A stretch of DNA of 64,000 nucleotides from the NCBI RefSeq assembly GCF_011761565.1, contig NZ_JAASRM010000001.1, positions 3,844,139 through 3,908,138 on the forward strand. The letters run 5' to 3'. The stretch comes from Rhizomicrobium palustre. Its GTDB lineage: Bacteria; Pseudomonadota; Alphaproteobacteria; Micropepsales; Micropepsaceae. Position numbers and translations under genes: made by a program. Below the pieces are notes generated by a model. That model was not told the DNA's origin, ran no database searches, and saw only the letters and a list, made by a program, of their open reading frames with translations. This document shows, piece by piece, positions 1 through 64,000 of the stretch (the first letter of the stretch is position 1; each line of letters opens with the position of its first letter).

Positions 1-246
1 TGTCAAAAGACTTCTCAGCCGCATTCCGTAACGGTCCGAAACCGGGCGTTTTTCACCGCATCTATGAGCCGCATCGCCGCGCCGCGACTATCCGCGGCGG
101 CAGGCTTATTGCGCGTCATTCCCGGTCCATGCTAAGGCCAGCCTCCGCGAGTTGAGGGATTCTCTCGCGTCGCTGAATTTTCATTGCCCATCAGGGATTT
201 AAAGGAGCCGGGACCCTCCTCTCCGGCACCATGAAACGGAAGAAGC
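1..246. other. Leader region upstream of the atp operon
   Basis: No open reading frame here looks like a real gene. The stretch precedes the first gene of the F1 ATPase operon and probably carries its promoter and leader, but I see no convincing -35/-10 pair. A purine-rich GGAAG just before the GTG at 247 can serve as ribosome binding site for atpH. Confidence 0.3.
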
Positions 247-807
247 GTGGCAGACGAAGCTCATCTTTCGGGGATCGCAGGGCGCTATGCGCTAGCCGTC
301 TTCGAGCTTGCCCAGGAAGAACGGAAGGTCGAGGTCTTGAGCCGCGATCTCCAAGCACTCAAACAATTGCTGGCCGAAAGTGCCGATTTGCGCCGTCTGG
401 TGCGGGCACCGGTGTTCAGCCGTGACGATCAGGCTAGAGGCATGCAGGCGGTGTTGGCCGCCGCTGGTGCCGACGCCCTGACGGCGCGCTTTGTGCAGCT
501 TCTCTGCTCGAAGCGCCGCCTCTTCGTCCTGCCGGACGTGATCCGCGATGTCGAAACGCTGGTCGCCAAGCAGAAGGGCGAGATCGAGGCCGAAGTGACC
601 TCGGCGCATCCGCTAACGGATGCACAGACCGTCGAACTCAAGGCCGCGCTGAAAGACAAGCTCGGCCGTGAGCCGCTCATCGCCACCAAGGTCGATCCGA
701 CGCTGCTCGGCGGCTTGGTCGTGAAGGTCGGCTCGCGCATGATCGACGCGTCGCTCCGCGCCAAGTTGAATGGCCTTCGCACTGCCTTGCGAGGGGCAGC
801 CCACTAG
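247..807 (+). CDS. atpH: ATP synthase F1 subunit delta
   Basis: Subunit delta of the F1 sector; it forms the peripheral stalk link between the alpha3beta3 head and the membrane b subunits. The 186-residue length is normal for the family. The N-terminal helical half (starting ADEAHLSG, with a GRYALAVFEL motif) and the C-terminal half with the conserved DPTLLGGLVVKVG..MIDASLRAKL block are both visible. The start is GTG, preceded by GGAAG. It is the first gene of the operon atpH-atpA-atpG-ohr-atpD-atpC, the usual alphaproteobacterial order apart from the ohr insertion. The F0 genes (atpB, E, F) are not in this window, as expected for a class that keeps them elsewhere. Confidence 0.95.
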   Translation: MADEAHLSGIAGRYALAVFELAQEERKVEVLSRDLQALKQLLAESADLRRLVRAPVFSRDDQARGMQAVLAAAGADALTARFVQLLCSKRRLFVLPDVIRDVETLVAKQKGEIEAEVTSAHPLTDAQTVELKAALKDKLGREPLIATKVDPTLLGGLVVKVGSRMIDASLRAKLNGLRTALRGAAH

Positions 808-889
808 AATTTTCGCGCCAAATCTACGCGCTTCGGCGCGGCCTCTGCCCAGATAAAGCAAGGTCAAGCAGGATAAAGGAACTCTCACG

Positions 890-2421
<1,532 letters not shown>

Positions 2422-2422
<1 letters not shown>

Positions 2423-3297
2423 TGGCGTCGTTGAAGGCACTGCGCAACCGTATCGCTTCCGTCAAGGCGACGCGCAAAATCACCAAGGCCCAGCAGATGG
2501 TCGCGGCGGCGAAATTCCGCCGCGCCCAGGATGCCGCGGTCGCGGCCCGTCCGTACGCGGACAAAATGGGCCAGGTGATTGCGTCTCTTGCCGGCGGCAT
2601 GAAGGGCAATGCGGGCGCCTCGCCTCTCCTTTCCGGGACGGGCAAGGACGACGTTCATCTGTTGATCGTCGCGACCGCCGACCGCGGTCTCTGCGGCGCC
2701 TTCAACACCAACATCGTGCGCCTGGCGCGCCATAAGATCGAAGAGCTGCAGGCCCAGGGCAAGAAGGTCCTGATCCTGACCGTGGGCCGCAAGGGCCGCG
2801 ATCAGCTCAAGCGCCAGTATGAGAAGCTGATCCTCGAAAGCATCGAGTTCACGCATGTGAAGCGCATCAGCTTCGCCAACGCTGCCGAGATCGGCCAGCG
2901 CGTGCTGGAACTCTATGCCGAAGGCAAGTTCGACGTTGCCACGGTCATCTATTCGAAATTCCGCTCGGTGATCAGCCAGGTCCCGACCGCAACGCAGCTC
3001 ATCCCGGCTCCGGTCGAGGAGAAGGCTTCGACGCAGACGGGCGTGACCTATGATTACGAGCCGGATGAAGGCGAAATCCTCGCCGACCTTCTGCCGCGTA
3101 ACGTCAGTGTGCAGATCTTCCGCGTTCTTCTCGAGAACGTGGCGGGCGAATTCGGCGCCAAGATGACTGCCATGGACGGCGCCACGCGCAACGCTGGCGA
3201 AGTGATCGACAAGCTGACGCTGCAGTACAACCGCACGCGCCAAGCCCAGATCACCAAGGAACTGATCGAAATCATTTCGGGCGCCGAAGCGCTCTAA
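2422..3297 (+). CDS. atpG: ATP synthase F1 subunit gamma
   Basis: Central rotor shaft of F1. It is 291 residues, normal length. The N-terminal coiled-coil helix opens with [20 protein letters not shown] and the C-terminal helix carries the family signature ([18 protein letters not shown], then [16 protein letters not shown]). It overlaps the atpA stop by one base. The next gene downstream is not atpD but an ohr-like gene, 17 bases after the atpG stop, so atpG and atpD are separated by about 450 bases. Confidence 0.97.
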
Positions 3298-3314
3298 GCT
3301 GAAGGAGAACGGTC

Positions 3315-3719
3315 ATGGCCTACACGACGAAAGCGATTTCCAAGGGCGGCCGTGCGGGTCGCAGCGCGGTTGAAGGCGGGGCTCTCGCCCTTGCCATGAG
3401 CTTCCCCAAGGAATTGGGCGGCGACGGCGACGCGCACAATCCCGAACAGCTTTTCGCGGTGGGCTGGGCGGCCTGCTTTAATCAGGCCGTGCTGGTGCTG
3501 GGCCGCAACCATGGCATCGATCCGGCTGCTGCCGTGGTCGGCGTCGCGGTGACCCTCCATACCGAAAACAATGACTTCAAGCTCTCCGCTGAGATCAGCC
3601 TCAAGGTTCCGGGCGCCGACAAAGCCGCTGTGGAAGCCCTGATCAACGACGCCCATTCGATCTGCCCCTATTCCAAGGCGACCAAAGGCAACATCCCGGT
3701 CACGCTGACCGTACTTTGA
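3315..3719 (+). CDS. ohr: Ohr-type organic hydroperoxide resistance protein (OsmC superfamily), inside the atp operon
   Basis: A thiol peroxidase of the Ohr subfamily, expected to reduce organic and fatty-acid hydroperoxides in the cytoplasm. The 134 residues contain the Ohr-type block LGGDGDAHNPEQLFAVGWAACF with the peroxidatic cysteine at about residue 54, and the resolving cysteine in HSICPYS at about residue 117. A GAAGGAG ribosome binding site precedes the ATG. It lies on the same strand between atpG (17 bases upstream) and atpD (24 bases downstream), so it is almost certainly co-transcribed with F1. Most Ohr genes sit beside a MarR regulator (OhrR); none is seen here. Family assignment is firm, and regulation with the ATPase is inferred. 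Confidence 0.9.
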   Translation: MAYTTKAISKGGRAGRSAVEGGALALAMSFPKELGGDGDAHNPEQLFAVGWAACFNQAVLVLGRNHGIDPAAAVVGVAVTLHTENNDFKLSAEISLKVPGADKAAVEALINDAHSICPYSKATKGNIPVTLTVL

Positions 3720-5186
<1,467 letters not shown>

Positions 5187-5198
5187 GTCTGATCGTTG

Positions 5199-5219
5199 TG
5201 GCCGGGCTCGTCCCGGCCA
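5199..5219. repeat. REP-like palindrome between atpD and atpC
   Basis: TGGCCGGG, a five-base loop, then CCCGGCCA makes a perfect 8-bp stem in the 72-base atpD-atpC gap. The flanking ATGACC matches the family seen again at 48598-48621 (GTCATGGCCGG core). It has no T run, so it is more likely a dispersed repetitive palindrome that could stabilise upstream mRNA or reduce atpC expression than a terminator. Confidence 0.6.
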
Positions 5220-5258
5220 TGACCGATTGCAAAAAGCATTAGGTGCAGGATTCTCCGT

Positions 5259-5648
5259 ATGGCCGATAAAATCTCTTTTGACCTCGTCTCTCCCGAACAG
5301 CTTCTGTTGTCCGATGCCGCCGATATGGTGACCATTCCGGGCTCGGATGGCGATATGGGCGTGATGGCTGGCCATGCTCCGCTGATCACCACCCTGCGCC
5401 CCGGCATCATCAAAGTGGCAGGCGCGACGGGCGGCGAAGACAGCTACTTCGTGGCTGGCGGCTTTGCCGAAGTGAATGCCGAGAAAATTACGGTGCTGGC
5501 TGAGGAAGCCGTGCCGGTGAAAGGCCTCGACATCGAGGCGCGGCTTACGCTCGCCAATGAAGCCGTTACGGCGGCCAGGAGCGATGCCGACAAAGCCAAA
5601 GCGCAAGAAATTGTAGATGCGCTCGCGGCGCTGCGCTCGGTGCACTAA
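5259..5648 (+). CDS. atpC: ATP synthase F1 subunit epsilon
   Basis: Rotor subunit that contacts the c-ring and can inhibit ATP hydrolysis. It is 129 residues, with the typical N-terminal beta-sandwich (FDLVSPEQLLLSDAADMVTIPGSDGDMGVMAGHAPLITTLRPG) and a short C-terminal helical part (ARLTLANEAVTAARSDADKAKAQE). It is the last gene of the operon. The C-terminal helix is of the shorter alphaproteobacterial kind. Only a weak ribosome binding site is visible (AGGATTC), in keeping with the lower stoichiometry of epsilon. Confidence 0.95.
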   Translation: MADKISFDLVSPEQLLLSDAADMVTIPGSDGDMGVMAGHAPLITTLRPGIIKVAGATGGEDSYFVAGGFAEVNAEKITVLAEEAVPVKGLDIEARLTLANEAVTAARSDADKAKAQEIVDALAALRSVH

Positions 5649-5674
5649 CTTTTAGCAGTTACTGAACGGCGAAC

Positions 5675-5701
5675 CTTGCGCGGGCGCCACGCTTGCGCAA
5701 G
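5675..5701 (+). terminator. Possible terminator hairpin after the atp operon
   Basis: CTTGCGC and GCGCAAG form a 7-bp stem with a 13-base G+C-rich loop region, 27 bases after the atpC stop. No T run follows, so intrinsic termination is uncertain. Confidence 0.3.
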
Positions 5702-5730
5702 AAACTGTCCCAAATCCTGAAACTACCGGT

Positions 5731-5759
5731 TCCCTGACGCATTTTGGTCTTGTTATAAT
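5731..5759 (+). promoter_or_regulatory. Candidate promoter of the di-iron protein gene
   Basis: A consensus -10 box TATAAT lies at 5754-5759, with a poor -35 (TCCCTG at 5731-5736) 17 bases upstream. The start codon at 5792 is 33 bases downstream, leaving a short leader. The -10 is strong and the -35 is weak, which would fit activation or an extended element. Confidence 0.5.
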
Positions 5760-5791
5760 TCCACCCTGGTGGGCGGTGTATAGAGGCCTCA

Positions 5792-6658
5792 ATGGTGCAA
5801 GGACCGGTTTACAAGGCGGGCTGGAACCCGGACGACATCGCGTGGGAAAAATTCGATCCGTCCAAGGCTGAATCCTGGATGATCGACGCGATCAAATCCG
5901 CGGCTCTGGTGGAATATAACGCCCCCGATTACGTCTCCTATTTGAAGCGCATTTTTCCCGATCCCGACTTTCATCCCGTGATCGAACAATGGGGCCGCGA
6001 GGAAAGTCAGCACGGCAAAGTGTTGGGGCGCTGGGCCGAGATGGCTGATCCGAATTTCAAACTCGAAGAAGCCTTCGAACGCTTTCGCGCCGGGTATCGG
6101 CCAGAGCATTTCGATACCGAAGACACTACCTCCGTGCGCGGCTCGCGAAAGGGCGAGATGATTGCCCGCTGCGTCGTGGAAAGCGGCACGTCCTCCTATT
6201 ACACCGCAATCAAGGAGGCTACCGCCGAGCCGGTCTTGCAGGAGATCGCGGGCCGCATCGCCGCCGACGAATATCGCCACTACCGCCTCTTCTATGAAAC
6301 CGAGAAGACGCAACAAGGCGAAGCCGATCTGCCGTTCTGGAAAAAGCTCTTGATTGCCATCGGACGCATCACTGAATCCGACGATGACGAGATCGCCTTC
6401 TCGCATTACTGCGCCACGGTTCCGGCCGCCGAAATGGTAGCCAAGCCTTACGATCGCAGAGCCTATTCAAAGCGGATTTTCGAGATCACCGTGCGCGTCT
6501 ATCGCAAGAAGCACATCCACAAGCTCACCCAGATGGTGGCCAAGGCTGTTGGCGCCGATCCGCAAGGAAAGCTGGTGCAGCTCGCGGGCGGGGCCATCTG
6601 GCGGATGCTGCGCATGCGCGCAGGGCTTGCCGGCGTCCATCATCAAATGGCGTCGTAG
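5792..6658 (+). CDS. Ferritin-like di-iron protein related to acyl-ACP desaturases
   Basis: A four-helix di-iron protein of 288 residues. The complete ligand set is visible: E41 (VEYNAPDY), E71xxH74 (EESQH), E130 (VVESGTSSYY) and E160xxH163 (DEYRHYRLF). This E / ExxH / E / ExxH layout is that of acyl-ACP desaturase and related ferritin-like oxygenases. No signal peptide or membrane segment is seen, so it is cytoplasmic. The ATG has a GAGG site and a TATAAT promoter box upstream. It stands alone between the atp operon and the convergent sdhB. The substrate is not known; a soluble desaturase, hydroxylase or stress-type ferritin-like protein are all possible. Confidence 0.75.
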   Translation: MVQGPVYKAGWNPDDIAWEKFDPSKAESWMIDAIKSAALVEYNAPDYVSYLKRIFPDPDFHPVIEQWGREESQHGKVLGRWAEMADPNFKLEEAFERFRAGYRPEHFDTEDTTSVRGSRKGEMIARCVVESGTSSYYTAIKEATAEPVLQEIAGRIAADEYRHYRLFYETEKTQQGEADLPFWKKLLIAIGRITESDDDEIAFSHYCATVPAAEMVAKPYDRRAYSKRIFEITVRVYRKKHIHKLTQMVAKAVGADPQGKLVQLAGGAIWRMLRMRAGLAGVHHQMAS

Positions 6659-6666
6659 CGTTTCCT

Positions 6667-6693
6667 TTCACTTCCCCCTCGCGGGGAAGTGAA
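6667..6693. terminator. Bidirectional hairpin between convergent genes
   Basis: An 11-bp perfect stem with core CACTTCCCC / GGGGAAGTG and a five-base loop lies just after the di-iron gene and just before the sdhB stop (both genes point into it). Its CCCCCTCGCGGGG core resembles the arms of the repeat at 56415-56572, so it may be a member of the same repeat family used as a terminator. Confidence 0.55.
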
Positions 6694-6699
6694 TCGTCA

Positions 6700-7494
6700 T
6701 CACACCCCGCGCTTGACCAGCATGCGCTTGATATTGCCGATCGCCTCGGCCGGGTTCAGCCCCTTCGGGCAGGTGTTGGCGCAGTTCATGATGGTGTGGC
6801 AGCGATAGAGCCGGAACGGATCCTCAAGGTCATCGAGACGCTCCGGGGTCATCTCATCGCGGCTATCGGCGATCCAGCGATAGGATTGCAAAAGCGCAGC
6901 GGGGCCGAGATAGCGGTCAGAGTTCCACCAATAGCTTGGGCAAGCCGTCGAGCAAGAGGCGCAGAGAATGCACTCATAAAGCCCATCGAGCTTGGCGCGT
7001 TCTTCGGGCGACTGTTTCCACTCGGCTTCCGGTTCCGCTGTCTTGGTCTGCAGATAGGGCTTGATGGAAGCGTGCTGGGCATAGAAATGGGTGAGGTCCG
7101 GCACCAGATCCTTCAGCACCGGCTGATGCGGCAAGGGATAGACCTTCACCGGCCCGGAGACATCCGTGATCGCCTTGGTGCAGGCCAGCGTGTTGCCGCC
7201 ATCGATATTCATGGCGCAGGAGCCGCAAACGCCTTCGCGGCAGGAGCGGCGGAAGGTCAGCGTCGGATCAGTCTCGTTCTTGATCTTGATCAGCGCATCC
7301 AGAACCATCGGCCCGCAGCTATCGAGATCGACCGTATAGGTGTCGATGCGCGGATTGGCATCCGTGGCCGGATCGTAGCGGTAGATCTTGAATTCCTTGG
7401 TCCGCTTGGCCTTCTTGCCATTGGGCTCTTTGGGTCCTTCCCACGTCTTGCCTTGCTCGGGCTTGGAGCCTTTGGGCAGCGTGAACTGGACCAT
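6700..7494 (-). CDS. sdhB: Succinate dehydrogenase iron-sulfur subunit
   Basis: Electron-transfer subunit of complex II, attached to the cytoplasmic face with SdhA. It is 264 residues from the ATG at 7494, which has GGAG six bases upstream; an in-frame upstream start adds ten residues and has no such site. The 2Fe-2S domain has [16 protein letters not shown] and a later LACTKAI cysteine. The C-terminal 3Fe-4S/4Fe-4S domain has [17 protein letters not shown] and [17 protein letters not shown]. Unlike the common sdhCDAB order, this gene is about 8 kb away from sdhCDA and on the opposite strand. Confidence 0.95.
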
Positions 7495-7595
7495 GTGATT
7501 CTCCGGCAAAAAGCGGTGCGACACCTTTGCTTAGCAAAGGCAGCCTCACCCTGCAACGATATTGCCGCAGGCCGTCGCCACCTGCCCGCGGAAGG

Positions 7596-9461
7596 TCACG
7601 CGCGCGCAGCTTTACGGGCCTTAAACCCCGAATAGGTGGCCACATTGCGGACCTGCAACCCGCCCGCCTCGCCTAGCTGGAAAAAGCCGATCAGATCGCT
7701 CAAGACCTCTGTTTCGGCGGCCAGGCTGCGCGTCGCGGCGGTGGATTCCTCCACCATGGCGGCGTTCTGCTGGGTGACATGCTCAACTTGGGTGACGGCG
7801 CTGGAAACTTCTGCCACGCCCACCGACTGGCGCTCGGCGGCGCCGGCCATTTCGTTGACCAGCGCATTAATCTCGACAATTTGCGCAACCATGCCTTTCA
7901 GCGCCTCGCCGGACTCGCCTGCGAGTTTCACCCCGGTGCCGACATGCCCGCTGGCGGCATTGATCAGCGCCTTGATCTCCTTGGCCGCCTGACCGGAGCG
8001 CTGGGCCAGGGCGCGCACTTCCGAGGCGACCACGGCAAAGCCCCTGCCCGCCTCACCCGCGCGCGCCGCTTCCACGCCTGCATTCAAGGCGAGCAGATTG
8101 GTCTGGAAGGCGATCTCGTCAATCACCCCGATGATGTCGGTGATCTGTTGCGAGGACTGCGCAATGGCATCCATCGCCGCCATCGAGGCTTCCACGATCT
8201 TGCCGCCTTTAGCGGCCTGTTCGGTCGCCGCTTTGACATTGGCGCTGGCGCGCTTGGCGTTATCGGCCGTGCCTTTGGCGGTGGTGGTGATTTCCTCCAG
8301 CGCGGCAGCGGTTTCTTCCAGACTCGCGGCCTGCTGTTCGGTGCGATGCGAGAGCTCCTCGGCGGCGTGGCTGACATCGCCCGCACCATTGGCGATCTGC
8401 TCGGTCGAGACACGCACATTGACGAGGGTTTCGCGAATGCGATCCATCGCTGCGTTGAAATCATCCTTCAGCTTGCGGAACGGCCCGGTGAGGTCCTCCT
8501 GAACGCGATGGGTGAGATCGCCCTGTGCCAGCCGCGCGAGGCCCGCGCCAATGCTGGCGACGATAATCTCGGTCTGGGCCTCTTTGGCGTGATCTGCTTC
8601 GTCGAGCTGACGCTTGAAGGCCGTCATGGCGCTGGCGAGCTTACCGATTTCATCTTCCTGATCGGTATAGGGCACATGCACATCGCGCCGTCCGGCTGCG
8701 AAAGCGCCCATAGCCTCTGTCATACGCCCCAAAGGCACAGAGATGGCGTTGATCATGAAAGCGCTAAACACGCCACCCAGGATCACCGCGACGCCGAGGG
8801 CAAGGAAAATCCAGAACCGCGCGGATTGATAGGTGCGGTTGCCGAGATCGCCTGACTTCATACCGCCTTCGGCGTTGAACTCGACCGCCTTTTCAATGGG
8901 CTTATAAAATGCGTTGAAGGCGTTCTTCATGTCGGTCGTAAAGAAGGCCGCTGCCGCTTCCGTGCCTTTCGACTGCCGAATTTCGATTTCCTTGTCGAGC
9001 AGCGGCAGATAGGCCGCCCATTTCTGCGAAATCTCCGCCGTCAGCGCGCGCTTTTCATCGGTGTCGGCGAGCGGGGCGAGCTTTTCCAAATCCGCCGCGA
9101 TCAGCCCTTCGTATTTCTTCAGATCGGCGACCGCATGGGCGTGATCGGCTTCCGATGTCGGCAACAGGTAAGAGCCCTCGATCGAACGATAGCGTGTCGC
9201 GTGATAGCGCAGATCGCCCAGGATACGCATCGCGGGAAGCCAGCTCGCGCGGAGATCGGCCGCCGCGCCATCAACAACCGCGAGACGTTGCAACGCAAAC
9301 AATCCCAGCGCCACAGTGGTGATCAGCACCAGAACAGACGTTACGATCACCTTGGTGCGAACCGGAAGGTTCTTCAAAAAATCCGCCGACATGCCGCGAT
9401 GGTCCCCGCGCGTTTCATCTCTGCCGCCCCCAAAGGCGGACACGGAGCTATCGTCTGACAC
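7596..9461 (-). CDS. Methyl-accepting chemotaxis protein
   Basis: Inner-membrane chemoreceptor of up to 621 residues. A short cytoplasmic N-terminus leads into a first membrane helix ([20 protein letters not shown]), then a periplasmic four-helix-bundle-like sensor of about 150 residues, a second membrane helix ([20 protein letters not shown]), a HAMP linker ([15 protein letters not shown]), and the signalling hairpin with [21 protein letters not shown] near residue 460. A later start at the in-frame ATG at 9392 ([14 protein letters not shown]) would remove 23 residues and is equally possible. No che genes lie nearby, so it is an orphan receptor. The ligand is unknown. Confidence 0.9.
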
Positions 9462-9581
9462 CGATGGTCAACGACCGGTAAATGCACCGCGCGCGGAATC
9501 GGCCCCAGCACCCGCCTCACGGAAAAAGCATGCAGGGATAATCGTTTGAGGTGTGTACTAGGGGTTATTCCTGAGCCGCGC

Positions 9582-10211
9582 TTACGCCGCAGCGGGCGCG
9601 AGCGGCACACCGAGGGCGATGAGATCGGAGCGGAGCTTATTTGCAGTTGTAAAGCACAGCCCGCGCATTCCAGCCTTTTCAGCGCCTTCCACATTCTCCT
9701 GACGGTCGTCCACGAAGACGAGCTCGCCCGCCGGCATGCCATAGCAATTAAGCGCAACGTTATAGAGGCGCACATCCGGCTTGATCAGCCCATGCTCACC
9801 CGAGAGCACGATATGCTCGAACATCTGAAACGCGGGCAGGCTGTAGCGCACCTTGGCGAAGGTCTCGCAGTGCCAGTTGGAGAGCGCGAAGAGCCGGTAA
9901 CCCGCCGCCTTCAATTCCGTCATCAGCTCATAGGTGCCCGGGATAGCCTCGCCGATCATTTCGATCCAGCGCCCGTAATAGGCGCGGATTTCGCGCGCCC
10001 ATTCGGGATGCAGCGATACCAATTCGTTGGTCGCGACTAGAAGATTGCGGCCTGCATCCTGCCGCCCATTCCATGCGTTGGTGCAGATGGTCTCGAGGAA
10101 ATTCGCGGCCTTGATTTCGTCGCCCTCGAACACCTTGCGGTAGAGATACATCGGGTTCCAATCGATCACCACGCCGCCGAGATCGAACACCACACCATTG
10201 ATCGCGCCCAA
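9582..10211 (-). CDS. HAD-superfamily hydrolase (subfamily IA)
   Basis: A phosphatase of the haloacid-dehalogenase fold, 209 residues. Motif I is FDLGGVVIDWNP with the cap domain following, motif II is LFALSNWHCETF, the motif III lysine is in GLIKPDVRLY, and motif IV is VFVDDRQENVEGA. The first DxD of motif I reads DLG, as in YihX/epoxide-hydrolase-N-like members, so sugar phosphatase activity is possible but not shown. The apparent start is TTG with GAGG five bases upstream. It is a single gene in a minus-strand run; the substrate cannot be told. Confidence 0.8.
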   Translation of the reverse strand: MGAINGVVFDLGGVVIDWNPMYLYRKVFEGDEIKAANFLETICTNAWNGRQDAGRNLLVATNELVSLHPEWAREIRAYYGRWIEMIGEAIPGTYELMTELKAAGYRLFALSNWHCETFAKVRYSLPAFQMFEHIVLSGEHGLIKPDVRLYNVALNCYGMPAGELVFVDDRQENVEGAEKAGMRGLCFTTANKLRSDLIALGVPLAPAAA

Positions 10212-10345
10212 AACCGCCTCTTACCTTTGAACTAGGCCCCCGCTTACCACGCCCCTGTGTCAGACGGAATGCGGTGGGATGCTCATCATTTGTCATCCCG
10301 CTGACGGATTTTCGCGCGGGAGCGCTGAGTGCGCGGGGCGCCCCA

Positions 10346-12067
10346 TCAATTCGGCGGGGTGGCGATTTGTTCGATGATCCAGCCGATTTCGGCTGTCTCG
10401 TTTTTCACCCGCCCGGTGACCACGATCTGCTCGGCACGGCGCACCATATCGGCGCCGAGATAGACGCTTTCCTCGATGGCCATGGCGGCTGTGGCGCGCA
10501 TCCGCCAGCCTTCACCATTGGGCAGCTTGAACAGCACATCGCCCGCCTGTGAGGTGGAGAGCCGCACATCGGGATGAACATGGAAGCGGATGGCGAAGGT
10601 AAGCGTATCCTTGCGCTCATGCAGCGGCACTATCCGGTCAATACCGGTCACCGCGAGGCCTTGCGGAGAAAGCGTCAACTCGCGTTCATGGCGCATAGAA
10701 AAGTTCGGCACATAACCATCATGGCACGCCACCACGGTGGTGCCTTTTTCGGTCTCCATGCGGCGGGTTTCGATATGCGTTGGACCATGGATCAGCCGCG
10801 CGCCGATTTTGGTGCGCACCCAGCTCTCGCGCAGGATGAAGCCACTGGAGGTATCGGCAAGCGTCACCGTGGAATGGGCGGCGGTGGCCCGCAGCGCATT
10901 CTGCCAGCGCCGATGGCCCGCTTGCGAAGGCGTACCGCAATTGACGATCAGCCGCTGCGCGCCAGCGCTCAATTCGAAAGCCAAACAGCCTGCATGGGCG
11001 GTGTTGGAATAAACGCCCGGCGGCGGCGTTCCGCAATCAAACAGCACCAGCGTGCGATTGGCACTCATGCGGTGATAGCCCGAATGCGGCGCATAGCCGA
11101 ACGGTTGGCCCTTCACATCATCGCGCTGCAATAGGAGCTGGATCATGCGGGGGTTGCTCTCCCCGCCCCCGTTAAAGAGGCTCAAAGCGCCATCGCCATG
11201 GCGGAAGAAACGCACCATCGGCGACATGCGGTCGAGCGCGCCGCGAATGCCTTGCGGCACCGGATGCTCACGGAAGGCAAGCGCCTCCAGCACCATGATG
11301 ACATGGCGATAGACATCCACCAGCGTCTCGGGCGAACGCGAGATATGCCCGCCATCGGGCAGTATCTGTTTGGCGAGTTCGGTTTCGAGCCGCTCAAGCC
11401 CATTTTCCAGCCGCCGCGAGCCGTCTTCCAGACAGACGCCAGAAAGGGCAAGCGCCGCCGCCGCTTCGATGCGCGGCAAGCCTTCGGGCGCCTCGCGCGC
11501 GATACGGTCCAGCATGCGCGCCTGTTCGCGCAGCGACACGAAAACTTTCGAGCGCCAGAGCATGTCGCAGTTGGTCAGAATAAAGCGGCCATAGGTGAAG
11601 ATGGCGATCAGGCGCCGCGCCATGACATGCGGAGCCCAGGCAGGCTCGGAATATTTGCCGTAGCGCTTCAGCCATTGGCTGACGAGATTGGTGGCAAGCG
11701 TGCGCGCCGGATCTCCACCCGCCATAGCGAGCGGCGGCAGAAAGGCAAAGCCGTGCAGGTTCTTCAGCCAATCTTTCGATGGCGGCACCGCGTCGAAAAT
11801 CGATTTGCCGCCCGCATCCGCCATCTCGCCTTCGAATTTGAAGCGGCCGCGCAGAAGCGCGTCGGCCTCATCCAAACGGCGCGGCAGGCGGTCCTGTGGC
11901 TGGTAATCGATGCGGTCGGTAAGCTGACCGATGAGAAAGCGGCGATAAATCCAGGTCGAGCGATACCAACTGCGCCAGCCACTCAAGCCTTGCCACAAAG
12001 CGTATTCCAGCGCTTCCGGCCATAAGGCCAGGGGTGGTTTGGTGTGGTGTGGCGCGCGGGCGGGCAC
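10346..12067 (-). CDS. Heparinase II/III family protein
   Basis: A 573-residue member of the heparinase II/III-like family found next to rpe or purH in many alphaproteobacteria. The N-terminal half is alpha-helical (an alpha/alpha toroid in the family). The C-terminal half is beta-rich and contains the family block YSNTAHAGCLAFELSAGAQRLIVNCGTPS followed by RATAAHSTVTLADTSSG. The GTG start is one base beyond the TAG stop of rpe, and GAGAGG in the end of rpe serves as ribosome binding site, so the two are coupled. No signal peptide is evident. Real substrates of this chromosomal subgroup are not established. Confidence 0.82.
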   Translation of the reverse strand: MPARAPHHTKPPLALWPEALEYALWQGLSGWRSWYRSTWIYRRFLIGQLTDRIDYQPQDRLPRRLDEADALLRGRFKFEGEMADAGGKSIFDAVPPSKDWLKNLHGFAFLPPLAMAGGDPARTLATNLVSQWLKRYGKYSEPAWAPHVMARRLIAIFTYGRFILTNCDMLWRSKVFVSLREQARMLDRIAREAPEGLPRIEAAAALALSGVCLEDGSRRLENGLERLETELAKQILPDGGHISRSPETLVDVYRHVIMVLEALAFREHPVPQGIRGALDRMSPMVRFFRHGDGALSLFNGGGESNPRMIQLLLQRDDVKGQPFGYAPHSGYHRMSANRTLVLFDCGTPPPGVYSNTAHAGCLAFELSAGAQRLIVNCGTPSQAGHRRWQNALRATAAHSTVTLADTSSGFILRESWVRTKIGARLIHGPTHIETRRMETEKGTTVVACHDGYVPNFSMRHERELTLSPQGLAVTGIDRIVPLHERKDTLTFAIRFHVHPDVRLSTSQAGDVLFKLPNGEGWRMRATAAMAIEESVYLGADMVRRAEQIVVTGRVKNETAEIGWIIEQIATPPN

Positions 12068-12068
12068 C

Positions 12069-12725
12069 CTAGCCTCTCAGGGCCGTGATATTGGCAGCGT
12101 ATTGGTCCGGCCCGCCTTGAAAGACCGCCGTTCCCGCCACCAAAAGATCAGCACCGGCATTGATGACATCCTTCACCGTCTTGGCGTTCACCCCGCCATC
12201 GACTTCCAGATCGATATGCCGCCCGCTCTTGGCGATACGCTCCGCCGCCGCCTCGATTTTCTTGAGCTGGCTGTAGATGAAACTCTGCCCACCGAAGCCC
12301 GGGTTCACCGTCATGATCAAGACCAGATCGACCAGATCGAGCACCGGATCGATGTGATCGATGGGTGTGCCGGGATTGAGCACGATGCCCGGCCGTTTAC
12401 CGAGGGCGCGGATGTGCTGCAGCGTGCGATGGATATGGGGGCCCGCTTCGGGATGCACCGTGATGCCGTCGGCGCCTGCTTCCGCAAAAGCCTCCAGGAA
12501 TGGATCGACCGGCGAAATCATCAGATGCACATCGAAGGGCAGTTTGGTGTGCGGGCGCAACGCCTTCACGATGGGCGGCCCTAAGGTGATGTTGGGCACG
12601 TAATGGCCATCCATCACATCGATATGGATGAAATCGGCGCCAGCTTTATCCAGCGCCTCGATCTCCGCGCCAAGGCGGGAAAAATCGGCCGAGAGAATCG
12701 ATGGGGAAATGCGGACCTTAGTCAT
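12069..12725 (-). CDS. rpe: Ribulose-phosphate 3-epimerase
   Basis: Interconverts ribulose 5-phosphate and xylulose 5-phosphate in the pentose phosphate pathway. It is 218 residues with a TIM barrel. It opens with ISPSILSADFSRLGAEIEAL. The metal-binding and catalytic segments FIHIDVMDGHYVPNITLGP, DVHLMI, VNPGFGGQSF and DLEVDGGVN are all present. It is the first gene of a two-gene operon with the downstream heparinase-like gene. Confidence 0.95.
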   Translation of the reverse strand: MTKVRISPSILSADFSRLGAEIEALDKAGADFIHIDVMDGHYVPNITLGPPIVKALRPHTKLPFDVHLMISPVDPFLEAFAEAGADGITVHPEAGPHIHRTLQHIRALGKRPGIVLNPGTPIDHIDPVLDLVDLVLIMTVNPGFGGQSFIYSQLKKIEAAAERIAKSGRHIDLEVDGGVNAKTVKDVINAGADLLVAGTAVFQGGPDQYAANITALRG

Positions 12726-12912
12726 ATCAAGCCATTAAGTGCCGGATTCGAGGGGGCGCCGCAAGGCGCGTTGACACTCTGGCGCGCCTAAAACGGGACA
12801 ATCAACCCAGTACCGTCAAATGCGACCCCGCCGCTGCACGCACGGGATGACACATGGAAAAGTTCATCCCGGCTACCCATATCCATTACACCTGAGTTAT
12901 GGAGTTCTGGTC

Positions 12913-14040
12913 ATGTTTGGTTCTGCTGCTGGCCGTTTTGCTGGTGTCGCCCTTGCTTGCCTCATGACGGCGTCCGCAGCCGCAGCGACCCCGGATGAGT
13001 CCGAAATGGAGTTTCCAGATGGCTGGTTCGCCGCCACAGAAGCCCCGCCAGCGACGCTGACGCCAGAGGAAGCAACCGCCCAGGTCAACGCGATTTTCGA
13101 TCTGGTCGACCGCCACATTTTCGATCCCGAGAAAACCGCCGAAGCCCGTGCGAAAGCCCGCGAAGCCGCGTTGGCCGCCGTAAAACAAGGCCCCCAGGAC
13201 CAGAAAACAGTCGGAGACAGCATCGAAAAAGCGCTTGTGGGCATGGGCTATTCCCACATGCACCTGTTTCCGCCCGCGATCGCGCGAAAACTCGCGGACA
13301 TGACAGACGGCAAGGACGACGGTGAACCAGCCCAAGCGGTGATTACGGCCCACATGGAAGGCGATGTCGGCATCCTCAGGGTTTCCAGCTTCATGGTTCC
13401 TCTGTTCAACCAGAAAGACCTCGCCAAGGCTCAAGCCAAGCTCCGTAAGGCTAAAACCCTGGTGATCGATCTCACCGGCAATGGCGGGGGAAATGTCTCG
13501 CCGGTCGTGGCTCTGGCCCACCCGCTGGTTGGCGCGGGCAAGCCGATCGTCAAAGACGTCAAGCGGCCCGCCGGAACACCTACGCCGATCGACCAATTCG
13601 GACCGCTGCCTGACAACACCAACCATGGCGGCGGCGCCGATGATCGCCTGAGTGAAATCCACGGTGTGGTCACCTGGTTCACGGCCAAAACGCCGGTCCC
13701 TGCGAACCACCGGCCGACCTACCTTGTGATCGACGGCCATTGCGCCTCGTCTTGCGAGATTTTCTCAGGTGCCATCAAACACTATGGTGCGGCGCGCCTG
13801 TTGGGCCGCAACACAGCGGGCAAAGTGCTCGGCGGAATTGCGTTCCGCCCGCCAATGAAGGGCTACGCGCTTCTGGTGGCGACCAGCACGACTTATGGTC
13901 CGGGCGGTGAGTTCTACGAAGGCCCCGGCGTTGCGCCGGATGTCGAGCTGACGCAGTGCCAGACAGCCAAAGACAAGACCGCCGATAGCGGCGCCTGCCT
14001 GACGGCTGCGCTGGACTACATCAAGGCGCAGCCCCACTAA
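12913..14040 (+). CDS. S41-family (tail-specific) serine peptidase-like exported protein
   Basis: An exported protein of 375 residues. The start at 12913 has GGAG eight bases upstream and gives a clean signal peptide (hydrophobic FAGVALACLMTASAAAA). Further upstream codons are open but lack a site. The mature part has the S41 core fold: LVIDLTGNGGGNVSP, then HCASSCEIFSGAIKHYG with the likely nucleophilic serine, and GRNTAGKVLGG with the candidate catalytic lysine. The C-terminus reads GPGVAPDVELT, typical for the family. No PDZ domain is recognisable. Two cysteines flank the serine and two more lie near the C-terminus, suggesting disulfides in the periplasm. Confidence 0.8.
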   Translation: MFGSAAGRFAGVALACLMTASAAAATPDESEMEFPDGWFAATEAPPATLTPEEATAQVNAIFDLVDRHIFDPEKTAEARAKAREAALAAVKQGPQDQKTVGDSIEKALVGMGYSHMHLFPPAIARKLADMTDGKDDGEPAQAVITAHMEGDVGILRVSSFMVPLFNQKDLAKAQAKLRKAKTLVIDLTGNGGGNVSPVVALAHPLVGAGKPIVKDVKRPAGTPTPIDQFGPLPDNTNHGGGADDRLSEIHGVVTWFTAKTPVPANHRPTYLVIDGHCASSCEIFSGAIKHYGAARLLGRNTAGKVLGGIAFRPPMKGYALLVATSTTYGPGGEFYEGPGVAPDVELTQCQTAKDKTADSGACLTAALDYIKAQPH

Positions 14041-14045
14041 CGGTC

Positions 14046-15506
14046 TCAGGCGGTCAGGTTTGGCCGCCGCAAGGCGCGTTCCACGCTTTGCCGGGCTGTC
14101 AACAGAACGATCAAGCAGGGAACCCAGGCCACACGGGACTGGTAGCGGTCATGCGGCCCCGAAAACAGGCCGCAGACCATCGCGTTTCCCAAAAGCCCGA
14201 GCAGCACAAAGGCGGGCAGCGTACCAAGGTTCCAGCGGCGGCGTTTGATGGCGCGATAAAGCACCCAGCCAAGCCAGAGTTGCGCCAAGAGCGCCAGCGG
14301 CACATGCACCACATTGACGGCTGGGAAACGCAAGGTGCCGCGCTGCTGATGCGCAGTCAGGTAATCCTTGTATTGCGCCGGCATGAAACCGCGGAACAGC
14401 GGCCCAAGCACCCATTCTTGCGGCTCAACGCCATCGCCGGTGCGCACCATGAAATACTGGCGCAGCGAGCCTAACAGCCCCGGCATCAGGCTTTGCAGCG
14501 GATAATGGGTCAGGCTGTGAGAGACGATGAGATCGTATTCTTCCTTCGGCCCGTAAAACCGTCCGATCTTGTTGAACGGACTTTCCGGCCCCCAAAGAAA
14601 ATTGTCCGCCGTCTTGGGCAGGTTGTCCTTGTAAGGGCACAGCAGCAAAGGATGGGTTGGGCAAAGATCATAGAGGGTCTTTTTCACCACCCCGTCGCCC
14701 ATCAGACGCGCGGCCAGGAAGAACGAGCCCGAGCGGCTGACGAACCATTTATCCGGCAGGCCCTTGTTGTGAAGCGCGATGCTGTGATTGGCGAGCAGCA
14801 CCAGCGAAAGCCCTGCGGCCACCATCGCCGCGGGAAGAACCACATTCGGCCGCGGCAGACGCAGACGTTTCCAGATCAACGCCGCAATCCAGGCCGCGAA
14901 AAGACACAGCACCAGACCGGAACTGGTCCCGAGATGCGAAGGATGCGTCCCAATCGCAATTCCCCCCACCACAATCAAAAGGATCGCCCGCACCACGCCC
15001 AATTGCTGCGGTTTGAACGCCAGCGGATACATGGCGAGGATCAGAACCGCCGTGAAACAGTCCGGCTCGATCTGGCCGACAAACCAGGAAATGCTGGTGA
15101 GGATGGAGAGGGCCGCGCCCGCGCGCAGCATCAGCCAGAGGCTGGTGCGCGGCCACACCGCCCGGGCGAATTCCACAATGGCGATGGCCGTCAAAAGCGA
15201 CTGGATAATCGCGACATACCACAAGCTCTCGCGGCCATCGGCGTAATGGATGAAGAGCGAATAGACCGGCGAGCGCTCCGGCACAAAGACGCGTGCAAAG
15301 CCTTCCAGCACATAGGCGCCCGAATCGAAGAACAGGAAAGGAAAGCCGTTCCACACCGCCACGAAGAGGAACATCGGCGTCAGAAGCGCAATCGCGGCGA
15401 GTTCCCCGCCCAGATGCGAAATCGGAAATGCGGGTAAGCGCTGCCAGCCAAACACCCCTGCGGACCGGCGCCCTCGCAAAGTCCTGGCCGACGAATCGTT
15501 GATCAC
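14046..15506 (-). CDS. Polytopic membrane protein of unknown function
   Basis: About 486 residues from the GTG at 15506 (GAGG eight bases upstream). The frame stays open to 15665, but the extra 53 residues look non-coding and would run into the sdhC promoter. About ten hydrophobic segments are visible, for example AAIALLTPMFLFVAVW, AIIQSLLTAIAIVEF and AILLIVVGGIAIGTH. A FFDSGAYVLEGFA motif follows the first segment and a large loop lies between about residues 290 and 400. The layout recalls GT-C type membrane glycosyltransferases, but I see no diagnostic motif, so function is open. It converges on the S41-like gene with a five-base gap. Confidence 0.7.
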   Translation of the reverse strand: MINDSSARTLRGRRSAGVFGWQRLPAFPISHLGGELAAIALLTPMFLFVAVWNGFPFLFFDSGAYVLEGFARVFVPERSPVYSLFIHYADGRESLWYVAIIQSLLTAIAIVEFARAVWPRTSLWLMLRAGAALSILTSISWFVGQIEPDCFTAVLILAMYPLAFKPQQLGVVRAILLIVVGGIAIGTHPSHLGTSSGLVLCLFAAWIAALIWKRLRLPRPNVVLPAAMVAAGLSLVLLANHSIALHNKGLPDKWFVSRSGSFFLAARLMGDGVVKKTLYDLCPTHPLLLCPYKDNLPKTADNFLWGPESPFNKIGRFYGPKEEYDLIVSHSLTHYPLQSLMPGLLGSLRQYFMVRTGDGVEPQEWVLGPLFRGFMPAQYKDYLTAHQQRGTLRFPAVNVVHVPLALLAQLWLGWVLYRAIKRRRWNLGTLPAFVLLGLLGNAMVCGLFSGPHDRYQSRVAWVPCLIVLLTARQSVERALRRPNLTA

Positions 15507-15619
15507 GAAAATCACCTCAAAACGCTGATGGCGGACAATGGCCTGCCCGCGCCCGCCCCGCAAACAGCGAATTGCCTCTTCGAACAGGTTTTTTCCGCTT
15601 TTTTCAGGGGGCGAATTGG

Positions 15620-15647
15620 TTGACTTGGAAGGGGTAAAACCTACACT
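15620..15647 (+). promoter_or_regulatory. Candidate promoter for sdhCDA
   Basis: TTGACT at 15620-15625 and TACACT at 15642-15647 are separated by 16 bases. The sdhC ATG is 67 bases downstream of the -10 box. This lies inside the extended frame of the divergent membrane protein gene, which supports the shorter start chosen for that gene. Confidence 0.5.
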
Positions 15648-15713
15648 CCTGCGTCGTTTTAACACCCCAGGATCACCCCTGGCACTTTCACATCTGGCAG
15701 TTTGAGGACTTTC

Positions 15714-16139
15714 ATGGCGGAAACCCCGAGAGCGGCGCCAAAGCTGGCCGCCCGCCCGCTATCGCCCTTCACCACCATCTTCCGCTGGCCGATCACCATG
15801 GTGACCTCGATCACCCACCGCATCACCGGTGTGGCACTGTCGGTGGGCACAATCCTTCTCGCCTGGTGGTTGATCGCCGCCGCGAACGGACCTGACAGCT
15901 ATCAGACCTTTGTCGATACGGCCTCCTCGCCGCTCGGCCAGATCGTGCTGTTCGGATTTTCCTGGGCGCTGGCCTTTCACACCTTGAACGGCATCCGCCA
16001 CCTCGCCTGGGATATGGGCTACGGCTTCAAAGTGCCGACCGCGAATAAGACGGGCATTCTGGTGATCGTCCTCTCGCTTGTTCTCACCATCGCGGCCTTC
16101 GTGGTCGTCTGGACCGGTCATGGAGGCTATTACCAATGA
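15714..16139 (+). CDS. sdhC: Succinate dehydrogenase cytochrome b556 subunit
   Basis: Membrane anchor of complex II, binding haem b and quinone with SdhD. It is 141 residues from the ATG at 15714, which has GAGG six bases upstream. RPLSPFTTIFRWPITMVTSITHRITG contains the conserved serine/arginine quinone-site region and the SITHR signature. Three membrane helices follow, the second with a HTLNGIRHLAWDMG haem-ligand histidine. Its TGA stop overlaps the ATG of sdhD. Confidence 0.93.
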   Translation: MAETPRAAPKLAARPLSPFTTIFRWPITMVTSITHRITGVALSVGTILLAWWLIAAANGPDSYQTFVDTASSPLGQIVLFGFSWALAFHTLNGIRHLAWDMGYGFKVPTANKTGILVIVLSLVLTIAAFVVVWTGHGGYYQ

Positions 16140-16513
16140 GTCTCGAAACGCCTCTGCATAAGGCCCAAGGCCTGGGCGCGGCCCATTCGGGTGTCGGCCA
16201 TTTCTGGAAGCAGCGCGTCTCGGCGGTGGCTCTCGTCCCGCTGGTGCTGTGGCTGGCGATATCCATTCTAGGGCTCGCCGGCGCGCCCTTGCCCGCCGTG
16301 CTCTATTTCCTCGCCAACCCGGTCAATGCGGTGTTGATGGCGGCCTTTGTCGTGATCGGCCTCTACCACATGACCCTGGGCTTGCAGGAAATCATCCTGG
16401 ATTACGTGCCCCATCAGGGCCTCAAGCTCACCCTGATCATCGCCGTCTACACCTTTGCATTCGCAGTGGCGGCGGCGTCTCTCTTCTCGCTCTTGCGCAT
16501 CGTCGGAACCTGA
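16136..16513 (+). CDS. sdhD: Succinate dehydrogenase membrane anchor subunit
   Basis: The second anchor of complex II, 125 residues, with three membrane helices. The N-terminal [23 protein letters not shown] and the second-helix [17 protein letters not shown] carry the usual histidine and the D-Y pair of the quinone site. The start ATG overlaps the sdhC stop by four bases. The stop is one base before the sdhA ATG, so the three genes form a tight operon. Confidence 0.92.
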
Positions 16514-16514
16514 C

Positions 16515-18302
16515 ATGACCGCTTATCCCATTATCGATCACACCTTCGATGTCGTCGTGGTTGGCGCCGGCGGTGCCGGTTTGCGCGCCACGCTGGAATG
16601 CGCCCGTCAGGGCCTGAAGACGGCCTGCATCACCAAGGTCTTCCCCACCCGCAGCCATACGGTCGCCGCCCAAGGCGGTGTCGCCGCCGCGCTCGGCAAT
16701 ATGGGCGAGGATGACTGGCGCTGGCACATGTACGACACCGTGAAGGGCTCGGACTGGCTCGGCGATCAGGACGCCATCGAATATCTCTGCCGCAACGCGC
16801 CCGAAGCCGTGTACGAGCTTGAGCATTTCGGCGTTCCGTTCAGCCGCACCGAAGACGGCAAGATCTATCAGCGCGCTTTCGGCGGCATGACCAGCCATTT
16901 CGGCAAAGGCATCGCCCAGCGCACCTGCGCCGCGGCCGACCGCACCGGTCACGCCATGCTGCACACGCTGTATGGCCAATGCGTGAAGCATGAGGTGAAC
17001 TTTTTCGTCGAATACCTCGCCCTCGATCTCATCGTCGAAGACGGCGCGGTGCGCGGCATGATGGCGTGGAAGCTGGACGACGGCACCATCCACCGTTTCC
17101 GCGCCCATAAGGTCATTCTCGCCACCGGCGGCTATGGCCGCGTCTATTTCTCCTGCACTGGCGCCCATACCCAGACCGGCGACGGCAATGCCATGGTGCT
17201 GCGCGCGGGCCTGCCCTTGCAGGATATGGAATTCGTGCAGTTCCATCCCACCGGCATTTACGGCGTCGGCGTGCTCATCACCGAGGGCGTGCGCGGCGAA
17301 GGCGGCTATCTCACCAATTCCGAAGGCGAGCGCTTCATGGAGCGTTACGCCCCGAATGCGAAAGACCTCGCCTCGCGTGACGTGGTTTCGCGCGCCATCA
17401 CGGTGGAAATCCGCGAAGGCCGCGGCTGCGGCCCCTTGAAGGACCACGCCCATCTGCATCTGTCGCATTTGGACCCCAAGGTCATTCACGAGCGCCTGCC
17501 CGGCATCACCGAAAGCGCGCGCATCTTCGCGGGCGTGGACGTGACCAAGGAGCCGATCCCGATCCTGCCGACCGTGCATTACAACATGGGCGGCATCCCG
17601 ACGAATTATATGGGCGAAGCCGTCACCTTGCATGACGGCAACCCCGATACCGTGATCCCTGGCCTGATGGCGGTGGGTGAAGCGGCTTGCGTCTCGGTGC
17701 ATGGCGCCAATCGCTTGGGCTCCAACTCGCTGATCGATCTTGTGGTGTTCGGCAAGGCCGCGGGCATTCAGGCCGCCAAGAGCATCGGCGAAAATCCCAA
17801 GCATTTCGATCTGCAGAAGAATGCGGGCGAAGCCGCGCTCGAGCGTTTCGATCGCCTGCGCTATGCCAAGGGCTCGACCAAGACCTCCGAGCTGCGCCTT
17901 GCCATGCAGAAGGCGATGCAGGAAGACGCCGCCGTGTTCCGCACCGGCGAGGTGCTCGAGAACGGCAAGAAGCGCATCGCCGAAGTCTATAAGGCGAAGG
18001 CCGACATCCAGGTGCGGGATCGCTCGCTGATCTGGAACACCGATCTGGTCGAGACGCTGGAATTCGAAAACCTCATCGCTCAGGCCGCGGTCACCATCGC
18101 CGGTGCCGTCAACCGCACCGAAAGCCGCGGCGCGCATGCGCGCGAGGACTTCCCGAACCGCGACGACAAGGAATGGATGAAGCACACCCTGGCGTGGCTC
18201 AATAACGAAACCGGCGAAGTCACCCTCGACCAGCGCCCGGTGCATAGCTACACCCTCAGCAACGACGTAGAATACATCCCGCCCAAGGCGAGGACGTATT
18301 GA
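16515..18302 (+). CDS. sdhA: Succinate dehydrogenase flavoprotein subunit
   Basis: Catalytic FAD subunit oxidising succinate to fumarate. It is 595 residues. The FAD-binding motif [18 protein letters not shown] is near the N-terminus. The covalent flavin histidine is in [13 protein letters not shown]. The active-site segments [15 protein letters not shown] and [10 protein letters not shown] are present, and the C-terminal [11 protein letters not shown] matches. The ATG at 16515 follows the sdhD stop by one base; an in-frame upstream start lies inside sdhD and is less likely. No sdhB follows; the next gene downstream is an unrelated A+T-richer gene. Confidence 0.97.
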
Positions 18303-18327
18303 GCGGCAGGTAGCTTGGGGGGAAGAT

Positions 18328-19215
18328 GTGGGGGAAAATCAACAACTTTGGAAAGAGCACTTTCAAATCCAATCAATGGTCGATTTGGACTTCGTTATCG
18401 GCCAAATGATTGGCTACCCGATAGGCATGACGCGCGACAGCCCTGCAGAGTTTCGCAGGCGCGTCACAGCGGCGGGAATTTCCTACTTTCTTCAATTGCG
18501 CTCCATCGATTACGCACTTAGGCGCTACGTCGAGCCTGCAATGTACGAAGAGATGAGCGTCACATGCGGGGATCAAACTAGCGACTATCTGCGGAACTGC
18601 TCCGATGTGATGGTGGAGGAACTTAAGCTTCTACACACCACGGAAGAACTTACGTTCGGGATATTCGCAGCTGAAATCTCGCTTTATAGGGTCCCTCATG
18701 CCCTAGATACGGCGCGTATGTTGGCGAACCGAGGTCTTTTGCTTGAGATGTTGCCGATACTGCGTCTTTGCCTCGAGATGATTGCGTGGGGTGCTGCCGC
18801 ATTTAGTTTAAGTGACGATGAAAAAATAAAAGCACTAAAGGCACAGAGATGCGTTTCTCAGCTTAAGCCAGTCTACGCCACAGCTGGAAAGCTTTACGGT
18901 TACCTTTCACGTTTCACCCACTGGGGATTTGAGGTCCATCGCGAATTCCTCATTACCGAAGAAGACCATGTTGGCGTTCTGAATGCGTCTGTTCGCTATC
19001 GCGCCATAGGGCTCTCACTCTGCTTAGTGGTACTTGATGTAATGATGGCAGTTATCCGCCACTTATACCCAAGCGAGTGCGATAGGATTATGTGCCGCAT
19101 ACAGGGGGAACAACTGGATGACAATAACCGCAACACGGCCAAGCATCTAGCCGACATTGTTAATCTCACCGACTTGGAGGAGATTAGAGAGATACGACAA
19201 CTTATGTTTTCGTGA
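18328..19215 (+). CDS. Unknown protein, A+T-richer accessory gene
   Basis: A 295-residue protein with no function that I recognise. It is mostly alpha-helical, soluble, with blocks such as LLLEMLPILRLCLEMIAWG and GKLYGYLSRFTHWGFEVHREF, and a hydrophobic stretch AIGLSLCLVVLDVMMAVIRHLYP. The order of an R/E-containing helix followed by a Y..LS.FTHWG helix faintly recalls the DUF5677-type families; this is only a hint. Codon use (many TTA/CTT/ATA-type codons) and base composition are visibly different from sdhA upstream, suggesting recent acquisition. Start GTG at 18328 with GGGGGA upstream; an overlapping ATG two bases earlier is out of frame. Confidence 0.6.
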   Translation: MGENQQLWKEHFQIQSMVDLDFVIGQMIGYPIGMTRDSPAEFRRRVTAAGISYFLQLRSIDYALRRYVEPAMYEEMSVTCGDQTSDYLRNCSDVMVEELKLLHTTEELTFGIFAAEISLYRVPHALDTARMLANRGLLLEMLPILRLCLEMIAWGAAAFSLSDDEKIKALKAQRCVSQLKPVYATAGKLYGYLSRFTHWGFEVHREFLITEEDHVGVLNASVRYRAIGLSLCLVVLDVMMAVIRHLYPSECDRIMCRIQGEQLDDNNRNTAKHLADIVNLTDLEEIREIRQLMFS

Positions 19216-19303
19216 ACTAAAACCGTCTAACACTAAATATATGTCAGAGCAAAATGCTGTTCCCCTGGCGGGTTATGTGCGGCAGCGCTTGGGCTATCAC
19301 GGT

Positions 19304-19531
19304 TTATTCCGCAGCCATCTTCTTTCCGCGTTGCAGGATTTGCAGCGCTTCCGCGATCACATCGGGATGCTTGCTGGCGAATTGGATATTGTAACCGACT
19401 GGCTCGCCATCCTCACCGATATCGACCGCGAAATCGCGATCATCATGAGCGATAGTGTCGACCACATGGCCCTCACGCAGCGTGATATACATGCTGTCGG
19501 TGCTCTGGTCATAGATGACGGGATCGCTCAT
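19304..19531 (-). CDS. DUF2283-family small protein
   Basis: A 75-residue protein with the DUF2283 pattern: VIYDQSTDSMYITL at the N-terminus, then DFAVDIGEDGEPVGYNIQFAS, where the hydrophobic strands and the D.GEDG.PVG.. turn are typical. Family members are often encoded beside a DUF4258-type partner, as here. It starts within the stop of the upstream gene (ATGA overlap), so the two are co-translated. A toxin-antitoxin or regulatory role has been suggested for such pairs, but I know of no firm function. Confidence 0.7.
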   Translation of the reverse strand: MSDPVIYDQSTDSMYITLREGHVVDTIAHDDRDFAVDIGEDGEPVGYNIQFASKHPDVIAEALQILQRGKKMAAE

Positions 19532-19812
19532 GGCCTGAAATTCCTGTCGAGAAAGGCGTTGTGGACGGTCTCTTCATCGGCAAGCGTTACGACGCGCAGC
19601 CATCGCTCCAATTCCGCAATATAGCCCCAGTACCGGATGCGTCCGTTCTCCTCGCGCTCTTTCCGGGCGGGGGCCTCTAGCACAGAGATTACCATTTCCG
19701 GCCGGATCATCCAACGCCCGGGCTTCTGGAGAACAGCTCTTTCAAAATATTGCGTTCGCCAGAAAGGCGGCGGCGCTAACCTTTCCGGCTCGGGCGTGCT
19801 CAGATCAGGCAT
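19528..19812 (-). CDS. DUF4258-like partner of the DUF2283 protein
   Basis: A small basic protein of 94 residues if started at the ATG at 19812 (MPDLSTPEPERLAPPPFW), or 113 if started at 19869. The core FWRTQYFERAVLQ..RWMIRPEMVISVLEAP..KEREENGRIRYWGYI..LERWLRVVTLADEETVHNAFLD has the strand-helix-strand pattern of DUF4258/RelE-like small proteins (R...R..I....v..vl..P, then r..~~~~i....L.VV). Its stop overlaps the start of the DUF2283 gene. The toxin/antitoxin reading is inference; the pairing itself is seen. Confidence 0.55.
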   Translation of the reverse strand: MPDLSTPEPERLAPPPFWRTQYFERAVLQKPGRWMIRPEMVISVLEAPARKEREENGRIRYWGYIAELERWLRVVTLADEETVHNAFLDRNFRP

Positions 19813-19894
19813 TAGAAACCTCGAAGACGCAATTTTACCGCGAAATGCCGGAATGGCAAAGGGCGCCAATTCCGGCGGAAATCGCGCCTCCCCC

Positions 19895-20416
19895 TCACCT
19901 CCTGCGCACCGTCATACTGGCAAACACGCCATCGCGGAAGACGAGCGCGTGCATCAGGGCGGCGCCGAGATGGGCGAGGATCACCGCAAACAACGTGAAG
20001 GCCAGCACCGTGTGCACTTGGCGCAGCGTTGCATACAGCATCACGTCATGTGGCACGATGTGAGGCAGATGCCAGCCGCCAAAGAGCACGATGGGATCAC
20101 CCGCGGCTGACAGCATCGCCCAGCCCACCAGCGGCAGCGCGAACATTAATCCGTATAGCACCCAATGCGAGCCATGGGCCGCGAGGCGCAGCACAAGCGG
20201 CATACCCTCCGGCAAAGGTGGGGGCGGATTGAAGAGGCGGTTGATCAGACGCACCGCCGCCAGAAGCAAAATCAGCGCCCCCAGCGGACGGTGTATCGAC
20301 ACAAGCTGGTGATAATCGGCCAGCGAAGAGACCATGGCGATGCCGATAAACAGCATGGTGAGGATCAGCGCCGCCATCAACCAATGCAAGGCGCGCGAGA
20401 AAATCGTGAAGGTCAT
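19895..20416 (-). CDS. Cytochrome b561-family membrane protein
   Basis: A four-helix di-haem cytochrome of 173 residues in the inner membrane. The ATG at 20416 has AGGAG eight bases upstream, and that site lies within the last codons of the catalase gene. The helices include FSRALHWLMAALILTMLFIGIAM with the haem histidine in ALHW, LVSIHRPLGALILLLAAVRL, a third with GSHWVLYGLMFALPLVGWAM, and the last with VHTVLAFTLFAVILAHLGAALMHALVFRDG. It is the second gene of an operon with the anchored catalase and probably supplies electrons to it or to quinone exchange. Confidence 0.85.
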   Translation of the reverse strand: MTFTIFSRALHWLMAALILTMLFIGIAMVSSLADYHQLVSIHRPLGALILLLAAVRLINRLFNPPPPLPEGMPLVLRLAAHGSHWVLYGLMFALPLVGWAMLSAAGDPIVLFGGWHLPHIVPHDVMLYATLRQVHTVLAFTLFAVILAHLGAALMHALVFRDGVFASMTVRRR

Positions 20417-20418
20417 CT

Positions 20419-21528
20419 TTAAGCTCCTTGGCGGGCGGGCGGTTGCACGGCGCTGGGACTTTTGGGCTCGCCCGCGCGGCGCCGGAACGACACCGAATAA
20501 GCCGCCGACCGTGCCGAGAGCAGCGGATCGTCCGAGGGCTGAATACCGTGCGGCAGCATCATCGGATCGAAATTGATATCGCGGCAATTGCCGTCTTCTT
20601 CCGCCGTCAGCGCCGATACCGTCAGCACGCCCGCATCGATTTTCACCCGGTCTTTCGGCCACATCTTGCTGGCATCATTGGTGGGATCGCCGGGCGCCCC
20701 GATGGTGACGATCAGATGCCATTGCACTGGGCCTTTGGCGAGGCGCCGTTCGAGATCGGTGAAGAGAAAATTCTGGTCGCTTGGGGCAGTCTTGAGCGCG
20801 GGCTGAAACGGCTCGACCGGCACCATCGCCCAGCGCACCGGCGTTTTCTTGCCCGCCGCATCGACAAATAAAAACGCGTTCAAGCTTTCATAGCGGTCAT
20901 CGGCAAAGCCTTTGGAAAACGGCGTCGCCTTGATGATCGCGATGGCTTGCACAGCTTCGGGATGCTTCTTCAGAAACGCCGGAAACGCAGCAGGATCGGG
21001 CTTGCCGTTCGGCCCCGGCTTGGCTGTGGAGACCTGATCGTAAAAGCCCTGCACATCCTTCACTGGCAGCACCGGAATATCATTCATGCCCGTGCGCCAG
21101 ACCTCGCCATTGGATGTAGTGAAATTGAGCGCCATGCTGCGCACGGTGGAGGGCGTATCGGGCGTCCGTGGCATGCCGCCTGCGAGCGCGAAGCGGCCAA
21201 ACACCGGCACCGTGCCCGGCTTGAACACCACAGCATCCGAGATCGCGGCCGCATCCCCGCTCGCCTGGAAAGTCCCGGCGAGACAGACGCCTTTGGTGTG
21301 ATTGCGCCGGAAGCCGGGATGAACGCCATTGACCGCTTCAAAAGTATTGATGATGCGGGTCTGGGTCAGCCGGTGCGAGAAAAGTCCACCCGCCCAAGCG
21401 AAAGCCGTGGCCGCACCCAGCACCACCGCACCAATCCCGGCCATGGCCAGCATCGCACGCGGGTTCAGCACGGCGCGCAAACTATAGCGCTCCTTTGCGT
21501 AAGCATTCTTCTCTTGGTTTGGTGGCAT
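20419..21528 (-). CDS. Membrane-anchored catalase-family peroxidase
   Basis: A small catalase-related haem peroxidase of the SrpA type, 369 residues. The ATG at 21528 has GGAG eight bases upstream; an earlier in-frame start at 21576 has none. An N-terminal anchor (AMAGIGAVVLGAATAFAWAGGLF) places the enzyme in the periplasm. The distal histidine lies in GFRRNHTKGVCLAGTF and the proximal haem tyrosine in the C-terminal LLSARSAAYSVSFRRR. The typical clade-3 catalase lid regions are missing, as expected for this shorter family. It is co-transcribed with cytochrome b561 downstream, a recurrent pairing. Confidence 0.87.
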   Translation of the reverse strand: MPPNQEKNAYAKERYSLRAVLNPRAMLAMAGIGAVVLGAATAFAWAGGLFSHRLTQTRIINTFEAVNGVHPGFRRNHTKGVCLAGTFQASGDAAAISDAVVFKPGTVPVFGRFALAGGMPRTPDTPSTVRSMALNFTTSNGEVWRTGMNDIPVLPVKDVQGFYDQVSTAKPGPNGKPDPAAFPAFLKKHPEAVQAIAIIKATPFSKGFADDRYESLNAFLFVDAAGKKTPVRWAMVPVEPFQPALKTAPSDQNFLFTDLERRLAKGPVQWHLIVTIGAPGDPTNDASKMWPKDRVKIDAGVLTVSALTAEEDGNCRDINFDPMMLPHGIQPSDDPLLSARSAAYSVSFRRRAGEPKSPSAVQPPARQGA

Positions 21529-21718
21529 GAAGTCTTCTCCACTGGTGTTGAAGGCCATTCGTGCAGCCGTGAGCACCGGTTACACGTCACCTATCCGAAA
21601 TCTTGCACAACCGAGGGGAGATTTCACGCAACTTCGCACCTAAATTCCGGAGGGTGGCTTCCTGTTTGTACGCTTTGCATACAAGATCACTTGGCGCCAA
21701 CCGCTGATGGAGCGCGCC

Positions 21719-22411
21719 ATGGCTCTTCACATCCGCCTACCAGCACTGTCCTGCATCGCACTGCTTCTGCTCACGGGCTGCAGCAGCGAAACCCTGTTCC
21801 GCTCCGACTTCTCACCCAGCACCATCGGTGATCCGCCTGCGCAAACCCAACCGGTCGGCACACTGAAAGTCTGGGGGCCGGGCGTCACGGTGGTGGCTGC
21901 GCCGCCTGATGCGTCGCCGTCCGGCAAATGGGTCGAGATCACCCGCACCACCAGCCCCACGGCGACGCCGGGCATCCAGGGTCAATTCACGCGCCAAGCG
22001 GGCGACGGGATCTATACCTTCAGCGCCGTGCTTTATCTTCCAACCGGCTCCAATGGCCCATCAACGATCCAGTTCGAGCGGTCCGGCGCCACAGACTTCA
22101 AAAGCTTTCTGCATCTGGATTTCATGGCCGACAACACGGTGCGGATTGACGACGGCTATAACGGACCCAATTTCGGAAATTTTCCGCGCAACAAGCCCTT
22201 CGGCGTACAGGTCACGCTCAACATCAACGCAAGCCCGAGCGCGCATATCGTGCTTTATGGCGACGGCGCCTCGGGCACGGCGGATTGCACCGTCCTTCCA
22301 CCCTTCAGGGGCGATGCGCATCTCTTCGGCGCGGTTCGAGCCTGGATCGGCTTTCCCAATGAAGGCACCTTCGACATCACCAATATCGTGGTGACGAAAC
22401 GAAACAACTGA
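21719..22411 (+). CDS. Putative lipoprotein of unknown function
   Basis: A 230-residue exported protein. The ATG at 21719 has GGAG upstream. The signal peptide ends in a lipobox (LLLLTGC, cysteine near residue 20), so it is lipid-anchored. The mature part is beta-rich and reads like a concanavalin/jelly-roll fold: TFSAVLYLPTGSNGPSTIQFE, FLHLDFMADNTVRIDD, then AHIVLYGDGASGTADC and the terminal FDITNIVVTK strand. No active-site motif is recognised. It is divergent from the catalase operon and stands alone. Confidence 0.65.
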   Translation: MALHIRLPALSCIALLLLTGCSSETLFRSDFSPSTIGDPPAQTQPVGTLKVWGPGVTVVAAPPDASPSGKWVEITRTTSPTATPGIQGQFTRQAGDGIYTFSAVLYLPTGSNGPSTIQFERSGATDFKSFLHLDFMADNTVRIDDGYNGPNFGNFPRNKPFGVQVTLNINASPSAHIVLYGDGASGTADCTVLPPFRGDAHLFGAVRAWIGFPNEGTFDITNIVVTKRNN

Positions 22412-22502
22412 TCCGCGCACGCAAAATATTTCCGCCGTCCCCACTTTCTGCTTTGACGGCAGGCTGTAGGATGCATATTCGCATTTCCTCGCACCGGATC
22501 TC

Positions 22503-23342
22503 ATGTCTTTCTTGCGCGCCACCGGGCCGTTCGCGGCGGTATCGTTCATTGCTGTCATCATGGGCGCCATCACGGCCCATTTGCATGGCGTCGGCCCGGC
22601 GCTGATCGCGCTGAATCTTGCAGCCTGGGTGATCGGCCTCAGCGCGGCCTTCGCACTCTCCAAGGCGAGCCCCCAAACAGCCCTGCCGCTCGCAATCCTC
22701 GCCACTGCCGCCCTCGCCACCACACTAGCATCGCCCGGCATGGAGGGCGTGCATCGCTGGATCGGTTTAGGCCCCCTCAAGCTCAACGCTGCCGAGGCCG
22801 TGTTGCCGCTGGCCTTGGTGGCGCTCGCCAGCCTTACCACCAACTCACGTGCGCGCCTGCTGTTGCCCGCCGCAATCGCCGTGCTCTTAGCCAAACAGCC
22901 GGATGCCTCTCAGGCGTGTGCTTTCACGGGGGGCGCGCTGGCGCTGGTCCTCACCACAGCCCAGCCCGTTATTCTCCGGGCGCTTACTATTGTGGCGATG
23001 ATTGCCGCTGCCACGCTCGCTTGCCTTCTGCCAGATCCTTTGGCGCCAGTGCCATATGTGGAGGGTATCATCGGCCTCGCCGCGCAAAGCTCACCTATAC
23101 TCGCCGCTCTCACCGTTCTGGCGCTCGCCGCCATTCCCCTGCTGATTGCCAATGCCGCCCGCAGCAGCAACACACCAGCCCCATATCGCCTTGGCGCACT
23201 GTCCCTCGCCATCTATTTCGCCCTCGCCTCCATCGCGTCTGCTCTTGGCGCTTTTCCCGTGCCGCTTATCGGCATAGGGCTCAGCCCCATTCTCGGTTTC
23301 TGGCTGGGGATAGGCTTTCTGACCGCGCTGAAGAAAAACTGA
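22503..23342 (+). CDS. Small polytopic membrane protein with a SEDS-like motif
   Basis: A 279-residue membrane protein with about nine hydrophobic segments. The segment GMEGVHRWIGLGPLKLNAAEAVLPLALVALAS resembles the signature of the FtsW/RodA (SEDS) family, where G..RWI.LG...QPSE is followed by a membrane helix. The protein is about 100 residues shorter than SEDS polymerases and has A-A-E instead of P-S-E. The conserved aspartate loop of active SEDS proteins cannot be located with confidence. It may be a degenerate relative or an unrelated protein with a chance match. It is not next to division genes. Confidence 0.55.
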   Translation: MSFLRATGPFAAVSFIAVIMGAITAHLHGVGPALIALNLAAWVIGLSAAFALSKASPQTALPLAILATAALATTLASPGMEGVHRWIGLGPLKLNAAEAVLPLALVALASLTTNSRARLLLPAAIAVLLAKQPDASQACAFTGGALALVLTTAQPVILRALTIVAMIAAATLACLLPDPLAPVPYVEGIIGLAAQSSPILAALTVLALAAIPLLIANAARSSNTPAPYRLGALSLAIYFALASIASALGAFPVPLIGIGLSPILGFWLGIGFLTALKKN

Positions 23343-23459
23343 TCCTCATTCCCAGCGCCGCCCAGCAGACATTCTGTCAAAACTCCATCACCGAAGCGTC
23401 ACACGGAATCGGCAAAGTTCCGCTACGCGGGCGCAACACCCGGCTATGTGGAGGCGGAA

Positions 23460-23882
23460 ATGAAGGGGCTTCTGTCATCGCTTTCGGCGGCAACGCTGGC
23501 GGCCATGCTGTCGGTGCCAGTGCAAGCCGCCACCGAAGAACCCACTTCCAGCGCCTGGCAATGGCTGGAGCTCATCGACCACGGCAAATATAGCGAGAGC
23601 TGGGCGGAAGGCTCGGCTTTATTCCGTGCACGGATCACTGAGCGCTCCTGGGAATCCAAGATTCAGATTTTTCATGATGCCGTGGGAAGCATCGTTTGGC
23701 GCGATGTCTTGGGCGTTTCCTCCGTCGCCGATCCCAAGGGCCTGCCGAAGGGCCTATACCAAGTCGTGCATTACAAATCGAAATTCACCGACGCGCGCGG
23801 AAAGAAAAGCGAATACGAGGAAACCGTCACCCTCATTCTCGAGAACGGGCTTTATCGGGTCGCGACCTACGACGTCAAATAG
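23460..23882 (+). CDS. DUF4019 exported protein
   Basis: A 140-residue secreted protein. The ATG at 23460 has GGAGG five bases upstream; an in-frame GTG at 23448 overlaps that site. After a signal peptide (SSLSAATLAAMLSVPVQA) comes the DUF4019 pattern: AWQWLELIDHGKYSESWAEGSALFRARITERSWESKI, VLGVSS, LPKGLYQVVHYKSKFTD, EETVTLILENGLYRVATYDVK. Members are small periplasmic or lipid-anchored proteins of unknown role. It stands alone. Confidence 0.8.
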   Translation: MKGLLSSLSAATLAAMLSVPVQAATEEPTSSAWQWLELIDHGKYSESWAEGSALFRARITERSWESKIQIFHDAVGSIVWRDVLGVSSVADPKGLPKGLYQVVHYKSKFTDARGKKSEYEETVTLILENGLYRVATYDVK

Positions 23883-23959
23883 CAAAGCCGCCGCTGACAG
23901 CGGAACCATTGTCCGAGACCCCGCGTTCACCTCCCGCGAAACGGTGTGTGGGAGCGGTC

Positions 23960-24112
23960 ATGAGCCTTGTTCTGATCATCATCTTGGTACTTCTGATCGT
24001 CGGCGCATTCCCGAGCTGGCCTTACTCCTCCGGCTGGGGCTATTACCCGTCGGGCGGTCTGGGCCTCGTGCTGCTGATTATCCTCATTCTGGTCCTGATG
24101 GGGCGGCTATAG
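23960..24112 (+). CDS. DUF3309 small membrane protein
   Basis: A 50-residue protein with two hydrophobic segments (SLVLIIILVLLIVGAF and GLVLLIILILVLMGRL) joined by PSWPYSSGWGYYPSGG. This is the DUF3309 pattern, widespread in Proteobacteria and of unknown function. GGGAG six bases upstream of the ATG supports translation. Confidence 0.85.
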   Translation: MSLVLIIILVLLIVGAFPSWPYSSGWGYYPSGGLGLVLLIILILVLMGRL

Positions 24113-24253
24113 CGCCCCAACGGCACCTTCAGTGGTCAAGGTTGCGGCCAAGGTTACGGGAAGTTCAGCCTGCAATTTGCCGAAATCCGTTCAGGGCGCG
24201 TTCAGCCTCGAAATATGATGCTATAGTCAGCATCTACCAAAGGAGTGCTTCGC

Positions 24254-24922
24254 GTGTTGAGGAAACTGTTGATGGCGGGGGCCACCCTCGCAGTTCTGAG
24301 CGGGGCCGCGCTGGCGCAACCTTACCCAGTCCCCCCGGGCGCCGATCCCGAAGGCTATTACAGCCGCTCCGACCGTGACGGCTATTACGACCGCCGCGGC
24401 CAATATCATCGCTTCAGCGAGTACCGTGATCGCGATCGCGATAATTACCGCGACCGCGATAGCTATAGCCCGCCGCCACCTCCGCCGGACTATGATCGCG
24501 ACGCCGCCTATGTGCGGGACTGCCGTAATCAGAACTCCTCCAACAAGACGGTCGGCACCATCTTCGGCGCCCTCGCGGGCGGCCTGATCGGCGGCGCAGC
24601 CAGCCATGGCAATGGCGGCGCAGTGGTCGGCGGCGCGATCCTGGGCGGTCTCCTCGGCAATGCGGTCTCCAAGGAGATCCCCTGCGAAGACCATCCTTAC
24701 GCCTTCCGCGCCTACTCCACCGGCCTCAACGGCGATCTTGGCCGCCGCTATGAGTGGCGCCATGACGACAACTACGGCTACTTCACCCCGCAGCGGGAAT
24801 TCTATCGCGGTCGCACCGTCTGCCGTTCCTGGAGCGAGACGAGCTATGTCCGTGGCCGGGAATACACCCGTTCCGGAACCGCCTGCCGCCAGACCGACGG
24901 CAACTGGCGTTTCGACGACTAG
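24254..24922 (+). CDS. Exported glycine-zipper protein with an Asp/Arg-rich tract
   Basis: An exported protein of 222 residues. GTG at 24254 has AAGGAG eight bases upstream; a GTG nine bases earlier overlaps that site and is less likely. A signal peptide (LLMAGATLAVLSGAALA) is followed by a charged low-complexity tract of alternating Arg-Asp-Tyr (about residues 36-60) and a run of seven prolines. A glycine-zipper membrane hairpin follows (GTIFGALAGGLIGGAAS and GAVVGGAILGGLLGNAVS). The C-terminal part has cysteine pairs and a CRSWSETSYVRGREYTRSGTACRQ segment as in other surface-antigen/17-kDa-like proteins. It is probably outer-membrane associated. Confidence 0.75.
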   Translation: MLRKLLMAGATLAVLSGAALAQPYPVPPGADPEGYYSRSDRDGYYDRRGQYHRFSEYRDRDRDNYRDRDSYSPPPPPPDYDRDAAYVRDCRNQNSSNKTVGTIFGALAGGLIGGAASHGNGGAVVGGAILGGLLGNAVSKEIPCEDHPYAFRAYSTGLNGDLGRRYEWRHDDNYGYFTPQREFYRGRTVCRSWSETSYVRGREYTRSGTACRQTDGNWRFDD

Positions 24923-24947
24923 GCCCCAATACACCAGAAGCGTGAAG

Positions 24948-24971
24948 AAAGGCCCGTTTATGCGGGCCTTT
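24948..24971 (+). terminator. Hairpin terminator after the glycine-zipper gene
   Basis: AAAGGCCCG, a six-base loop, and CGGGCCTTT form a perfect 9-bp stem 25 bases after the stop. The following sequence is T-rich but interrupted (TCGCATTTATT). Confidence 0.75.
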
Positions 24972-25052
24972 CGCATTTATTCGGTCCAATTCAAGCATTG
25001 AGTAAGGTTTAAAATCTAGGCTAGGCGCCGCAAGAACCGGCTTTTCGAGTGT

Positions 25053-25619
25053 ATGGAATCGACCTGGACGATCCGCGTGAACGAACGCAGCTTCGGGCCT
25101 TACACGCTCGAGCAGATGCGCGTCTTCACCACTGAGGGACGTCTGGCCCCCCATTCCCTGGTGGCCCGCGGCAGAGGTAGCGATTACCGTATGGCCGCCG
25201 AAGACGCCGAACTCGCCACGCTCTTTCGCCCGGCCGCCATACCCCAAGCGCCGCGCCCGGTCTTTTTCACGGCCGAAGGCGATATCGGCCAGTCTCAAAA
25301 GCGAGACGCCGAAGCCTCGCAGTTCTCCCGCTTCCTGGTCCTCGCGGATATGAAATCGCGCTCCATCGCGGGGCTCGAGGAAGAGATCTTCCGTTTCGGA
25401 CGCGCGGTGCCGCTGATGCCGCAAGCCTGGCTCCTTATCACCGACCAGTCCCTTAATGCCGTGCGCAATTGCCTGATCCAGAAACTCGGCCGTATTGATA
25501 CGCTGTTCGTGGTGGATATCGCCCGCAACAAGGCGGCGTGGTCAGGCTATGGATTGGAAGCCGATTCCCGCATTCGCCGGGTCTGGCAGGAAGCCATCAA
25601 ACAGACCGCCGCCGAGTAA
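25053..25619 (+). CDS. GYF_2 (DUF4339)-domain protein
   Basis: A soluble 188-residue protein. The N-terminal 55 residues match the bacterial GYF_2 domain: WTIRVNERSFGPYTLEQMRVFTTEGRLAPHSLVARGRGSDYRMAAE, with the G-P-Y and the later L..TLF tail. In other proteins this domain binds proline-rich peptides or sits near membrane domains. The remaining 120 residues form an alpha/beta segment (FLVLADMKSRSIAGLEEEIFRFGRAVPLMPQAWLLITDQSLNAVRNCLIQKLGRIDTLFVVDIARNKAAW) that I cannot assign. It stands alone between the glycine-zipper gene and the L,D-transpeptidase. Confidence 0.7.
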   Translation: MESTWTIRVNERSFGPYTLEQMRVFTTEGRLAPHSLVARGRGSDYRMAAEDAELATLFRPAAIPQAPRPVFFTAEGDIGQSQKRDAEASQFSRFLVLADMKSRSIAGLEEEIFRFGRAVPLMPQAWLLITDQSLNAVRNCLIQKLGRIDTLFVVDIARNKAAWSGYGLEADSRIRRVWQEAIKQTAAE

Positions 25620-25652
25620 CCGTGCTATGCTCCCGTTAGAGGGAGTTTCGCC

Positions 25653-26246
25653 GTGCTCACCAGACGACGCCTGATCATCGCCGCGCCGGGATTGCTCAGC
25701 GCCTGCGCCACACAAGCTTCCACCGACAACCTGATCAAGGTCACTGCCAAGCCCGGATCGACCACAGGAGAAGTGGCATTCGAGGGCCAGCGCTATCCCT
25801 GCATGCTCGGACGTTCAGGCATCGTCAGCGCCAAGCATGAGGGCGATGGCGGCACGCCTGCCGGCGTTTTCCCGCTGCGCCGCGTCTATTACCGCCCCGA
25901 CCGGCTGGTGCGCCCGGGGACCGCCTTAAGGGCTCAAGCGCTGTCGCCAAATGATGGCTGGTGCGATGCGTCAGGCGATCCCAACTACAACAAGCCCGTA
26001 GTTTTGCCCTATGCAGCCAGCGCAGAGGCGCTGTGGCGGCAGGACGGGGCTTATGACGTCTTCGCGGTGATCGGCTACAATGATGCGCCCATCGTGCCCG
26101 GCGCGGGCAGCGCCATATTTCTGCATGTGATCCGGCAAGACGGCGCGGTGCGCTTACCCACTGCGGGCTGCGTGGCACTGGAAAGGGAGCACCTTCTCGA
26201 ATTGCTCTCGCACATCCGCCGCCAGACGCAGATCCGTATCGGCTAA
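25653..26246 (+). CDS. L,D-transpeptidase (YkuD) family protein
   Basis: An exported 197-residue protein. The N-terminus TRRRLIIAAPGLLSAC looks like a twin-arginine signal ending in a lipobox with cysteine 18, so it is probably a lipoprotein. The YkuD catalytic segment is present: IFLHV with His158 and the motif LPTAGCVAL with the nucleophilic Cys173. Such enzymes cross-link peptidoglycan or attach lipoproteins to it. The start GTG has GGGAG seven bases upstream, but that site is the right arm of a small hairpin (25630-25645). Confidence 0.85.
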   Translation: MLTRRRLIIAAPGLLSACATQASTDNLIKVTAKPGSTTGEVAFEGQRYPCMLGRSGIVSAKHEGDGGTPAGVFPLRRVYYRPDRLVRPGTALRAQALSPNDGWCDASGDPNYNKPVVLPYAASAEALWRQDGAYDVFAVIGYNDAPIVPGAGSAIFLHVIRQDGAVRLPTAGCVALEREHLLELLSHIRRQTQIRIG

Positions 26247-26262
26247 TTATTTCGCCAATGGA

Positions 26263-26997
26263 CTACTTGGAAAGCATGCGGGCGGCGGTGGCCAGCGCAT
26301 TGCTCCGGCGACGGCGATCGCGCCACAGCCGTGCCATCACATCCGTCATCCCCCCCAGAAACGCGATGGCGACGATGATGAAGGTGAGAATGGAGGTACG
26401 GCGCTGCTGCTGTTCGGTCTCCGCTTGATGGGCCTTCAGCGCCTTCAATTCGGCGCTGCGCATTGCTTCCAGCCCATTCAGCACCTCATAGCGCTTCTGA
26501 CGCTCGACCGGATCGATGATCACCGCAGCGACCTCGGCGGCGTGTTTCGGCCCTAGCGCCACCAGCTTTTCATACACCGCCGCATGCGCTTTCAATTTCT
26601 CTTTCAGTGCAGCAAGACCTGCCTGCTGCTGCGGACCAACGAGCGGCATCAGCTCGTCTAGCACGACCTTCAACCGGCCTTGCTTCTGGTATTCATGATC
26701 CAGGAAAAGAACCTGCCCGGTAAGCGCATAACCGCGCGCAGAATAATCGACACCGATGACGAGGCTGTTGATCTCTTCAATCTTCAGAAGCGCTGAGGTT
26801 GTGCGCTCCATATCGCGATTGGATTGGCGCAGCTTGGCCTCGGCGGAAAACAGAAGCGCCGCCGCCGAGGCTAGAAGCACCAGCCCGGTCACCAGCATCG
26901 CCTTACCGACTTCGGAAACATTCATCCGGTCAAGCATAGAAGGGCTCACTGTGCCGCTTTCCATAGAAGGGTCCACATCCTCTATACCCGCCAGCAT
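26263..26997 (-). CDS. Membrane protein with a CHASE3-like sensor
   Basis: A 244-residue protein with a membrane helix near residue 33 (AMLVTGLVLLASAAALLFSAEA), an extracytoplasmic helical domain of about 145 residues, and a second membrane helix near 205 (TSILTFIIVAIAFLGGMTDVMA). The outer domain matches CHASE3: EEINSLVIGVDYSARGYALTGQVLFLDHEYQ. The C-terminus ends in a short basic cytoplasmic tail without a kinase, cyclase or HAMP-linked output, so it is a sensor without an output domain. Several in-frame start codons exist in the first 25 residues. Confidence 0.65.
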   Translation of the reverse strand: MLAGIEDVDPSMESGTVSPSMLDRMNVSEVGKAMLVTGLVLLASAAALLFSAEAKLRQSNRDMERTTSALLKIEEINSLVIGVDYSARGYALTGQVLFLDHEYQKQGRLKVVLDELMPLVGPQQQAGLAALKEKLKAHAAVYEKLVALGPKHAAEVAAVIIDPVERQKRYEVLNGLEAMRSAELKALKAHQAETEQQQRRTSILTFIIVAIAFLGGMTDVMARLWRDRRRRSNALATAARMLSK

Positions 26998-27052
26998 TAC
27001 ATAGTTGTTAACACTGACAATGGCACGCGGATGGCACTCGCGGCAAGTTTGG

Positions 27053-27583
27053 TCACCCGATCTTTACCAAATCGCGACGATAGCGCGCTGATTTTTCAAC
27101 ATAAACGTGTGAAGCATCTTTTAGTGCCTTTCGCTGCTCTTCATTCAGCGTGCGGATGACCCGCCCCGGCGCGCCCACAATCAACGAGCCTTCTGAATAA
27201 GCCCGTCCTTCGGGGACCAAGGCATTCGCGCCGACCACGCTATACGCGCCGATGATGGCACCGTTTAGAAGTGTGGCACCCATGCCGATGAGCGCATGAT
27301 CACCCACGCGCGCGGAATGAATGGTTGCGCTATGCCCGACCGTCACACCTGCCCCCAGCACAATCGGCTGACCTGGGTCTGTATGTAATACAGCGTTATC
27401 CTGCACATTGCTGCCCTCGCCTAATGTGATCCAATCATTGTCGCCACGCAGCACCGCGCCAAACCACACGCTCGCATTTCTGAGCAGCCGCACACGTCCA
27501 ATCAGCACCGCGTTTGGTGCGATGAAGTATTCGCCGTCTGGCGGCAGTTCGGGCGAGACGCCATCGATGGAATAAAGCGGCAT
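27053..27583 (-). CDS. Gamma-class carbonic anhydrase family protein
   Basis: A left-handed beta-helix (hexapeptide repeat) protein of 176 residues, trimeric in the family. It contains VWFGAVLRGDNDWITLGEGSNVQDNAVLHTD, then VTVGHSATIHSARVGDHALIGMGATLLNG with the metal histidines, and the C-terminal helix RTLNEEQRKALKDASHVYVEKSARYR. ATG at 27583 is preferred over a TTG nine bases earlier because of the GAGG spacing. The second carbonic anhydrase of the window (beta type) is at 47960. Confidence 0.9.
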   Translation of the reverse strand: MPLYSIDGVSPELPPDGEYFIAPNAVLIGRVRLLRNASVWFGAVLRGDNDWITLGEGSNVQDNAVLHTDPGQPIVLGAGVTVGHSATIHSARVGDHALIGMGATLLNGAIIGAYSVVGANALVPEGRAYSEGSLIVGAPGRVIRTLNEEQRKALKDASHVYVEKSARYRRDLVKIG

Positions 27584-27864
27584 GACTGACAATCCTCAAA
27601 CGATGATAAAAGCGGCGCAGTGCTGCTTCGTTCATCATTATGCCAGTTATATGACGCGGCGAAATAACCGAGGCGCAAAGGCGCTGCGATGATATTCTAA
27701 ACACAGTCGCGTGATTCGAACTGATCACAGCGGAGGCGAAAACCGGTGCGGCGTTGCACAGTGGAAATTTCGAGCTTCCAACGGCCTTCCCGCCGCATCC
27801 TTCACGCACCGCATCACGCAACTGTCCCCAACAATGGCGTCTGTAAGTTGACCAGGGAGTACCC

Positions 27865-28605
27865 ATGGCCAAGCGGTCTGCGCGTTACAAAACTCGCGAA
27901 CTTTCAACGAGCGAAAACGTCCATCGATTGTTTCCGTCCAGCGGCGGGCGAACCCCGCGTGACGACGGGGCACGCGATCGAAAATATGTAAAAAATGTCC
28001 GGGCCATGAGCCCGGCGCAGCAATTGCTGCTCAATGCGCTTGAGGAGCGCAGCGTTACCCTCGCTTTGGGGCCTGCGGGCACCGGCAAAACCTATCTCGC
28101 CATCGCCAAAGGTGTTGAAGCCCTCGAACAGGGCCGGGTCAGCCGTATGGTGCTGTCACGTCCTGCGGTGGAAGCAGGTGAAAGTCTCGGCTTTTTGCCA
28201 GGCGATCTTGAACAGAAGCTGGCGCCTTATCTGCGCCCGCTTTACGACGCCCTCACGGAGCGGCTTGGCACCAAGCGTATGAAGGCGCTTTTGGCCGAAG
28301 GGGTGATTGAAATCGCTCCCGTCGCCTATATGCGCGGGCGCACGCTCAATGACTGCTTCGTGGTCATCGATGAGGCGCAGAACTGCACCTATACCCAGAT
28401 CAAGATGCTGCTGACGCGTCTTGGTTGGCGCTCGACCATGGTGCTGACGGGCGATCCGGACCAGACCGATTTGCTGCCCGGTCTATCAGGCCTCGCCGAT
28501 GTCGCCGAGCGTTTGGAGAAAGTGCCGGAAATCGCGGTGGTACGGCTCGCGGATGCCGATATCGTGCGTCACCCGCTGGTGGCTGGCATGCTGACGGTGC
28601 TCTAG
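27865..28605 (+). CDS. PhoH-family ATPase
   Basis: A 246-residue P-loop protein of the PhoH family. Walker A is GPAGTGKT at residues 69-76 and Walker B is CFVVIDEAQN. The block VLSRPAVEAGESLGFLPGDLEQKLAPYLRPLYDAL and the C-terminal TGDPDQTDLLPGLSGLADVAERL are diagnostic. The N-terminal 45 residues are basic and low-complexity, with no PIN or KH domain. This compact form differs from the ybeZ-type PhoH adjacent to ybeY, and no ybeY is nearby. It is probably an RNA-related ATPase; the target is not known. Confidence 0.88.
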   Translation: MAKRSARYKTRELSTSENVHRLFPSSGGRTPRDDGARDRKYVKNVRAMSPAQQLLLNALEERSVTLALGPAGTGKTYLAIAKGVEALEQGRVSRMVLSRPAVEAGESLGFLPGDLEQKLAPYLRPLYDALTERLGTKRMKALLAEGVIEIAPVAYMRGRTLNDCFVVIDEAQNCTYTQIKMLLTRLGWRSTMVLTGDPDQTDLLPGLSGLADVAERLEKVPEIAVVRLADADIVRHPLVAGMLTVL

Positions 28606-28611
28606 CCCCGT

Positions 28612-28902
28612 TCAGTGCGCCACATAGAGATTGAGGACGAACAGGCCGAGAGCAAAGCTCCAATAGCCTGCGACGGCAGCCGCCAGCCAAAAGGCGATGC
28701 TGGAGCATTTCTTGGCGCGAAAGCTCTTGGCCGCATTGCCGAACAACACGCTCGGCCCAGCCAGCACCATCACGCCGGCATAGACGACCTTGCCAGGCAG
28801 GCTCTCAGGCTTGTTCGCAATAAGCCGGTACAGATTGGCGGTGATGCCCGAGGCGGTGAACCCGAAGGCAATCGCGAACAGGATGATGACAAGACCGTGC
28901 AT
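28612..28902 (-). CDS. Small conserved-looking membrane protein
   Basis: A 96-residue protein with three hydrophobic segments (LVIILFAIAFGFTASGITANLYRLI, VVYAGVMVLAGPSVLFGNAAKSF and IAFWLAAAVAGYWSFALGLFVLNLYVA). The regular spacing, the VLAGPSVLFGNA loop and the absence of frame breaks suggest a real gene of a small inner-membrane family. The function is unknown. It converges on phoH with a six-base gap. Confidence 0.6.
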   Translation of the reverse strand: MHGLVIILFAIAFGFTASGITANLYRLIANKPESLPGKVVYAGVMVLAGPSVLFGNAAKSFRAKKCSSIAFWLAAAVAGYWSFALGLFVLNLYVAH

Positions 28903-29108
28903 GAAACCCCTCGACCAGTTGAGGGATCAACTGCATTGCCTGTGCCCGCTCCGGCCTGCAATTATGTGCCACTACGATACAGATTTCGCGATATCGGCGA
29001 GCCCGCGCTAACCAAACCTTGGGCCCGTGCCGATTTGAGCCGAGGCACTAACGGACTTTTGGCGCTTGCCGCATAATACTGGCCTTACCGACTCGGGATT
29101 TGGGGGAC

Positions 29109-29831
29109 ATGCGCCGGACCGACGACGACGAGACCATCAAGAAGCGCTCCGGCTGGGTCATCCCGCTGGCCGTTTTTCTCGTGACTTTCCTGCTTTCGGC
29201 GGGTTTCCTGCTTTTCTATCTCGCGCCGTCCGGGCCGGCCCTGTTCGACAAACAGGTCAATCCGACCGCGCGCAGCGAGATGGTGACGCTGCGCCTGGCG
29301 GGCCGCACCTTCTATATCCCTGCCAATTACCTGCTCTATGCGGGCACGCGGCAAGGCGGCGACCGCAAGGATATCGCGATCTTCGCGCTTCTGCCGAACC
29401 TCACCGGCTGGTCGAATTGGGATGCGGAGGCCTTCGCCTCCAATAGCGCCGATTCCAAGGTCGTGTATCTCACCATCAAGGCCGATAAGCTGGGCCTGAG
29501 CGAGGAACAGAAGCTCGCCCGCGTCTACAAGGATTATCTCGAGCCCGGCTCGGGCCATCCCGGTCCTGCGGGCCTGACGCAATATAGCTTTCGCGAGGAT
29601 ACCGGCTATCGCAGCGAGGACCTCTATGTCGGCCAGGGCGCCAAGGGGCCCATCGTGATGCGCTGCGTGAAACCCTTGCGGGAAGTGCCCAATCCTAGCT
29701 GCCTGCGTGAAACCGTGCTCTTTCCCGGTATCTCCCTCTCCTACCGCTTCAAGCGTACGCATTTGGGGGATTGGCAGGAGATCGCGGCCAAAGTCGACCG
29801 TCTGATCACGAGCTTTGAGAAAAGCCGCTAA
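29109..29831 (+). CDS. Single-span membrane protein of unknown function
   Basis: A 240-residue protein. The ATG at 29109 lies just after a GGGGG run. A charged cytoplasmic N-terminus (RRTDDDETIKKRSG) precedes one membrane helix (WVIPLAVFLVTFLLSAGFLLFYLAP). The rest is extracytoplasmic, with a beta-rich domain containing VTLRLAGRTFYIPANYLLYAGTRQGGDRKDIAIFALLPNLTGWSNW, and two cysteines in MRCVKPLREVPNPSCLRE that could form a disulfide. It resembles families of alphaproteobacterial anchored proteins of unknown function. It ends four bases into the convergent membrane protein gene. Confidence 0.65.
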   Translation: MRRTDDDETIKKRSGWVIPLAVFLVTFLLSAGFLLFYLAPSGPALFDKQVNPTARSEMVTLRLAGRTFYIPANYLLYAGTRQGGDRKDIAIFALLPNLTGWSNWDAEAFASNSADSKVVYLTIKADKLGLSEEQKLARVYKDYLEPGSGHPGPAGLTQYSFREDTGYRSEDLYVGQGAKGPIVMRCVKPLREVPNPSCLRETVLFPGISLSYRFKRTHLGDWQEIAAKVDRLITSFEKSR

Positions 29832-31039
29832 GATTTGCGCACGTAAAGCTCTTCCAGCCGCCGCTTGCGCGGAAACAGCGCCTCGAGCGCCGTGACCACG
29901 GCGGGCGCCAGCAAACCGCCGCTCAGCCCAGCCGCGGCGATAACAAAATAAAACGCCACCGCGCCAGGAATAAGAAGCACGGGCAGCGTGAGCATCAACA
30001 GCACACCACATACCGCCGCGAAGACCGGACCCGTCTCTTCCAGCATCCGTCCGCGCGCGCCTGCGGGCAGCTCGCCCCTTTGCCGGAAAATCCGCACCTT
30101 CGCCAAGCCGCAGAGCGCGAGAAAACTCGTGAGGATGGCTGCTTGCAGGGCCACCGCCCCGCCTTCCGCCGCACGCGGAGCGATGGCGAGAATCCATAAA
30201 GCCAAAAGCGCCGCGGCCACAAAAGCCAAGCCCAGCGCAAGTCCTTCGCGCCATCCCCCGCCCGTCCACCAGCCCAGCGCGATCAGCACCGCCGCCGCGC
30301 CAAGGGCCATGACGGATGAACCGCTGATATGCGCGCCGTACCAGCTCAAGGTCATCAACACCAAGCAGATCCCGGAAAGGCTCAAGCCCCAGCGCGGTGT
30401 GGCAGCGAAAGCAAGTCCTTCAAAAACCCGGCCACGCTCCTCGCGGGCGCGATTGGCCTCGGCGATAAAATCCTCATCGAAATGCAGAAACGACAGCGCC
30501 ATGGGTAAAAGCAACGTGACCGAGAGCATCACCAAAATCGAATCGGCCGCGATCTGGATAGCCATATCCGGCTTGCCGCTGAGAAGCAGCGTGCCACTCA
30601 CGGTGGCGAGTGCAGCCGACATCCAGCCCGCGCGCAATGGCCTGCCCTCCGGGCCAGCCTGTAGCAGCAAGGTGAGCCGGTCATCGCTATAGAACAGCGC
30701 AGCGGCGAAGCCCAAGCCATAGGCTAAGAACGGCAGCAGGCCAAAATCCGATCCGCTCGACACCGGCGCAGCCCAAATCAGCCCTGGCAGCGGAGCCAAG
30801 GCAGTCATGGCCGCGATCAACCAACGGCGCGTTAGTGCATAGCAAGGAAGTATCGCAAGGCAGGCGCCCAGCGCCAGATACAACGCGTTTTGGAAAACCA
30901 GGGCTTGGCTGAGCGCCAAACCCGTCGCGATTCCCGTCGCGATGCCCGCCACCGACAGCACAGCCGTCACGGCTGGCATGTGGTGGCGGCGACAAAACTG
31001 CTGAGCCCGGCCCGGAAGACCGGTCTCAAGCTCCATCAT
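29828..31039 (-). CDS. Polytopic membrane protein with MMPL/RND-like transmembrane pattern
   Basis: A 403-residue protein with about eleven hydrophobic segments and no large loops. The middle resembles the membrane half of MMPL-type RND transporters: GLGFAAALFYSDDRLTLLLQAGPEG, RAGWMSAALATVSGTLLLSGKPDMAIQ, DSILVMLSVTLLLPMALSFL, followed by a basic cytoplasmic linker and a new helix. The C-terminus again ends like an RND repeat (AFYFVIAAAGLSGGLLAPAVVTALEALFPRKRRLEE). The two periplasmic porter domains of about 300 residues each are absent. Whether it is a reduced transporter or a convergent arrangement is unclear. Confidence 0.55.
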   Translation of the reverse strand: MMELETGLPGRAQQFCRRHHMPAVTAVLSVAGIATGIATGLALSQALVFQNALYLALGACLAILPCYALTRRWLIAAMTALAPLPGLIWAAPVSSGSDFGLLPFLAYGLGFAAALFYSDDRLTLLLQAGPEGRPLRAGWMSAALATVSGTLLLSGKPDMAIQIAADSILVMLSVTLLLPMALSFLHFDEDFIAEANRAREERGRVFEGLAFAATPRWGLSLSGICLVLMTLSWYGAHISGSSVMALGAAAVLIALGWWTGGGWREGLALGLAFVAAALLALWILAIAPRAAEGGAVALQAAILTSFLALCGLAKVRIFRQRGELPAGARGRMLEETGPVFAAVCGVLLMLTLPVLLIPGAVAFYFVIAAAGLSGGLLAPAVVTALEALFPRKRRLEELYVRKS

Positions 31040-31044
31040 CTTGT

Positions 31045-31275
31045 TTAGGCTCGGCTGGAAGGTGCTTGCGGAAGATCCATTTCCAGGATCGCCATGTTGA
31101 AGGCGTAGGAAATCTCGCCGTCTTCTTCATCCTTGAAGATCACGCCGATGAATTCGCCATTGACCATCACTTCCGCCGAATCGGGCGCCTTGGGACGCTC
31201 GACAACGGTGATGGTGTCCAAACGGAACAGATTCCGCAGGTATTTCTCGACACGCCAAAGTTCGTTACGGGTCAC
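31045..31275 (-). CDS. DUF3126 family protein
   Basis: A 76-residue soluble protein with the DUF3126 pattern MTRNELWRVEKYLRNLF, ITVVERPKAPDSAEVMVNGEFIGVIFKDEEDGEISYAFNMAILEMDL. This family is alphaproteobacterial and is usually encoded next to cysE, as here. Its role is not known. Confidence 0.88.
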   Translation of the reverse strand: MTRNELWRVEKYLRNLFRLDTITVVERPKAPDSAEVMVNGEFIGVIFKDEEDGEISYAFNMAILEMDLPQAPSSRA

Positions 31276-31398
31276 GCTCGTCTCCTTATGGCCGGGTTTC
31301 TTGCCCCAGCCTTAACGGCCTCGCGCTGGACTCGCACGGCGGCCCGGAAGGGTCAAGAAGCTTTGTGCCCCTCCGCAAATGGCCGCGGCTACGCAGCC

Positions 31399-32208
31399 TC
31401 AGACCTCGTCATCGATGAACTGATCCATATCCTGGCTCGGCCTTTCGCAGCCAGGGCAGGAAACCACCTTGGCGGGAACGCCCACCGCGGTACAGCGCGG
31501 CGGAACAGTCTTGAGAACCACCGAACCGGCGCCGATGCGCGAGTATTCGCCAACCGTGATATTGCCGAGCACCTTGGCGCCCATGGAGAGCAGCACGCCC
31601 CGCCCGATCTTGGGATGGCGATCACCGGTTTCCTTGCCGGTGCCACCCAGCGTCACGCCATGCAGCATGGAGACATCATCACCAACCACGGCCGTCTCGC
31701 CGATCACCACCCCGGTCGCATGATCGATCATGATTCCCCGGCCGAGCTTGGCGGCGGGATGAATATCGACATCGAAGCGTTCGGAAATGCGGCTTTGGAA
31801 AAACAGCGACATGCCTTCGCGCTTTTGCGTCCACAGCCAATGGCCGATGCGATAGCATTCGAGGGCGTGGAAGCCTTTGTAATAGAGGAACGCCTCGGCA
31901 TAGGAATGGCAGGCCGGATCACGCTCGAACACCGCCGAGAGGTCCGCGCGCACTGCCGCCCCGATCTCTGGGTCGGCGTTCAGGGCCTCATCGAAGATTT
32001 CCCGCGCCAGCATGGGGGAGATGTCCTCGTTCCCGACCTTTTTGGCGAGGTGATAGGACAAGGCCGATTCCAGCCGGTCATGTTTCAGGATGGTGGCATG
32101 GATGAAACTGGCGAGCGCCGGTTCGCGCGTGGCCAATTCCTCGGCTTCCTTGCGCAGGGCCGACCAGATGGGGTCCACGCTCGCGATTTTTTCCAGGGAA
32201 ACGGCCAT
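31399..32208 (-). CDS. cysE: Serine O-acetyltransferase
   Basis: Acetylates serine to O-acetylserine, the first step of cysteine synthesis. It is 269 residues. The helical N-terminal domain leads to FLYYKGFHALECYRIGHWLW, and the left-handed beta-helix carries DIHPAAKLGRGIMIDHATGVVIGE with the catalytic histidine and GVTLGGTGKETGDRHPKIG. The C-terminal tail (PSQDMDQFIDDEV) resembles the tails of CysE enzymes that bind the cysteine synthase active site, though it lacks a terminal isoleucine. It lies upstream of the DUF3126 gene on the same strand. Confidence 0.95.
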   Translation of the reverse strand: MAVSLEKIASVDPIWSALRKEAEELATREPALASFIHATILKHDRLESALSYHLAKKVGNEDISPMLAREIFDEALNADPEIGAAVRADLSAVFERDPACHSYAEAFLYYKGFHALECYRIGHWLWTQKREGMSLFFQSRISERFDVDIHPAAKLGRGIMIDHATGVVIGETAVVGDDVSMLHGVTLGGTGKETGDRHPKIGRGVLLSMGAKVLGNITVGEYSRIGAGSVVLKTVPPRCTAVGVPAKVVSCPGCERPSQDMDQFIDDEV

Positions 32209-32314
32209 TCTTCTCTCCGTCCCCCATTCTAGCGCAGAGGGCCCGCTATCGCCAAACCGGCATTTCCCTTAGATAGGGGCCAAACGCGCCACTGCCAAGC
32301 CGCCACAGGAGCCT

Positions 32315-32891
32315 ATGGACAGCCCCCCGCCCTTCAATGTTTCCGCCCCTAAAGCCCTCGACCTCCTTCTGACCCGGCGTTCGGGCTCGGCCAAGGCCAT
32401 GACAGGGCCCGGCCCCGGCCCCGAGGAACTTGATGCCATTCTGAAGGCCTCCGCCCGCGTGCCCGATCACGGCAAGCTCGCGCCTTGGCGCTTCGTGGTG
32501 TTCGAAGGCGACGCCCGCGCCCGCTTCGGCCAGCTTATTGCGGACGCCCTCGCAGAGACCGAAAAAGTCAGCGATGAGCGCAGCGCCAGCGAGGCCGCCC
32601 GCCTGATGCGCGCCCCGGTCGTGGTGGCGGTGATCAGCCGCGTGCGCGAGGCGATTCCGATTCCCGAATGGGAGCAGGTCCTCTCCGCCGGCGCCGTCTG
32701 CCAGAACATGCTGATCGCGGCACATGCGCTGGGCTATGTCGGCAATTGGCTGACGGAGTGGTACGCCTATCACCCGGTGGTGAAAGAGCGCATGGGCCTG
32801 AAACCCGGCGAACGCATCGCAGGCTTCATCTACATCGGGACCAGCGCCATCGAGCTTGAGGAACGCATCCGTCCCGATCTCGAGAAAATCG

Positions 32892-32905
<14 letters not shown>
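32315..32905 (+). CDS. Nitroreductase-family protein (YdjA-like)
   Basis: An FMN-dependent oxidoreductase of 196 residues. It has the compact YdjA-type sequence: LLLTRRSGSAKAMTGPGPGPEELDAILKASARVPDHGKLAPWRFVVFEG with the flavin-binding RRS and the P-D-H-G-K-L-A-P-W segment, then AGAVCQNMLIAAHALGYVGNWLTEW and the C-terminal PGERIAGFIYIG. The substrate is unknown. Its 3' end overlaps the convergent histidine kinase gene by 14 bases. Confidence 0.88.
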
Positions 32906-34124
<1,219 letters not shown>

Positions 34125-34242
34125 ACCCACACACCCACAACACCCGCGGATGGCAAAATAGTTTCTATGCGTTTTCTGCCCGTTAATACGCTCAAGCGCA
34201 GCGGCGGCTTTTTTGCGAAGACTTGGTGACAGATTAGAAGAA

Positions 34243-34878
34243 CTATGGAATTCCCAGCAACTTGTGCGTCTGAAGTGAGAGCTTCCACCTGGGATGCGCG
34301 AGACAATAGGCAATCGCAGCCTTGGTATTCTCCTCGCGCGCGGGCCCGTCCATCGGCTGCAAGTAGAAGTTTTCGAACATCAGCTTCTCGAACTGGGACG
34401 GATCCAGCCCCTGTTGCGGATAGACCAGCTTCAATTCCTGACCGTTCATTTGCACAAGACCAGCCCCAGCCTTAGGACTGATGCAGATCCATTCGATGCC
34501 GCGCGGCGCTGCTTGCGTTCCATTGCTTTCGATGGCGATCTCGAAACCTTCGCCGTGCAAGGCTTCGATCAAAGCCTCGTCCAATTGCAGAAGCGGCTCG
34601 CCCCCGGTGCAAACGACATAGCGCTGTGTGGTCAAATCGTTCGGCCATAAGGCGGAGACTGCTTTGGCAAGCTCCTCAGCGGTGGCGAATTTCCCGCCGC
34701 CCTCGCCATCAGTGCCGACGAAATCGGTATCGCAGAATTGGCAAATGGCATGCGCGCGATCACGCTCCAAGCCGTTCCACAAATTGCAGCCGGAAAAGCG
34801 CAAGAATACAGAGGCACGCCCGGCGCGGGCGCCCTCGCCTTGCAGCGTGTAGAAGATTTCTTTAACCGCGTAGCTCAC
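34243..34878 (-). CDS. queE: 7-carboxy-7-deazaguanine synthase
   Basis: Radical SAM enzyme of queuosine/preQ0 biosynthesis, 211 residues. The cluster motif is C31-x14-C46-x2-C49 (GCNLW...ICQFCDTDF), the longer spacing known from the Burkholderia-type QueE rather than CxxxCxxC. The substrate region [21 protein letters not shown] and GGEPLLQLD are present. The start overlaps the queC stop by four bases (ATGA). No queD or queF lies in the window. Confidence 0.93.
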
Positions 34879-35579
34879 GATTCATGCGCGCGATATTTCG
34901 CGTAGCCCTTGGCTCGAAGATCACAGGCAGGGCAGACGCCACAGCCATAACCCCAATCGTGATGATGCTCGCGATCGCCTTCATAACAGGTGACCGTCTC
35001 TTCGCGGATGAGATCGATCAGCGCCGTGCCGCCGAGTTCATCGGCAAGCGCCCAGGTCTCTGCCTTGTCGATCCACATCAAAGGCGTGTGCACCGTCACC
35101 GGCCGGTCGAGCGCCATGGTGAGCGCCACCGCGCAGGCCTGCACCGTCTTCTCGCGGCAATCGGGATAGCCGGAGAAATCGGTCTCGCACATTCCGCCGA
35201 CGAGATCTGAAATCCCCCGCCGGTAGGCGAGCGCCGCCGCCGTGGTCAGGAACAGCACATTGCGCCCCGGCACAAAGCTGGTGGGCAGGCCGTTCTGGCC
35301 CATCTCGATGGTCATGTTGTCGGTCAGCGCGCTGCCGCCGATCTGCTTCAAGACATCGAGGCTGAAAAGATGATCCTCGCCGAGGCGCGGCGCCCATTCG
35401 GGAAAGCCGGCCTTGATCGCGCTGAGCACACGCTGGCGTGCCTCCAGCTCCACACGATGGCGCTGGCCATAATCGAAGCCGATGGTTTCCACGCGTGCGA
35501 AACGGGCCAAGGCCCAAGCCAGGCAGGTGGTGGAATCCTGTCCGCCCGAGAACAATACCAATGCGCTGTCAGACATCAT
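34875..35579 (-). CDS. queC: 7-cyano-7-deazaguanine synthase
   Basis: Converts 7-carboxy-7-deazaguanine to preQ0 using ATP and ammonia. It is 234 residues. The PP-loop is [15 protein letters not shown]. The zinc cysteines are in [16 protein letters not shown] near the C-terminus. [18 protein letters not shown] is conserved. It is the first gene of a two-gene operon with queE. Two adjacent ATG codons start the frame and either could be used. Confidence 0.94.
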
Positions 35580-35648
35580 GAGGACGGTTTAAAGCCCTGA
35601 GCCCGAAGAAGGAAGCGCTTTTACGCCCCAGCCGATTCTGCTCGTGTC

Positions 35649-37046
35649 TCAGGCGATGGCTGCCCGGTATTCGCGCAAGTTTTCGTCACTCCAGACGCAG
35701 CTTGGCGGCAATTCGATGGTGACGGTGGTGCCCTTATGCTCCGCCGAGCGAATGGCGAGCCGCCCGCCATGCAGTTCGGTCAAGGCATGGGCGATGGGAA
35801 GGCCAAGGCCGGCGCCTTCGAAGCGCCGCGCCAGCGAGGCATCGGCTTGATGGAAAGGCTGCAGTACGAGCGCGATGGTTTCTTCTGACATGCCGATGCC
35901 GCTATCGCAGACCTCGAAATGCACCCCGCCATCTTTCTGAAATGCCGCCGAGAGCCGGATTTCACCGCCTTCCGGGGTGAATTTCAGCGCATTGCAGAGC
36001 AGATTTGCCAGCACCTGCGAAAGCCGGTTCTGATCCACATGCAGGCTCGGCATGTCGCTTGGAATATCGATCGTGACGGCCTGCGCCGTGCCGGTAAGAT
36101 GGCGCGCGCGGTCAAGCGCCGTTTCGGCGACATCTTGCGGCAAGGCGAGTTGCCGGTTCAGCGTGATGGCCGCACCTTCCAGCCGCGCCACGTCCAGCAC
36201 ATCATTGATGATGGCGAGCAGGCGCACACCGCTGTTGTAGATGTCGTTCATATAACCGCGATAAGCCGCGGTTCCGATGGGGCCGAGCATCTCCCGGCGC
36301 ACCATATCCGAAAATCCCAGAATGGCGTTGAGCGGTGTTTTCAGCTCGTGGCTCATCATGGCGAGAAAGGCATTCTTGGTGGCGTTGGCTTCTTCGGCCC
36401 GCTTCAGCCCGCGCTTGATCGCGCGCTCGGCTTCGAATTTCGCCGTAACGTCTTCCACCGTGCCTTGATAGCAGATCAGCTTACCTGACCAGTCACGCAC
36501 CGCGCGCGCGTTTTCCTTGATCCAGATCGTGGTGCCATCGCGGCGGTGGATCTCGCTGACGAAATCGGAAACTTGATCGTGCTGGGCCATCAGGGCCTGG
36601 AATTCGTCGCGGCGCCTTGAATCGACATAGAGCTGTGAAGAGATGTCCGTCAGCCCAGCTTTCATCTCTTCGGGGCTGTCATAACCATAGATGCGCGCCA
36701 GGGCCGGATTGACGTCGAGATAATGCCCGTCGGGGGTGGTGCGAAAAATGCCTTCGATGGCGTTATCGAAAAACTCGCGATAGGCGAAATCGGGCGTTAG
36801 CAGATGGCGGTCAGATCTCCCCGCGAGCTTACGCAACAGGAAAACGGTCCCTGCCGCTAGGACAAGGAACACCATTACCGTGGCAATTTCGCGCGCCTGC
36901 AGCCTGGTTGCCGCGATCCCCACCACCAAACCAAGCAGGAAAAGTGCAGCCGCGCTGGAGGGCGCAGCACCGCTCTGAATAGCCGGAATCGCGCCGCCGA
37001 CGCGGCTTTTGCCGTGTTTCAGGAACGCATCACCCAAAGACCCCAC
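35649..37046 (-). CDS. PAS-domain sensor histidine kinase
   Basis: A 465-residue kinase with one or two N-terminal membrane helices (ALFLLGLVVGIAATRL and IATVMVFLVLAAGTVFLLRKLAG). A PAS domain (REFFDNAIEGIFRTTPDGHYLDVNPALARIYGYDSPEEM, and the PAC strand WIKENARAVRDWSGKLICYQGTVEDVT) follows. HisKA is FLAMMSHELKTPLNAILGFS and HATPase_c has LANLLCNALKFT, CDSGIGM and GAGLGLPIAHALTELHGG. The catalytic core is close to that of the kinase at 32892, suggesting paralogues. No partner regulator is nearby. Confidence 0.88.
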   Translation of the reverse strand: MGSLGDAFLKHGKSRVGGAIPAIQSGAAPSSAAALFLLGLVVGIAATRLQAREIATVMVFLVLAAGTVFLLRKLAGRSDRHLLTPDFAYREFFDNAIEGIFRTTPDGHYLDVNPALARIYGYDSPEEMKAGLTDISSQLYVDSRRRDEFQALMAQHDQVSDFVSEIHRRDGTTIWIKENARAVRDWSGKLICYQGTVEDVTAKFEAERAIKRGLKRAEEANATKNAFLAMMSHELKTPLNAILGFSDMVRREMLGPIGTAAYRGYMNDIYNSGVRLLAIINDVLDVARLEGAAITLNRQLALPQDVAETALDRARHLTGTAQAVTIDIPSDMPSLHVDQNRLSQVLANLLCNALKFTPEGGEIRLSAAFQKDGGVHFEVCDSGIGMSEETIALVLQPFHQADASLARRFEGAGLGLPIAHALTELHGGRLAIRSAEHKGTTVTIELPPSCVWSDENLREYRAAIA

Positions 37047-37191
37047 GCGACAACCTCTGCGGCATCGGTAGATATCCTTACTGATGAGTTCTAAACATCC
37101 TCTTGCGACTGGTTCGAAATGCTTGCCTTCGCGCGCGCGGTGCGCCAGTTTCCCTTAAGGATAGGCGCAAGGGGTTGGGAAGGAAACGAAA

Positions 37192-38316
37192 TTGTCGAAT
37201 TTAGTGCTTTCCGGGACAGGTATGTACGTCCCACCCCATAAGATCAGCAATGAAGAATTGGTCGGTGCGTTTAATGAATACGTGCACCGCTACAATCGCG
37301 CCCATGCCAGCGAGATCGAAAACGGCAGCTTGAAGCCGCTGTTGGAATCCTCCCCCGAATTTATTCTCAAGGCCTCGGGCATCAAGAGCCGCTACGTGCT
37401 CGACCGCGCCGGCATTCTCGATCCCGAAGTTTTACGCCCGCATATCCCCGAACGCGCCGACGATCAGCTTTCGATCATGGCTGAGATGGCGGTCGCCGCT
37501 GCGCGCAATGCGCTTGCCGATGCCGAGAAAAAGCCCGCCGACATCGACGCGGTGATCATCTCTTGCGCCGTCCTGCAGCGCGCCTATCCCGCTATCGCCA
37601 TTGAAGTGCAAAACGCGCACGGCATCACTGGCTTTGCTTTCGATATGAGCGTTGGCTGCGCCTCGGCAACCTATGCCATGCATATCGCGCGCGGCTTGAT
37701 TGAGACGGGCGGCGCCCGTGCGGTGCTGGTCTGCAATCCCGAAATCCTTTCGGGTCACGCCAATTTCAAGGAACGCGATAGCCATTTCCTATTCGGTGAC
37801 GCCGCTACGGCTTTCATTGTGGAACGTGAGGAAACAGCCCAGGCCAGCAATGTCTGGCAGATCGTGTCCTCCAAGCTGAAGGCGCAATTCTCCAATAATA
37901 TCCGCAATAATTTTGGCTTCTTGAACCGCTGCGCGCCGGAAACCCGCGATACGCCGGATAAGCTCTTCGTCCAGCATGGCCGCAAGGTGTTCAAGGAAGT
38001 GCTGCCGCTGGTCTCCCACTTCATCGCCGAACACCTTGAAGAACATCATCTCGGCGCCGCAGAGATCAAGCGCCTCTGGCTGCATCAAGCCAACATCAAC
38101 ATGAACCAGTTCGTCGCCCATAAAGTCTATGGCCGCGACCCGACGGAATCCGAGGCGCCCAATGTGATTGGCGAATACGGCAATACCTCTTCGGCCGGCG
38201 CCATAATCTGTTTCCATGAGCACAGCGCCGATCTCTCCCCGGGGGATTACGGAGTACTCTGCACCTTCGGCGCAGGCTATTCTGCAGGCAGTGTCATCCT
38301 GAAAAAGCTGAGCTGA
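37192..38316 (+). CDS. Beta-ketoacyl-ACP synthase III-like (long FabH) protein
   Basis: A thiolase-fold condensing enzyme of 374 residues, longer than canonical FabH (about 320). The catalytic cysteine is C156 in DMSVGCASATYAMHIARGL. The histidine is in LWLHQANINMNQFVAHKVYGR and the asparagine in VIGEYGNTSSAGAII. The extra N-terminal residues (EYVHRYNRAHASEIENGSLKPLLESSPEFILKASGI) mark the subgroup that includes Pseudomonas PA3286, which uses acyl-CoA from beta-oxidation. The start is TTG with AGGA upstream. It overlaps the TauE/SafE gene by one base. Substrate assignment is inference. Confidence 0.85.
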   Translation: MSNLVLSGTGMYVPPHKISNEELVGAFNEYVHRYNRAHASEIENGSLKPLLESSPEFILKASGIKSRYVLDRAGILDPEVLRPHIPERADDQLSIMAEMAVAAARNALADAEKKPADIDAVIISCAVLQRAYPAIAIEVQNAHGITGFAFDMSVGCASATYAMHIARGLIETGGARAVLVCNPEILSGHANFKERDSHFLFGDAATAFIVEREETAQASNVWQIVSSKLKAQFSNNIRNNFGFLNRCAPETRDTPDKLFVQHGRKVFKEVLPLVSHFIAEHLEEHHLGAAEIKRLWLHQANINMNQFVAHKVYGRDPTESEAPNVIGEYGNTSSAGAIICFHEHSADLSPGDYGVLCTFGAGYSAGSVILKKLS

Positions 38317-39104
38317 TGCTGTTTCTAGCGGCGATCCAATGGGGCTATGTGGCCTCGGGCCTGCTTGTCGGGTGCGCCGTCGGATTGACCGGGGTTGGGG
38401 GCGGCTCGCTCATGACCCCGATCCTCATTCTCATTTTCGGGATTTCACCCGTCGCCGCTGTGGGCACCGATTTGCTCTATGCCGCTGCTACCAAGAGCGT
38501 CGGCTCGGTGGTTCATGGCGCGCACGCCACCATCGACTGGAAGATCGTCCGCCGTTTGGCGTTGGGCAGTGTCCCCGCCGCCATCCTGACCCTGATCGCG
38601 CTCAACGCCCTCGGCCTCGATAGCCACAAGGCCAATAAGATTGTCTCAGAGGTGCTGGCGATCGCCCTCCTGGTCACGGCGGGCGCCCTGATCTTCCGCC
38701 GCCAACTGCGCGGGCTATACGGCAAAAGGATCGGCCATCTTAGCCCCGCCGCCACCGCCCGCTATACAGTCGCCACCGGCGCCGTGCTGGGGCTGCTCGT
38801 GGCTTCGACCTCTGTTGGCGCAGGTGCCTTGGGCGTGACCGCGCTAATCCTGCTGTACCCCGAACTTCCCGCCGTGAAGTTGGTCGGCTCCGACATTGCT
38901 CATGCCGTGCCGCTGACCCTGGTTGCGGGGGCAGGCCATTGGTATTTAGGCAATGTAAACTTCACCCTGATGGGCACGCTGCTGATGGGCTCCATCCCAG
39001 GCATTCTGATCGGCAGCTATCTCGCCCCCCGCATTCCGGAATGGGTGCTGCGCAGCCTGATGGCTTTCATCCTGGTGCTGGTCGCCATAAAGCTCATGTC
39101 ATGA
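38316..39104 (+). CDS. TauE/SafE (DUF81) family membrane transporter
   Basis: An inner-membrane protein of 262 residues with about eight helices. The family signature GCAVGLTGVGGGSLMTPILILIFGISPVAAVGTDLLYAA is near the N-terminus, and the inverted-repeat half has VGAGALGVTALILLYPELPAVKLVGSDIAHAVPL. Members export sulfite, sulfoacetate or similar organic anions. The substrate here is unknown. Its stop overlaps the start of the HD-domain gene (ATGA), and its start overlaps the FabH-like gene. Confidence 0.88.
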   Translation: MLFLAAIQWGYVASGLLVGCAVGLTGVGGGSLMTPILILIFGISPVAAVGTDLLYAAATKSVGSVVHGAHATIDWKIVRRLALGSVPAAILTLIALNALGLDSHKANKIVSEVLAIALLVTAGALIFRRQLRGLYGKRIGHLSPAATARYTVATGAVLGLLVASTSVGAGALGVTALILLYPELPAVKLVGSDIAHAVPLTLVAGAGHWYLGNVNFTLMGTLLMGSIPGILIGSYLAPRIPEWVLRSLMAFILVLVAIKLMS

Positions 39105-39694
39105 GTGCAAAACAGCCCGCAAGGGCTTGGCAGCGCATGCTGTCCGGCCGCCGCCTCGACCTCTTGGACCCTACCCCGGTCGATATCGAAATCGAGGATA
39201 TCGCTCACGGGTTGGCGCGTGTGGCGCGCTGGAACGGCCAGACCAAGGGCGAACATGCCTTCTCGGTGGCGCAACATTGTTTGCTGGTCGAACGGATTGC
39301 GGCGGACATCGCGCCCGCAGGGCTGACCAAGGAAGGCCGTCTGATGGCCTTGCTGCATGACGCCCCTGAATATGTCATCGGCGACCTCATCAGCCCCTTT
39401 AAACGGGCTGTTGGTATTAATTACAAAAGCTTGGAGCTGAAACTTCAAGCGGCAATTCATATCCGCTTCGGCTTGCCCGCCAAGCCCTCCGCCGAGCTTG
39501 AAAAGCTCTTTAAACGTGCGGATTTGATCTCGGCTTATCATGAAGCGACACAACTGGCGGGCTTTACCCACGAGGAAGCCAAAAAGCACTTCCCCTTGCC
39601 GCCCCCCGGCCTGAAGACGCCCCGCCTCATTCCGCTCCCAACCCAGGAGGCCCAGGCAGCCTTTCTGGAACGGTTCCGGAAATTGGGCGGCTAA
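39101..39694 (+). CDS. HD-domain phosphohydrolase (YfbR-like)
   Basis: A 197-residue metal-dependent phosphohydrolase. The metal ligands are visible: HAFSVAQHCLLVERI, LMALLHDAPEYVIGDLISPFK with the HD pair, and KRADLISAYHEATQLAGF. The overall size and the initial LDLLDPTPVDIEIEDIAHGLARVARWNGQTKG agree with YfbR-like 5'-nucleotidases. ATG at 39101 overlaps the upstream stop, so the gene is coupled to the TauE/SafE gene. The substrate is not determined. Confidence 0.85.
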   Translation: MSAKQPARAWQRMLSGRRLDLLDPTPVDIEIEDIAHGLARVARWNGQTKGEHAFSVAQHCLLVERIAADIAPAGLTKEGRLMALLHDAPEYVIGDLISPFKRAVGINYKSLELKLQAAIHIRFGLPAKPSAELEKLFKRADLISAYHEATQLAGFTHEEAKKHFPLPPPGLKTPRLIPLPTQEAQAAFLERFRKLGG

Positions 39695-39759
39695 AACCCG
39701 CACGAATTCGCGCACCTAAACGCTTCTACGTGTCATACTGGCGGTCTATCAGAGACGTC

Positions 39760-40293
39760 ATGTCCAAGATTCTTGTCTGTCCCCTGTCCCAAGTTCCCGA
39801 CATCCTGCGCAGCCATCAGCCGTCGCATGTCATCACCCTGCTCTCGCCGGAATACATGATCGAGACGCCCGGCGGCTTCCCGCCCGAGCGCCATTTGCGG
39901 GTCAGCGTCTCCGATATCGTCGAGTGCATGGAAGGCAAGGTGCATCCTTGCGACGACCACATCTCAGCAGTGCTGGAATTTGCCCGCGGCTGGGATGGAA
40001 AGCGCCCCATGCTGGTGCATTGCTGGGCGGGCGTCAGCCGCTCCATGGCCGCGGCTTTCTCCATCCTCTGTGACCGGGCCTGGAAGGGCGCCGAATACCG
40101 CATCGCGCGCGAGATCCGCGCCCGCGCCCCCCATGCCAGCCCCAACCGCCTGCTCGTCAGCTTGGCCGATGCTTATCTGGGGCGGGACGGCGATATGGTG
40201 AAGGCGGTGGAGGCCATGAGCCCGCCCGTTTTCGTGGAAGAAGGCATTTTGGTCGAATTTCCCCTTGCCGAGTTCGGGATCGAAGGGCGCTAA
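39760..40293 (+). CDS. Tyrosine/dual-specificity protein phosphatase-like
   Basis: A 177-residue protein with the Cys-phosphatase loop HCWAGVSRSMAAA (HCxxGxSRS). The general-acid region may be DIVECMEGKVHPCDDHI. An upstream in-frame start at 39730 adds ten residues and has no site; the ATG at 39760 has AGAGAC before it. Genes of this type are common next to alphaproteobacterial housekeeping genes. The target is unknown. Confidence 0.82.
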   Translation: MSKILVCPLSQVPDILRSHQPSHVITLLSPEYMIETPGGFPPERHLRVSVSDIVECMEGKVHPCDDHISAVLEFARGWDGKRPMLVHCWAGVSRSMAAAFSILCDRAWKGAEYRIAREIRARAPHASPNRLLVSLADAYLGRDGDMVKAVEAMSPPVFVEEGILVEFPLAEFGIEGR

Positions 40294-40302
40294 TCAGGGA
40301 TC

Positions 40303-41262
40303 ATGAGCGAACCAGCCAAACATGTGGTGGAGATCGGACTTTCAGCGGCCATTGTCTCGGTCGCGGAAGACAGCCCCACCGTGCTGGTCGTGCATACCCC
40401 TTCGGGCGATGACGCCCTGCCGTTCGGCCCCTTCGACCCCATCGCACACCGCACCCTCGAAAGCGGCCTTCGCACCTGGGTGGGCGAGCAGACCTATCTC
40501 GATCTCGGCTATGCCGAGCAGCTTTACACCTTTGGCGATCGCGGCCGGCACACCCTGAAACCGGGCGAGAATGCCCGCGTGGTGTCGGTCGGCTATCTCG
40601 CGCTGACCCGCCAAGGCGCCGAGAGCAAAGCTCCGGACACGCTGTGGCGGGACTGGTACCGCTTCTTTCCCTGGGAAGATTGGCGCGACGAACGCCCGGC
40701 GGTGCTGGACGAGACCATCATGCCCGCGCTCGATCGTTTCGTGGCCGAGGCGCCCGATAAGCCGACTGCCGCCCTTCGCCGGGATCGCGCCCGCCTCTGT
40801 TTCGGCACCGACGACATCGGCTGGGATGAGGAAAAGGTTCTGGAGCGCTACGAGCTTCTCTATGAGGCCGGGATCATCGCCGAAAGCGCGCGCGACGGGC
40901 GTGTCGCCAAAGAGCATGTCTTGCCGCTTGGGGACCGTATGATGTTCGACCATCGCCGCATTCTGGCGACCGCCATCGCGCGGCTGCGCGGCAAGATGAA
41001 ATACCGCCCGGTGGTGTTCGAGCTGATGCCGCCCTGCTTTACGCTTCTGGATTTGCAGCGCACCGTTGAGGCGATTTCCGGCACCCGGCTGCATAAGCAG
41101 AATTTTCGGCGCCTGGTGGAAGATCAGGGCCTGGTGGAAGGCACCGGAAAATTCGCCGCCCCCGCCCGCGGCCGCCCCGCCGAACTCTTCCGCTTCCGCC
41201 GCGAAGTCCTCAGCGAACGCCCGTCGCCAGGTGTGCGTCTGGCGAGACAGAGGGCGGGTTAG
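40303..41262 (+). CDS. nadQ: NadQ/NrtR-like transcriptional regulator of NAD synthesis
   Basis: A 319-residue protein with an N-terminal Nudix-like domain (about residues 10-150) and a C-terminal winged helix (about 215-305: FELMPPCFTLLDLQRTVEAISGTRLHKQNFRRLVEDQGLVEGTG, then GRPAELFRFR). The Nudix box is degenerate (the usual GxxxxxExxxxREL pattern reads FDPIAHRTLESGLRTWVGEQ), so a ligand-binding rather than hydrolytic role is likely. The winged helix resembles NrtR and the alphaproteobacterial NadQ family, which represses NAD genes. nadABC lies about 3 kb downstream behind two matching palindromes. Assignment to NadQ rather than NrtR is inference. The gene overlaps fghA tail to tail by 53 bases. 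Confidence 0.75.
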   Translation: MSEPAKHVVEIGLSAAIVSVAEDSPTVLVVHTPSGDDALPFGPFDPIAHRTLESGLRTWVGEQTYLDLGYAEQLYTFGDRGRHTLKPGENARVVSVGYLALTRQGAESKAPDTLWRDWYRFFPWEDWRDERPAVLDETIMPALDRFVAEAPDKPTAALRRDRARLCFGTDDIGWDEEKVLERYELLYEAGIIAESARDGRVAKEHVLPLGDRMMFDHRRILATAIARLRGKMKYRPVVFELMPPCFTLLDLQRTVEAISGTRLHKQNFRRLVEDQGLVEGTGKFAAPARGRPAELFRFRREVLSERPSPGVRLARQRAG

Positions 41263-42100
41263 CCTCTCCCCTGAGCGCCTTCGCATGCCACGCCACATGC
41301 GCGCCGATGAAGCTGGCGATGAAGTAATAACTGTGGTCATAGCCGGAGCGCATATTGAGGACCAGCTTATGCCCCACGGCATCGCAGGCCGCTTGCAACA
41401 GATGCGGCTTGAGTTGGGTTTCTAAAAACTCATCGCCCAGCCCTTGCTCGACCAGAAGCGGCAAGCGCTCTGAAGCCGTCTTCACCAGCTCCACCGCGTC
41501 ATAGGCTTTCCAGGCTTCACGGTCCTCGCCGAGATAGGCGGTGAACGCCTTCTCGCCCCAGGGCACTTGGCTTGGCGCCACGATGGGCGAAAAGGCCGAG
41601 ACGCTTTTATACCGCCCCGGATTTTTCAGCGCGATGGTGAGCGCCCCATGCCCGCCCATGGAATGGCCGCTGATCGCGCGCGCCTCGGTCGCCGGAAATT
41701 CGGCTTCGATCAGCTCCGGCAATTCCTTCACGATGTAATCATACATGCGGAAATGCTTGGCCCAGGGCTCCTCAGTAGCGTTGAGATAAAACCCCGCACC
41801 TTGCCCCAGATCATAAGCCGGATCATTGGCGACGCCCTCACCCCGCGGGCTGGTATCAGGCGCCACAAGGATCACGCCATGCTCCGCCGCATAACGCTGC
41901 GCGCCTGCCTTGGTGATGAAATTCTGCTCGTTGCAGGTCAGCCCCGAGAGCCAATACAAAACCGGCAGGCGATCCTTTTCTGCGTCCGGCGGCAGATAGA
42001 CGGAAAAATTCATCGCGCAACCGAGCGTTTTGGACTCGTGGCGATAGACATCCTGATAGCCGCCGAATGAGGCGCGATGCTCGATGCGTTCCATAGCCAT
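41210..42100 (-). CDS. fghA: S-formylglutathione hydrolase
   Basis: Hydrolyses S-formylglutathione to formate and glutathione. It is 296 residues with an alpha/beta-hydrolase fold of the esterase D family. LPVLYWLSGLTCNEQNFITKAG, the nucleophile in ISGHSMGGHGAL, and the histidine region GYDHSYYFIASFIGAHVAWHA are conserved. The C-terminal extension of about 15 residues overlaps the nadQ gene in antisense. The start is one base after the stop of the class III dehydrogenase gene. Confidence 0.94.
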   Translation of the reverse strand: MAMERIEHRASFGGYQDVYRHESKTLGCAMNFSVYLPPDAEKDRLPVLYWLSGLTCNEQNFITKAGAQRYAAEHGVILVAPDTSPRGEGVANDPAYDLGQGAGFYLNATEEPWAKHFRMYDYIVKELPELIEAEFPATEARAISGHSMGGHGALTIALKNPGRYKSVSAFSPIVAPSQVPWGEKAFTAYLGEDREAWKAYDAVELVKTASERLPLLVEQGLGDEFLETQLKPHLLQAACDAVGHKLVLNMRSGYDHSYYFIASFIGAHVAWHAKALRGEANPPSVSPDAHLATGVR

Positions 42101-42101
42101 C

Positions 42102-43220
<1,119 letters not shown>

Positions 43221-44120
43221 TTAGCGCAAATCCTCCAGCACCTTGGCAAAATCCGTGGCGCAACGAAATCCCAATTTCGCTTCGGCTTTGGCTGTCGAAT
43301 AGACCCGGTCGATGGCGGAAAACATCGTCCAGCCGCGCTTTTCATAGAGCGCCCGGTAGTGCGGGAAATAGCGCGCAACCACGGCTGGCGCATCCGCGAT
43401 CAAAGCTTCGCAATCTTCCGGGCTGAAAGGCGTCGGCGCCGAGACGATGAACGTGTCAAAGCCGATCTCAGGGGCTTTTGTAAGCGCCACAACATGCGCC
43501 TCAGCGGCATCCTCCACCGTCAGCCGCCGGAACAAGAACTCGTTCGCCTTGGTGTTGTCGCCGGATTGCACGATCGTATGCGCCATGTCGTCTTCTTCGG
43601 GGAAGAAGCGCGCCGTGCGCAGCACTACACAAGGCAAACCCTGCTCGTGAAAGGCCAAGCGGCAAAGCTGCTCGGCAGCGAATTTGGTGATGCCATAGAT
43701 ATTGCGCGGCTCAGGCGCGAGGGTCTCGTCGATCCATTCGGCTTTCTTGGCCCCGCCTGCCTTGCCCGCACGGATGCTCTTGGAAATCATCAGCGAGGTG
43801 GTGGAGGTGAAAACAAAGCGCGAGGCGCCCTGTGCAACCGCCTCTTCCAAAAGGTTCTGCGTTCCTTGCACATTGGTGGCGATGAAGGCCGAAGCCGGAT
43901 GCTTGACGATATCGGGCTTATGCAGCGCGCCCGAATGGATCACCGCCTCCACGCCCTCCATCGCGTGGGCGACGGTCTCGCGGTCCGCGACCGATCCGAC
44001 AATTTGTGTGCATGGTCCAGGCAAGATATCGAGCCCCACCACCACATGGCCATCCTGCGCCAAGCGCGGAGCAAGCGTCCGTCCCAGCCAACCCGAAGAT
44101 CCGGTCAAAAGAATACGCAT
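43221..44120 (-). CDS. NAD-dependent epimerase/dehydratase (extended SDR)
   Basis: A 299-residue extended short-chain dehydrogenase. The nucleotide motif is LLTGSSGWLGRTLAPRLAQDGH, the active-site pair is in YGITKFAAEQLCRL (YxxxK), and TSTTSL is the serine region. The sequence lacks features that would fix its sugar or alcohol substrate. It is the first gene of the minus-strand set with frmA and fghA. The divergent nadABC operon begins about 230 bases away, and the shared intergenic region holds the operators. Confidence 0.82.
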   Translation of the reverse strand: MRILLTGSSGWLGRTLAPRLAQDGHVVVGLDILPGPCTQIVGSVADRETVAHAMEGVEAVIHSGALHKPDIVKHPASAFIATNVQGTQNLLEEAVAQGASRFVFTSTTSLMISKSIRAGKAGGAKKAEWIDETLAPEPRNIYGITKFAAEQLCRLAFHEQGLPCVVLRTARFFPEEDDMAHTIVQSGDNTKANEFLFRRLTVEDAAEAHVVALTKAPEIGFDTFIVSAPTPFSPEDCEALIADAPAVVARYFPHYRALYEKRGWTMFSAIDRVYSTAKAEAKLGFRCATDFAKVLEDLR

Positions 44121-44250
44121 GGAGCGCAGGTAAGCACCCGAGGTCGCCTTGAAAAGTCCGCCCTAGGGAAAAAATGACAACCCTCCGGATCCAAAATGAC
44201 GCGCCCATTTATAAACTTCCGTTCAGAAAGCTTATGAGTGCAATTCGCTC

Positions 44251-44280
44251 TTGACCCGACTTATCCTCATGTGCAGCATA
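44251..44280 (+). promoter_or_regulatory. NadQ-type operator 1 with overlapping promoter-like -35
   Basis: TATCCTC (44262-44268), a five-base spacer, and CAGCATA (44274-44280) form an imperfect palindrome. TTGACC at 44251-44256 could be a -35 box, so a repressor here would block promoter access. The second, better palindrome is exactly 63 bp downstream. The two share TAT-CTCA-GT--AGCATAA in the same orientation. Confidence 0.55.
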
Positions 44281-44324
44281 AAGACGCTACCCGGCCCTTG
44301 AAGCCGGTTTCTTTGCACCCCATA

Positions 44325-44343
44325 TATACTCAAGTAGAGCATA
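44325..44343 (+). promoter_or_regulatory. NadQ-type operator 2
   Basis: TATACTC (44325-44331), spacer AAGTA, and GAGCATA (44337-44343): the arms are inverted complements at six of seven positions. It ends 13 bases before the nadA ATG and would interfere with the transcript start or ribosome binding. It repeats operator 1 at a distance of 63 bp, six helical turns, allowing binding on one DNA face. Confidence 0.6.
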
Positions 44344-44356
44344 AGTGGACAGCGTC

Positions 44357-45388
44357 ATGGATATTCTGCCTTTCACGCCCGCCGTCGCCCGCGAAACCGA
44401 GGCCCTCAAGGCCCGGATGATGAAGGTCATCCCGGAGATCGAATGGCCGGTGCACGCGCCCTATATCGCCGCGATCAATGCGCTCAAGCGCGAGAAGAAC
44501 GCCGTCATCCTGGCGCATAACTACATGACGCCCGAGATTTTCCATGGCGTGGCCGATTTCGTCGGCGACTCGCTGCAGCTCGCCCGCCTCGCCGCCAAGA
44601 CCGAGGCCAAGCTGATCGTGCAGGCTGGCGTCCATTTCATGGCCGAGACCTCTAAGGTTCTGTCGCCGGAAAAGACCGTTCTTATTCCCGATCCCCAGGC
44701 GGGCTGTTCGCTTGCCGCCTCCATCACCGGCGCCGATGTTCGCCTCTTGAAGCAGACCTATCCCGGCCTGCCGGTGGTGACCTATGTTAACACCTCGGCT
44801 GAAGTGAAGGCCGAAAGCGATGTCTGCTGCACCTCCTCCAACGCGGTGGCGGTGGTGGAAGATATCGCCCGCGAATGGGGCGTCGATACCGTGATCATGG
44901 TGCCCGATGAATTCCTCGCCCAGAACGTCGCCAAGCTGACCAAGATCAAGGTCATCACCTGGAAGGGCCATTGTGAGGTACACGAGCGCTTCACGGCGGA
45001 GACCATCCGCGATTTCCGCGACAGCCATCCCGGCGTGATCGTGATCGCCCATCCCGAATGCCCGCCCTCCGTGGTGGCGGAAGCCGATTTCGCGGGTTCC
45101 ACTTCGGGCATGATCGATTTCGTGGCGCAGAAACAACCTCAGAAGGTCGTACTCGTCACTGAATGCTCGATGAGCGACAACGTTGCTGTTGAATTTCCCA
45201 AGGTCGATTTCGTGCGGCCCTGCAATCTCTGCCCGCACATGAAGATGATCACCCTGCCGAAAATTTTGCACGCGCTGCAAACAAACACGGTGGAAGTGAC
45301 GGTCGATGCCGCCATTGCCGAACGGGCCAAAAAGGCCGTGGAACGCATGCTGGCGGTGCCTGTGAAGGCTGCGCGTCAGGCGGCGTAA
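44357..45388 (+). CDS. nadA: Quinolinate synthase
   Basis: Condenses iminoaspartate with dihydroxyacetone phosphate to quinolinate. The 343 residues carry the 4Fe-4S cysteines in [22 protein letters not shown] and [11 protein letters not shown]. The start region [27 protein letters not shown] is typical. ATG at 44357 is preferred; an in-frame GTG at 44345 overlaps operator 2 closely. It is the first gene of nadA-nadB-nadC. Confidence 0.95.
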
Positions 45389-45407
45389 ACGCCGAAGGAA
45401 AATTGGA

Positions 45408-46997
45408 ATGACAAGCCATCTGGGCAATGTCATCGAAAGCGAGGGCGCGCTTATTCTGGGCGCGGGCGTCGCTGGTTTATTCACCGCCTTGAAGCTGGCA
45501 CCTTATCCCTGCCTGGTGCTCGCCGATGAGCGACCTGGCGTGTCGGGCTCGAGTGCTTGGGCGCAAGGCGGCATCGCCGCCTCGGTCGGCAAAGGCGATA
45601 CTTGGCAATCTCATGCCGCCGATACGGTGGCGGCGGGCGCAGGCCTGACCGATCCAGAAATTGCTGCGCTGGTGGCGCGTGAAGCCCCTGCCCGCATCAA
45701 CGATCTTCTTTCTTACGGCGCGCCGTTTGACCGTGACGCCGATGGCTCGATCGCCGTGGCGCGCGAGGCCGCGCATTCCGCCAGCCGCATCGTGCATGTG
45801 AAAGGCGACCGCGCCGGTGCCGAAGTCATGGCGGCGCTGGCCAAATGCGCTTTCGCGGCACCTTCCATTCGTTTTGTGGAAGGCTATCACGCCGTCGAGC
45901 TGGCGCTGGAAAATGGCCGTGTCGTCGGAGTCTTCGCCCGCAGCTGGACCTCCAACGCAGACGCACCCCGCCTCATCCTGATCCGTGCTAAGGCGGTGGT
46001 GATGGCGACGGGCGGGCTCGGCGCCTTATATGCCGTCTCCACCAATCCGCCGGAATCGCGCGGAGAAGGTCTTGGCATGGCGGCGCGCGCAGGCGCGGTG
46101 ATCGCCGACCCCGAATTCGTGCAATTCCATCCCACCGCCATCGCGGTGAACAAAGACCCTGCCCCGCTCGCTACCGAAGCCTTGCGCGGTGAAGGCTCTA
46201 TCCTGATCGATGAAACCGGCCGCCGCTTCATGCCGTCGGTGCATGAAAACGCAGAGCTTGCGCCGCGCGATGTGGTGGCGCGCGCCATTCATCGCGAGAT
46301 CGCCGCAGGCCATAAGGTGTTTCTGGATTGCACCAAATCGGTCGGCGCCGAATTTCCGCATCATTTTCCAACCGTCTATCAGGCCTGCAAAGAGGCCGGG
46401 ATTGATCCGGTCACGCAACCGATCCCTGTCGCCCCCGCCGCGCATTACCACATGGGCGGCATCGCTACCGATCAACGCGGGCGCACCTCGCTCGAAGGGC
46501 TTTGGGCAGTCGGCGAATGCGCGTCTACCGGACTACATGGCGCCAATCGGCTTGCCTCTAATTCGTTGCTCGAAGGCTTGGTGTTTGGCGCCCGCGCCGC
46601 GGAGGACATCAAGAGCAATCCCGCGCCTGCCATCAGCCACGCGGCGCTGCTGCCGCCGGTCGTCAGCTATTGTGCCCCGCCCGTGCCGCGTCCGTTGCGC
46701 GAGGTGATGAGCCGTCTCGTCGGTCTCGAACGCAATGAGGCCGGCCTCAAGGAAGCGCTTGGCAAGATCGCGCAGATCGAACGCGCAGGCGGCTATGATC
46801 CCTCGCTCCTCAACATGACATCTGCGGCCCGTCTGGTGATTGCTGGCGCGCTTGCCCGGCAGGAGAGCCGGGGCAGCCATACCCGCACCGATTATCCCAA
46901 GACGGACGCCCACGGGAGCCGCAACTTCCTCACCCTGGCCGAGGCCAACCGGCTGGCTGAGGAAATCCTTCCAGCCTCCGCCTGCGCCGCCCGCTAA
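45408..46997 (+). CDS. nadB: L-aspartate oxidase
   Basis: FAD enzyme producing iminoaspartate from aspartate. It is 529 residues. FAD is bound by ALILGAGVAGLFTALKLA. The fumarate-reductase-like active site reads GVSGSSAWAQGGIAAS, QFHPTAIAV, HYHMGGIATD and GLHGANRLASNSLLEGLVFGARAA. The C-terminal helical domain is present (SRLVGLERNEAGLKEALGKI). AAGGAAA precedes the ATG. The stop is 18 bases before nadC. Confidence 0.95.
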   Translation: MTSHLGNVIESEGALILGAGVAGLFTALKLAPYPCLVLADERPGVSGSSAWAQGGIAASVGKGDTWQSHAADTVAAGAGLTDPEIAALVAREAPARINDLLSYGAPFDRDADGSIAVAREAAHSASRIVHVKGDRAGAEVMAALAKCAFAAPSIRFVEGYHAVELALENGRVVGVFARSWTSNADAPRLILIRAKAVVMATGGLGALYAVSTNPPESRGEGLGMAARAGAVIADPEFVQFHPTAIAVNKDPAPLATEALRGEGSILIDETGRRFMPSVHENAELAPRDVVARAIHREIAAGHKVFLDCTKSVGAEFPHHFPTVYQACKEAGIDPVTQPIPVAPAAHYHMGGIATDQRGRTSLEGLWAVGECASTGLHGANRLASNSLLEGLVFGARAAEDIKSNPAPAISHAALLPPVVSYCAPPVPRPLREVMSRLVGLERNEAGLKEALGKIAQIERAGGYDPSLLNMTSAARLVIAGALARQESRGSHTRTDYPKTDAHGSRNFLTLAEANRLAEEILPASACAAR

Positions 46998-47015
46998 CCT
47001 TTCCAGAGACGATGA

Positions 47016-47867
47016 ATGCCCGCTAACCTTCGCCCGCCGCCCGCGCTGCTGATCGAACCCTTGGTGCGCCGGGCGCTGGAGGAGGATTTGGGCCGGGCCG
47101 GTGACCTCACCTCCGACCTCATTCTCCCCCCAGGTCAGCAAGGCATGGCGGCGCTGGTCGCACGGCGTGAGGGGGTGATTTCAGGCCTGCAAGTCGCCGC
47201 CCTCGCCTTTGGACTGGTAGACAGCGCCCTCAGCGTCCGTCAGGAGGCTCAGGACGGCGATAAAGTTCCAGCAGGCACGAGGCTCATGGTCCTTGAAGGC
47301 GCCGCCAGGAGCCTTCTGACGGGCGAGCGCGTGGCGCTCAACTTCGTCGGGCACCTCTCCGGGGTCGCCACCGCGACGCGTGCCTTGGTGGATGCCGTGG
47401 CCGGTACGAAGGCAAGAATTGTATGCACCCGCAAAACAACTCCCGGTCTGCGCGTGTTGGAGAAATACGCTGTACGCTGCGGTGGCGGCTTTAACCATCG
47501 CTTCGGTCTCGATGACGCGATCATGATCAAGGATAACCATATCGCCGCCGCGGGTGGGATCACCGCAGCCGTGGAGCGGGCCCGCGCGGGCATCGGCCAT
47601 ATGCTGAAAATAGAGGTCGAGGTCGACACACTCACCCAGCTCGAAGAGGCCCTGAGCCTCGGCATCGACACCATCCTGCTCGACAACATGCCGCCCGCGA
47701 TGCTGCGCGAGGCTGTGGCGCTCAACAACGGCCGCGCCACGCTCGAGGCTTCCGGCAATGTCACGCTTTCCACCGTGCGCGCGATTGCTGAGTCTGGTGT
47801 CGACTACATTTCTTCGGGTGCGCTCACCCACTCCGTAGCAAATTTGGATGTGGCCTTGGATTTTTGA
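47016..47867 (+). CDS. nadC: Nicotinate-nucleotide pyrophosphorylase (carboxylating)
   Basis: Converts quinolinate and PRPP to nicotinate mononucleotide. It is 283 residues. RRALEEDLGRAGDLTSDLILP opens the N-terminal domain. TRKTTPGLRVLEKYAVRCGGGFNHRFGLDDAIMIKDNHI carries the phosphate and quinolinate residues, and IDTILLDNMPPAML and ASGNVTLSTVRAIAESGVDYISSGALTHS complete the barrel. It is the last gene of the nad operon. Confidence 0.96.
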   Translation: MPANLRPPPALLIEPLVRRALEEDLGRAGDLTSDLILPPGQQGMAALVARREGVISGLQVAALAFGLVDSALSVRQEAQDGDKVPAGTRLMVLEGAARSLLTGERVALNFVGHLSGVATATRALVDAVAGTKARIVCTRKTTPGLRVLEKYAVRCGGGFNHRFGLDDAIMIKDNHIAAAGGITAAVERARAGIGHMLKIEVEVDTLTQLEEALSLGIDTILLDNMPPAMLREAVALNNGRATLEASGNVTLSTVRAIAESGVDYISSGALTHSVANLDVALDF

Positions 47868-47959
47868 TGTCTGAAGCGTGAGAGAACATAACTCACGCCC
47901 GTATCGGGGACGAGGATGAGTTGCTATAAGCCGCGGCGGAATAGCACAGATGACGGAAG

Positions 47960-48562
47960 ATGAAATCGCTCCTCGCCGGTTACCAGAAATTCCGTAAAGA
48001 GATTTGGCCCAGCGACAAAGAACACTTTGTCGAACTCGCCAAAGGTCAAAACCCCCATACGCTTGTGATTTCGTGCAGCGACTCCCGTGTGGACCCCGCC
48101 ACGATTTTTGGTGCGCGCCCGGGTGATCTCTTTGTCATCCGCAACGTGGCCTCGGTTGTACCACCCTATGAAACCAACAGCGGCTATCATGGCGTCAGCG
48201 CCGCCATTGCTTTCGCCGTGATCAATCTCGAAGTGGCGCGCGTCGTGGTCCTCGGCCATGAATATTGCGGTGGTGTGACCGCGGCTATGTCCACAGAGGA
48301 TCTGACCACGCCCTTCCTCTCGCAATGGGTGTCGCTCTTGAAACCCGCGATTCACAAATGCGGCTGCGAACACGGCCAGCTTCCGGTCGAATATGAATCG
48401 ATCCGCCTTTCGCTCGGCCGCCTGATGACCTTCCCGTTTATCGCGGAGCGGGTGGAAAAGAAGGGCCTGCAGCTCTTAGGCGCCCATTTCAAGATTTCCG
48501 ACGGCACGCTTTCAGTGCTCGACAACAAGACGGGCGAATTTGCTACCGTTCCCGAGCTCTGA
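47960..48562 (+). CDS. can: Beta-class carbonic anhydrase
   Basis: Interconverts CO2 and bicarbonate. It is 200 residues. The zinc ligands are C39 (SCSDSRVDP, with the D41/R43 dyad), H100 and C103 in LGHEYCGG. RPGDLFVIRNVASVVPPY is conserved. No signal peptide is present, so it is cytoplasmic. It follows nadC by about 90 bases and may be in the same transcript or separate. A palindromic repeat and a long hairpin follow it. Confidence 0.93.
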   Translation: MKSLLAGYQKFRKEIWPSDKEHFVELAKGQNPHTLVISCSDSRVDPATIFGARPGDLFVIRNVASVVPPYETNSGYHGVSAAIAFAVINLEVARVVVLGHEYCGGVTAAMSTEDLTTPFLSQWVSLLKPAIHKCGCEHGQLPVEYESIRLSLGRLMTFPFIAERVEKKGLQLLGAHFKISDGTLSVLDNKTGEFATVPEL

Positions 48563-48597
48563 AAGCTTCGGACAAGAAAGCCCACCCCACCTTCGTC

Positions 48598-48621
48598 ATG
48601 GCCGGGCTCCGATCCGGCCAT
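48598..48621. repeat. REP-like palindrome after can
   Basis: ATGGCCGG, an eight-base loop and CCGGCCAT form a perfect stem. Flanked on the left by CGTC, the core GTCATGGCCGG is the same as that of the palindrome between atpD and atpC, so the two are members of one dispersed family. Confidence 0.6.
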
Positions 48622-48653
48622 CCGTCTCGCGGCCACGCCTCTCCAAAACGCTT

Positions 48654-48718
48654 AACGGGCAGCGGCACTCCGGCTGGCAGGGAAACCACTCTCTCCCGCC
48701 GGAACGCCACTGCCCGTT
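48654..48718. terminator. Long hairpin between the convergent can and sleB-like genes
   Basis: The outer stem AACGGGCAG / CTGCCCGTT (48654-48662 and 48710-48718) continues inward with GGC/GCC and CCGGC/GCCGG blocks separated by small bulges. It sits just before the end of the minus-strand gene at 48734 and can end transcripts from both sides. T runs are short. Confidence 0.6.
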
Positions 48719-48733
48719 ATTCCTTAAGCCGCC

Positions 48734-49417
48734 TCACATGGCGCGAGAGCGCGCCGCAGCTTCCTTCTTGTAAAAGACGTGATTGCCGATCTGGGTGGTA
48801 CGCGCCATCTCGGCGGCCCATTCCGGCTCGACCGTGGTGGCGTGGAAATTGACTGCCCCGCCAGTGGCGCCGCGCAGTTGCGATTCGCCGGTCAGTATCT
48901 GGGCCGCAAGCGTCTGGGCGCGCATCCAGGCGCCAGGCTGTTTGTGCTTCTTCAGCTCGCCATTGCAGGTGAAGGAGAACTGGCAGGCCGGCTGGCCCGC
49001 GCCTTCATAAACCACGGCGCAAATGGAATGGCCGTAATTGCCTTTGCGCATGCGCGAGAAGATCACCTCGGCGATGGCCTTCTGGCCCTTCTCGCCCTCG
49101 CCGCGCGCCTCATAGTAGAGCGCTTCGGAAAGGCAGCGGTGCTCGGCCAAAAGCTTGTTCATGACCAGCTCTTCAGCCGGAGACTTGGCGCGGCCCGGAA
49201 CATAGGCCGCTTCGGTGGCCGTCCCCGCCAGGGACACCGGCGCCGAGACGGGCGCGGCTTGGGCCACGATTTGTGCGACAGGCTTCAATTCTTCCGTATG
49301 CGGACGATACGCAGCAGCCGCACCGACAGCCGCGCTCACGGCTGCGAGTACAACGGTAAGCGCACCAACCAGGATGCGATCAGACCGTCGAAGGGCGTCA
49401 GGCGTTTTCTTAGACAT
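48734..49417 (-). CDS. Cell wall hydrolase (SleB-type)
   Basis: An anchored or exported protein of 227 residues. An N-terminal hydrophobic segment (ILVGALTVVLAAVSAAVGAAAAY) acts as signal anchor. The C-terminal 125 residues form the Hydrolase_2/SleB domain: CLSEALYYEARGEGEKGQKAIAEVIFSRMRKGNYGHSICAVVYEGAGQPACQFSFTCNG, with the catalytic glutamate in EARGE. Such proteins cleave peptidoglycan; in Gram-negatives they serve in cell-wall remodelling. No LysM domain is present. Confidence 0.88.
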   Translation of the reverse strand: MSKKTPDALRRSDRILVGALTVVLAAVSAAVGAAAAYRPHTEELKPVAQIVAQAAPVSAPVSLAGTATEAAYVPGRAKSPAEELVMNKLLAEHRCLSEALYYEARGEGEKGQKAIAEVIFSRMRKGNYGHSICAVVYEGAGQPACQFSFTCNGELKKHKQPGAWMRAQTLAAQILTGESQLRGATGGAVNFHATTVEPEWAAEMARTTQIGNHVFYKKEAAARSRAM

Positions 49418-49619
49418 CGGGATAACTCTCTTCGAACTCGTTTCGAATGTATCGGCTTGTTAGGTCGACCTTGGTCGGCGTGATTACGAACAGTTCCCCC
49501 ATCTCCCCCGTTAACACTCTCCCAGACACGGGAGGCGCGCTGTTAGTCCATGAACGAAGCCCGCGTCAAATTAAAAAATTCAAGATCGTGACACAACGTC
49601 ACCCTTGCAAAAGAAAAAA

Positions 49620-49665
49620 CGAGGGAAATCCTGGATTTTCCCGGACTTCCCTCGCGTATTTTTTT
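49620..49665 (-). terminator. Intrinsic terminator of ppdK
   Basis: CGAGGGAAATCC (49620-49631) and GGACTTCCCTCG (49643-49654) form a 12-bp stem with one mismatch. Read on the minus strand, downstream of ppdK, the stem is followed by TTTTTTCTTTT, a good U tract. On the plus strand it is followed by seven T (49659-49665), so it could also work in the other direction. Confidence 0.85.
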
Positions 49666-49714
49666 GTGTGCGAAACCACTACTCCGTACACAGATTATCG
49701 CTCAAAACGCGTGA

Positions 49715-52387
49715 TCAGACATCGCGCTCCACTTTTTTGAGAGCCGCTTGCGCCGCCGCAAGACGAGCGACAGGCACGCGGAACGGCGAACACGAGACAT
49801 AATTCAGCCCTACTTCGTGACACAAAGCGATGGAATCGGGATCGCCGCCATGCTCGCCGCAGATGCCGACATCAAGATCGCTGCGAGTCTTACGACCGCG
49901 TTCGGCTGCGATCTTGATCAACTCGCCAACACCATCGCGATCGATTGTCACAAACGGATCGCGCATCAGAAGTCCTTTCATTTGATACTCAGTCAAGAAA
50001 GGACCGGCATCATCACGGCTGATACCGCAAGTCGTTTGCGTTAGATCGTTTGTGCCGAAGGAGAAGAATTCGGCGGTCTGTGCAAGATCACCGGCGCGCA
50101 ATGCGGCGCGCGGCAACTCGATCATTGTGCCGATCTTATACTGCGGCAGTTTTCCGCGTTCTTTCTTCACCTGCTGCGCCACGGTTTCGATGACGTCCTT
50201 GGCGAAGTCGAGTTCCTGCTTCCAAGCCACTACCGGAATCATGATTTCGGCGATGACTTTTTTGCCTTCGGCTTCGACATTAAGTGCGGCTTCGAGAATC
50301 GCGCGCGCTTGCATCGCGGTGATTTCCGGGAAGGTGATTCCAAGGCGGCAGCCGCGATGGCCGAGCATCGGATTCATCTCGTGAAGCTGATTGGCCTTCT
50401 GTTTCAGCTTGGCAACGGAAAGGTCCGCGGACTTCGCAACCGCCGCATATTCCTCTTCCTTGTGCGGCAGGAATTCATGCAGCGGCGGATCGAGCAGACG
50501 GATGATCACCGGCAGCCCGTCCATGACACGGAAAATTTCTTCGAAATCGCCGCGCTGCATGGGCAGAAGCTTCGCGAGAGCGCGTTCGCGTTCTTCCACC
50601 GTTTCCGACAGAATCATCTGGCGCACGGCCACGATGCGATCGCCATCGAAGAACATATGCTCGGTGCGGCAGAGGCCGATGCCTTGCGCGCCAAAGGACC
50701 GCGCGGTGCGCGCATCGGTCGGCGTATCGGCATTGGTGTAGACCTTCAACTCGCGCACTTCATCGGCCCAGTTCATCAGCGTGTTGAAATCGCCGGTAAG
50801 TTCGGGCTTCTGCATCGGTACGCGGCCCTGATAGACCACGCCCGCCGAGCCATCGATGGTGATGACATCGCCCTGCTTCAGCATCTTGTCGCCCACCGCC
50901 ATGCATTTGGCGTCGTAATCGATGCGGATGGAACCCGCACCGGCCACGCATGGACGGCCCATGCCACGCGCAACCACGGCCGCGTGAGAAGTCATGCCGC
51001 CACGCGCCGTAAGGATACCCTTGGCCGCATGCATGCCGTGAATGTCTTCCGGGCTGGTTTCCTGGCGAACCAGGATGACATCATGGCCTTCATTGGTGAG
51101 CTTCTCGGCTTCGTCAGCAGTGAATACGATTTCGCCGATGGCTGCGCCCGGAGAGGCCGCAAGACCGGTGGAGAATTTCAGCTTAGGTGCTTTCGGGTCG
51201 AGGGTCGGGTGCAGCAATTGATCAAGCGCTGCGGGGTCGACACGCTGCACGGCGGTCTTCTTGTCGATCAGGCCCTCGCTGACGAGATCGATGGCGACTT
51301 TCAGCGCGGCCTTGGCGGTGCGCTTGCCGGCGCGGCATTGCAGCATCCAGAGCTTGCCTTCCTGGATGGTGAATTCGACGTCCTGCATTTCCTTGAAGTG
51401 GTTTTCAAGCTTCTGCCCGATGCCAAGGAGCTCCTTGTACATATTGGGCATGGCCTCTTCCATCGACGGCTTCTTGCCGCCCTGGCGTTCACGCACCAGC
51501 TTGGTGATCGGCTGCGGAGTGCGGATACCGGCCACCACGTCTTCGCCTTGCGCGTTGATGAGATATTCGCCGTAGAGATATTTCTCGCCATTGCCGGGGT
51601 CGCGCGTGAAGGCCACACCCGTAGCAGACGTATCGCCGCGATTACCGAACACCATCGCCTGCACGTTCACCGCCGTGCCCCAATCGCCGGGGATCTTATT
51701 CAAGCGGCGATAGGTTTGCGCGCGGGTGCACATCCAGCTTGAGAAGACGGCGCCAATGCCGCCCCAAAGCTGCTCTTCCACCGTATCCGGGAAGGGCTTG
51801 CCGAGCTTCTTCTGGACGAGTTCCTTGAACTTCGCCGTGACGGTTTTCAGATCGCCCGCATCGAGATCGGTGTCGAGCTCAACGCCTTTGGCTTCTTTGG
51901 CGTGGTCGAGGATTTCCTCGAAATCGGCATGCTCCATTCCGAGCACGACGTTCGAATACATCTGCACGAAGCGGCGATAGCTGTCCCAGGCAAAGCGCGG
52001 GTTGTTGGTCAGCTTGATCACGCCTTCCACGGTCTCCGGCGTCAGGCCGAGATTGAGAACCGTATCCATCATACCTGGCATGGAGACGCGCGCGCCGGAG
52101 CGCACCGAGACCAAGAGCGGGCGTTCCGGATCGCCCAGCTTGGCGTCCATCAAACGGCCCATGCGGATCACCGCGGCTTCCACCTGCTCCTTCAGGTCCG
52201 CGGGATAGGTCTGGTTGTTGGCATAATAGTAGGTGCAGACCTCGGTGGTGATGCTGAAGCCCGGAGGAACAGGCAACCCAAGGTTGCTCATTTCCGCGAG
52301 ATTGGCACCCTTGCCGCCTAAGAGGTTGCGCATACTGGCATCGCCGTCGGCGCTACCGTCCCCAAATGTATAGACCCATTTGCTCAT
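49715..52387 (-). CDS. ppdK: Pyruvate, phosphate dikinase
   Basis: Interconverts pyruvate, ATP and phosphate with phosphoenolpyruvate, AMP and pyrophosphate. The protein is 890 residues from the ATG at 52387 (four residues shorter than from the GTG at 52399). It opens with WVYTFGDG..DGDASMRNLLGGKGANLAEM of the ATP-grasp domain. The phosphohistidine is in LTARGGMTSHAAVVARGMGRPCV near residue 455, and the C-terminal PEP barrel includes GIGLCRTEHMFF and GTNDLTQTTCG. A clear terminator follows. Confidence 0.97.
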   Translation of the reverse strand: MSKWVYTFGDGSADGDASMRNLLGGKGANLAEMSNLGLPVPPGFSITTEVCTYYYANNQTYPADLKEQVEAAVIRMGRLMDAKLGDPERPLLVSVRSGARVSMPGMMDTVLNLGLTPETVEGVIKLTNNPRFAWDSYRRFVQMYSNVVLGMEHADFEEILDHAKEAKGVELDTDLDAGDLKTVTAKFKELVQKKLGKPFPDTVEEQLWGGIGAVFSSWMCTRAQTYRRLNKIPGDWGTAVNVQAMVFGNRGDTSATGVAFTRDPGNGEKYLYGEYLINAQGEDVVAGIRTPQPITKLVRERQGGKKPSMEEAMPNMYKELLGIGQKLENHFKEMQDVEFTIQEGKLWMLQCRAGKRTAKAALKVAIDLVSEGLIDKKTAVQRVDPAALDQLLHPTLDPKAPKLKFSTGLAASPGAAIGEIVFTADEAEKLTNEGHDVILVRQETSPEDIHGMHAAKGILTARGGMTSHAAVVARGMGRPCVAGAGSIRIDYDAKCMAVGDKMLKQGDVITIDGSAGVVYQGRVPMQKPELTGDFNTLMNWADEVRELKVYTNADTPTDARTARSFGAQGIGLCRTEHMFFDGDRIVAVRQMILSETVEERERALAKLLPMQRGDFEEIFRVMDGLPVIIRLLDPPLHEFLPHKEEEYAAVAKSADLSVAKLKQKANQLHEMNPMLGHRGCRLGITFPEITAMQARAILEAALNVEAEGKKVIAEIMIPVVAWKQELDFAKDVIETVAQQVKKERGKLPQYKIGTMIELPRAALRAGDLAQTAEFFSFGTNDLTQTTCGISRDDAGPFLTEYQMKGLLMRDPFVTIDRDGVGELIKIAAERGRKTRSDLDVGICGEHGGDPDSIALCHEVGLNYVSCSPFRVPVARLAAAQAALKKVERDV

Positions 52388-52590
52388 CGTTTCTCTCACC
52401 TAGTTTTGTTGTGATTGTTGTGAGGACCCGATCCTGGGCGCCGAGGCGCATCGGCAGGCACAATTCGGGACCCTGCAGCGCAAAGAGATCGCGTCGCGTT
52501 GGTGATCCCGATGTGGTTAAGACCCGCATAAGCCGGCCCTGCCAAAAAGAGGGAAAGGGAACTCACACTGTAATTTCAGGAGTAATACGC

Positions 52591-52791
52591 ATGCGTTCAC
52601 GACGCAATGTGGCAGGCTGGCGCTATTTTTTGATCGATTATTGCTGGTGCGAAATCTACCCTGGCACAGTCACGCTGGAAGCGTCTGCGCTGAAGGCGAT
52701 TGCCTGGGGACCGAGGGTCCTGCAATCGGAGATTTCAGGTAGCGTGATACGCCCAAATATGGCGAAAAGCGAGCCGATGCCCCTCAACTGA
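52591..52791 (+). CDS. Doubtful small ORF, 66 residues
   Basis: The frame starts at ATG 52591, eight bases after an AGGAG (GGAG at 52579-52582), the only argument for it. The product would begin MRSRRNVAGWRYFLIDYCWC and has no domain that I recognise. Composition is not clearly coding. Confidence 0.2.
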   Translation: MRSRRNVAGWRYFLIDYCWCEIYPGTVTLEASALKAIAWGPRVLQSEISGSVIRPNMAKSEPMPLN

Positions 52792-53026
52792 CATGCGTAT
52801 AGTTTTGCCAAATGGCGCATTTTGCATGCGCAGTTATGATTATTTTATAGGCATTTTGAATATGGCGAAAATCGGCCATTTCTCGCCTTTTCCGCGCATG
52901 CGACAGTTGTGACCCCGGTGTCATTCCACACCGCACAATTGGTATTCGCACCTTACAAATTCCGCTTTTGGGCGTGCCCAATCCGCAGGCGCGACAATTG
53001 GCGCCGACGTTTCACAGGGTGAAGTC

Positions 53027-53204
53027 GTGCGTGCTTCGAGGGCCTGCACCCCAATCGCACTGCCTCTCGTTCACAGCCTGCGCGCAGGCCACCTCAGCAT
53101 GACGAGAGTTTTTAAATCCCAATCTCGTCATGCTGAGGTGCGAGCCGCGTAAAACTGTAAGTGATTCAAGCAATTGCCCGGGCGGCGAGCCTCGAAGCAC
53201 GCAC
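53027..53204. repeat. Long imperfect inverted repeat, about 80-base arms
   Basis: The outer ends GTGCGTGCTTCGAG (53027-53040) and CTCGAAGCACGCAC (53191-53204) are exact complements. The inner ends CCTCAGCATGACGAG (53092-53106) and CTCGTCATGCTGAGG (53124-53138) are too. The left arm has a GCCTGCGCGCAGGC palindrome. The pattern (GTCATGCTGAGG at one end, TTCGAGG...GCACGCAC at the other) is a dispersed element common in alphaproteobacteria; here two copies face each other. Confidence 0.7.
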
Positions 53205-53214
53205 CACCAGACCT

Positions 53215-53356
53215 GTCATCCCGGACGCGCCCACGAAAATCGCGTCATCTGTCACAAAGGCGCGATCCGGGACCTACTCGGAAATCTGTGCTGGCGCAAA
53301 AGTGGGTCCCGGGTCTCTCAGCCGATGCTGCGCACCGCCTGATCGCCCGGGATGAC
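53215..53356. repeat. Second repetitive element with GTCATCCCGG termini
   Basis: Ends are GTCATCCCGG (53215-53224) and CCCGGGATGAC (53346-53356), inverted. Inside are GCGCGATCCGGGACC and GGGTCCCGGGTCTC segments that can pair internally. It directly abuts the 3' end of glyS. No coding capacity is seen. Confidence 0.6.
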
Positions 53357-53366
53357 AGCTCTTTTG

Positions 53367-55433
53367 CTACCCTTCAATCTTCGAGAAATCAGCCACCAGA
53401 TGCAGCGTGGCGCGAAGTTGCGAAAGCAGCAGCAAGCGGTTCTTGCGCAGACTCGCATCCTTATCGTTCACCGTCACCTTATCGAAAAACGCGTCCACTG
53501 GCGCGCGCAGCCCGGCCATCACACCCATGGCTTCGACAAAGCGCTCGGCTTCAATATCGGCCTTCACCTGCCCGGCTGCTTTCTGAAGTTCGGCGAACAG
53601 CGCCATTTCTTCCTCCAGCACCAGCGCGGAAGCCTCCGCCTCGCCTTCGTAAGTGGTTTTGTCTTTCTTCTCTTCGGCCTTCAAAATATTGGCCGCGCGC
53701 TTGTAGCCCGCGAGGAGATTGGTGCCCGCCTCGGTCTTGAGGAAGGACTGCAACGCCTCCACCCGCGCCACGAGCCGCACCAGATCATCTTCATTGCCGA
53801 GAGAGAACACGGCATCGATCAGATCATACCGCGTGCCTTTTTCTTTCAACGCGACCTTCAGACGGTCGGCGAAGAATGTGAGCAGCTCCGAGTGCACAAT
53901 TCTCCCGATACCCTTTTCGGAATTATAATAGTCCGCTTGGCTGGTATGAGCCGTCAGCGGAAGAAACAATTTATTCTCAAGAATAAGACGGATTACGCCA
54001 AGAGCCGCCCGTCTCAAGGCAAATGGGTCACCCGATCCCGTCGGCTTTTCATCGTATCGGAAAAACCAAACAAGCTGATCCAGCTTATCCGCCAGCGCCA
54101 CAGCGATGGAGACCTTGCTTGTCGGCACGGCATCGCTGGGGCCTACTGGCTTATAGTGATCGCGGATGGCATCGGCGACTTCGGCGTCTTCGCCGTCATG
54201 GATGGCGTAATAGCGGCCCATCACGCCTTGCAATTCGGGGAACTCGCCCACCACGCCAGTCGTCAAATCCGCCTTGCACAGCAGCGCGGCGCGTTTGGCT
54301 TTTTCCACATCGGCGCCGATCTTGGCCGCGATCTCGCCTGCCAGCGCCACAATGCGCATCACGCGCTCATACTGCGTGCCGAGCTTGGCGTGGAAGGTGA
54401 TGCCCTTTAGCGCGTCGACGCGATCCGCAAGCTTGGTCTGACGATCCAAATCCCAGAAGAATTTCGCATCCGACAAACGGGCGCGCAGCACGCGCTCGTT
54501 ACCGGCGATGATCGCCGCGCCGCCATCCTCGGCCACCATATTGGAGACCACCGCGAAGCGATTGGCGAATTTGCCGGTCTTAGGATCGCGCAGCGAGAAA
54601 TACTTCTGATGCGTGCGCATCGAGGTCTGCAAAATCTCCGCTGGCACATCCATGAACTGATCTTCGATGCGGCCGATCAGCACCGTCGGCCATTCGTTCA
54701 GGCCCGCGACTTCCTCCAAAAGGCCCTCATCCTCGATCAGCTCCAAGCCCAGCGCGAAAGCGGCGGTCTTGGCCTGTTCCAGAATGGTTTCCTTGCGGTC
54801 GGCCGCATCCAGCATCACATGATGATGCTTAAGGTCGGCGCGATACATCTCGAAGCTATTGGCGGTGATGACGCCCGCCGACAGGAAGCGATGGCCGCGG
54901 GTTTGCTTGCCGCTTTTCACGCCCGCAAACTCGAACGGCACCACTTCGCCGCCCAGCGTGCAGAGGATCGAATGCAAGGGGCGCACCCAGCGCGTCGCCT
55001 CGCCCGGAATCCAGCGCATGGATTTGGGCCAAGGCAGTTTCGCCATGCATTCCGGGATCACTTCGGCCAGCACTTCGGCGGTGTCGCGGCCTTTGCGATG
55101 AATGACGGCGACATAGAATTCGCCCTTGCCGTCATCGCGCTTTTCGCATTGTTCCAGCGTCACACCAGCCGAACGCAGAAAGCCTTCAATGGCTTTTTCG
55201 GGCGCGGTGATACGCGGACCTTTCTTTTCCTCGGACACGTCCGGCTGTTTCACCGGCAGACCGGCGCAGACGAGCGTCAAGCGGCGCGGCCCCGCGAAAG
55301 CCTTGGAGCCTTCGAACAAAAGACCGCGATCCGACAGCGCGCCGACGACCAGCCGCTCCAAATCCTTGGCGGCCTGCGCCTGCATGCGCGCGGGAATTTC
55401 TTCGGAGAACAGTTCAAGAAGCAAATCAGCCAT
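53367..55433 (-). CDS. glyS: Glycyl-tRNA synthetase beta subunit
   Basis: The tRNA-binding subunit of the alpha2beta2 glycyl-tRNA synthetase. It is 688 residues from the ATG at 55433, which begins MADLLLELFSEEIPARM, the invariant start of the family. The HD-like region (GEFPELQGVMGRYYA...) and the C-terminal anticodon-binding domain (FFDKVTVNDKDASLRKNRLLLLSQLRATLHLVADFSKIEG) are present. An upstream in-frame start at 55475 lies inside glyQ and is unlikely. The ATG is one base after the glyQ stop. Confidence 0.95.
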   Translation of the reverse strand: MADLLLELFSEEIPARMQAQAAKDLERLVVGALSDRGLLFEGSKAFAGPRRLTLVCAGLPVKQPDVSEEKKGPRITAPEKAIEGFLRSAGVTLEQCEKRDDGKGEFYVAVIHRKGRDTAEVLAEVIPECMAKLPWPKSMRWIPGEATRWVRPLHSILCTLGGEVVPFEFAGVKSGKQTRGHRFLSAGVITANSFEMYRADLKHHHVMLDAADRKETILEQAKTAAFALGLELIEDEGLLEEVAGLNEWPTVLIGRIEDQFMDVPAEILQTSMRTHQKYFSLRDPKTGKFANRFAVVSNMVAEDGGAAIIAGNERVLRARLSDAKFFWDLDRQTKLADRVDALKGITFHAKLGTQYERVMRIVALAGEIAAKIGADVEKAKRAALLCKADLTTGVVGEFPELQGVMGRYYAIHDGEDAEVADAIRDHYKPVGPSDAVPTSKVSIAVALADKLDQLVWFFRYDEKPTGSGDPFALRRAALGVIRLILENKLFLPLTAHTSQADYYNSEKGIGRIVHSELLTFFADRLKVALKEKGTRYDLIDAVFSLGNEDDLVRLVARVEALQSFLKTEAGTNLLAGYKRAANILKAEEKKDKTTYEGEAEASALVLEEEMALFAELQKAAGQVKADIEAERFVEAMGVMAGLRAPVDAFFDKVTVNDKDASLRKNRLLLLSQLRATLHLVADFSKIEG

Positions 55434-55434
55434 A

Positions 55435-56307
55435 TCAGCCAAACCTCGGCTCGTAAGCGCCCATGGGTGTCGCAAGCCAGCCTTCGCAGCACATTTTGGC
55501 GAGGGCGCGCACGCGGGCGATGTAGGCGGCGCGTTCAGTGACGGAGATCACGCCGCGCGCATCCAGCAAGTTGAAGCAATGCGAAGCCTTGATGCATTGG
55601 TCATAAGCGGGCAGCGGCACGCCTTTTTCGACCAGCGATTTGCATTCGGCTTCGGCGTCCTCGAAATGCCGCTTCAGCATCTCGGTATTGGCGTGCTCGA
55701 AATCGTAAGCCGAGAACTCACGCTCCGACTGGTGAAACACTTCGCCATAGCGAAAATTTTCGTTGAAAGCCAAGTCGTAGACGAACTCGACGCCCTGCAC
55801 ATACATGGCGAGGCGTTCCAGGCCATAGGTGATCTCGGCGCAAACCGGATCGCAATCGATGCCGCCGACCTGCTGGAAATAGGTGAACTGCGTCACCTCC
55901 ATGCCGTCGCACCAAACTTCCCAGCCCAGGCCCCAGGCGCCCAGCGTCGGGCTTTCCCAATCGTCTTCCACGAAGCGCACATCATGCTTCATCGGGTCGA
56001 GGCCGATGGCCTTCAAAGAGCCGAGATAAAGCTCCTGAACATTCTCCGGGCAGGGCTTCAGGATCACCTGATACTGATAATAATGCTGCAGGCGGTTCGG
56101 GTTCTCGCCATAGCGGCCATCCTTGGGGCGGCGGGAAGGCTGCACATAGGCCGCGCGCCAGGGCCTCGGACCAAGCGCCCGCAAGGTGGTGGCCGGGTGG
56201 AAGGTACCCGCCCCCATCTCCACATCATAAGGCTGCAGGATCAGGCAGCCTTGCGCCGCCCAATAATTCTGAAGGGTCAGGATCAGGTCCTGAAATGTTT
56301 TCGCCAC
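55435..56307 (-). CDS. glyQ: Glycyl-tRNA synthetase alpha subunit
   Basis: The catalytic class II subunit. It is 290 residues. [47 protein letters not shown] is the conserved opening with motif 2 residues. [32 protein letters not shown] and [22 protein letters not shown] follow. It is the first gene of glyQS. Confidence 0.96.
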
Positions 56308-56414
56308 GATCGGTGCCTCGGAGCGTCAGCCAAATACCGTAAGGCTGCGCGACAGCTAAAGAATCCGCCGGAACCTAGCGGCGCGAGCGCGGGCAAACAA
56401 CAGCAAATGCCACC

Positions 56415-56572
56415 CTTTAACCTCCCCCTCGCGGGGAGGTCGATCCGACGCAGCGAGAGCGAAGACGGATCGGGTGGGGGAAGCGGCGGAAGCACAGCTC
56501 AATCGCTTCCCCCCACCGAAATGCTTCGCTTCGCTTTCGCATTTCGACCTCCCCACAAGGGGGAGGTTAAAG
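56415..56572. repeat. Nested inverted-repeat element between glyQ and the methyltransferase gene
   Basis: The 28-base outer arms (56415-56442 and 56545-56572) are inverted complements at 26 of 28 positions; each arm contains its own CCTCCCC/GGGGAGG-type hairpin. A second inverted pair lies inside (GGGTGGGGGAAGCG and CGCTTCCCCCCACC). The right end reaches past the TAA of the methyltransferase gene at 56567, so the repeat supplies that stop codon. The family is dispersed in alphaproteobacterial genomes; the hairpin at 6667 shares its core. Confidence 0.8.
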
Positions 56573-57286
56573 GGTCAGTCCCCGCTCACCCCTTAAGACC
56601 GCATCGGCCTCTGGCGTATAGCGCCCGTCCGCCTCGTGCAGCACCAGGCCGGGCAATAGCGCCATCGGCGAACGCGCGCCTTGGCGAGCCTGCAAAATAA
56701 CCCGTTTTGCAGGAACTCCAGCCTTGGGCCAGAGCGGAAAGACCGAAATACCCCGCTCCGGCAGGGCCTGAAGCGCCTCCGAAAGCCGGTCGGCGCGCAA
56801 AATCGTGGTAAACGCCCCCCCGGAAACCGTCCTTTTCAGCCCGGCGCGCAGCCAATCGGCCAGCCGCCCGCCATCTTGCAGCGCCCGCGCCTTGGCAGGA
56901 TCAGGGGCCGCCTGCCCCTCCTCGCCATGAAATGGCGGATTGGCGAAAACATGGTCGAAAGGCTTTCGATAGCAGGCCGGAAGGGCGAAAATATCTCCTG
57001 TTATCAGAGACATACGCTCCAGAAGCCCGTTTGCGGCGGCATTGGCAGAGCCCAGCTCTGCGGTCGGCGGGTCGATTTCCACGCCCTTGGCCCGCACGCC
57101 CGCCACCCGGGTCAGCAAACACAGCGCGGCCGTTCCCACCCCGGTGCCCAGCTCCAAGACCTCTTCCCCGGCCTCGGCGGGGACGGCGGCGGCGAGCATC
57201 ACCGCGTCCAGCCCGGCGCGAAACCCGGCCTCCGGCTGGCGGATGATGACGCGCCCGCCCAAAAAGCGATCTTCCGTCAGAGACAT
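56567..57286 (-). CDS. TrmN6-like class I methyltransferase (tRNA1(Val) A37 N6-methyltransferase family)
   Basis: A 239-residue SAM-dependent N6-adenine methyltransferase-type protein. SAM motif I is EVLELGTGVGTAALCLL, motif IV is DHVFANPPFHGEEG (NPPF), and LGGRVIIRQPEAGFRAGLDAVMLAAAV is the family's opening. In this family the target is A37 of tRNA1(Val) or a related tRNA or protein substrate. The last codons and the TAA stop lie in a repetitive element. The gene is close to the downstream DUF2007 gene on the same strand (gap of a few bases). Confidence 0.82.
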   Translation of the reverse strand: MSLTEDRFLGGRVIIRQPEAGFRAGLDAVMLAAAVPAEAGEEVLELGTGVGTAALCLLTRVAGVRAKGVEIDPPTAELGSANAAANGLLERMSLITGDIFALPACYRKPFDHVFANPPFHGEEGQAAPDPAKARALQDGGRLADWLRAGLKRTVSGGAFTTILRADRLSEALQALPERGISVFPLWPKAGVPAKRVILQARQGARSPMALLPGLVLHEADGRYTPEADAVLRGERGLTL

Positions 57287-57290
57287 CGCA

Positions 57291-57518
57291 TTATGCTTCT
57301 GGTTCCAAGGCCTTAGCGCCCAGCGCCTCGGTCAGAATGGCGCGCGCCTCGGCCTCATCCTCATCGGCCACCATCAGGCGGCGCGGCAGCACCCCGACGC
57401 TCCCCTCCATCACGCTCATGGCGCCATCAAAGACAACCGCGCCGATGCCGGCGTCCCTAAGCACGGCTTGGGCGTAATCGAGCTGAACCGGGTCATTCGT
57501 CTTCAATATGAGGCGCAT
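57291..57518 (-). CDS. DUF2007-domain protein
   Basis: A 75-residue protein with MRLILKTNDPVQLDYAQAVLRDAGIGAVVFDGAMSVMEGSVGVLPRRLMVADEDEAEARAILTE, the pattern of DUF2007 (putative prokaryotic signal-transducing family). The ATG at 57518 is chosen because upstream residues to 57614 look non-coding. It is upstream of and close to the methyltransferase gene, on the same strand. Confidence 0.8.
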   Translation of the reverse strand: MRLILKTNDPVQLDYAQAVLRDAGIGAVVFDGAMSVMEGSVGVLPRRLMVADEDEAEARAILTEALGAKALEPEA

Positions 57519-57637
57519 AGAGGCGATTCCAACTAGCAAGCGAAGCCATTGTATCACCGAAATCTTTCCTTGCCCGCTTGACCCAGGGCCGCGCCGCAAC
57601 CAATCTCCCGGCAAACAGACGCGAGCCCCCGCATAGC

Positions 57638-58633
57638 ATGCAAGTCAGCACCCGCACCGACATTTCACCCGTGGAACAACTGCATGCCCTGGTGGCAGCC
57701 GATATGCGTGCCACCGACGTCCTTATTCATGAGCGCCTGTCGAGCGCGGTGGCGCTGATCCCCGATCTCGCCAAGCATCTGATCGATTCCGGCGGCAAGC
57801 GGTTGCGCCCGCTCCTCACCCTCGCCGCGGCCCAGGTCGGCGGCTATCACGGCGCCCATCACATCAAGCTCGCCGCAGCGGTGGAGTTCATCCATACCGC
57901 CACGCTGCTACATGATGATGTCGTGGACGACAGCGCGCTGCGCCGGGGTAAGGTTTCGGCCAATATCGTCTGGGGCAATAAGGCGAGCGTGCTGGTTGGC
58001 GACTTTCTCTTCAGCCGCGCCTTCGAATTGATGGTCGAAACTGACGAGTTGAAAGTACTCGGCATTCTCTCGCATGCGTCCGCCGTGATCTCCGAAGGCG
58101 AAGTGATGCAGCTCAAATCCTCCGGCAATCTGCAAGCCTCCGAGGACCATTATCTGCGCGTCGTCAGCGCCAAGACGGCGGAGCTCTTCGCTGCGGCTGC
58201 CGAAGCTGGCGCGGTGATCGCGGGCGGTGAACACGCGAAAGCCTTGCGCGCCTATGGCCAAAATCTAGGTATCGCCTTCCAGCTTGTCGATGATGCGCTG
58301 GATTATTCCGGCCGTCAGGCGCTGATGGGCAAAGCCGTCGGCGATGATTTCCGCGAAGGAAAAGTCACCCTGCCCGTCATTCTCGCCGTGGCGCGCGCGG
58401 ATGAAGCCGCGCTGAAGTTCTGGAAAAAGACCATCGAAATGGGCACGCAAGGCGAAGCCGATCTCGACCGCGCCATCACGCTGGTCGAACAGACCGGCGC
58501 CATTGCCGATACGATGGAACGCGCCCGCGGTTACGCGGGTCTTGCCTGCCGCGCGCTCGAAACTCTGCCCGAAAGCAAAATCCGCGATGTGCTCGCCGCC
58601 GTCGCCGATTTCTGCGTCGCACGGGCGTATTAG
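57638..58633 (+). CDS. ispB: Polyprenyl diphosphate synthase (octaprenyl/solanesyl type)
   Basis: Makes the isoprenoid side chain of ubiquinone. It is 331 residues. The first aspartate-rich motif is TLLHDDVVDDSALRRG and the second is LGIAFQLVDDALDYSG. GGKRLRPLLTLAAA is the IPP-binding start, and LSSGNLQASEDHYLRVVSAKTAELFAAA is conserved. The ATG at 57638 has no strong site; an in-frame TTG at 57578 is possible. It is convergent with the Slam-like gene, overlapping it by four bases. Chain length cannot be read reliably. Confidence 0.9.
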   Translation: MQVSTRTDISPVEQLHALVAADMRATDVLIHERLSSAVALIPDLAKHLIDSGGKRLRPLLTLAAAQVGGYHGAHHIKLAAAVEFIHTATLLHDDVVDDSALRRGKVSANIVWGNKASVLVGDFLFSRAFELMVETDELKVLGILSHASAVISEGEVMQLKSSGNLQASEDHYLRVVSAKTAELFAAAAEAGAVIAGGEHAKALRAYGQNLGIAFQLVDDALDYSGRQALMGKAVGDDFREGKVTLPVILAVARADEAALKFWKKTIEMGTQGEADLDRAITLVEQTGAIADTMERARGYAGLACRALETLPESKIRDVLAAVADFCVARAY

Positions 58634-59940
58634 AAATAACGCGTGACGCCGATCTCGACCTGATTGCGGCCATAGCCGTAGAGCGGGACATTGCTGTTCT
58701 GCGTGACATGCGAGAACGAGAGCTGCGGCGTGAATCCGGCATAGGTCAACCGCCGGTTTAGAACACCAATCCGGAAGGAATAGGCCCAGTCCTCGCGCGC
58801 TTGCGCAAAAGCGGCCATGCGCTCGTCGTAATGCGACCAAACCAGACTGGGCGTGGCGGCAATTGTGAAGCCAAACGGCAAGTCGCGCTGGTAGGTCACG
58901 CTGCCCCAGTAACTCCAATTCGAATAGGCCGCGACATCGGCGTCGGTGCGCGCCACCCCGATCGAAAGCTGCACCAGACTCGATGGTGAGAGGATGTAGC
59001 TGAGAGAGCCATCCAGACCGAAAACCGGACCGTTCATGGCCGGCTGCGTGGCATAGGCCACCGCACGCGCGGAAAAATTCACGCCCAGATAAAACTGCTC
59101 GGCCACCGGATGCTGAACCGATAATTGCCCGCCGAAGGCCTCGCTGTAATCTGCGTTGCCATACCAGCGCCGCATCCAATTCGCGAGCAGGCTGATATCC
59201 CAATTGGGCGAGACCCATTCCGGCCCAGCATAGGCGGAGAGCGTCATATCATCGAATTTACCGCCGCTATATTCGCTGCGATGCAGATCGGCACCCATCC
59301 GCGCTTTGATACTATCGGTAAGAAATGGCGACCACTCGCCGCCCGTGTCGAGCGTCAAGCCCACTCCGCTGGTACCACGCGCATCGGAAGATAATTCGAA
59401 AGGCAGACCATAGATCGTCACTTGCCGCACATTGGTGCCGCCATTGACATTGGTATCCGGTGCCACCGCCACCGAGAAACGATACTGCCAGCGCTTCAGC
59501 CGTGCGATCGCCCCCAGATACTGGTCGACATTGCTCTTCACCGCATCCGGCAGATCGCCCGCCCGCGCAAAGCGGAATTGGCGTTCGGCATTGGTGTAAT
59601 CACCCGCCAGGAAGAAGGCACGCGCCAATTCCAGCCGCACACGGTCCGCGTTAGGCTCCGTTAACAGGAGGGCACGGAAACGCTCGATGGCCTCATCATA
59701 GCGCTGCTCGGCGACGGCGATCATGCCGAGAAGAAACAGCGCCTGGTGATCTTCGGGCGATTTTTCGAGTTGAGCTTTGAGAACGCGCTTGGCCTCATCG
59801 TTCTTGCCGCTTTGCATCAAGAGTGCGGCGGCCTCGTCAAGCGTGATCGTTTTTGTGACTTTTTTTTCTTGAGCCCATGCGGCCGCGCAACTGAACGCCA
59901 GGGCGCTTACAGCCGCTACAAGACTTGAACACAATTTCAT
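58630..59940 (-). CDS. Slam-like outer-membrane protein (DUF560; type XI secretion)
   Basis: A 436-residue exported protein with a signal peptide (about residues 1-23), tetratricopeptide repeats at about 25-150 (SPEDHQALFLLGMIAVAEQRYDEAIERFRALL, then RVRLELARAFFLAGDYTNAERQF), and a C-terminal beta-barrel of about 280 residues with alternating aromatic strands, ending in TRYF with the terminal phenylalanine of Bam substrates. This order is that of surface lipoprotein assembly modulators (Slam), which move lipoproteins across the outer membrane. A TbpB-like lipoprotein gene lies 63 bases upstream on the same strand. Family assignment is by architecture and motif. Confidence 0.72.
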   Translation of the reverse strand: MKLCSSLVAAVSALAFSCAAAWAQEKKVTKTITLDEAAALLMQSGKNDEAKRVLKAQLEKSPEDHQALFLLGMIAVAEQRYDEAIERFRALLLTEPNADRVRLELARAFFLAGDYTNAERQFRFARAGDLPDAVKSNVDQYLGAIARLKRWQYRFSVAVAPDTNVNGGTNVRQVTIYGLPFELSSDARGTSGVGLTLDTGGEWSPFLTDSIKARMGADLHRSEYSGGKFDDMTLSAYAGPEWVSPNWDISLLANWMRRWYGNADYSEAFGGQLSVQHPVAEQFYLGVNFSARAVAYATQPAMNGPVFGLDGSLSYILSPSSLVQLSIGVARTDADVAAYSNWSYWGSVTYQRDLPFGFTIAATPSLVWSHYDERMAAFAQAREDWAYSFRIGVLNRRLTYAGFTPQLSFSHVTQNSNVPLYGYGRNQVEIGVTRYF

Positions 59941-59966
59941 GGTCGAAACTCGGCCGGGGGAGAAAT

Positions 59967-59997
59967 AAGTCCTGGCACCGTAATGGCGCCAGGACTT
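59967..59997 (-). terminator. Hairpin between the TbpB-like and Slam-like genes
   Basis: AAGTCCTGGC (59967-59976) and GCCAGGACTT (59988-59997) are exact complements with an 11-base apical part that has two more pairs. It lies between the two genes in the transcript. There is no long T run after it, so a partial terminator or an RNA stability element that lowers the downstream gene is more likely than a full stop. Confidence 0.6.
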
Positions 59998-60003
59998 TGC
60001 AGG

Positions 60004-62019
60004 TTACTGTTTACGGCCGCCAACCGTACCGATGGCCGCGCCGGTGTTGTCCCCGTTCGACAGAGTCCAGACGCCAGCGAGTTCATTGGCATTAGGGCCA
60101 TAGAAGCCGCCGGAGATCGCACCCGCCGCATCAGGCTTCAAGGCGAAGGTACCGGTTGCCCCCGACGTCGCCGTCGTCGTGCCGCTGAAGCTATTGCTGC
60201 CTGTGGCAATATTTCCGGTAAAGGAAACACTGTTCCAGGGTGTCTTCTGGGTCCCGACATAGGCGTTCATATTGGAGAAATTGCCGGTCACTGCGCCCGT
60301 CGAGAAATTCGCGGTCATGGAAGCATCGCCTTGCAGTCCAGCCGCCGAGAAGGTCGCACCATTGGGAACGATCACCTCACCCGCAACCATGCCTGCGCCT
60401 GCATAGGTCGCAGAACCCGATGTCGGCAAGTTTCCGACCGGCGTTTGCATGCCAATCAGATAGGTTCCGGTGTAATCGACTTTTCCGAAATCGTTCTGGG
60501 ATTGGGTCCACACGCCAAAGGAGGTGTAGCTCAAGCCATAGCTCACCAGCGAGAAGGAATACGGGCTGGTCTTACCTGCAGGCGTGCTGTCGATGGTCGT
60601 GGTGGTAACGGCGCTCAGATTGTTGTTGATCTTTCCCGTTGCCGTAACGCCGACCCCAGGCACAGTCAATGTGAAATTGGTGTCTTTGCAGGTCGGACAG
60701 CTGGGCCCGTTATCCTGGAACGAAACGCTGTTTGTAGCGTAACCGGGATAGGTAACGGTCTTGATCGGCCCGGTTCCGAGGGTTGTTTGTAACGCCGGGA
60801 ATGTGCCGGTCGGATAATTGCCGCTGGCGCTGTCAAACGTCGGCCCGCCGGAGGTGGCCATGATAGGCGTGGCCTGTGTATAGCCGAAGCTGGGGGCTAA
60901 TGGCGGATTGATGATAAAGGGATCGGAGTTTCCGCCGAAGGTCCCGAAAGCTGAGGTCGTCCCATCCCCGATCGACCACACCCCGGCAACGTTCCAGGAA
61001 TAGGGGCCGTAAAAGCCGCCATTGGTTGTCCCGGTCGCATCGCTCTTGACGGCGAAGCTCGTTCCCGGCGCGGAGGTCGCAGAAGTCTTGCCAGCGAAAG
61101 TCATGTTGTCGGATCTTATCGATCCGGTGATGGCAACATCATTCCATGCCGTTTGGGTGGCATTGGTATCCGTTGCGGTCATGTTCTTGAGCGTACCGGT
61201 TATCGCGCCAGTCTGAAAATCTGCGTTAAGGGTGGCATCGCCGTTAAGAACAGCAACATTCTTGGCCTGCAAAGCATAGCCTTCGACATTGTTCTTCGCG
61301 GCATAAGTCGCTTTTCCCTGGAGGGCCGGACCACCCGCTCTGAAGCCCGTCACGAATTGCGATAACGTGCCTTTGCTGCCGTCCCAGACAAACCATTGCC
61401 CGGCGATCACGTCACTCCAGACATTCACCGCCATCAGCACGGCACTGCTCGCGCCATTCAGCAGGTTGAGCGCAGCGGCAGCGTCATTCTTGACGGGCTT
61501 ATCGGTAACATTGAGCGAAGGAATGCTCAGCGTCAGCCCAGGCGTGCCCCCTTTTGCATGGGTCAGCGTGGCGCCACCGCTATTGGTCGCTGTATCGATC
61601 GACCAGCCACTGTTGTCGATCTTGATGCTCGATTGGAGCAGCGGGAAGACGGTGTTGGCATCCACCATTGAATTGGCGGCGCCGAAATTAGGCGTGTACT
61701 GAGCTGTGCTCGGCAAAGCCAAGCTCGGCCCCCCGTAGGAGGCGCCAGCGGGTAATGGAAGTGCGGCAGGCGGCGGGTTCGTTGTGCCACCCGTGGTGCC
61801 GCCAGTCGTACCACCCGTGGTGCCGCCGGTCGTGCCACCCGTAGTGCCGCCAGTCGTACCGCCCGTGGTGCCACCAGTCGTACCACCCGTGTTTCCGGCT
61901 GAGGTCCCATTGGACGGTGTAGAAATTGGTGAGCTTCCACCGCCCGACGCACAAGCACTCAACACAATTGCGCAAGCCGCCACTGCCACGCAGTGGGGCA
62001 TCTTCCCCAAGCCGCTCAT
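60004..62019 (-). CDS. TbpB-like surface lipoprotein (predicted Slam substrate)
   Basis: A 671-residue lipoprotein. The ATG at 62019 has AGGGGAG eight bases upstream; an ATG six bases earlier is too close to that site. The lipobox is VLSAC with Cys at about residue 23. A Gly/Thr repeat linker (about 44-80) follows. Two similar domains follow, each ending with the TbpB-type barrel motif: GGFYGPYSWNVAGVW with AFGTFGG near 335-365, and GGFYGPNANELAGVW with AIGTVGGRKQ at the C-terminus. Shared segments precede each (TGAITGTLKNM / TGAVTGNFSNM, then the W-N-x-V strand). A CPTC pair lies near 441-444. These are hallmarks of Slam-dependent lipoproteins; the ligand is unknown. Confidence 0.72.
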   Translation of the reverse strand: MSGLGKMPHCVAVAACAIVLSACASGGGSSPISTPSNGTSAGNTGGTTGGTTGGTTGGTTGGTTGGTTGGTTGGTTGGTTNPPPAALPLPAGASYGGPSLALPSTAQYTPNFGAANSMVDANTVFPLLQSSIKIDNSGWSIDTATNSGGATLTHAKGGTPGLTLSIPSLNVTDKPVKNDAAAALNLLNGASSAVLMAVNVWSDVIAGQWFVWDGSKGTLSQFVTGFRAGGPALQGKATYAAKNNVEGYALQAKNVAVLNGDATLNADFQTGAITGTLKNMTATDTNATQTAWNDVAITGSIRSDNMTFAGKTSATSAPGTSFAVKSDATGTTNGGFYGPYSWNVAGVWSIGDGTTSAFGTFGGNSDPFIINPPLAPSFGYTQATPIMATSGGPTFDSASGNYPTGTFPALQTTLGTGPIKTVTYPGYATNSVSFQDNGPSCPTCKDTNFTLTVPGVGVTATGKINNNLSAVTTTTIDSTPAGKTSPYSFSLVSYGLSYTSFGVWTQSQNDFGKVDYTGTYLIGMQTPVGNLPTSGSATYAGAGMVAGEVIVPNGATFSAAGLQGDASMTANFSTGAVTGNFSNMNAYVGTQKTPWNSVSFTGNIATGSNSFSGTTTATSGATGTFALKPDAAGAISGGFYGPNANELAGVWTLSNGDNTGAAIGTVGGRKQ
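61780..61890 (-). repeat. 12-bp tandem repeat coding for a Thr-Gly linker
   Basis: About nine copies of a 12-base unit (GGT-ACG-ACT-GGC type, degenerate at third positions) encode GGTT repeats after the lipobox of the TbpB-like protein. The unit is a multiple of three, so copy number changes would alter linker length without a frameshift. Confidence 0.85.
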
Positions 62020-62266
62020 GAACATCTCTCCCCTACTCCACGCAGCATTCTTCGGCGCGTGTGTGGATGTATTTTAGCAGCTTGAGATAGCGGTGTTACC
62101 GGAAACATCTTTACGTTCGTGTGGCAAAGCGTAGCTCCCGTTAGGAGTGCAGGAAAATGCCACAGAATTGAACCGCCCAGGACCGTCCATCGGCTATGGT
62201 CGCCAGCACCGACTCTTTGGGCGGCGGACAACTTTCGGCGGCTGCGATCACGCGACGGAGTTTTTT

Positions 62267-62929
62267 ATGCGCGCATTTCTTATCGCGTCCGTTCTTTTCT
62301 TAGCCGGGGCTTTCGCGGCAACCGATCCCATGGCCACGCGCTATGGCAACACAACCATTGCGCTTGACCCGGATGGCTCGACCACGCGCCTCTTCTATCG
62401 CGCCGACCAGAGCTTCGTCGCCAAACAAACAAACTGGCAAAGCGACGGCCATTGGGCCTTCGAAAGCGGCAAGCTCTGCCTCACGTACAAAATCACGCGT
62501 CCAGGTGTTGGCGATAAGGAATGCGTCTCTTCCGAACCGCATGCCATCGGCGATGTCTGGATACACGGCATCCATCACGTCACCTTGGTGCAAGGCGAAG
62601 CGCTGAAGGATACGCCGGAGGTATTGGCGGCGTTGGCAGCGGCGAGCCGCGTCGGCAACACGATCATCGCCAAGGATCCCGATGGCACCGAGACGCGACT
62701 ATATTGGCGTCCCGATCACAGCTTCTCAGCCACGCGTCCGGGATGGCAAACCGAAGGAAGCTGGCGGGTGCAAGGCGCGAGCTTGATCCTGCATTACAAC
62801 ATCCCGCGCCCCAATATGGGCAGCTATGAGGAAATGAAGAACGCAACACCGCGCAAGGTGGGCGAGGTTTGGGGCATGGCGGATCGCCAGGTCACGCTAG
62901 TGGCCGGCAATCAGCTGAAAGCGCCATAA
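62267..62929 (+). CDS. Exported protein with an internal duplication
   Basis: A 220-residue exported protein. The ATG at 62267 has GGAG nearby and a signal peptide (MRAFLIASVLFLAGAFA). Two units of about 95 residues repeat the pattern GNT-IA-DPDG-TRL--R-D-SF-A---W---G-W: GNTTIALDPDGSTTRLFYR, and GNTIIAKDPDGTETRLYWR. Each ends with IGDVW or VGEVW. The first unit has two cysteines and the second none. No family is recognised. It is divergent from the TbpB-like gene and may share its promoter region. Confidence 0.6.
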   Translation: MRAFLIASVLFLAGAFAATDPMATRYGNTTIALDPDGSTTRLFYRADQSFVAKQTNWQSDGHWAFESGKLCLTYKITRPGVGDKECVSSEPHAIGDVWIHGIHHVTLVQGEALKDTPEVLAALAAASRVGNTIIAKDPDGTETRLYWRPDHSFSATRPGWQTEGSWRVQGASLILHYNIPRPNMGSYEEMKNATPRKVGEVWGMADRQVTLVAGNQLKAP

Positions 62930-62939
62930 CGCTTCGAGA

Positions 62940-63143
62940 TTATTTCGGTGCGACGCCCAGAATCTGTTCCGGCGTTTCGTGCACTTCGATCGCGCTGGAG
63001 CTCTCACCAGCGCCGAAGACCACGCGCGTGCATTCGGTCCCACGGACCATGAACTGCACGACGTCGAGATTGATCAGAAGCTGCGGCGAGATGCTCGGAT
63101 CGATGCCGACTTCATATTCAATGCAACGAACCCAACTCGCCAT
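62940..63143 (-). CDS. Small hypothetical protein, 67 residues
   Basis: A short acidic protein starting MASWVRCIEYEVGIDPSISP and with a VHETPEQILG C-terminal segment. The sequence has a regular strand pattern and two cysteines. I do not recognise the family. It is convergent with the duplicated exported protein gene, and ispE lies upstream on the same strand. Confidence 0.45.
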   Translation of the reverse strand: MASWVRCIEYEVGIDPSISPQLLINLDVVQFMVRGTECTRVVFGAGESSSAIEVHETPEQILGVAPK

Positions 63144-63239
63144 CCTGGCTCTCCCGGCCTTTGTGAAGAGACGAGATTACGCCCGGGAAAGTATACAGGT
63201 CGTAACTAGCGGGATGGGGTTTTCCCTTATACGACCCTG

Positions 63240-64000
63240 TCAAACGAGCGTAGATAACAGGCGGCTCGGCATCACCCACCAACCTGCATGCGCGGCTTTT
63301 AGGGCCTCGGCGGCGGCTTTCGCATCCGTTTCGGTTGCAAACAGGCCGAAACAGGTGGCCCCGCTGCCCGACATACGGGAAAGCAGCGCCCCCTCGCCTG
63401 CAATCGCTTCGAGAACCGCATTCACCTCCGGCGCGATCATCCGCGCGGGCGCTTCAAGATCGTTGCTCGTGCTTTTGAGATAGCCAATCAGATGGTCGGC
63501 ACCGGTGAAATACGGAGGTAACGGCAACTCCACGCCCCGGCGCTCTTTCAGGGCACCAAAGACCTTGCCCGTCGGCACACCGACACCGGGATTGACCAGC
63601 ACGATGGAGAGCGGCGGCAAGCTCGGCAATTCGGTGAGAATTTCACCGCGCCCTTCCATCCATTGCGGCCGCGAGGTGATGCAGACCGGCACATCGGAGC
63701 CAAGCTCTTCGCCCACCTTCTGCAAAGCGAGCGAGTCTTTGCCCAAGTTCCAAAGCTTGGAGAGTCCACGCAGTGTCGCCGCGCAATCGGCAGACCCGCC
63801 ACCGATGCCAGACGCCACCGGCAAATTCTTGGTCAGCACGATCTTGGCGCCTTGCGAGGTCCCAAGCGCGCGCGCGGCCCGGACGATGAGATTATCCTCA
63901 CCTGCGCTAAGCCCCTTGCCAAACGGCCCGCCGATATCGAGCGATACGCCATCGCCTGGCGCAAACGACAGCTCATCGCCCGCCTCTGTGAAGGCGACAA
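63240..64000 (-). CDS. ispE: 4-(cytidine 5'-diphospho)-2-C-methyl-D-erythritol kinase, 5' part beyond the window
   Basis: The C-terminal 250 or so residues of the GHMP kinase of the non-mevalonate isoprenoid pathway. The frame is open to the window edge: GGPFGKGLSAGEDNLIVRAA is followed by the ATP-binding loop LPVASGIGGGSADCAATLRGL, then DVPVCI, VLVNPGVGVPTGKVF and the terminal MSGSGATCFGLF. The start codon and substrate-binding N-terminus lie outside. The enzyme belongs to the same general pathway as the polyprenyl synthase at 57.6 kb. Confidence 0.94.
   Translation of the reverse strand, partial: VAFTEAGDELSFAPGDGVSLDIGGPFGKGLSAGEDNLIVRAARALGTSQGAKIVLTKNLPVASGIGGGSADCAATLRGLSKLWNLGKDSLALQKVGEELGSDVPVCITSRPQWMEGRGEILTELPSLPPLSIVLVNPGVGVPTGKVFGALKERRGVELPLPPYFTGADHLIGYLKSTSNDLEAPARMIAPEVNAVLEAIAGEGALLSRMSGSGATCFGLFATETDAKAAAEALKAAHAGWWVMPSRLLSTLV

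Follow-up and report, generated by a model that had tools for sequence, protein, structure and literature searches.

The nadABC operon of Rhizomicrobium palustre is preceded by two palindromes that look like genuine NadQ operators, here called O1 (distal) and O2 (proximal), and between the two lies a short element with the shape of an intrinsic terminator, a GC hairpin followed by a T-tract, whose distance to O2 is fixed. The two sites, their co-occurrence with nadQ, the complementarity of the stem, the T-tract and the constant hairpin-to-O2 distance are observed in the analysed DNA (64,000 nucleotides, referred to as the window) and in its relatives; the terminator-like element was missed in an earlier, sequence-only reading of the window. 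On balance we lean towards a switch with two locks, in which NadQ bound at O1 would block initiation, and NadQ bound at O2 would stall the polymerase on the U-tract, where the hairpin would terminate transcription. For the wider proposal, that many alphaproteobacterial families carry a repressor-triggered intrinsic terminator and that DNA-bound NadQ at O2, not an RNA switch, decides nadABC attenuation, we put the chances at about even. The features of the locus are collected in Table 1.

Table 1. Coordinates in the window of the features discussed in the text
Feature	Position	Strand	Basis and remarks
nadQ, presumed repressor	40303-41262	+	PDB 7q91 and NrtR-type winged helix
Presumed -35 of the nadA promoter, TTGACC	44251-44256	+	sequence; ends 5 bp before O1
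O1, distal predicted NadQ site	44262-44280	.	TATCCTC-N5-CAGCATA; 12/14 consensus positions; kept across the order; overlaps the presumed -10
Presumed -10, CAGCAT (TAGCAT in most relatives)	44274-44279	+	right half of O1; 17 bp from TTGACC
Leader hairpin	44291-44307	+	5 GC pairs, loop of 7; CCGGC-CCTTGAA-GCCGG; terminator scan, RNA fold
T-tract TTTCTTT, 3' of the stem	44308-44314	+	sequence; T-richness kept in relatives
O2, proximal predicted NadQ site	44325-44343	.	TATACTC-N5-GAGCATA; 14/14 consensus positions
nadA	44357-45388	+	Pfam, NCBIfam, ORF list; the ORF list begins nadA at an in-frame GTG, 44345
nadB	45408-46997	+	Pfam, NCBIfam, ORF list
nadC	47016-47867	+	Pfam, NCBIfam, ORF list

The sequences and coordinates of the two palindromes, as given in the sequence-only reading, proved exact: they lie 63 bp apart, measured from start to start, and O2 ends 13 bases before the ATG of nadA at 44357. 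The genes follow in the order nadA-nadB-nadC and span 44357-47867 of the forward strand. Both palindromes fit the NadQ consensus ttATRCTCannntGAGYATaa, which is placed before nad genes in the consulted portion of PMC5343134, and their interpretation as NadQ operators, predicted from sequence, was upheld. A scan for the palindrome in the whole genome (4.26 Mb), which had also been proposed, returned O2 as the sole exact match to the consensus core; with up to 2 mismatches 17 matches were obtained vs 11 with a reversed control pattern, and with up to 3 mismatches 153 vs 146, so that predicted NadQ sites beyond nadABC are in little excess over the control in this genome. Since the 3 matches observed in the window with up to 3 mismatches are close to the 2.70 expected, O1, which has 2 mismatches, would not stand out on its own.

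The gene at 40303, which the sequence-only reading had called NadQ-like, is by sequence NadQ (COG4111). Its product is similar over its whole length to PDB entry 7q91, 'NADQ transcription factor' (E 3.1e-85, residues 13-315), and contains a C-terminal NrtR-type winged helix at residues 238-298 (PF21906, E 1.1e-19). Identity as NrtR was not indicated, the score with the NCBIfam equivalog NF050029 (62 bits) being below the cut-off of 400, and no Nudix domain was matched in a Pfam search. ATP is reportedly named as NadQ effector in the title of a paper, and the structure of NadQ is said to be the subject of Minazzato et al. 2022, J Struct Biol 214:107917. The latter appears among the references in the part of PMC11452294 that was consulted. 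Regulation of nadABC by NadQ was published as a comparative prediction, as far as the available part of PMC5343134 goes, and two sites per operon may already have been noted in this prediction or in the 2022 structure paper. Between nadQ and nadABC (41210-44120) the opposite strand carries genes for an S-formylglutathione hydrolase, a class III alcohol dehydrogenase and a short-chain epimerase-like protein; in a relative of the same genus (G016) nadQ and nadA are separated by approximately 0.7 kb.

Conservation of the sites was determined in two samples. The order sample consisted of 96 genomes, with nadQ in 89 and a nadA match in 87 (9 had none), from which 88 nadA upstream regions were obtained. 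Two sites agreeing with the consensus in at least 11 of 14 positions were found in 82 of the 88 regions, and in 85 the proximal site was preceded, at 55-80 bp, by a second one (at least 10/14). The class sample consisted of 387 genomes, 161 of which had a nadA match at E 1e-30. Six of these fall within the order, 38 with a distant nadA were left out, and the regions upstream of 117 close nadA relatives from outside the order were taken. Loci were labelled nadQ+ or nadQ- by hand, and matches to the C-terminal domain alone were left out. The palindrome, whose absence upstream of nadA in related genomes with nadQ had been named as the finding that would speak against the operators, was present with a score of at least 12/14 at 90 of the 92 nadQ+ loci vs 0 of the 25 nadQ- loci; these score thresholds (10, 11 and 12 of 14), as well as the classes of spaced and tight pairs used below, were set after the first loci had been inspected. 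Because the operators are conserved in the order and tied to nadQ in the class sample, they represent more than chance matches. The two nadQ+ loci lacking a site of this quality are those of G286 and G408, and in G408 two sites at 11/14 are present with, as judged by eye, a clear stem and a T-tract between them. A strict tandem-pattern scan of the class recovered 7 of the 387 genomes and is too strict to serve as a measure of frequency. In two loci from one genus of the order (L130 in G015, L149 in G014) a perfect O2 is kept, and neither O1 nor the hairpin was seen.

The distance between the two sites varies. It was 60-74 bp in 85 order loci, and the 90 class loci with a site fell into 34 spaced pairs (53-81 bp), 23 tight pairs (20-36 bp) and 33 loci with single sites or other arrangements, G286 and G408 being left out of this division. 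In the sequence-only reading the 63 bp, corresponding to six turns of 10.5 bp, had been taken as a sign of cooperative binding or looping, and near-full turns (62-64 or 73-74 bp) were indeed found in 53 of the 85 order loci. However, 18 of the 85 have spacings of 67-70 bp, which would place the sites towards opposite faces of the helix, and the range among spaced pairs outside the order is wider still, so that cooperativity or looping that depends on the helical phase of the two sites appears very unlikely, and phasing as a conserved requirement was rejected. Thus, the part of the earlier interpretation that named the palindromes as NadQ operators is borne out by the consensus, the gene and the co-occurrence with nadQ, whereas the part that relied on six helical turns has to be given up; the distance that stays constant is that between hairpin and O2. 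O1 and O2 may cooperate independently of phasing.

The sequence-only reading had O1 overlapping TTGACC. This hexamer ends 5 bp short of O1, and it is the presumed -10 that the operator overlaps. In 74 of 82 order loci a TTGAC begins 8-12 bp ahead of O1, and in 24 of 34 spaced class loci the corresponding distance is 8-13 bp. O1 has T at its position 13 in 71/82 and 24/34 loci of the two groups, respectively, whereas the same position of O2 is G in all of them (82/82 and 34/34). With T at position 13 the right half of O1 becomes TAGCAT, a plausible -10, and O1 probably departs from symmetry because it carries this element. A generic promoter scan called no promoter at TTGACC/CAGCAT. Counting from the presumed -10, we estimate that transcription starts near 44286. 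O2 begins 46 bp downstream of the end of the presumed -10. As O2, the better-matching site, is thus downstream of the inferred start, NadQ bound there would act on elongation, as a roadblock.

The element between the operators (44291-44314) has the shape of an intrinsic terminator, with a stem ending approximately 17 nt before O2. Taken from the window alone, the evidence for it is weak: a terminator scan of 301 bases found 1 vs 0.4 expected, and the hairpin is present in the predicted fold of the leader, whose z score is -1.48 relative to shuffled sequences (19 of 200 shuffles were as good). In the same predicted fold the transcribed O2 palindrome forms a weak hairpin of its own. No Rfam family was matched in 43900-44700 up to E 1.

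In the relatives, the 55 nt before O2 were examined by the criterion of the terminator scan, namely at least 5 pairs, at least 3 of them GC, a loop of 3-8 and at least 5 T in 8 positions. Such an element was detected in 69 of the 88 order regions, vs a mean of 4.5 (maximum 11) in dinucleotide shuffles and 5 on the opposite strand, and in 22 of the 34 spaced pairs of the class, vs 1.8 (maximum 6) in shuffles and 2 on the opposite strand. It was found in 0 of 23 tight pairs (shuffles 0.4), in 6 of 33 single or other loci (shuffles 1.2, maximum 4) and in 1 of 25 regions before nadA of nadQ- genomes (shuffles 0.48). Where the terminator was detected, its stem ended 15-18 nt before O2 in the order (69 of 69 loci) and 14-20 nt before it in the spaced pairs of the class (22 of 22). 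The distance from O1 to the stem is variable, being 7-17 nt in 75 of the 79 order loci for which it was obtained with the first hairpin caller. The terminator counts rest on the scan because this first caller missed or misplaced hairpins (it returned none in 8/88 order loci and placed several wrongly).

The T-tract was also scored independently of hairpin calling, as 5 or more T among the 7 positions from -17 to -11 before O2. By this measure it was present in 75 of 88 order regions and in 28 of 34 spaced class loci, the latter from 16 families, and was missing in 13 and 6, respectively; among tight pairs it occurred in 1/23 and among single or other loci in 7/33. The T-rich columns of the spaced class loci extend from -16 to -11. 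An A-tract in the same position was seen in 0 of 178 loci.

Attenuation that is independent of NadQ has to be weighed against the two-lock reading at this point. In plain double-operator repression O1 would block initiation, O2 would be a simple roadblock or would stabilise binding at O1, and the hairpin would be a constitutive attenuator setting a low basal level. Many nadQ+ loci outside the order, namely the tight pairs and most of the single or other loci, do without the hairpin; therefore NadQ control does not need it, as this explanation would have it. A constitutive attenuator, however, has no need for a fixed distance to O2, and no need to be limited to spaced pairs in the way the T-tract is. 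We regard plain repression as rather doubtful, though it is the likeliest of the alternatives.

Whether the stem is maintained by pairing was assessed by asking how often the 3' arm finds its complement within its own locus as compared with other loci, a test used in place of RNAalifold, which found no consensus structure in a MAFFT alignment of 84 leaders, probably because loops and stems differ in length. Of the spaced loci, 23 of 34 contained the complement of their own arm, vs a fraction of 0.137 between families, and of the order loci 78 of 88 did so, vs 0.228 between genera; in both cases 0 of 2000 permutations were as high. Tight pairs gave no signal (1/23), and for single or other loci the value (6/33 vs 0.106) was equalled in 269 of 2000 permutations. 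The loci are related by descent, which makes the counts non-independent and the outcome of shuffles and permutations look more certain than it is; a safer figure is the one based on a single locus per family (13/20 vs 0.113, 0/2000 permutations). The stem sequence varies from family to family and complementarity stays, so that it is the pairing that has been kept, as expected of an RNA hairpin: by sequence comparison, the stem is conserved through complementarity rather than through its sequence.

These observations also bear on two explanations in which the hairpin does not terminate transcription. The symmetry of the repeat and its fixed distance from O2 could indicate the DNA site of another regulator, with the T-tract bending the DNA. 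However, the stem changes in sequence from family to family and keeps its complementarity; moreover, the tract consists of T when read on the nad strand, with A in none of the loci scored, and opposite-strand terminators are rare (5/88 in the order, 2/34 in the spaced class loci), so that this possibility seems exceedingly remote. Alternatively, the hairpin could protect the 5' end of the nadABC mRNA or regulate its translation. It would be near the 5' end if the estimated start is right, but neither the T-tract behind the stem nor the fixed distance to a DNA site would have a role, and we consider such a function highly improbable.

A further alternative assigns one operator to each of two promoters. 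The second promoter would have its -10 in O2 and its -35 in the TTGAA of the loop or where the T-tract ends, and the hairpin would insulate it from upstream transcription. Loops in the order often read TTGAA, and O2 begins with the -10-like TATRCT. The gap of 21 bp between TTGAAG and TATACT in the window is too long, however, the loop sequence is not conserved in genus g6 or outside the order, and the T-tract, as judged by eye, often runs on without a TTG. Taken together, these points make a second promoter unlikely.

In the two-lock reading, NadQ dimers would occupy both O1 and O2. Initiation would be prevented at O1, which would contain the -10 of nadA. A polymerase that escaped and started near 44286 would have made only about 5 nt before transcribing the GC hairpin and the U-tract, and would then be halted by NadQ on O2, 17 nt past the stem, with its active site on the U-tract. 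The hairpin would free the halted polymerase, leaving a transcript of about 30 nt. Once NadQ has dissociated, with ATP as the reportedly named effector, the polymerase would pass the short terminator into nadABC. With approximately 5 nt between the estimated start and the stem, neither an antiterminator nor a leader peptide could be accommodated, and, considered with the absence of an Rfam match, there is no place for an RNA switch.

A rigid protein roadblock halts the polymerase 14 nt before its own site, according to the consulted part of PMC5499547. The position 14 nt before O2 is 44311, which is within the T-tract, and NadQ at O2 would thus be predicted to hold the polymerase where the hairpin can release it. 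Release by intrinsic terminators usually takes place 7-8 nt past the stem. The estimated stall, about 4 nt past the stem, falls short of this, which counts against the two-lock switch. In a related reading, the hairpin may serve to clear polymerases that have piled up at O2.

Parts of this arrangement are known from other systems. Repressor family, operator consensus and nadABC as target are those of the NadQ regulon (COG4111), but a terminator is not mentioned in the part of PMC5343134 that was available, and the words 'terminat' and 'roadblock' are absent from that paper. Attenuators that employ intrinsic terminators likewise have a hairpin resembling a terminator in the leader of an operon for biosynthesis (PMC2965389, in part). 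In contrast to these, the approximately 5 nt ahead of the stem here would fit neither antiterminator nor leader peptide, and switching is proposed to depend on a protein bound to the DNA downstream. Repressor roadblocks likewise have an operator downstream of the start that blocks elongation; in the consulted sections of the review PMC10310618 the polymerase is said to be released by Mfd and perhaps by Rho, whereas the nadABC leader has a dedicated hairpin and U-tract where the polymerase is predicted to stall. YtgR of Chlamydia represses the promoter of trpRBA and promotes termination at its own operator, as described in the part of PMC6504234 considered, and is thus also a single repressor acting both on initiation and on termination at an operator. 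Regulator and promoter layout are different, however, and that part describes no intrinsic terminator at a fixed distance.

Our searches of open-access PMC turned up no account of an intrinsic terminator placed at a constant distance ahead of a repressor's operator. The binding-site part of the present findings is ordinary; the conserved terminator-operator unit, for which we infer the mechanism, is the addition made here. The fixed distance of hairpin and T-tract before the operator, with the T-tract occurring at spaced pairs in 16 families outside the order, points to a combined attenuator-repressor unit. If this is true, elongation control by an ordinary repressor would follow a rule that can be read from sequence, in which an operator located downstream of the start is preceded, at approximately 17 nt, by a hairpin. 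Other regulons could be scanned for this arrangement, and removal of a roadblock-stalled polymerase would become testable at a natural promoter.

Other layouts were also seen among the class loci. In loci such as those of G128, G235, G315 and G443 (L272, L304, L302 and L325) two predicted NadQ sites 22-34 bp apart stand straight after TTGAC, without a terminator. In Kiloniella (L193, L194, L197, L198 and L199) a third site is located 36 bp further upstream, and the proximal site is preceded by a long T-tract with only a short stem.
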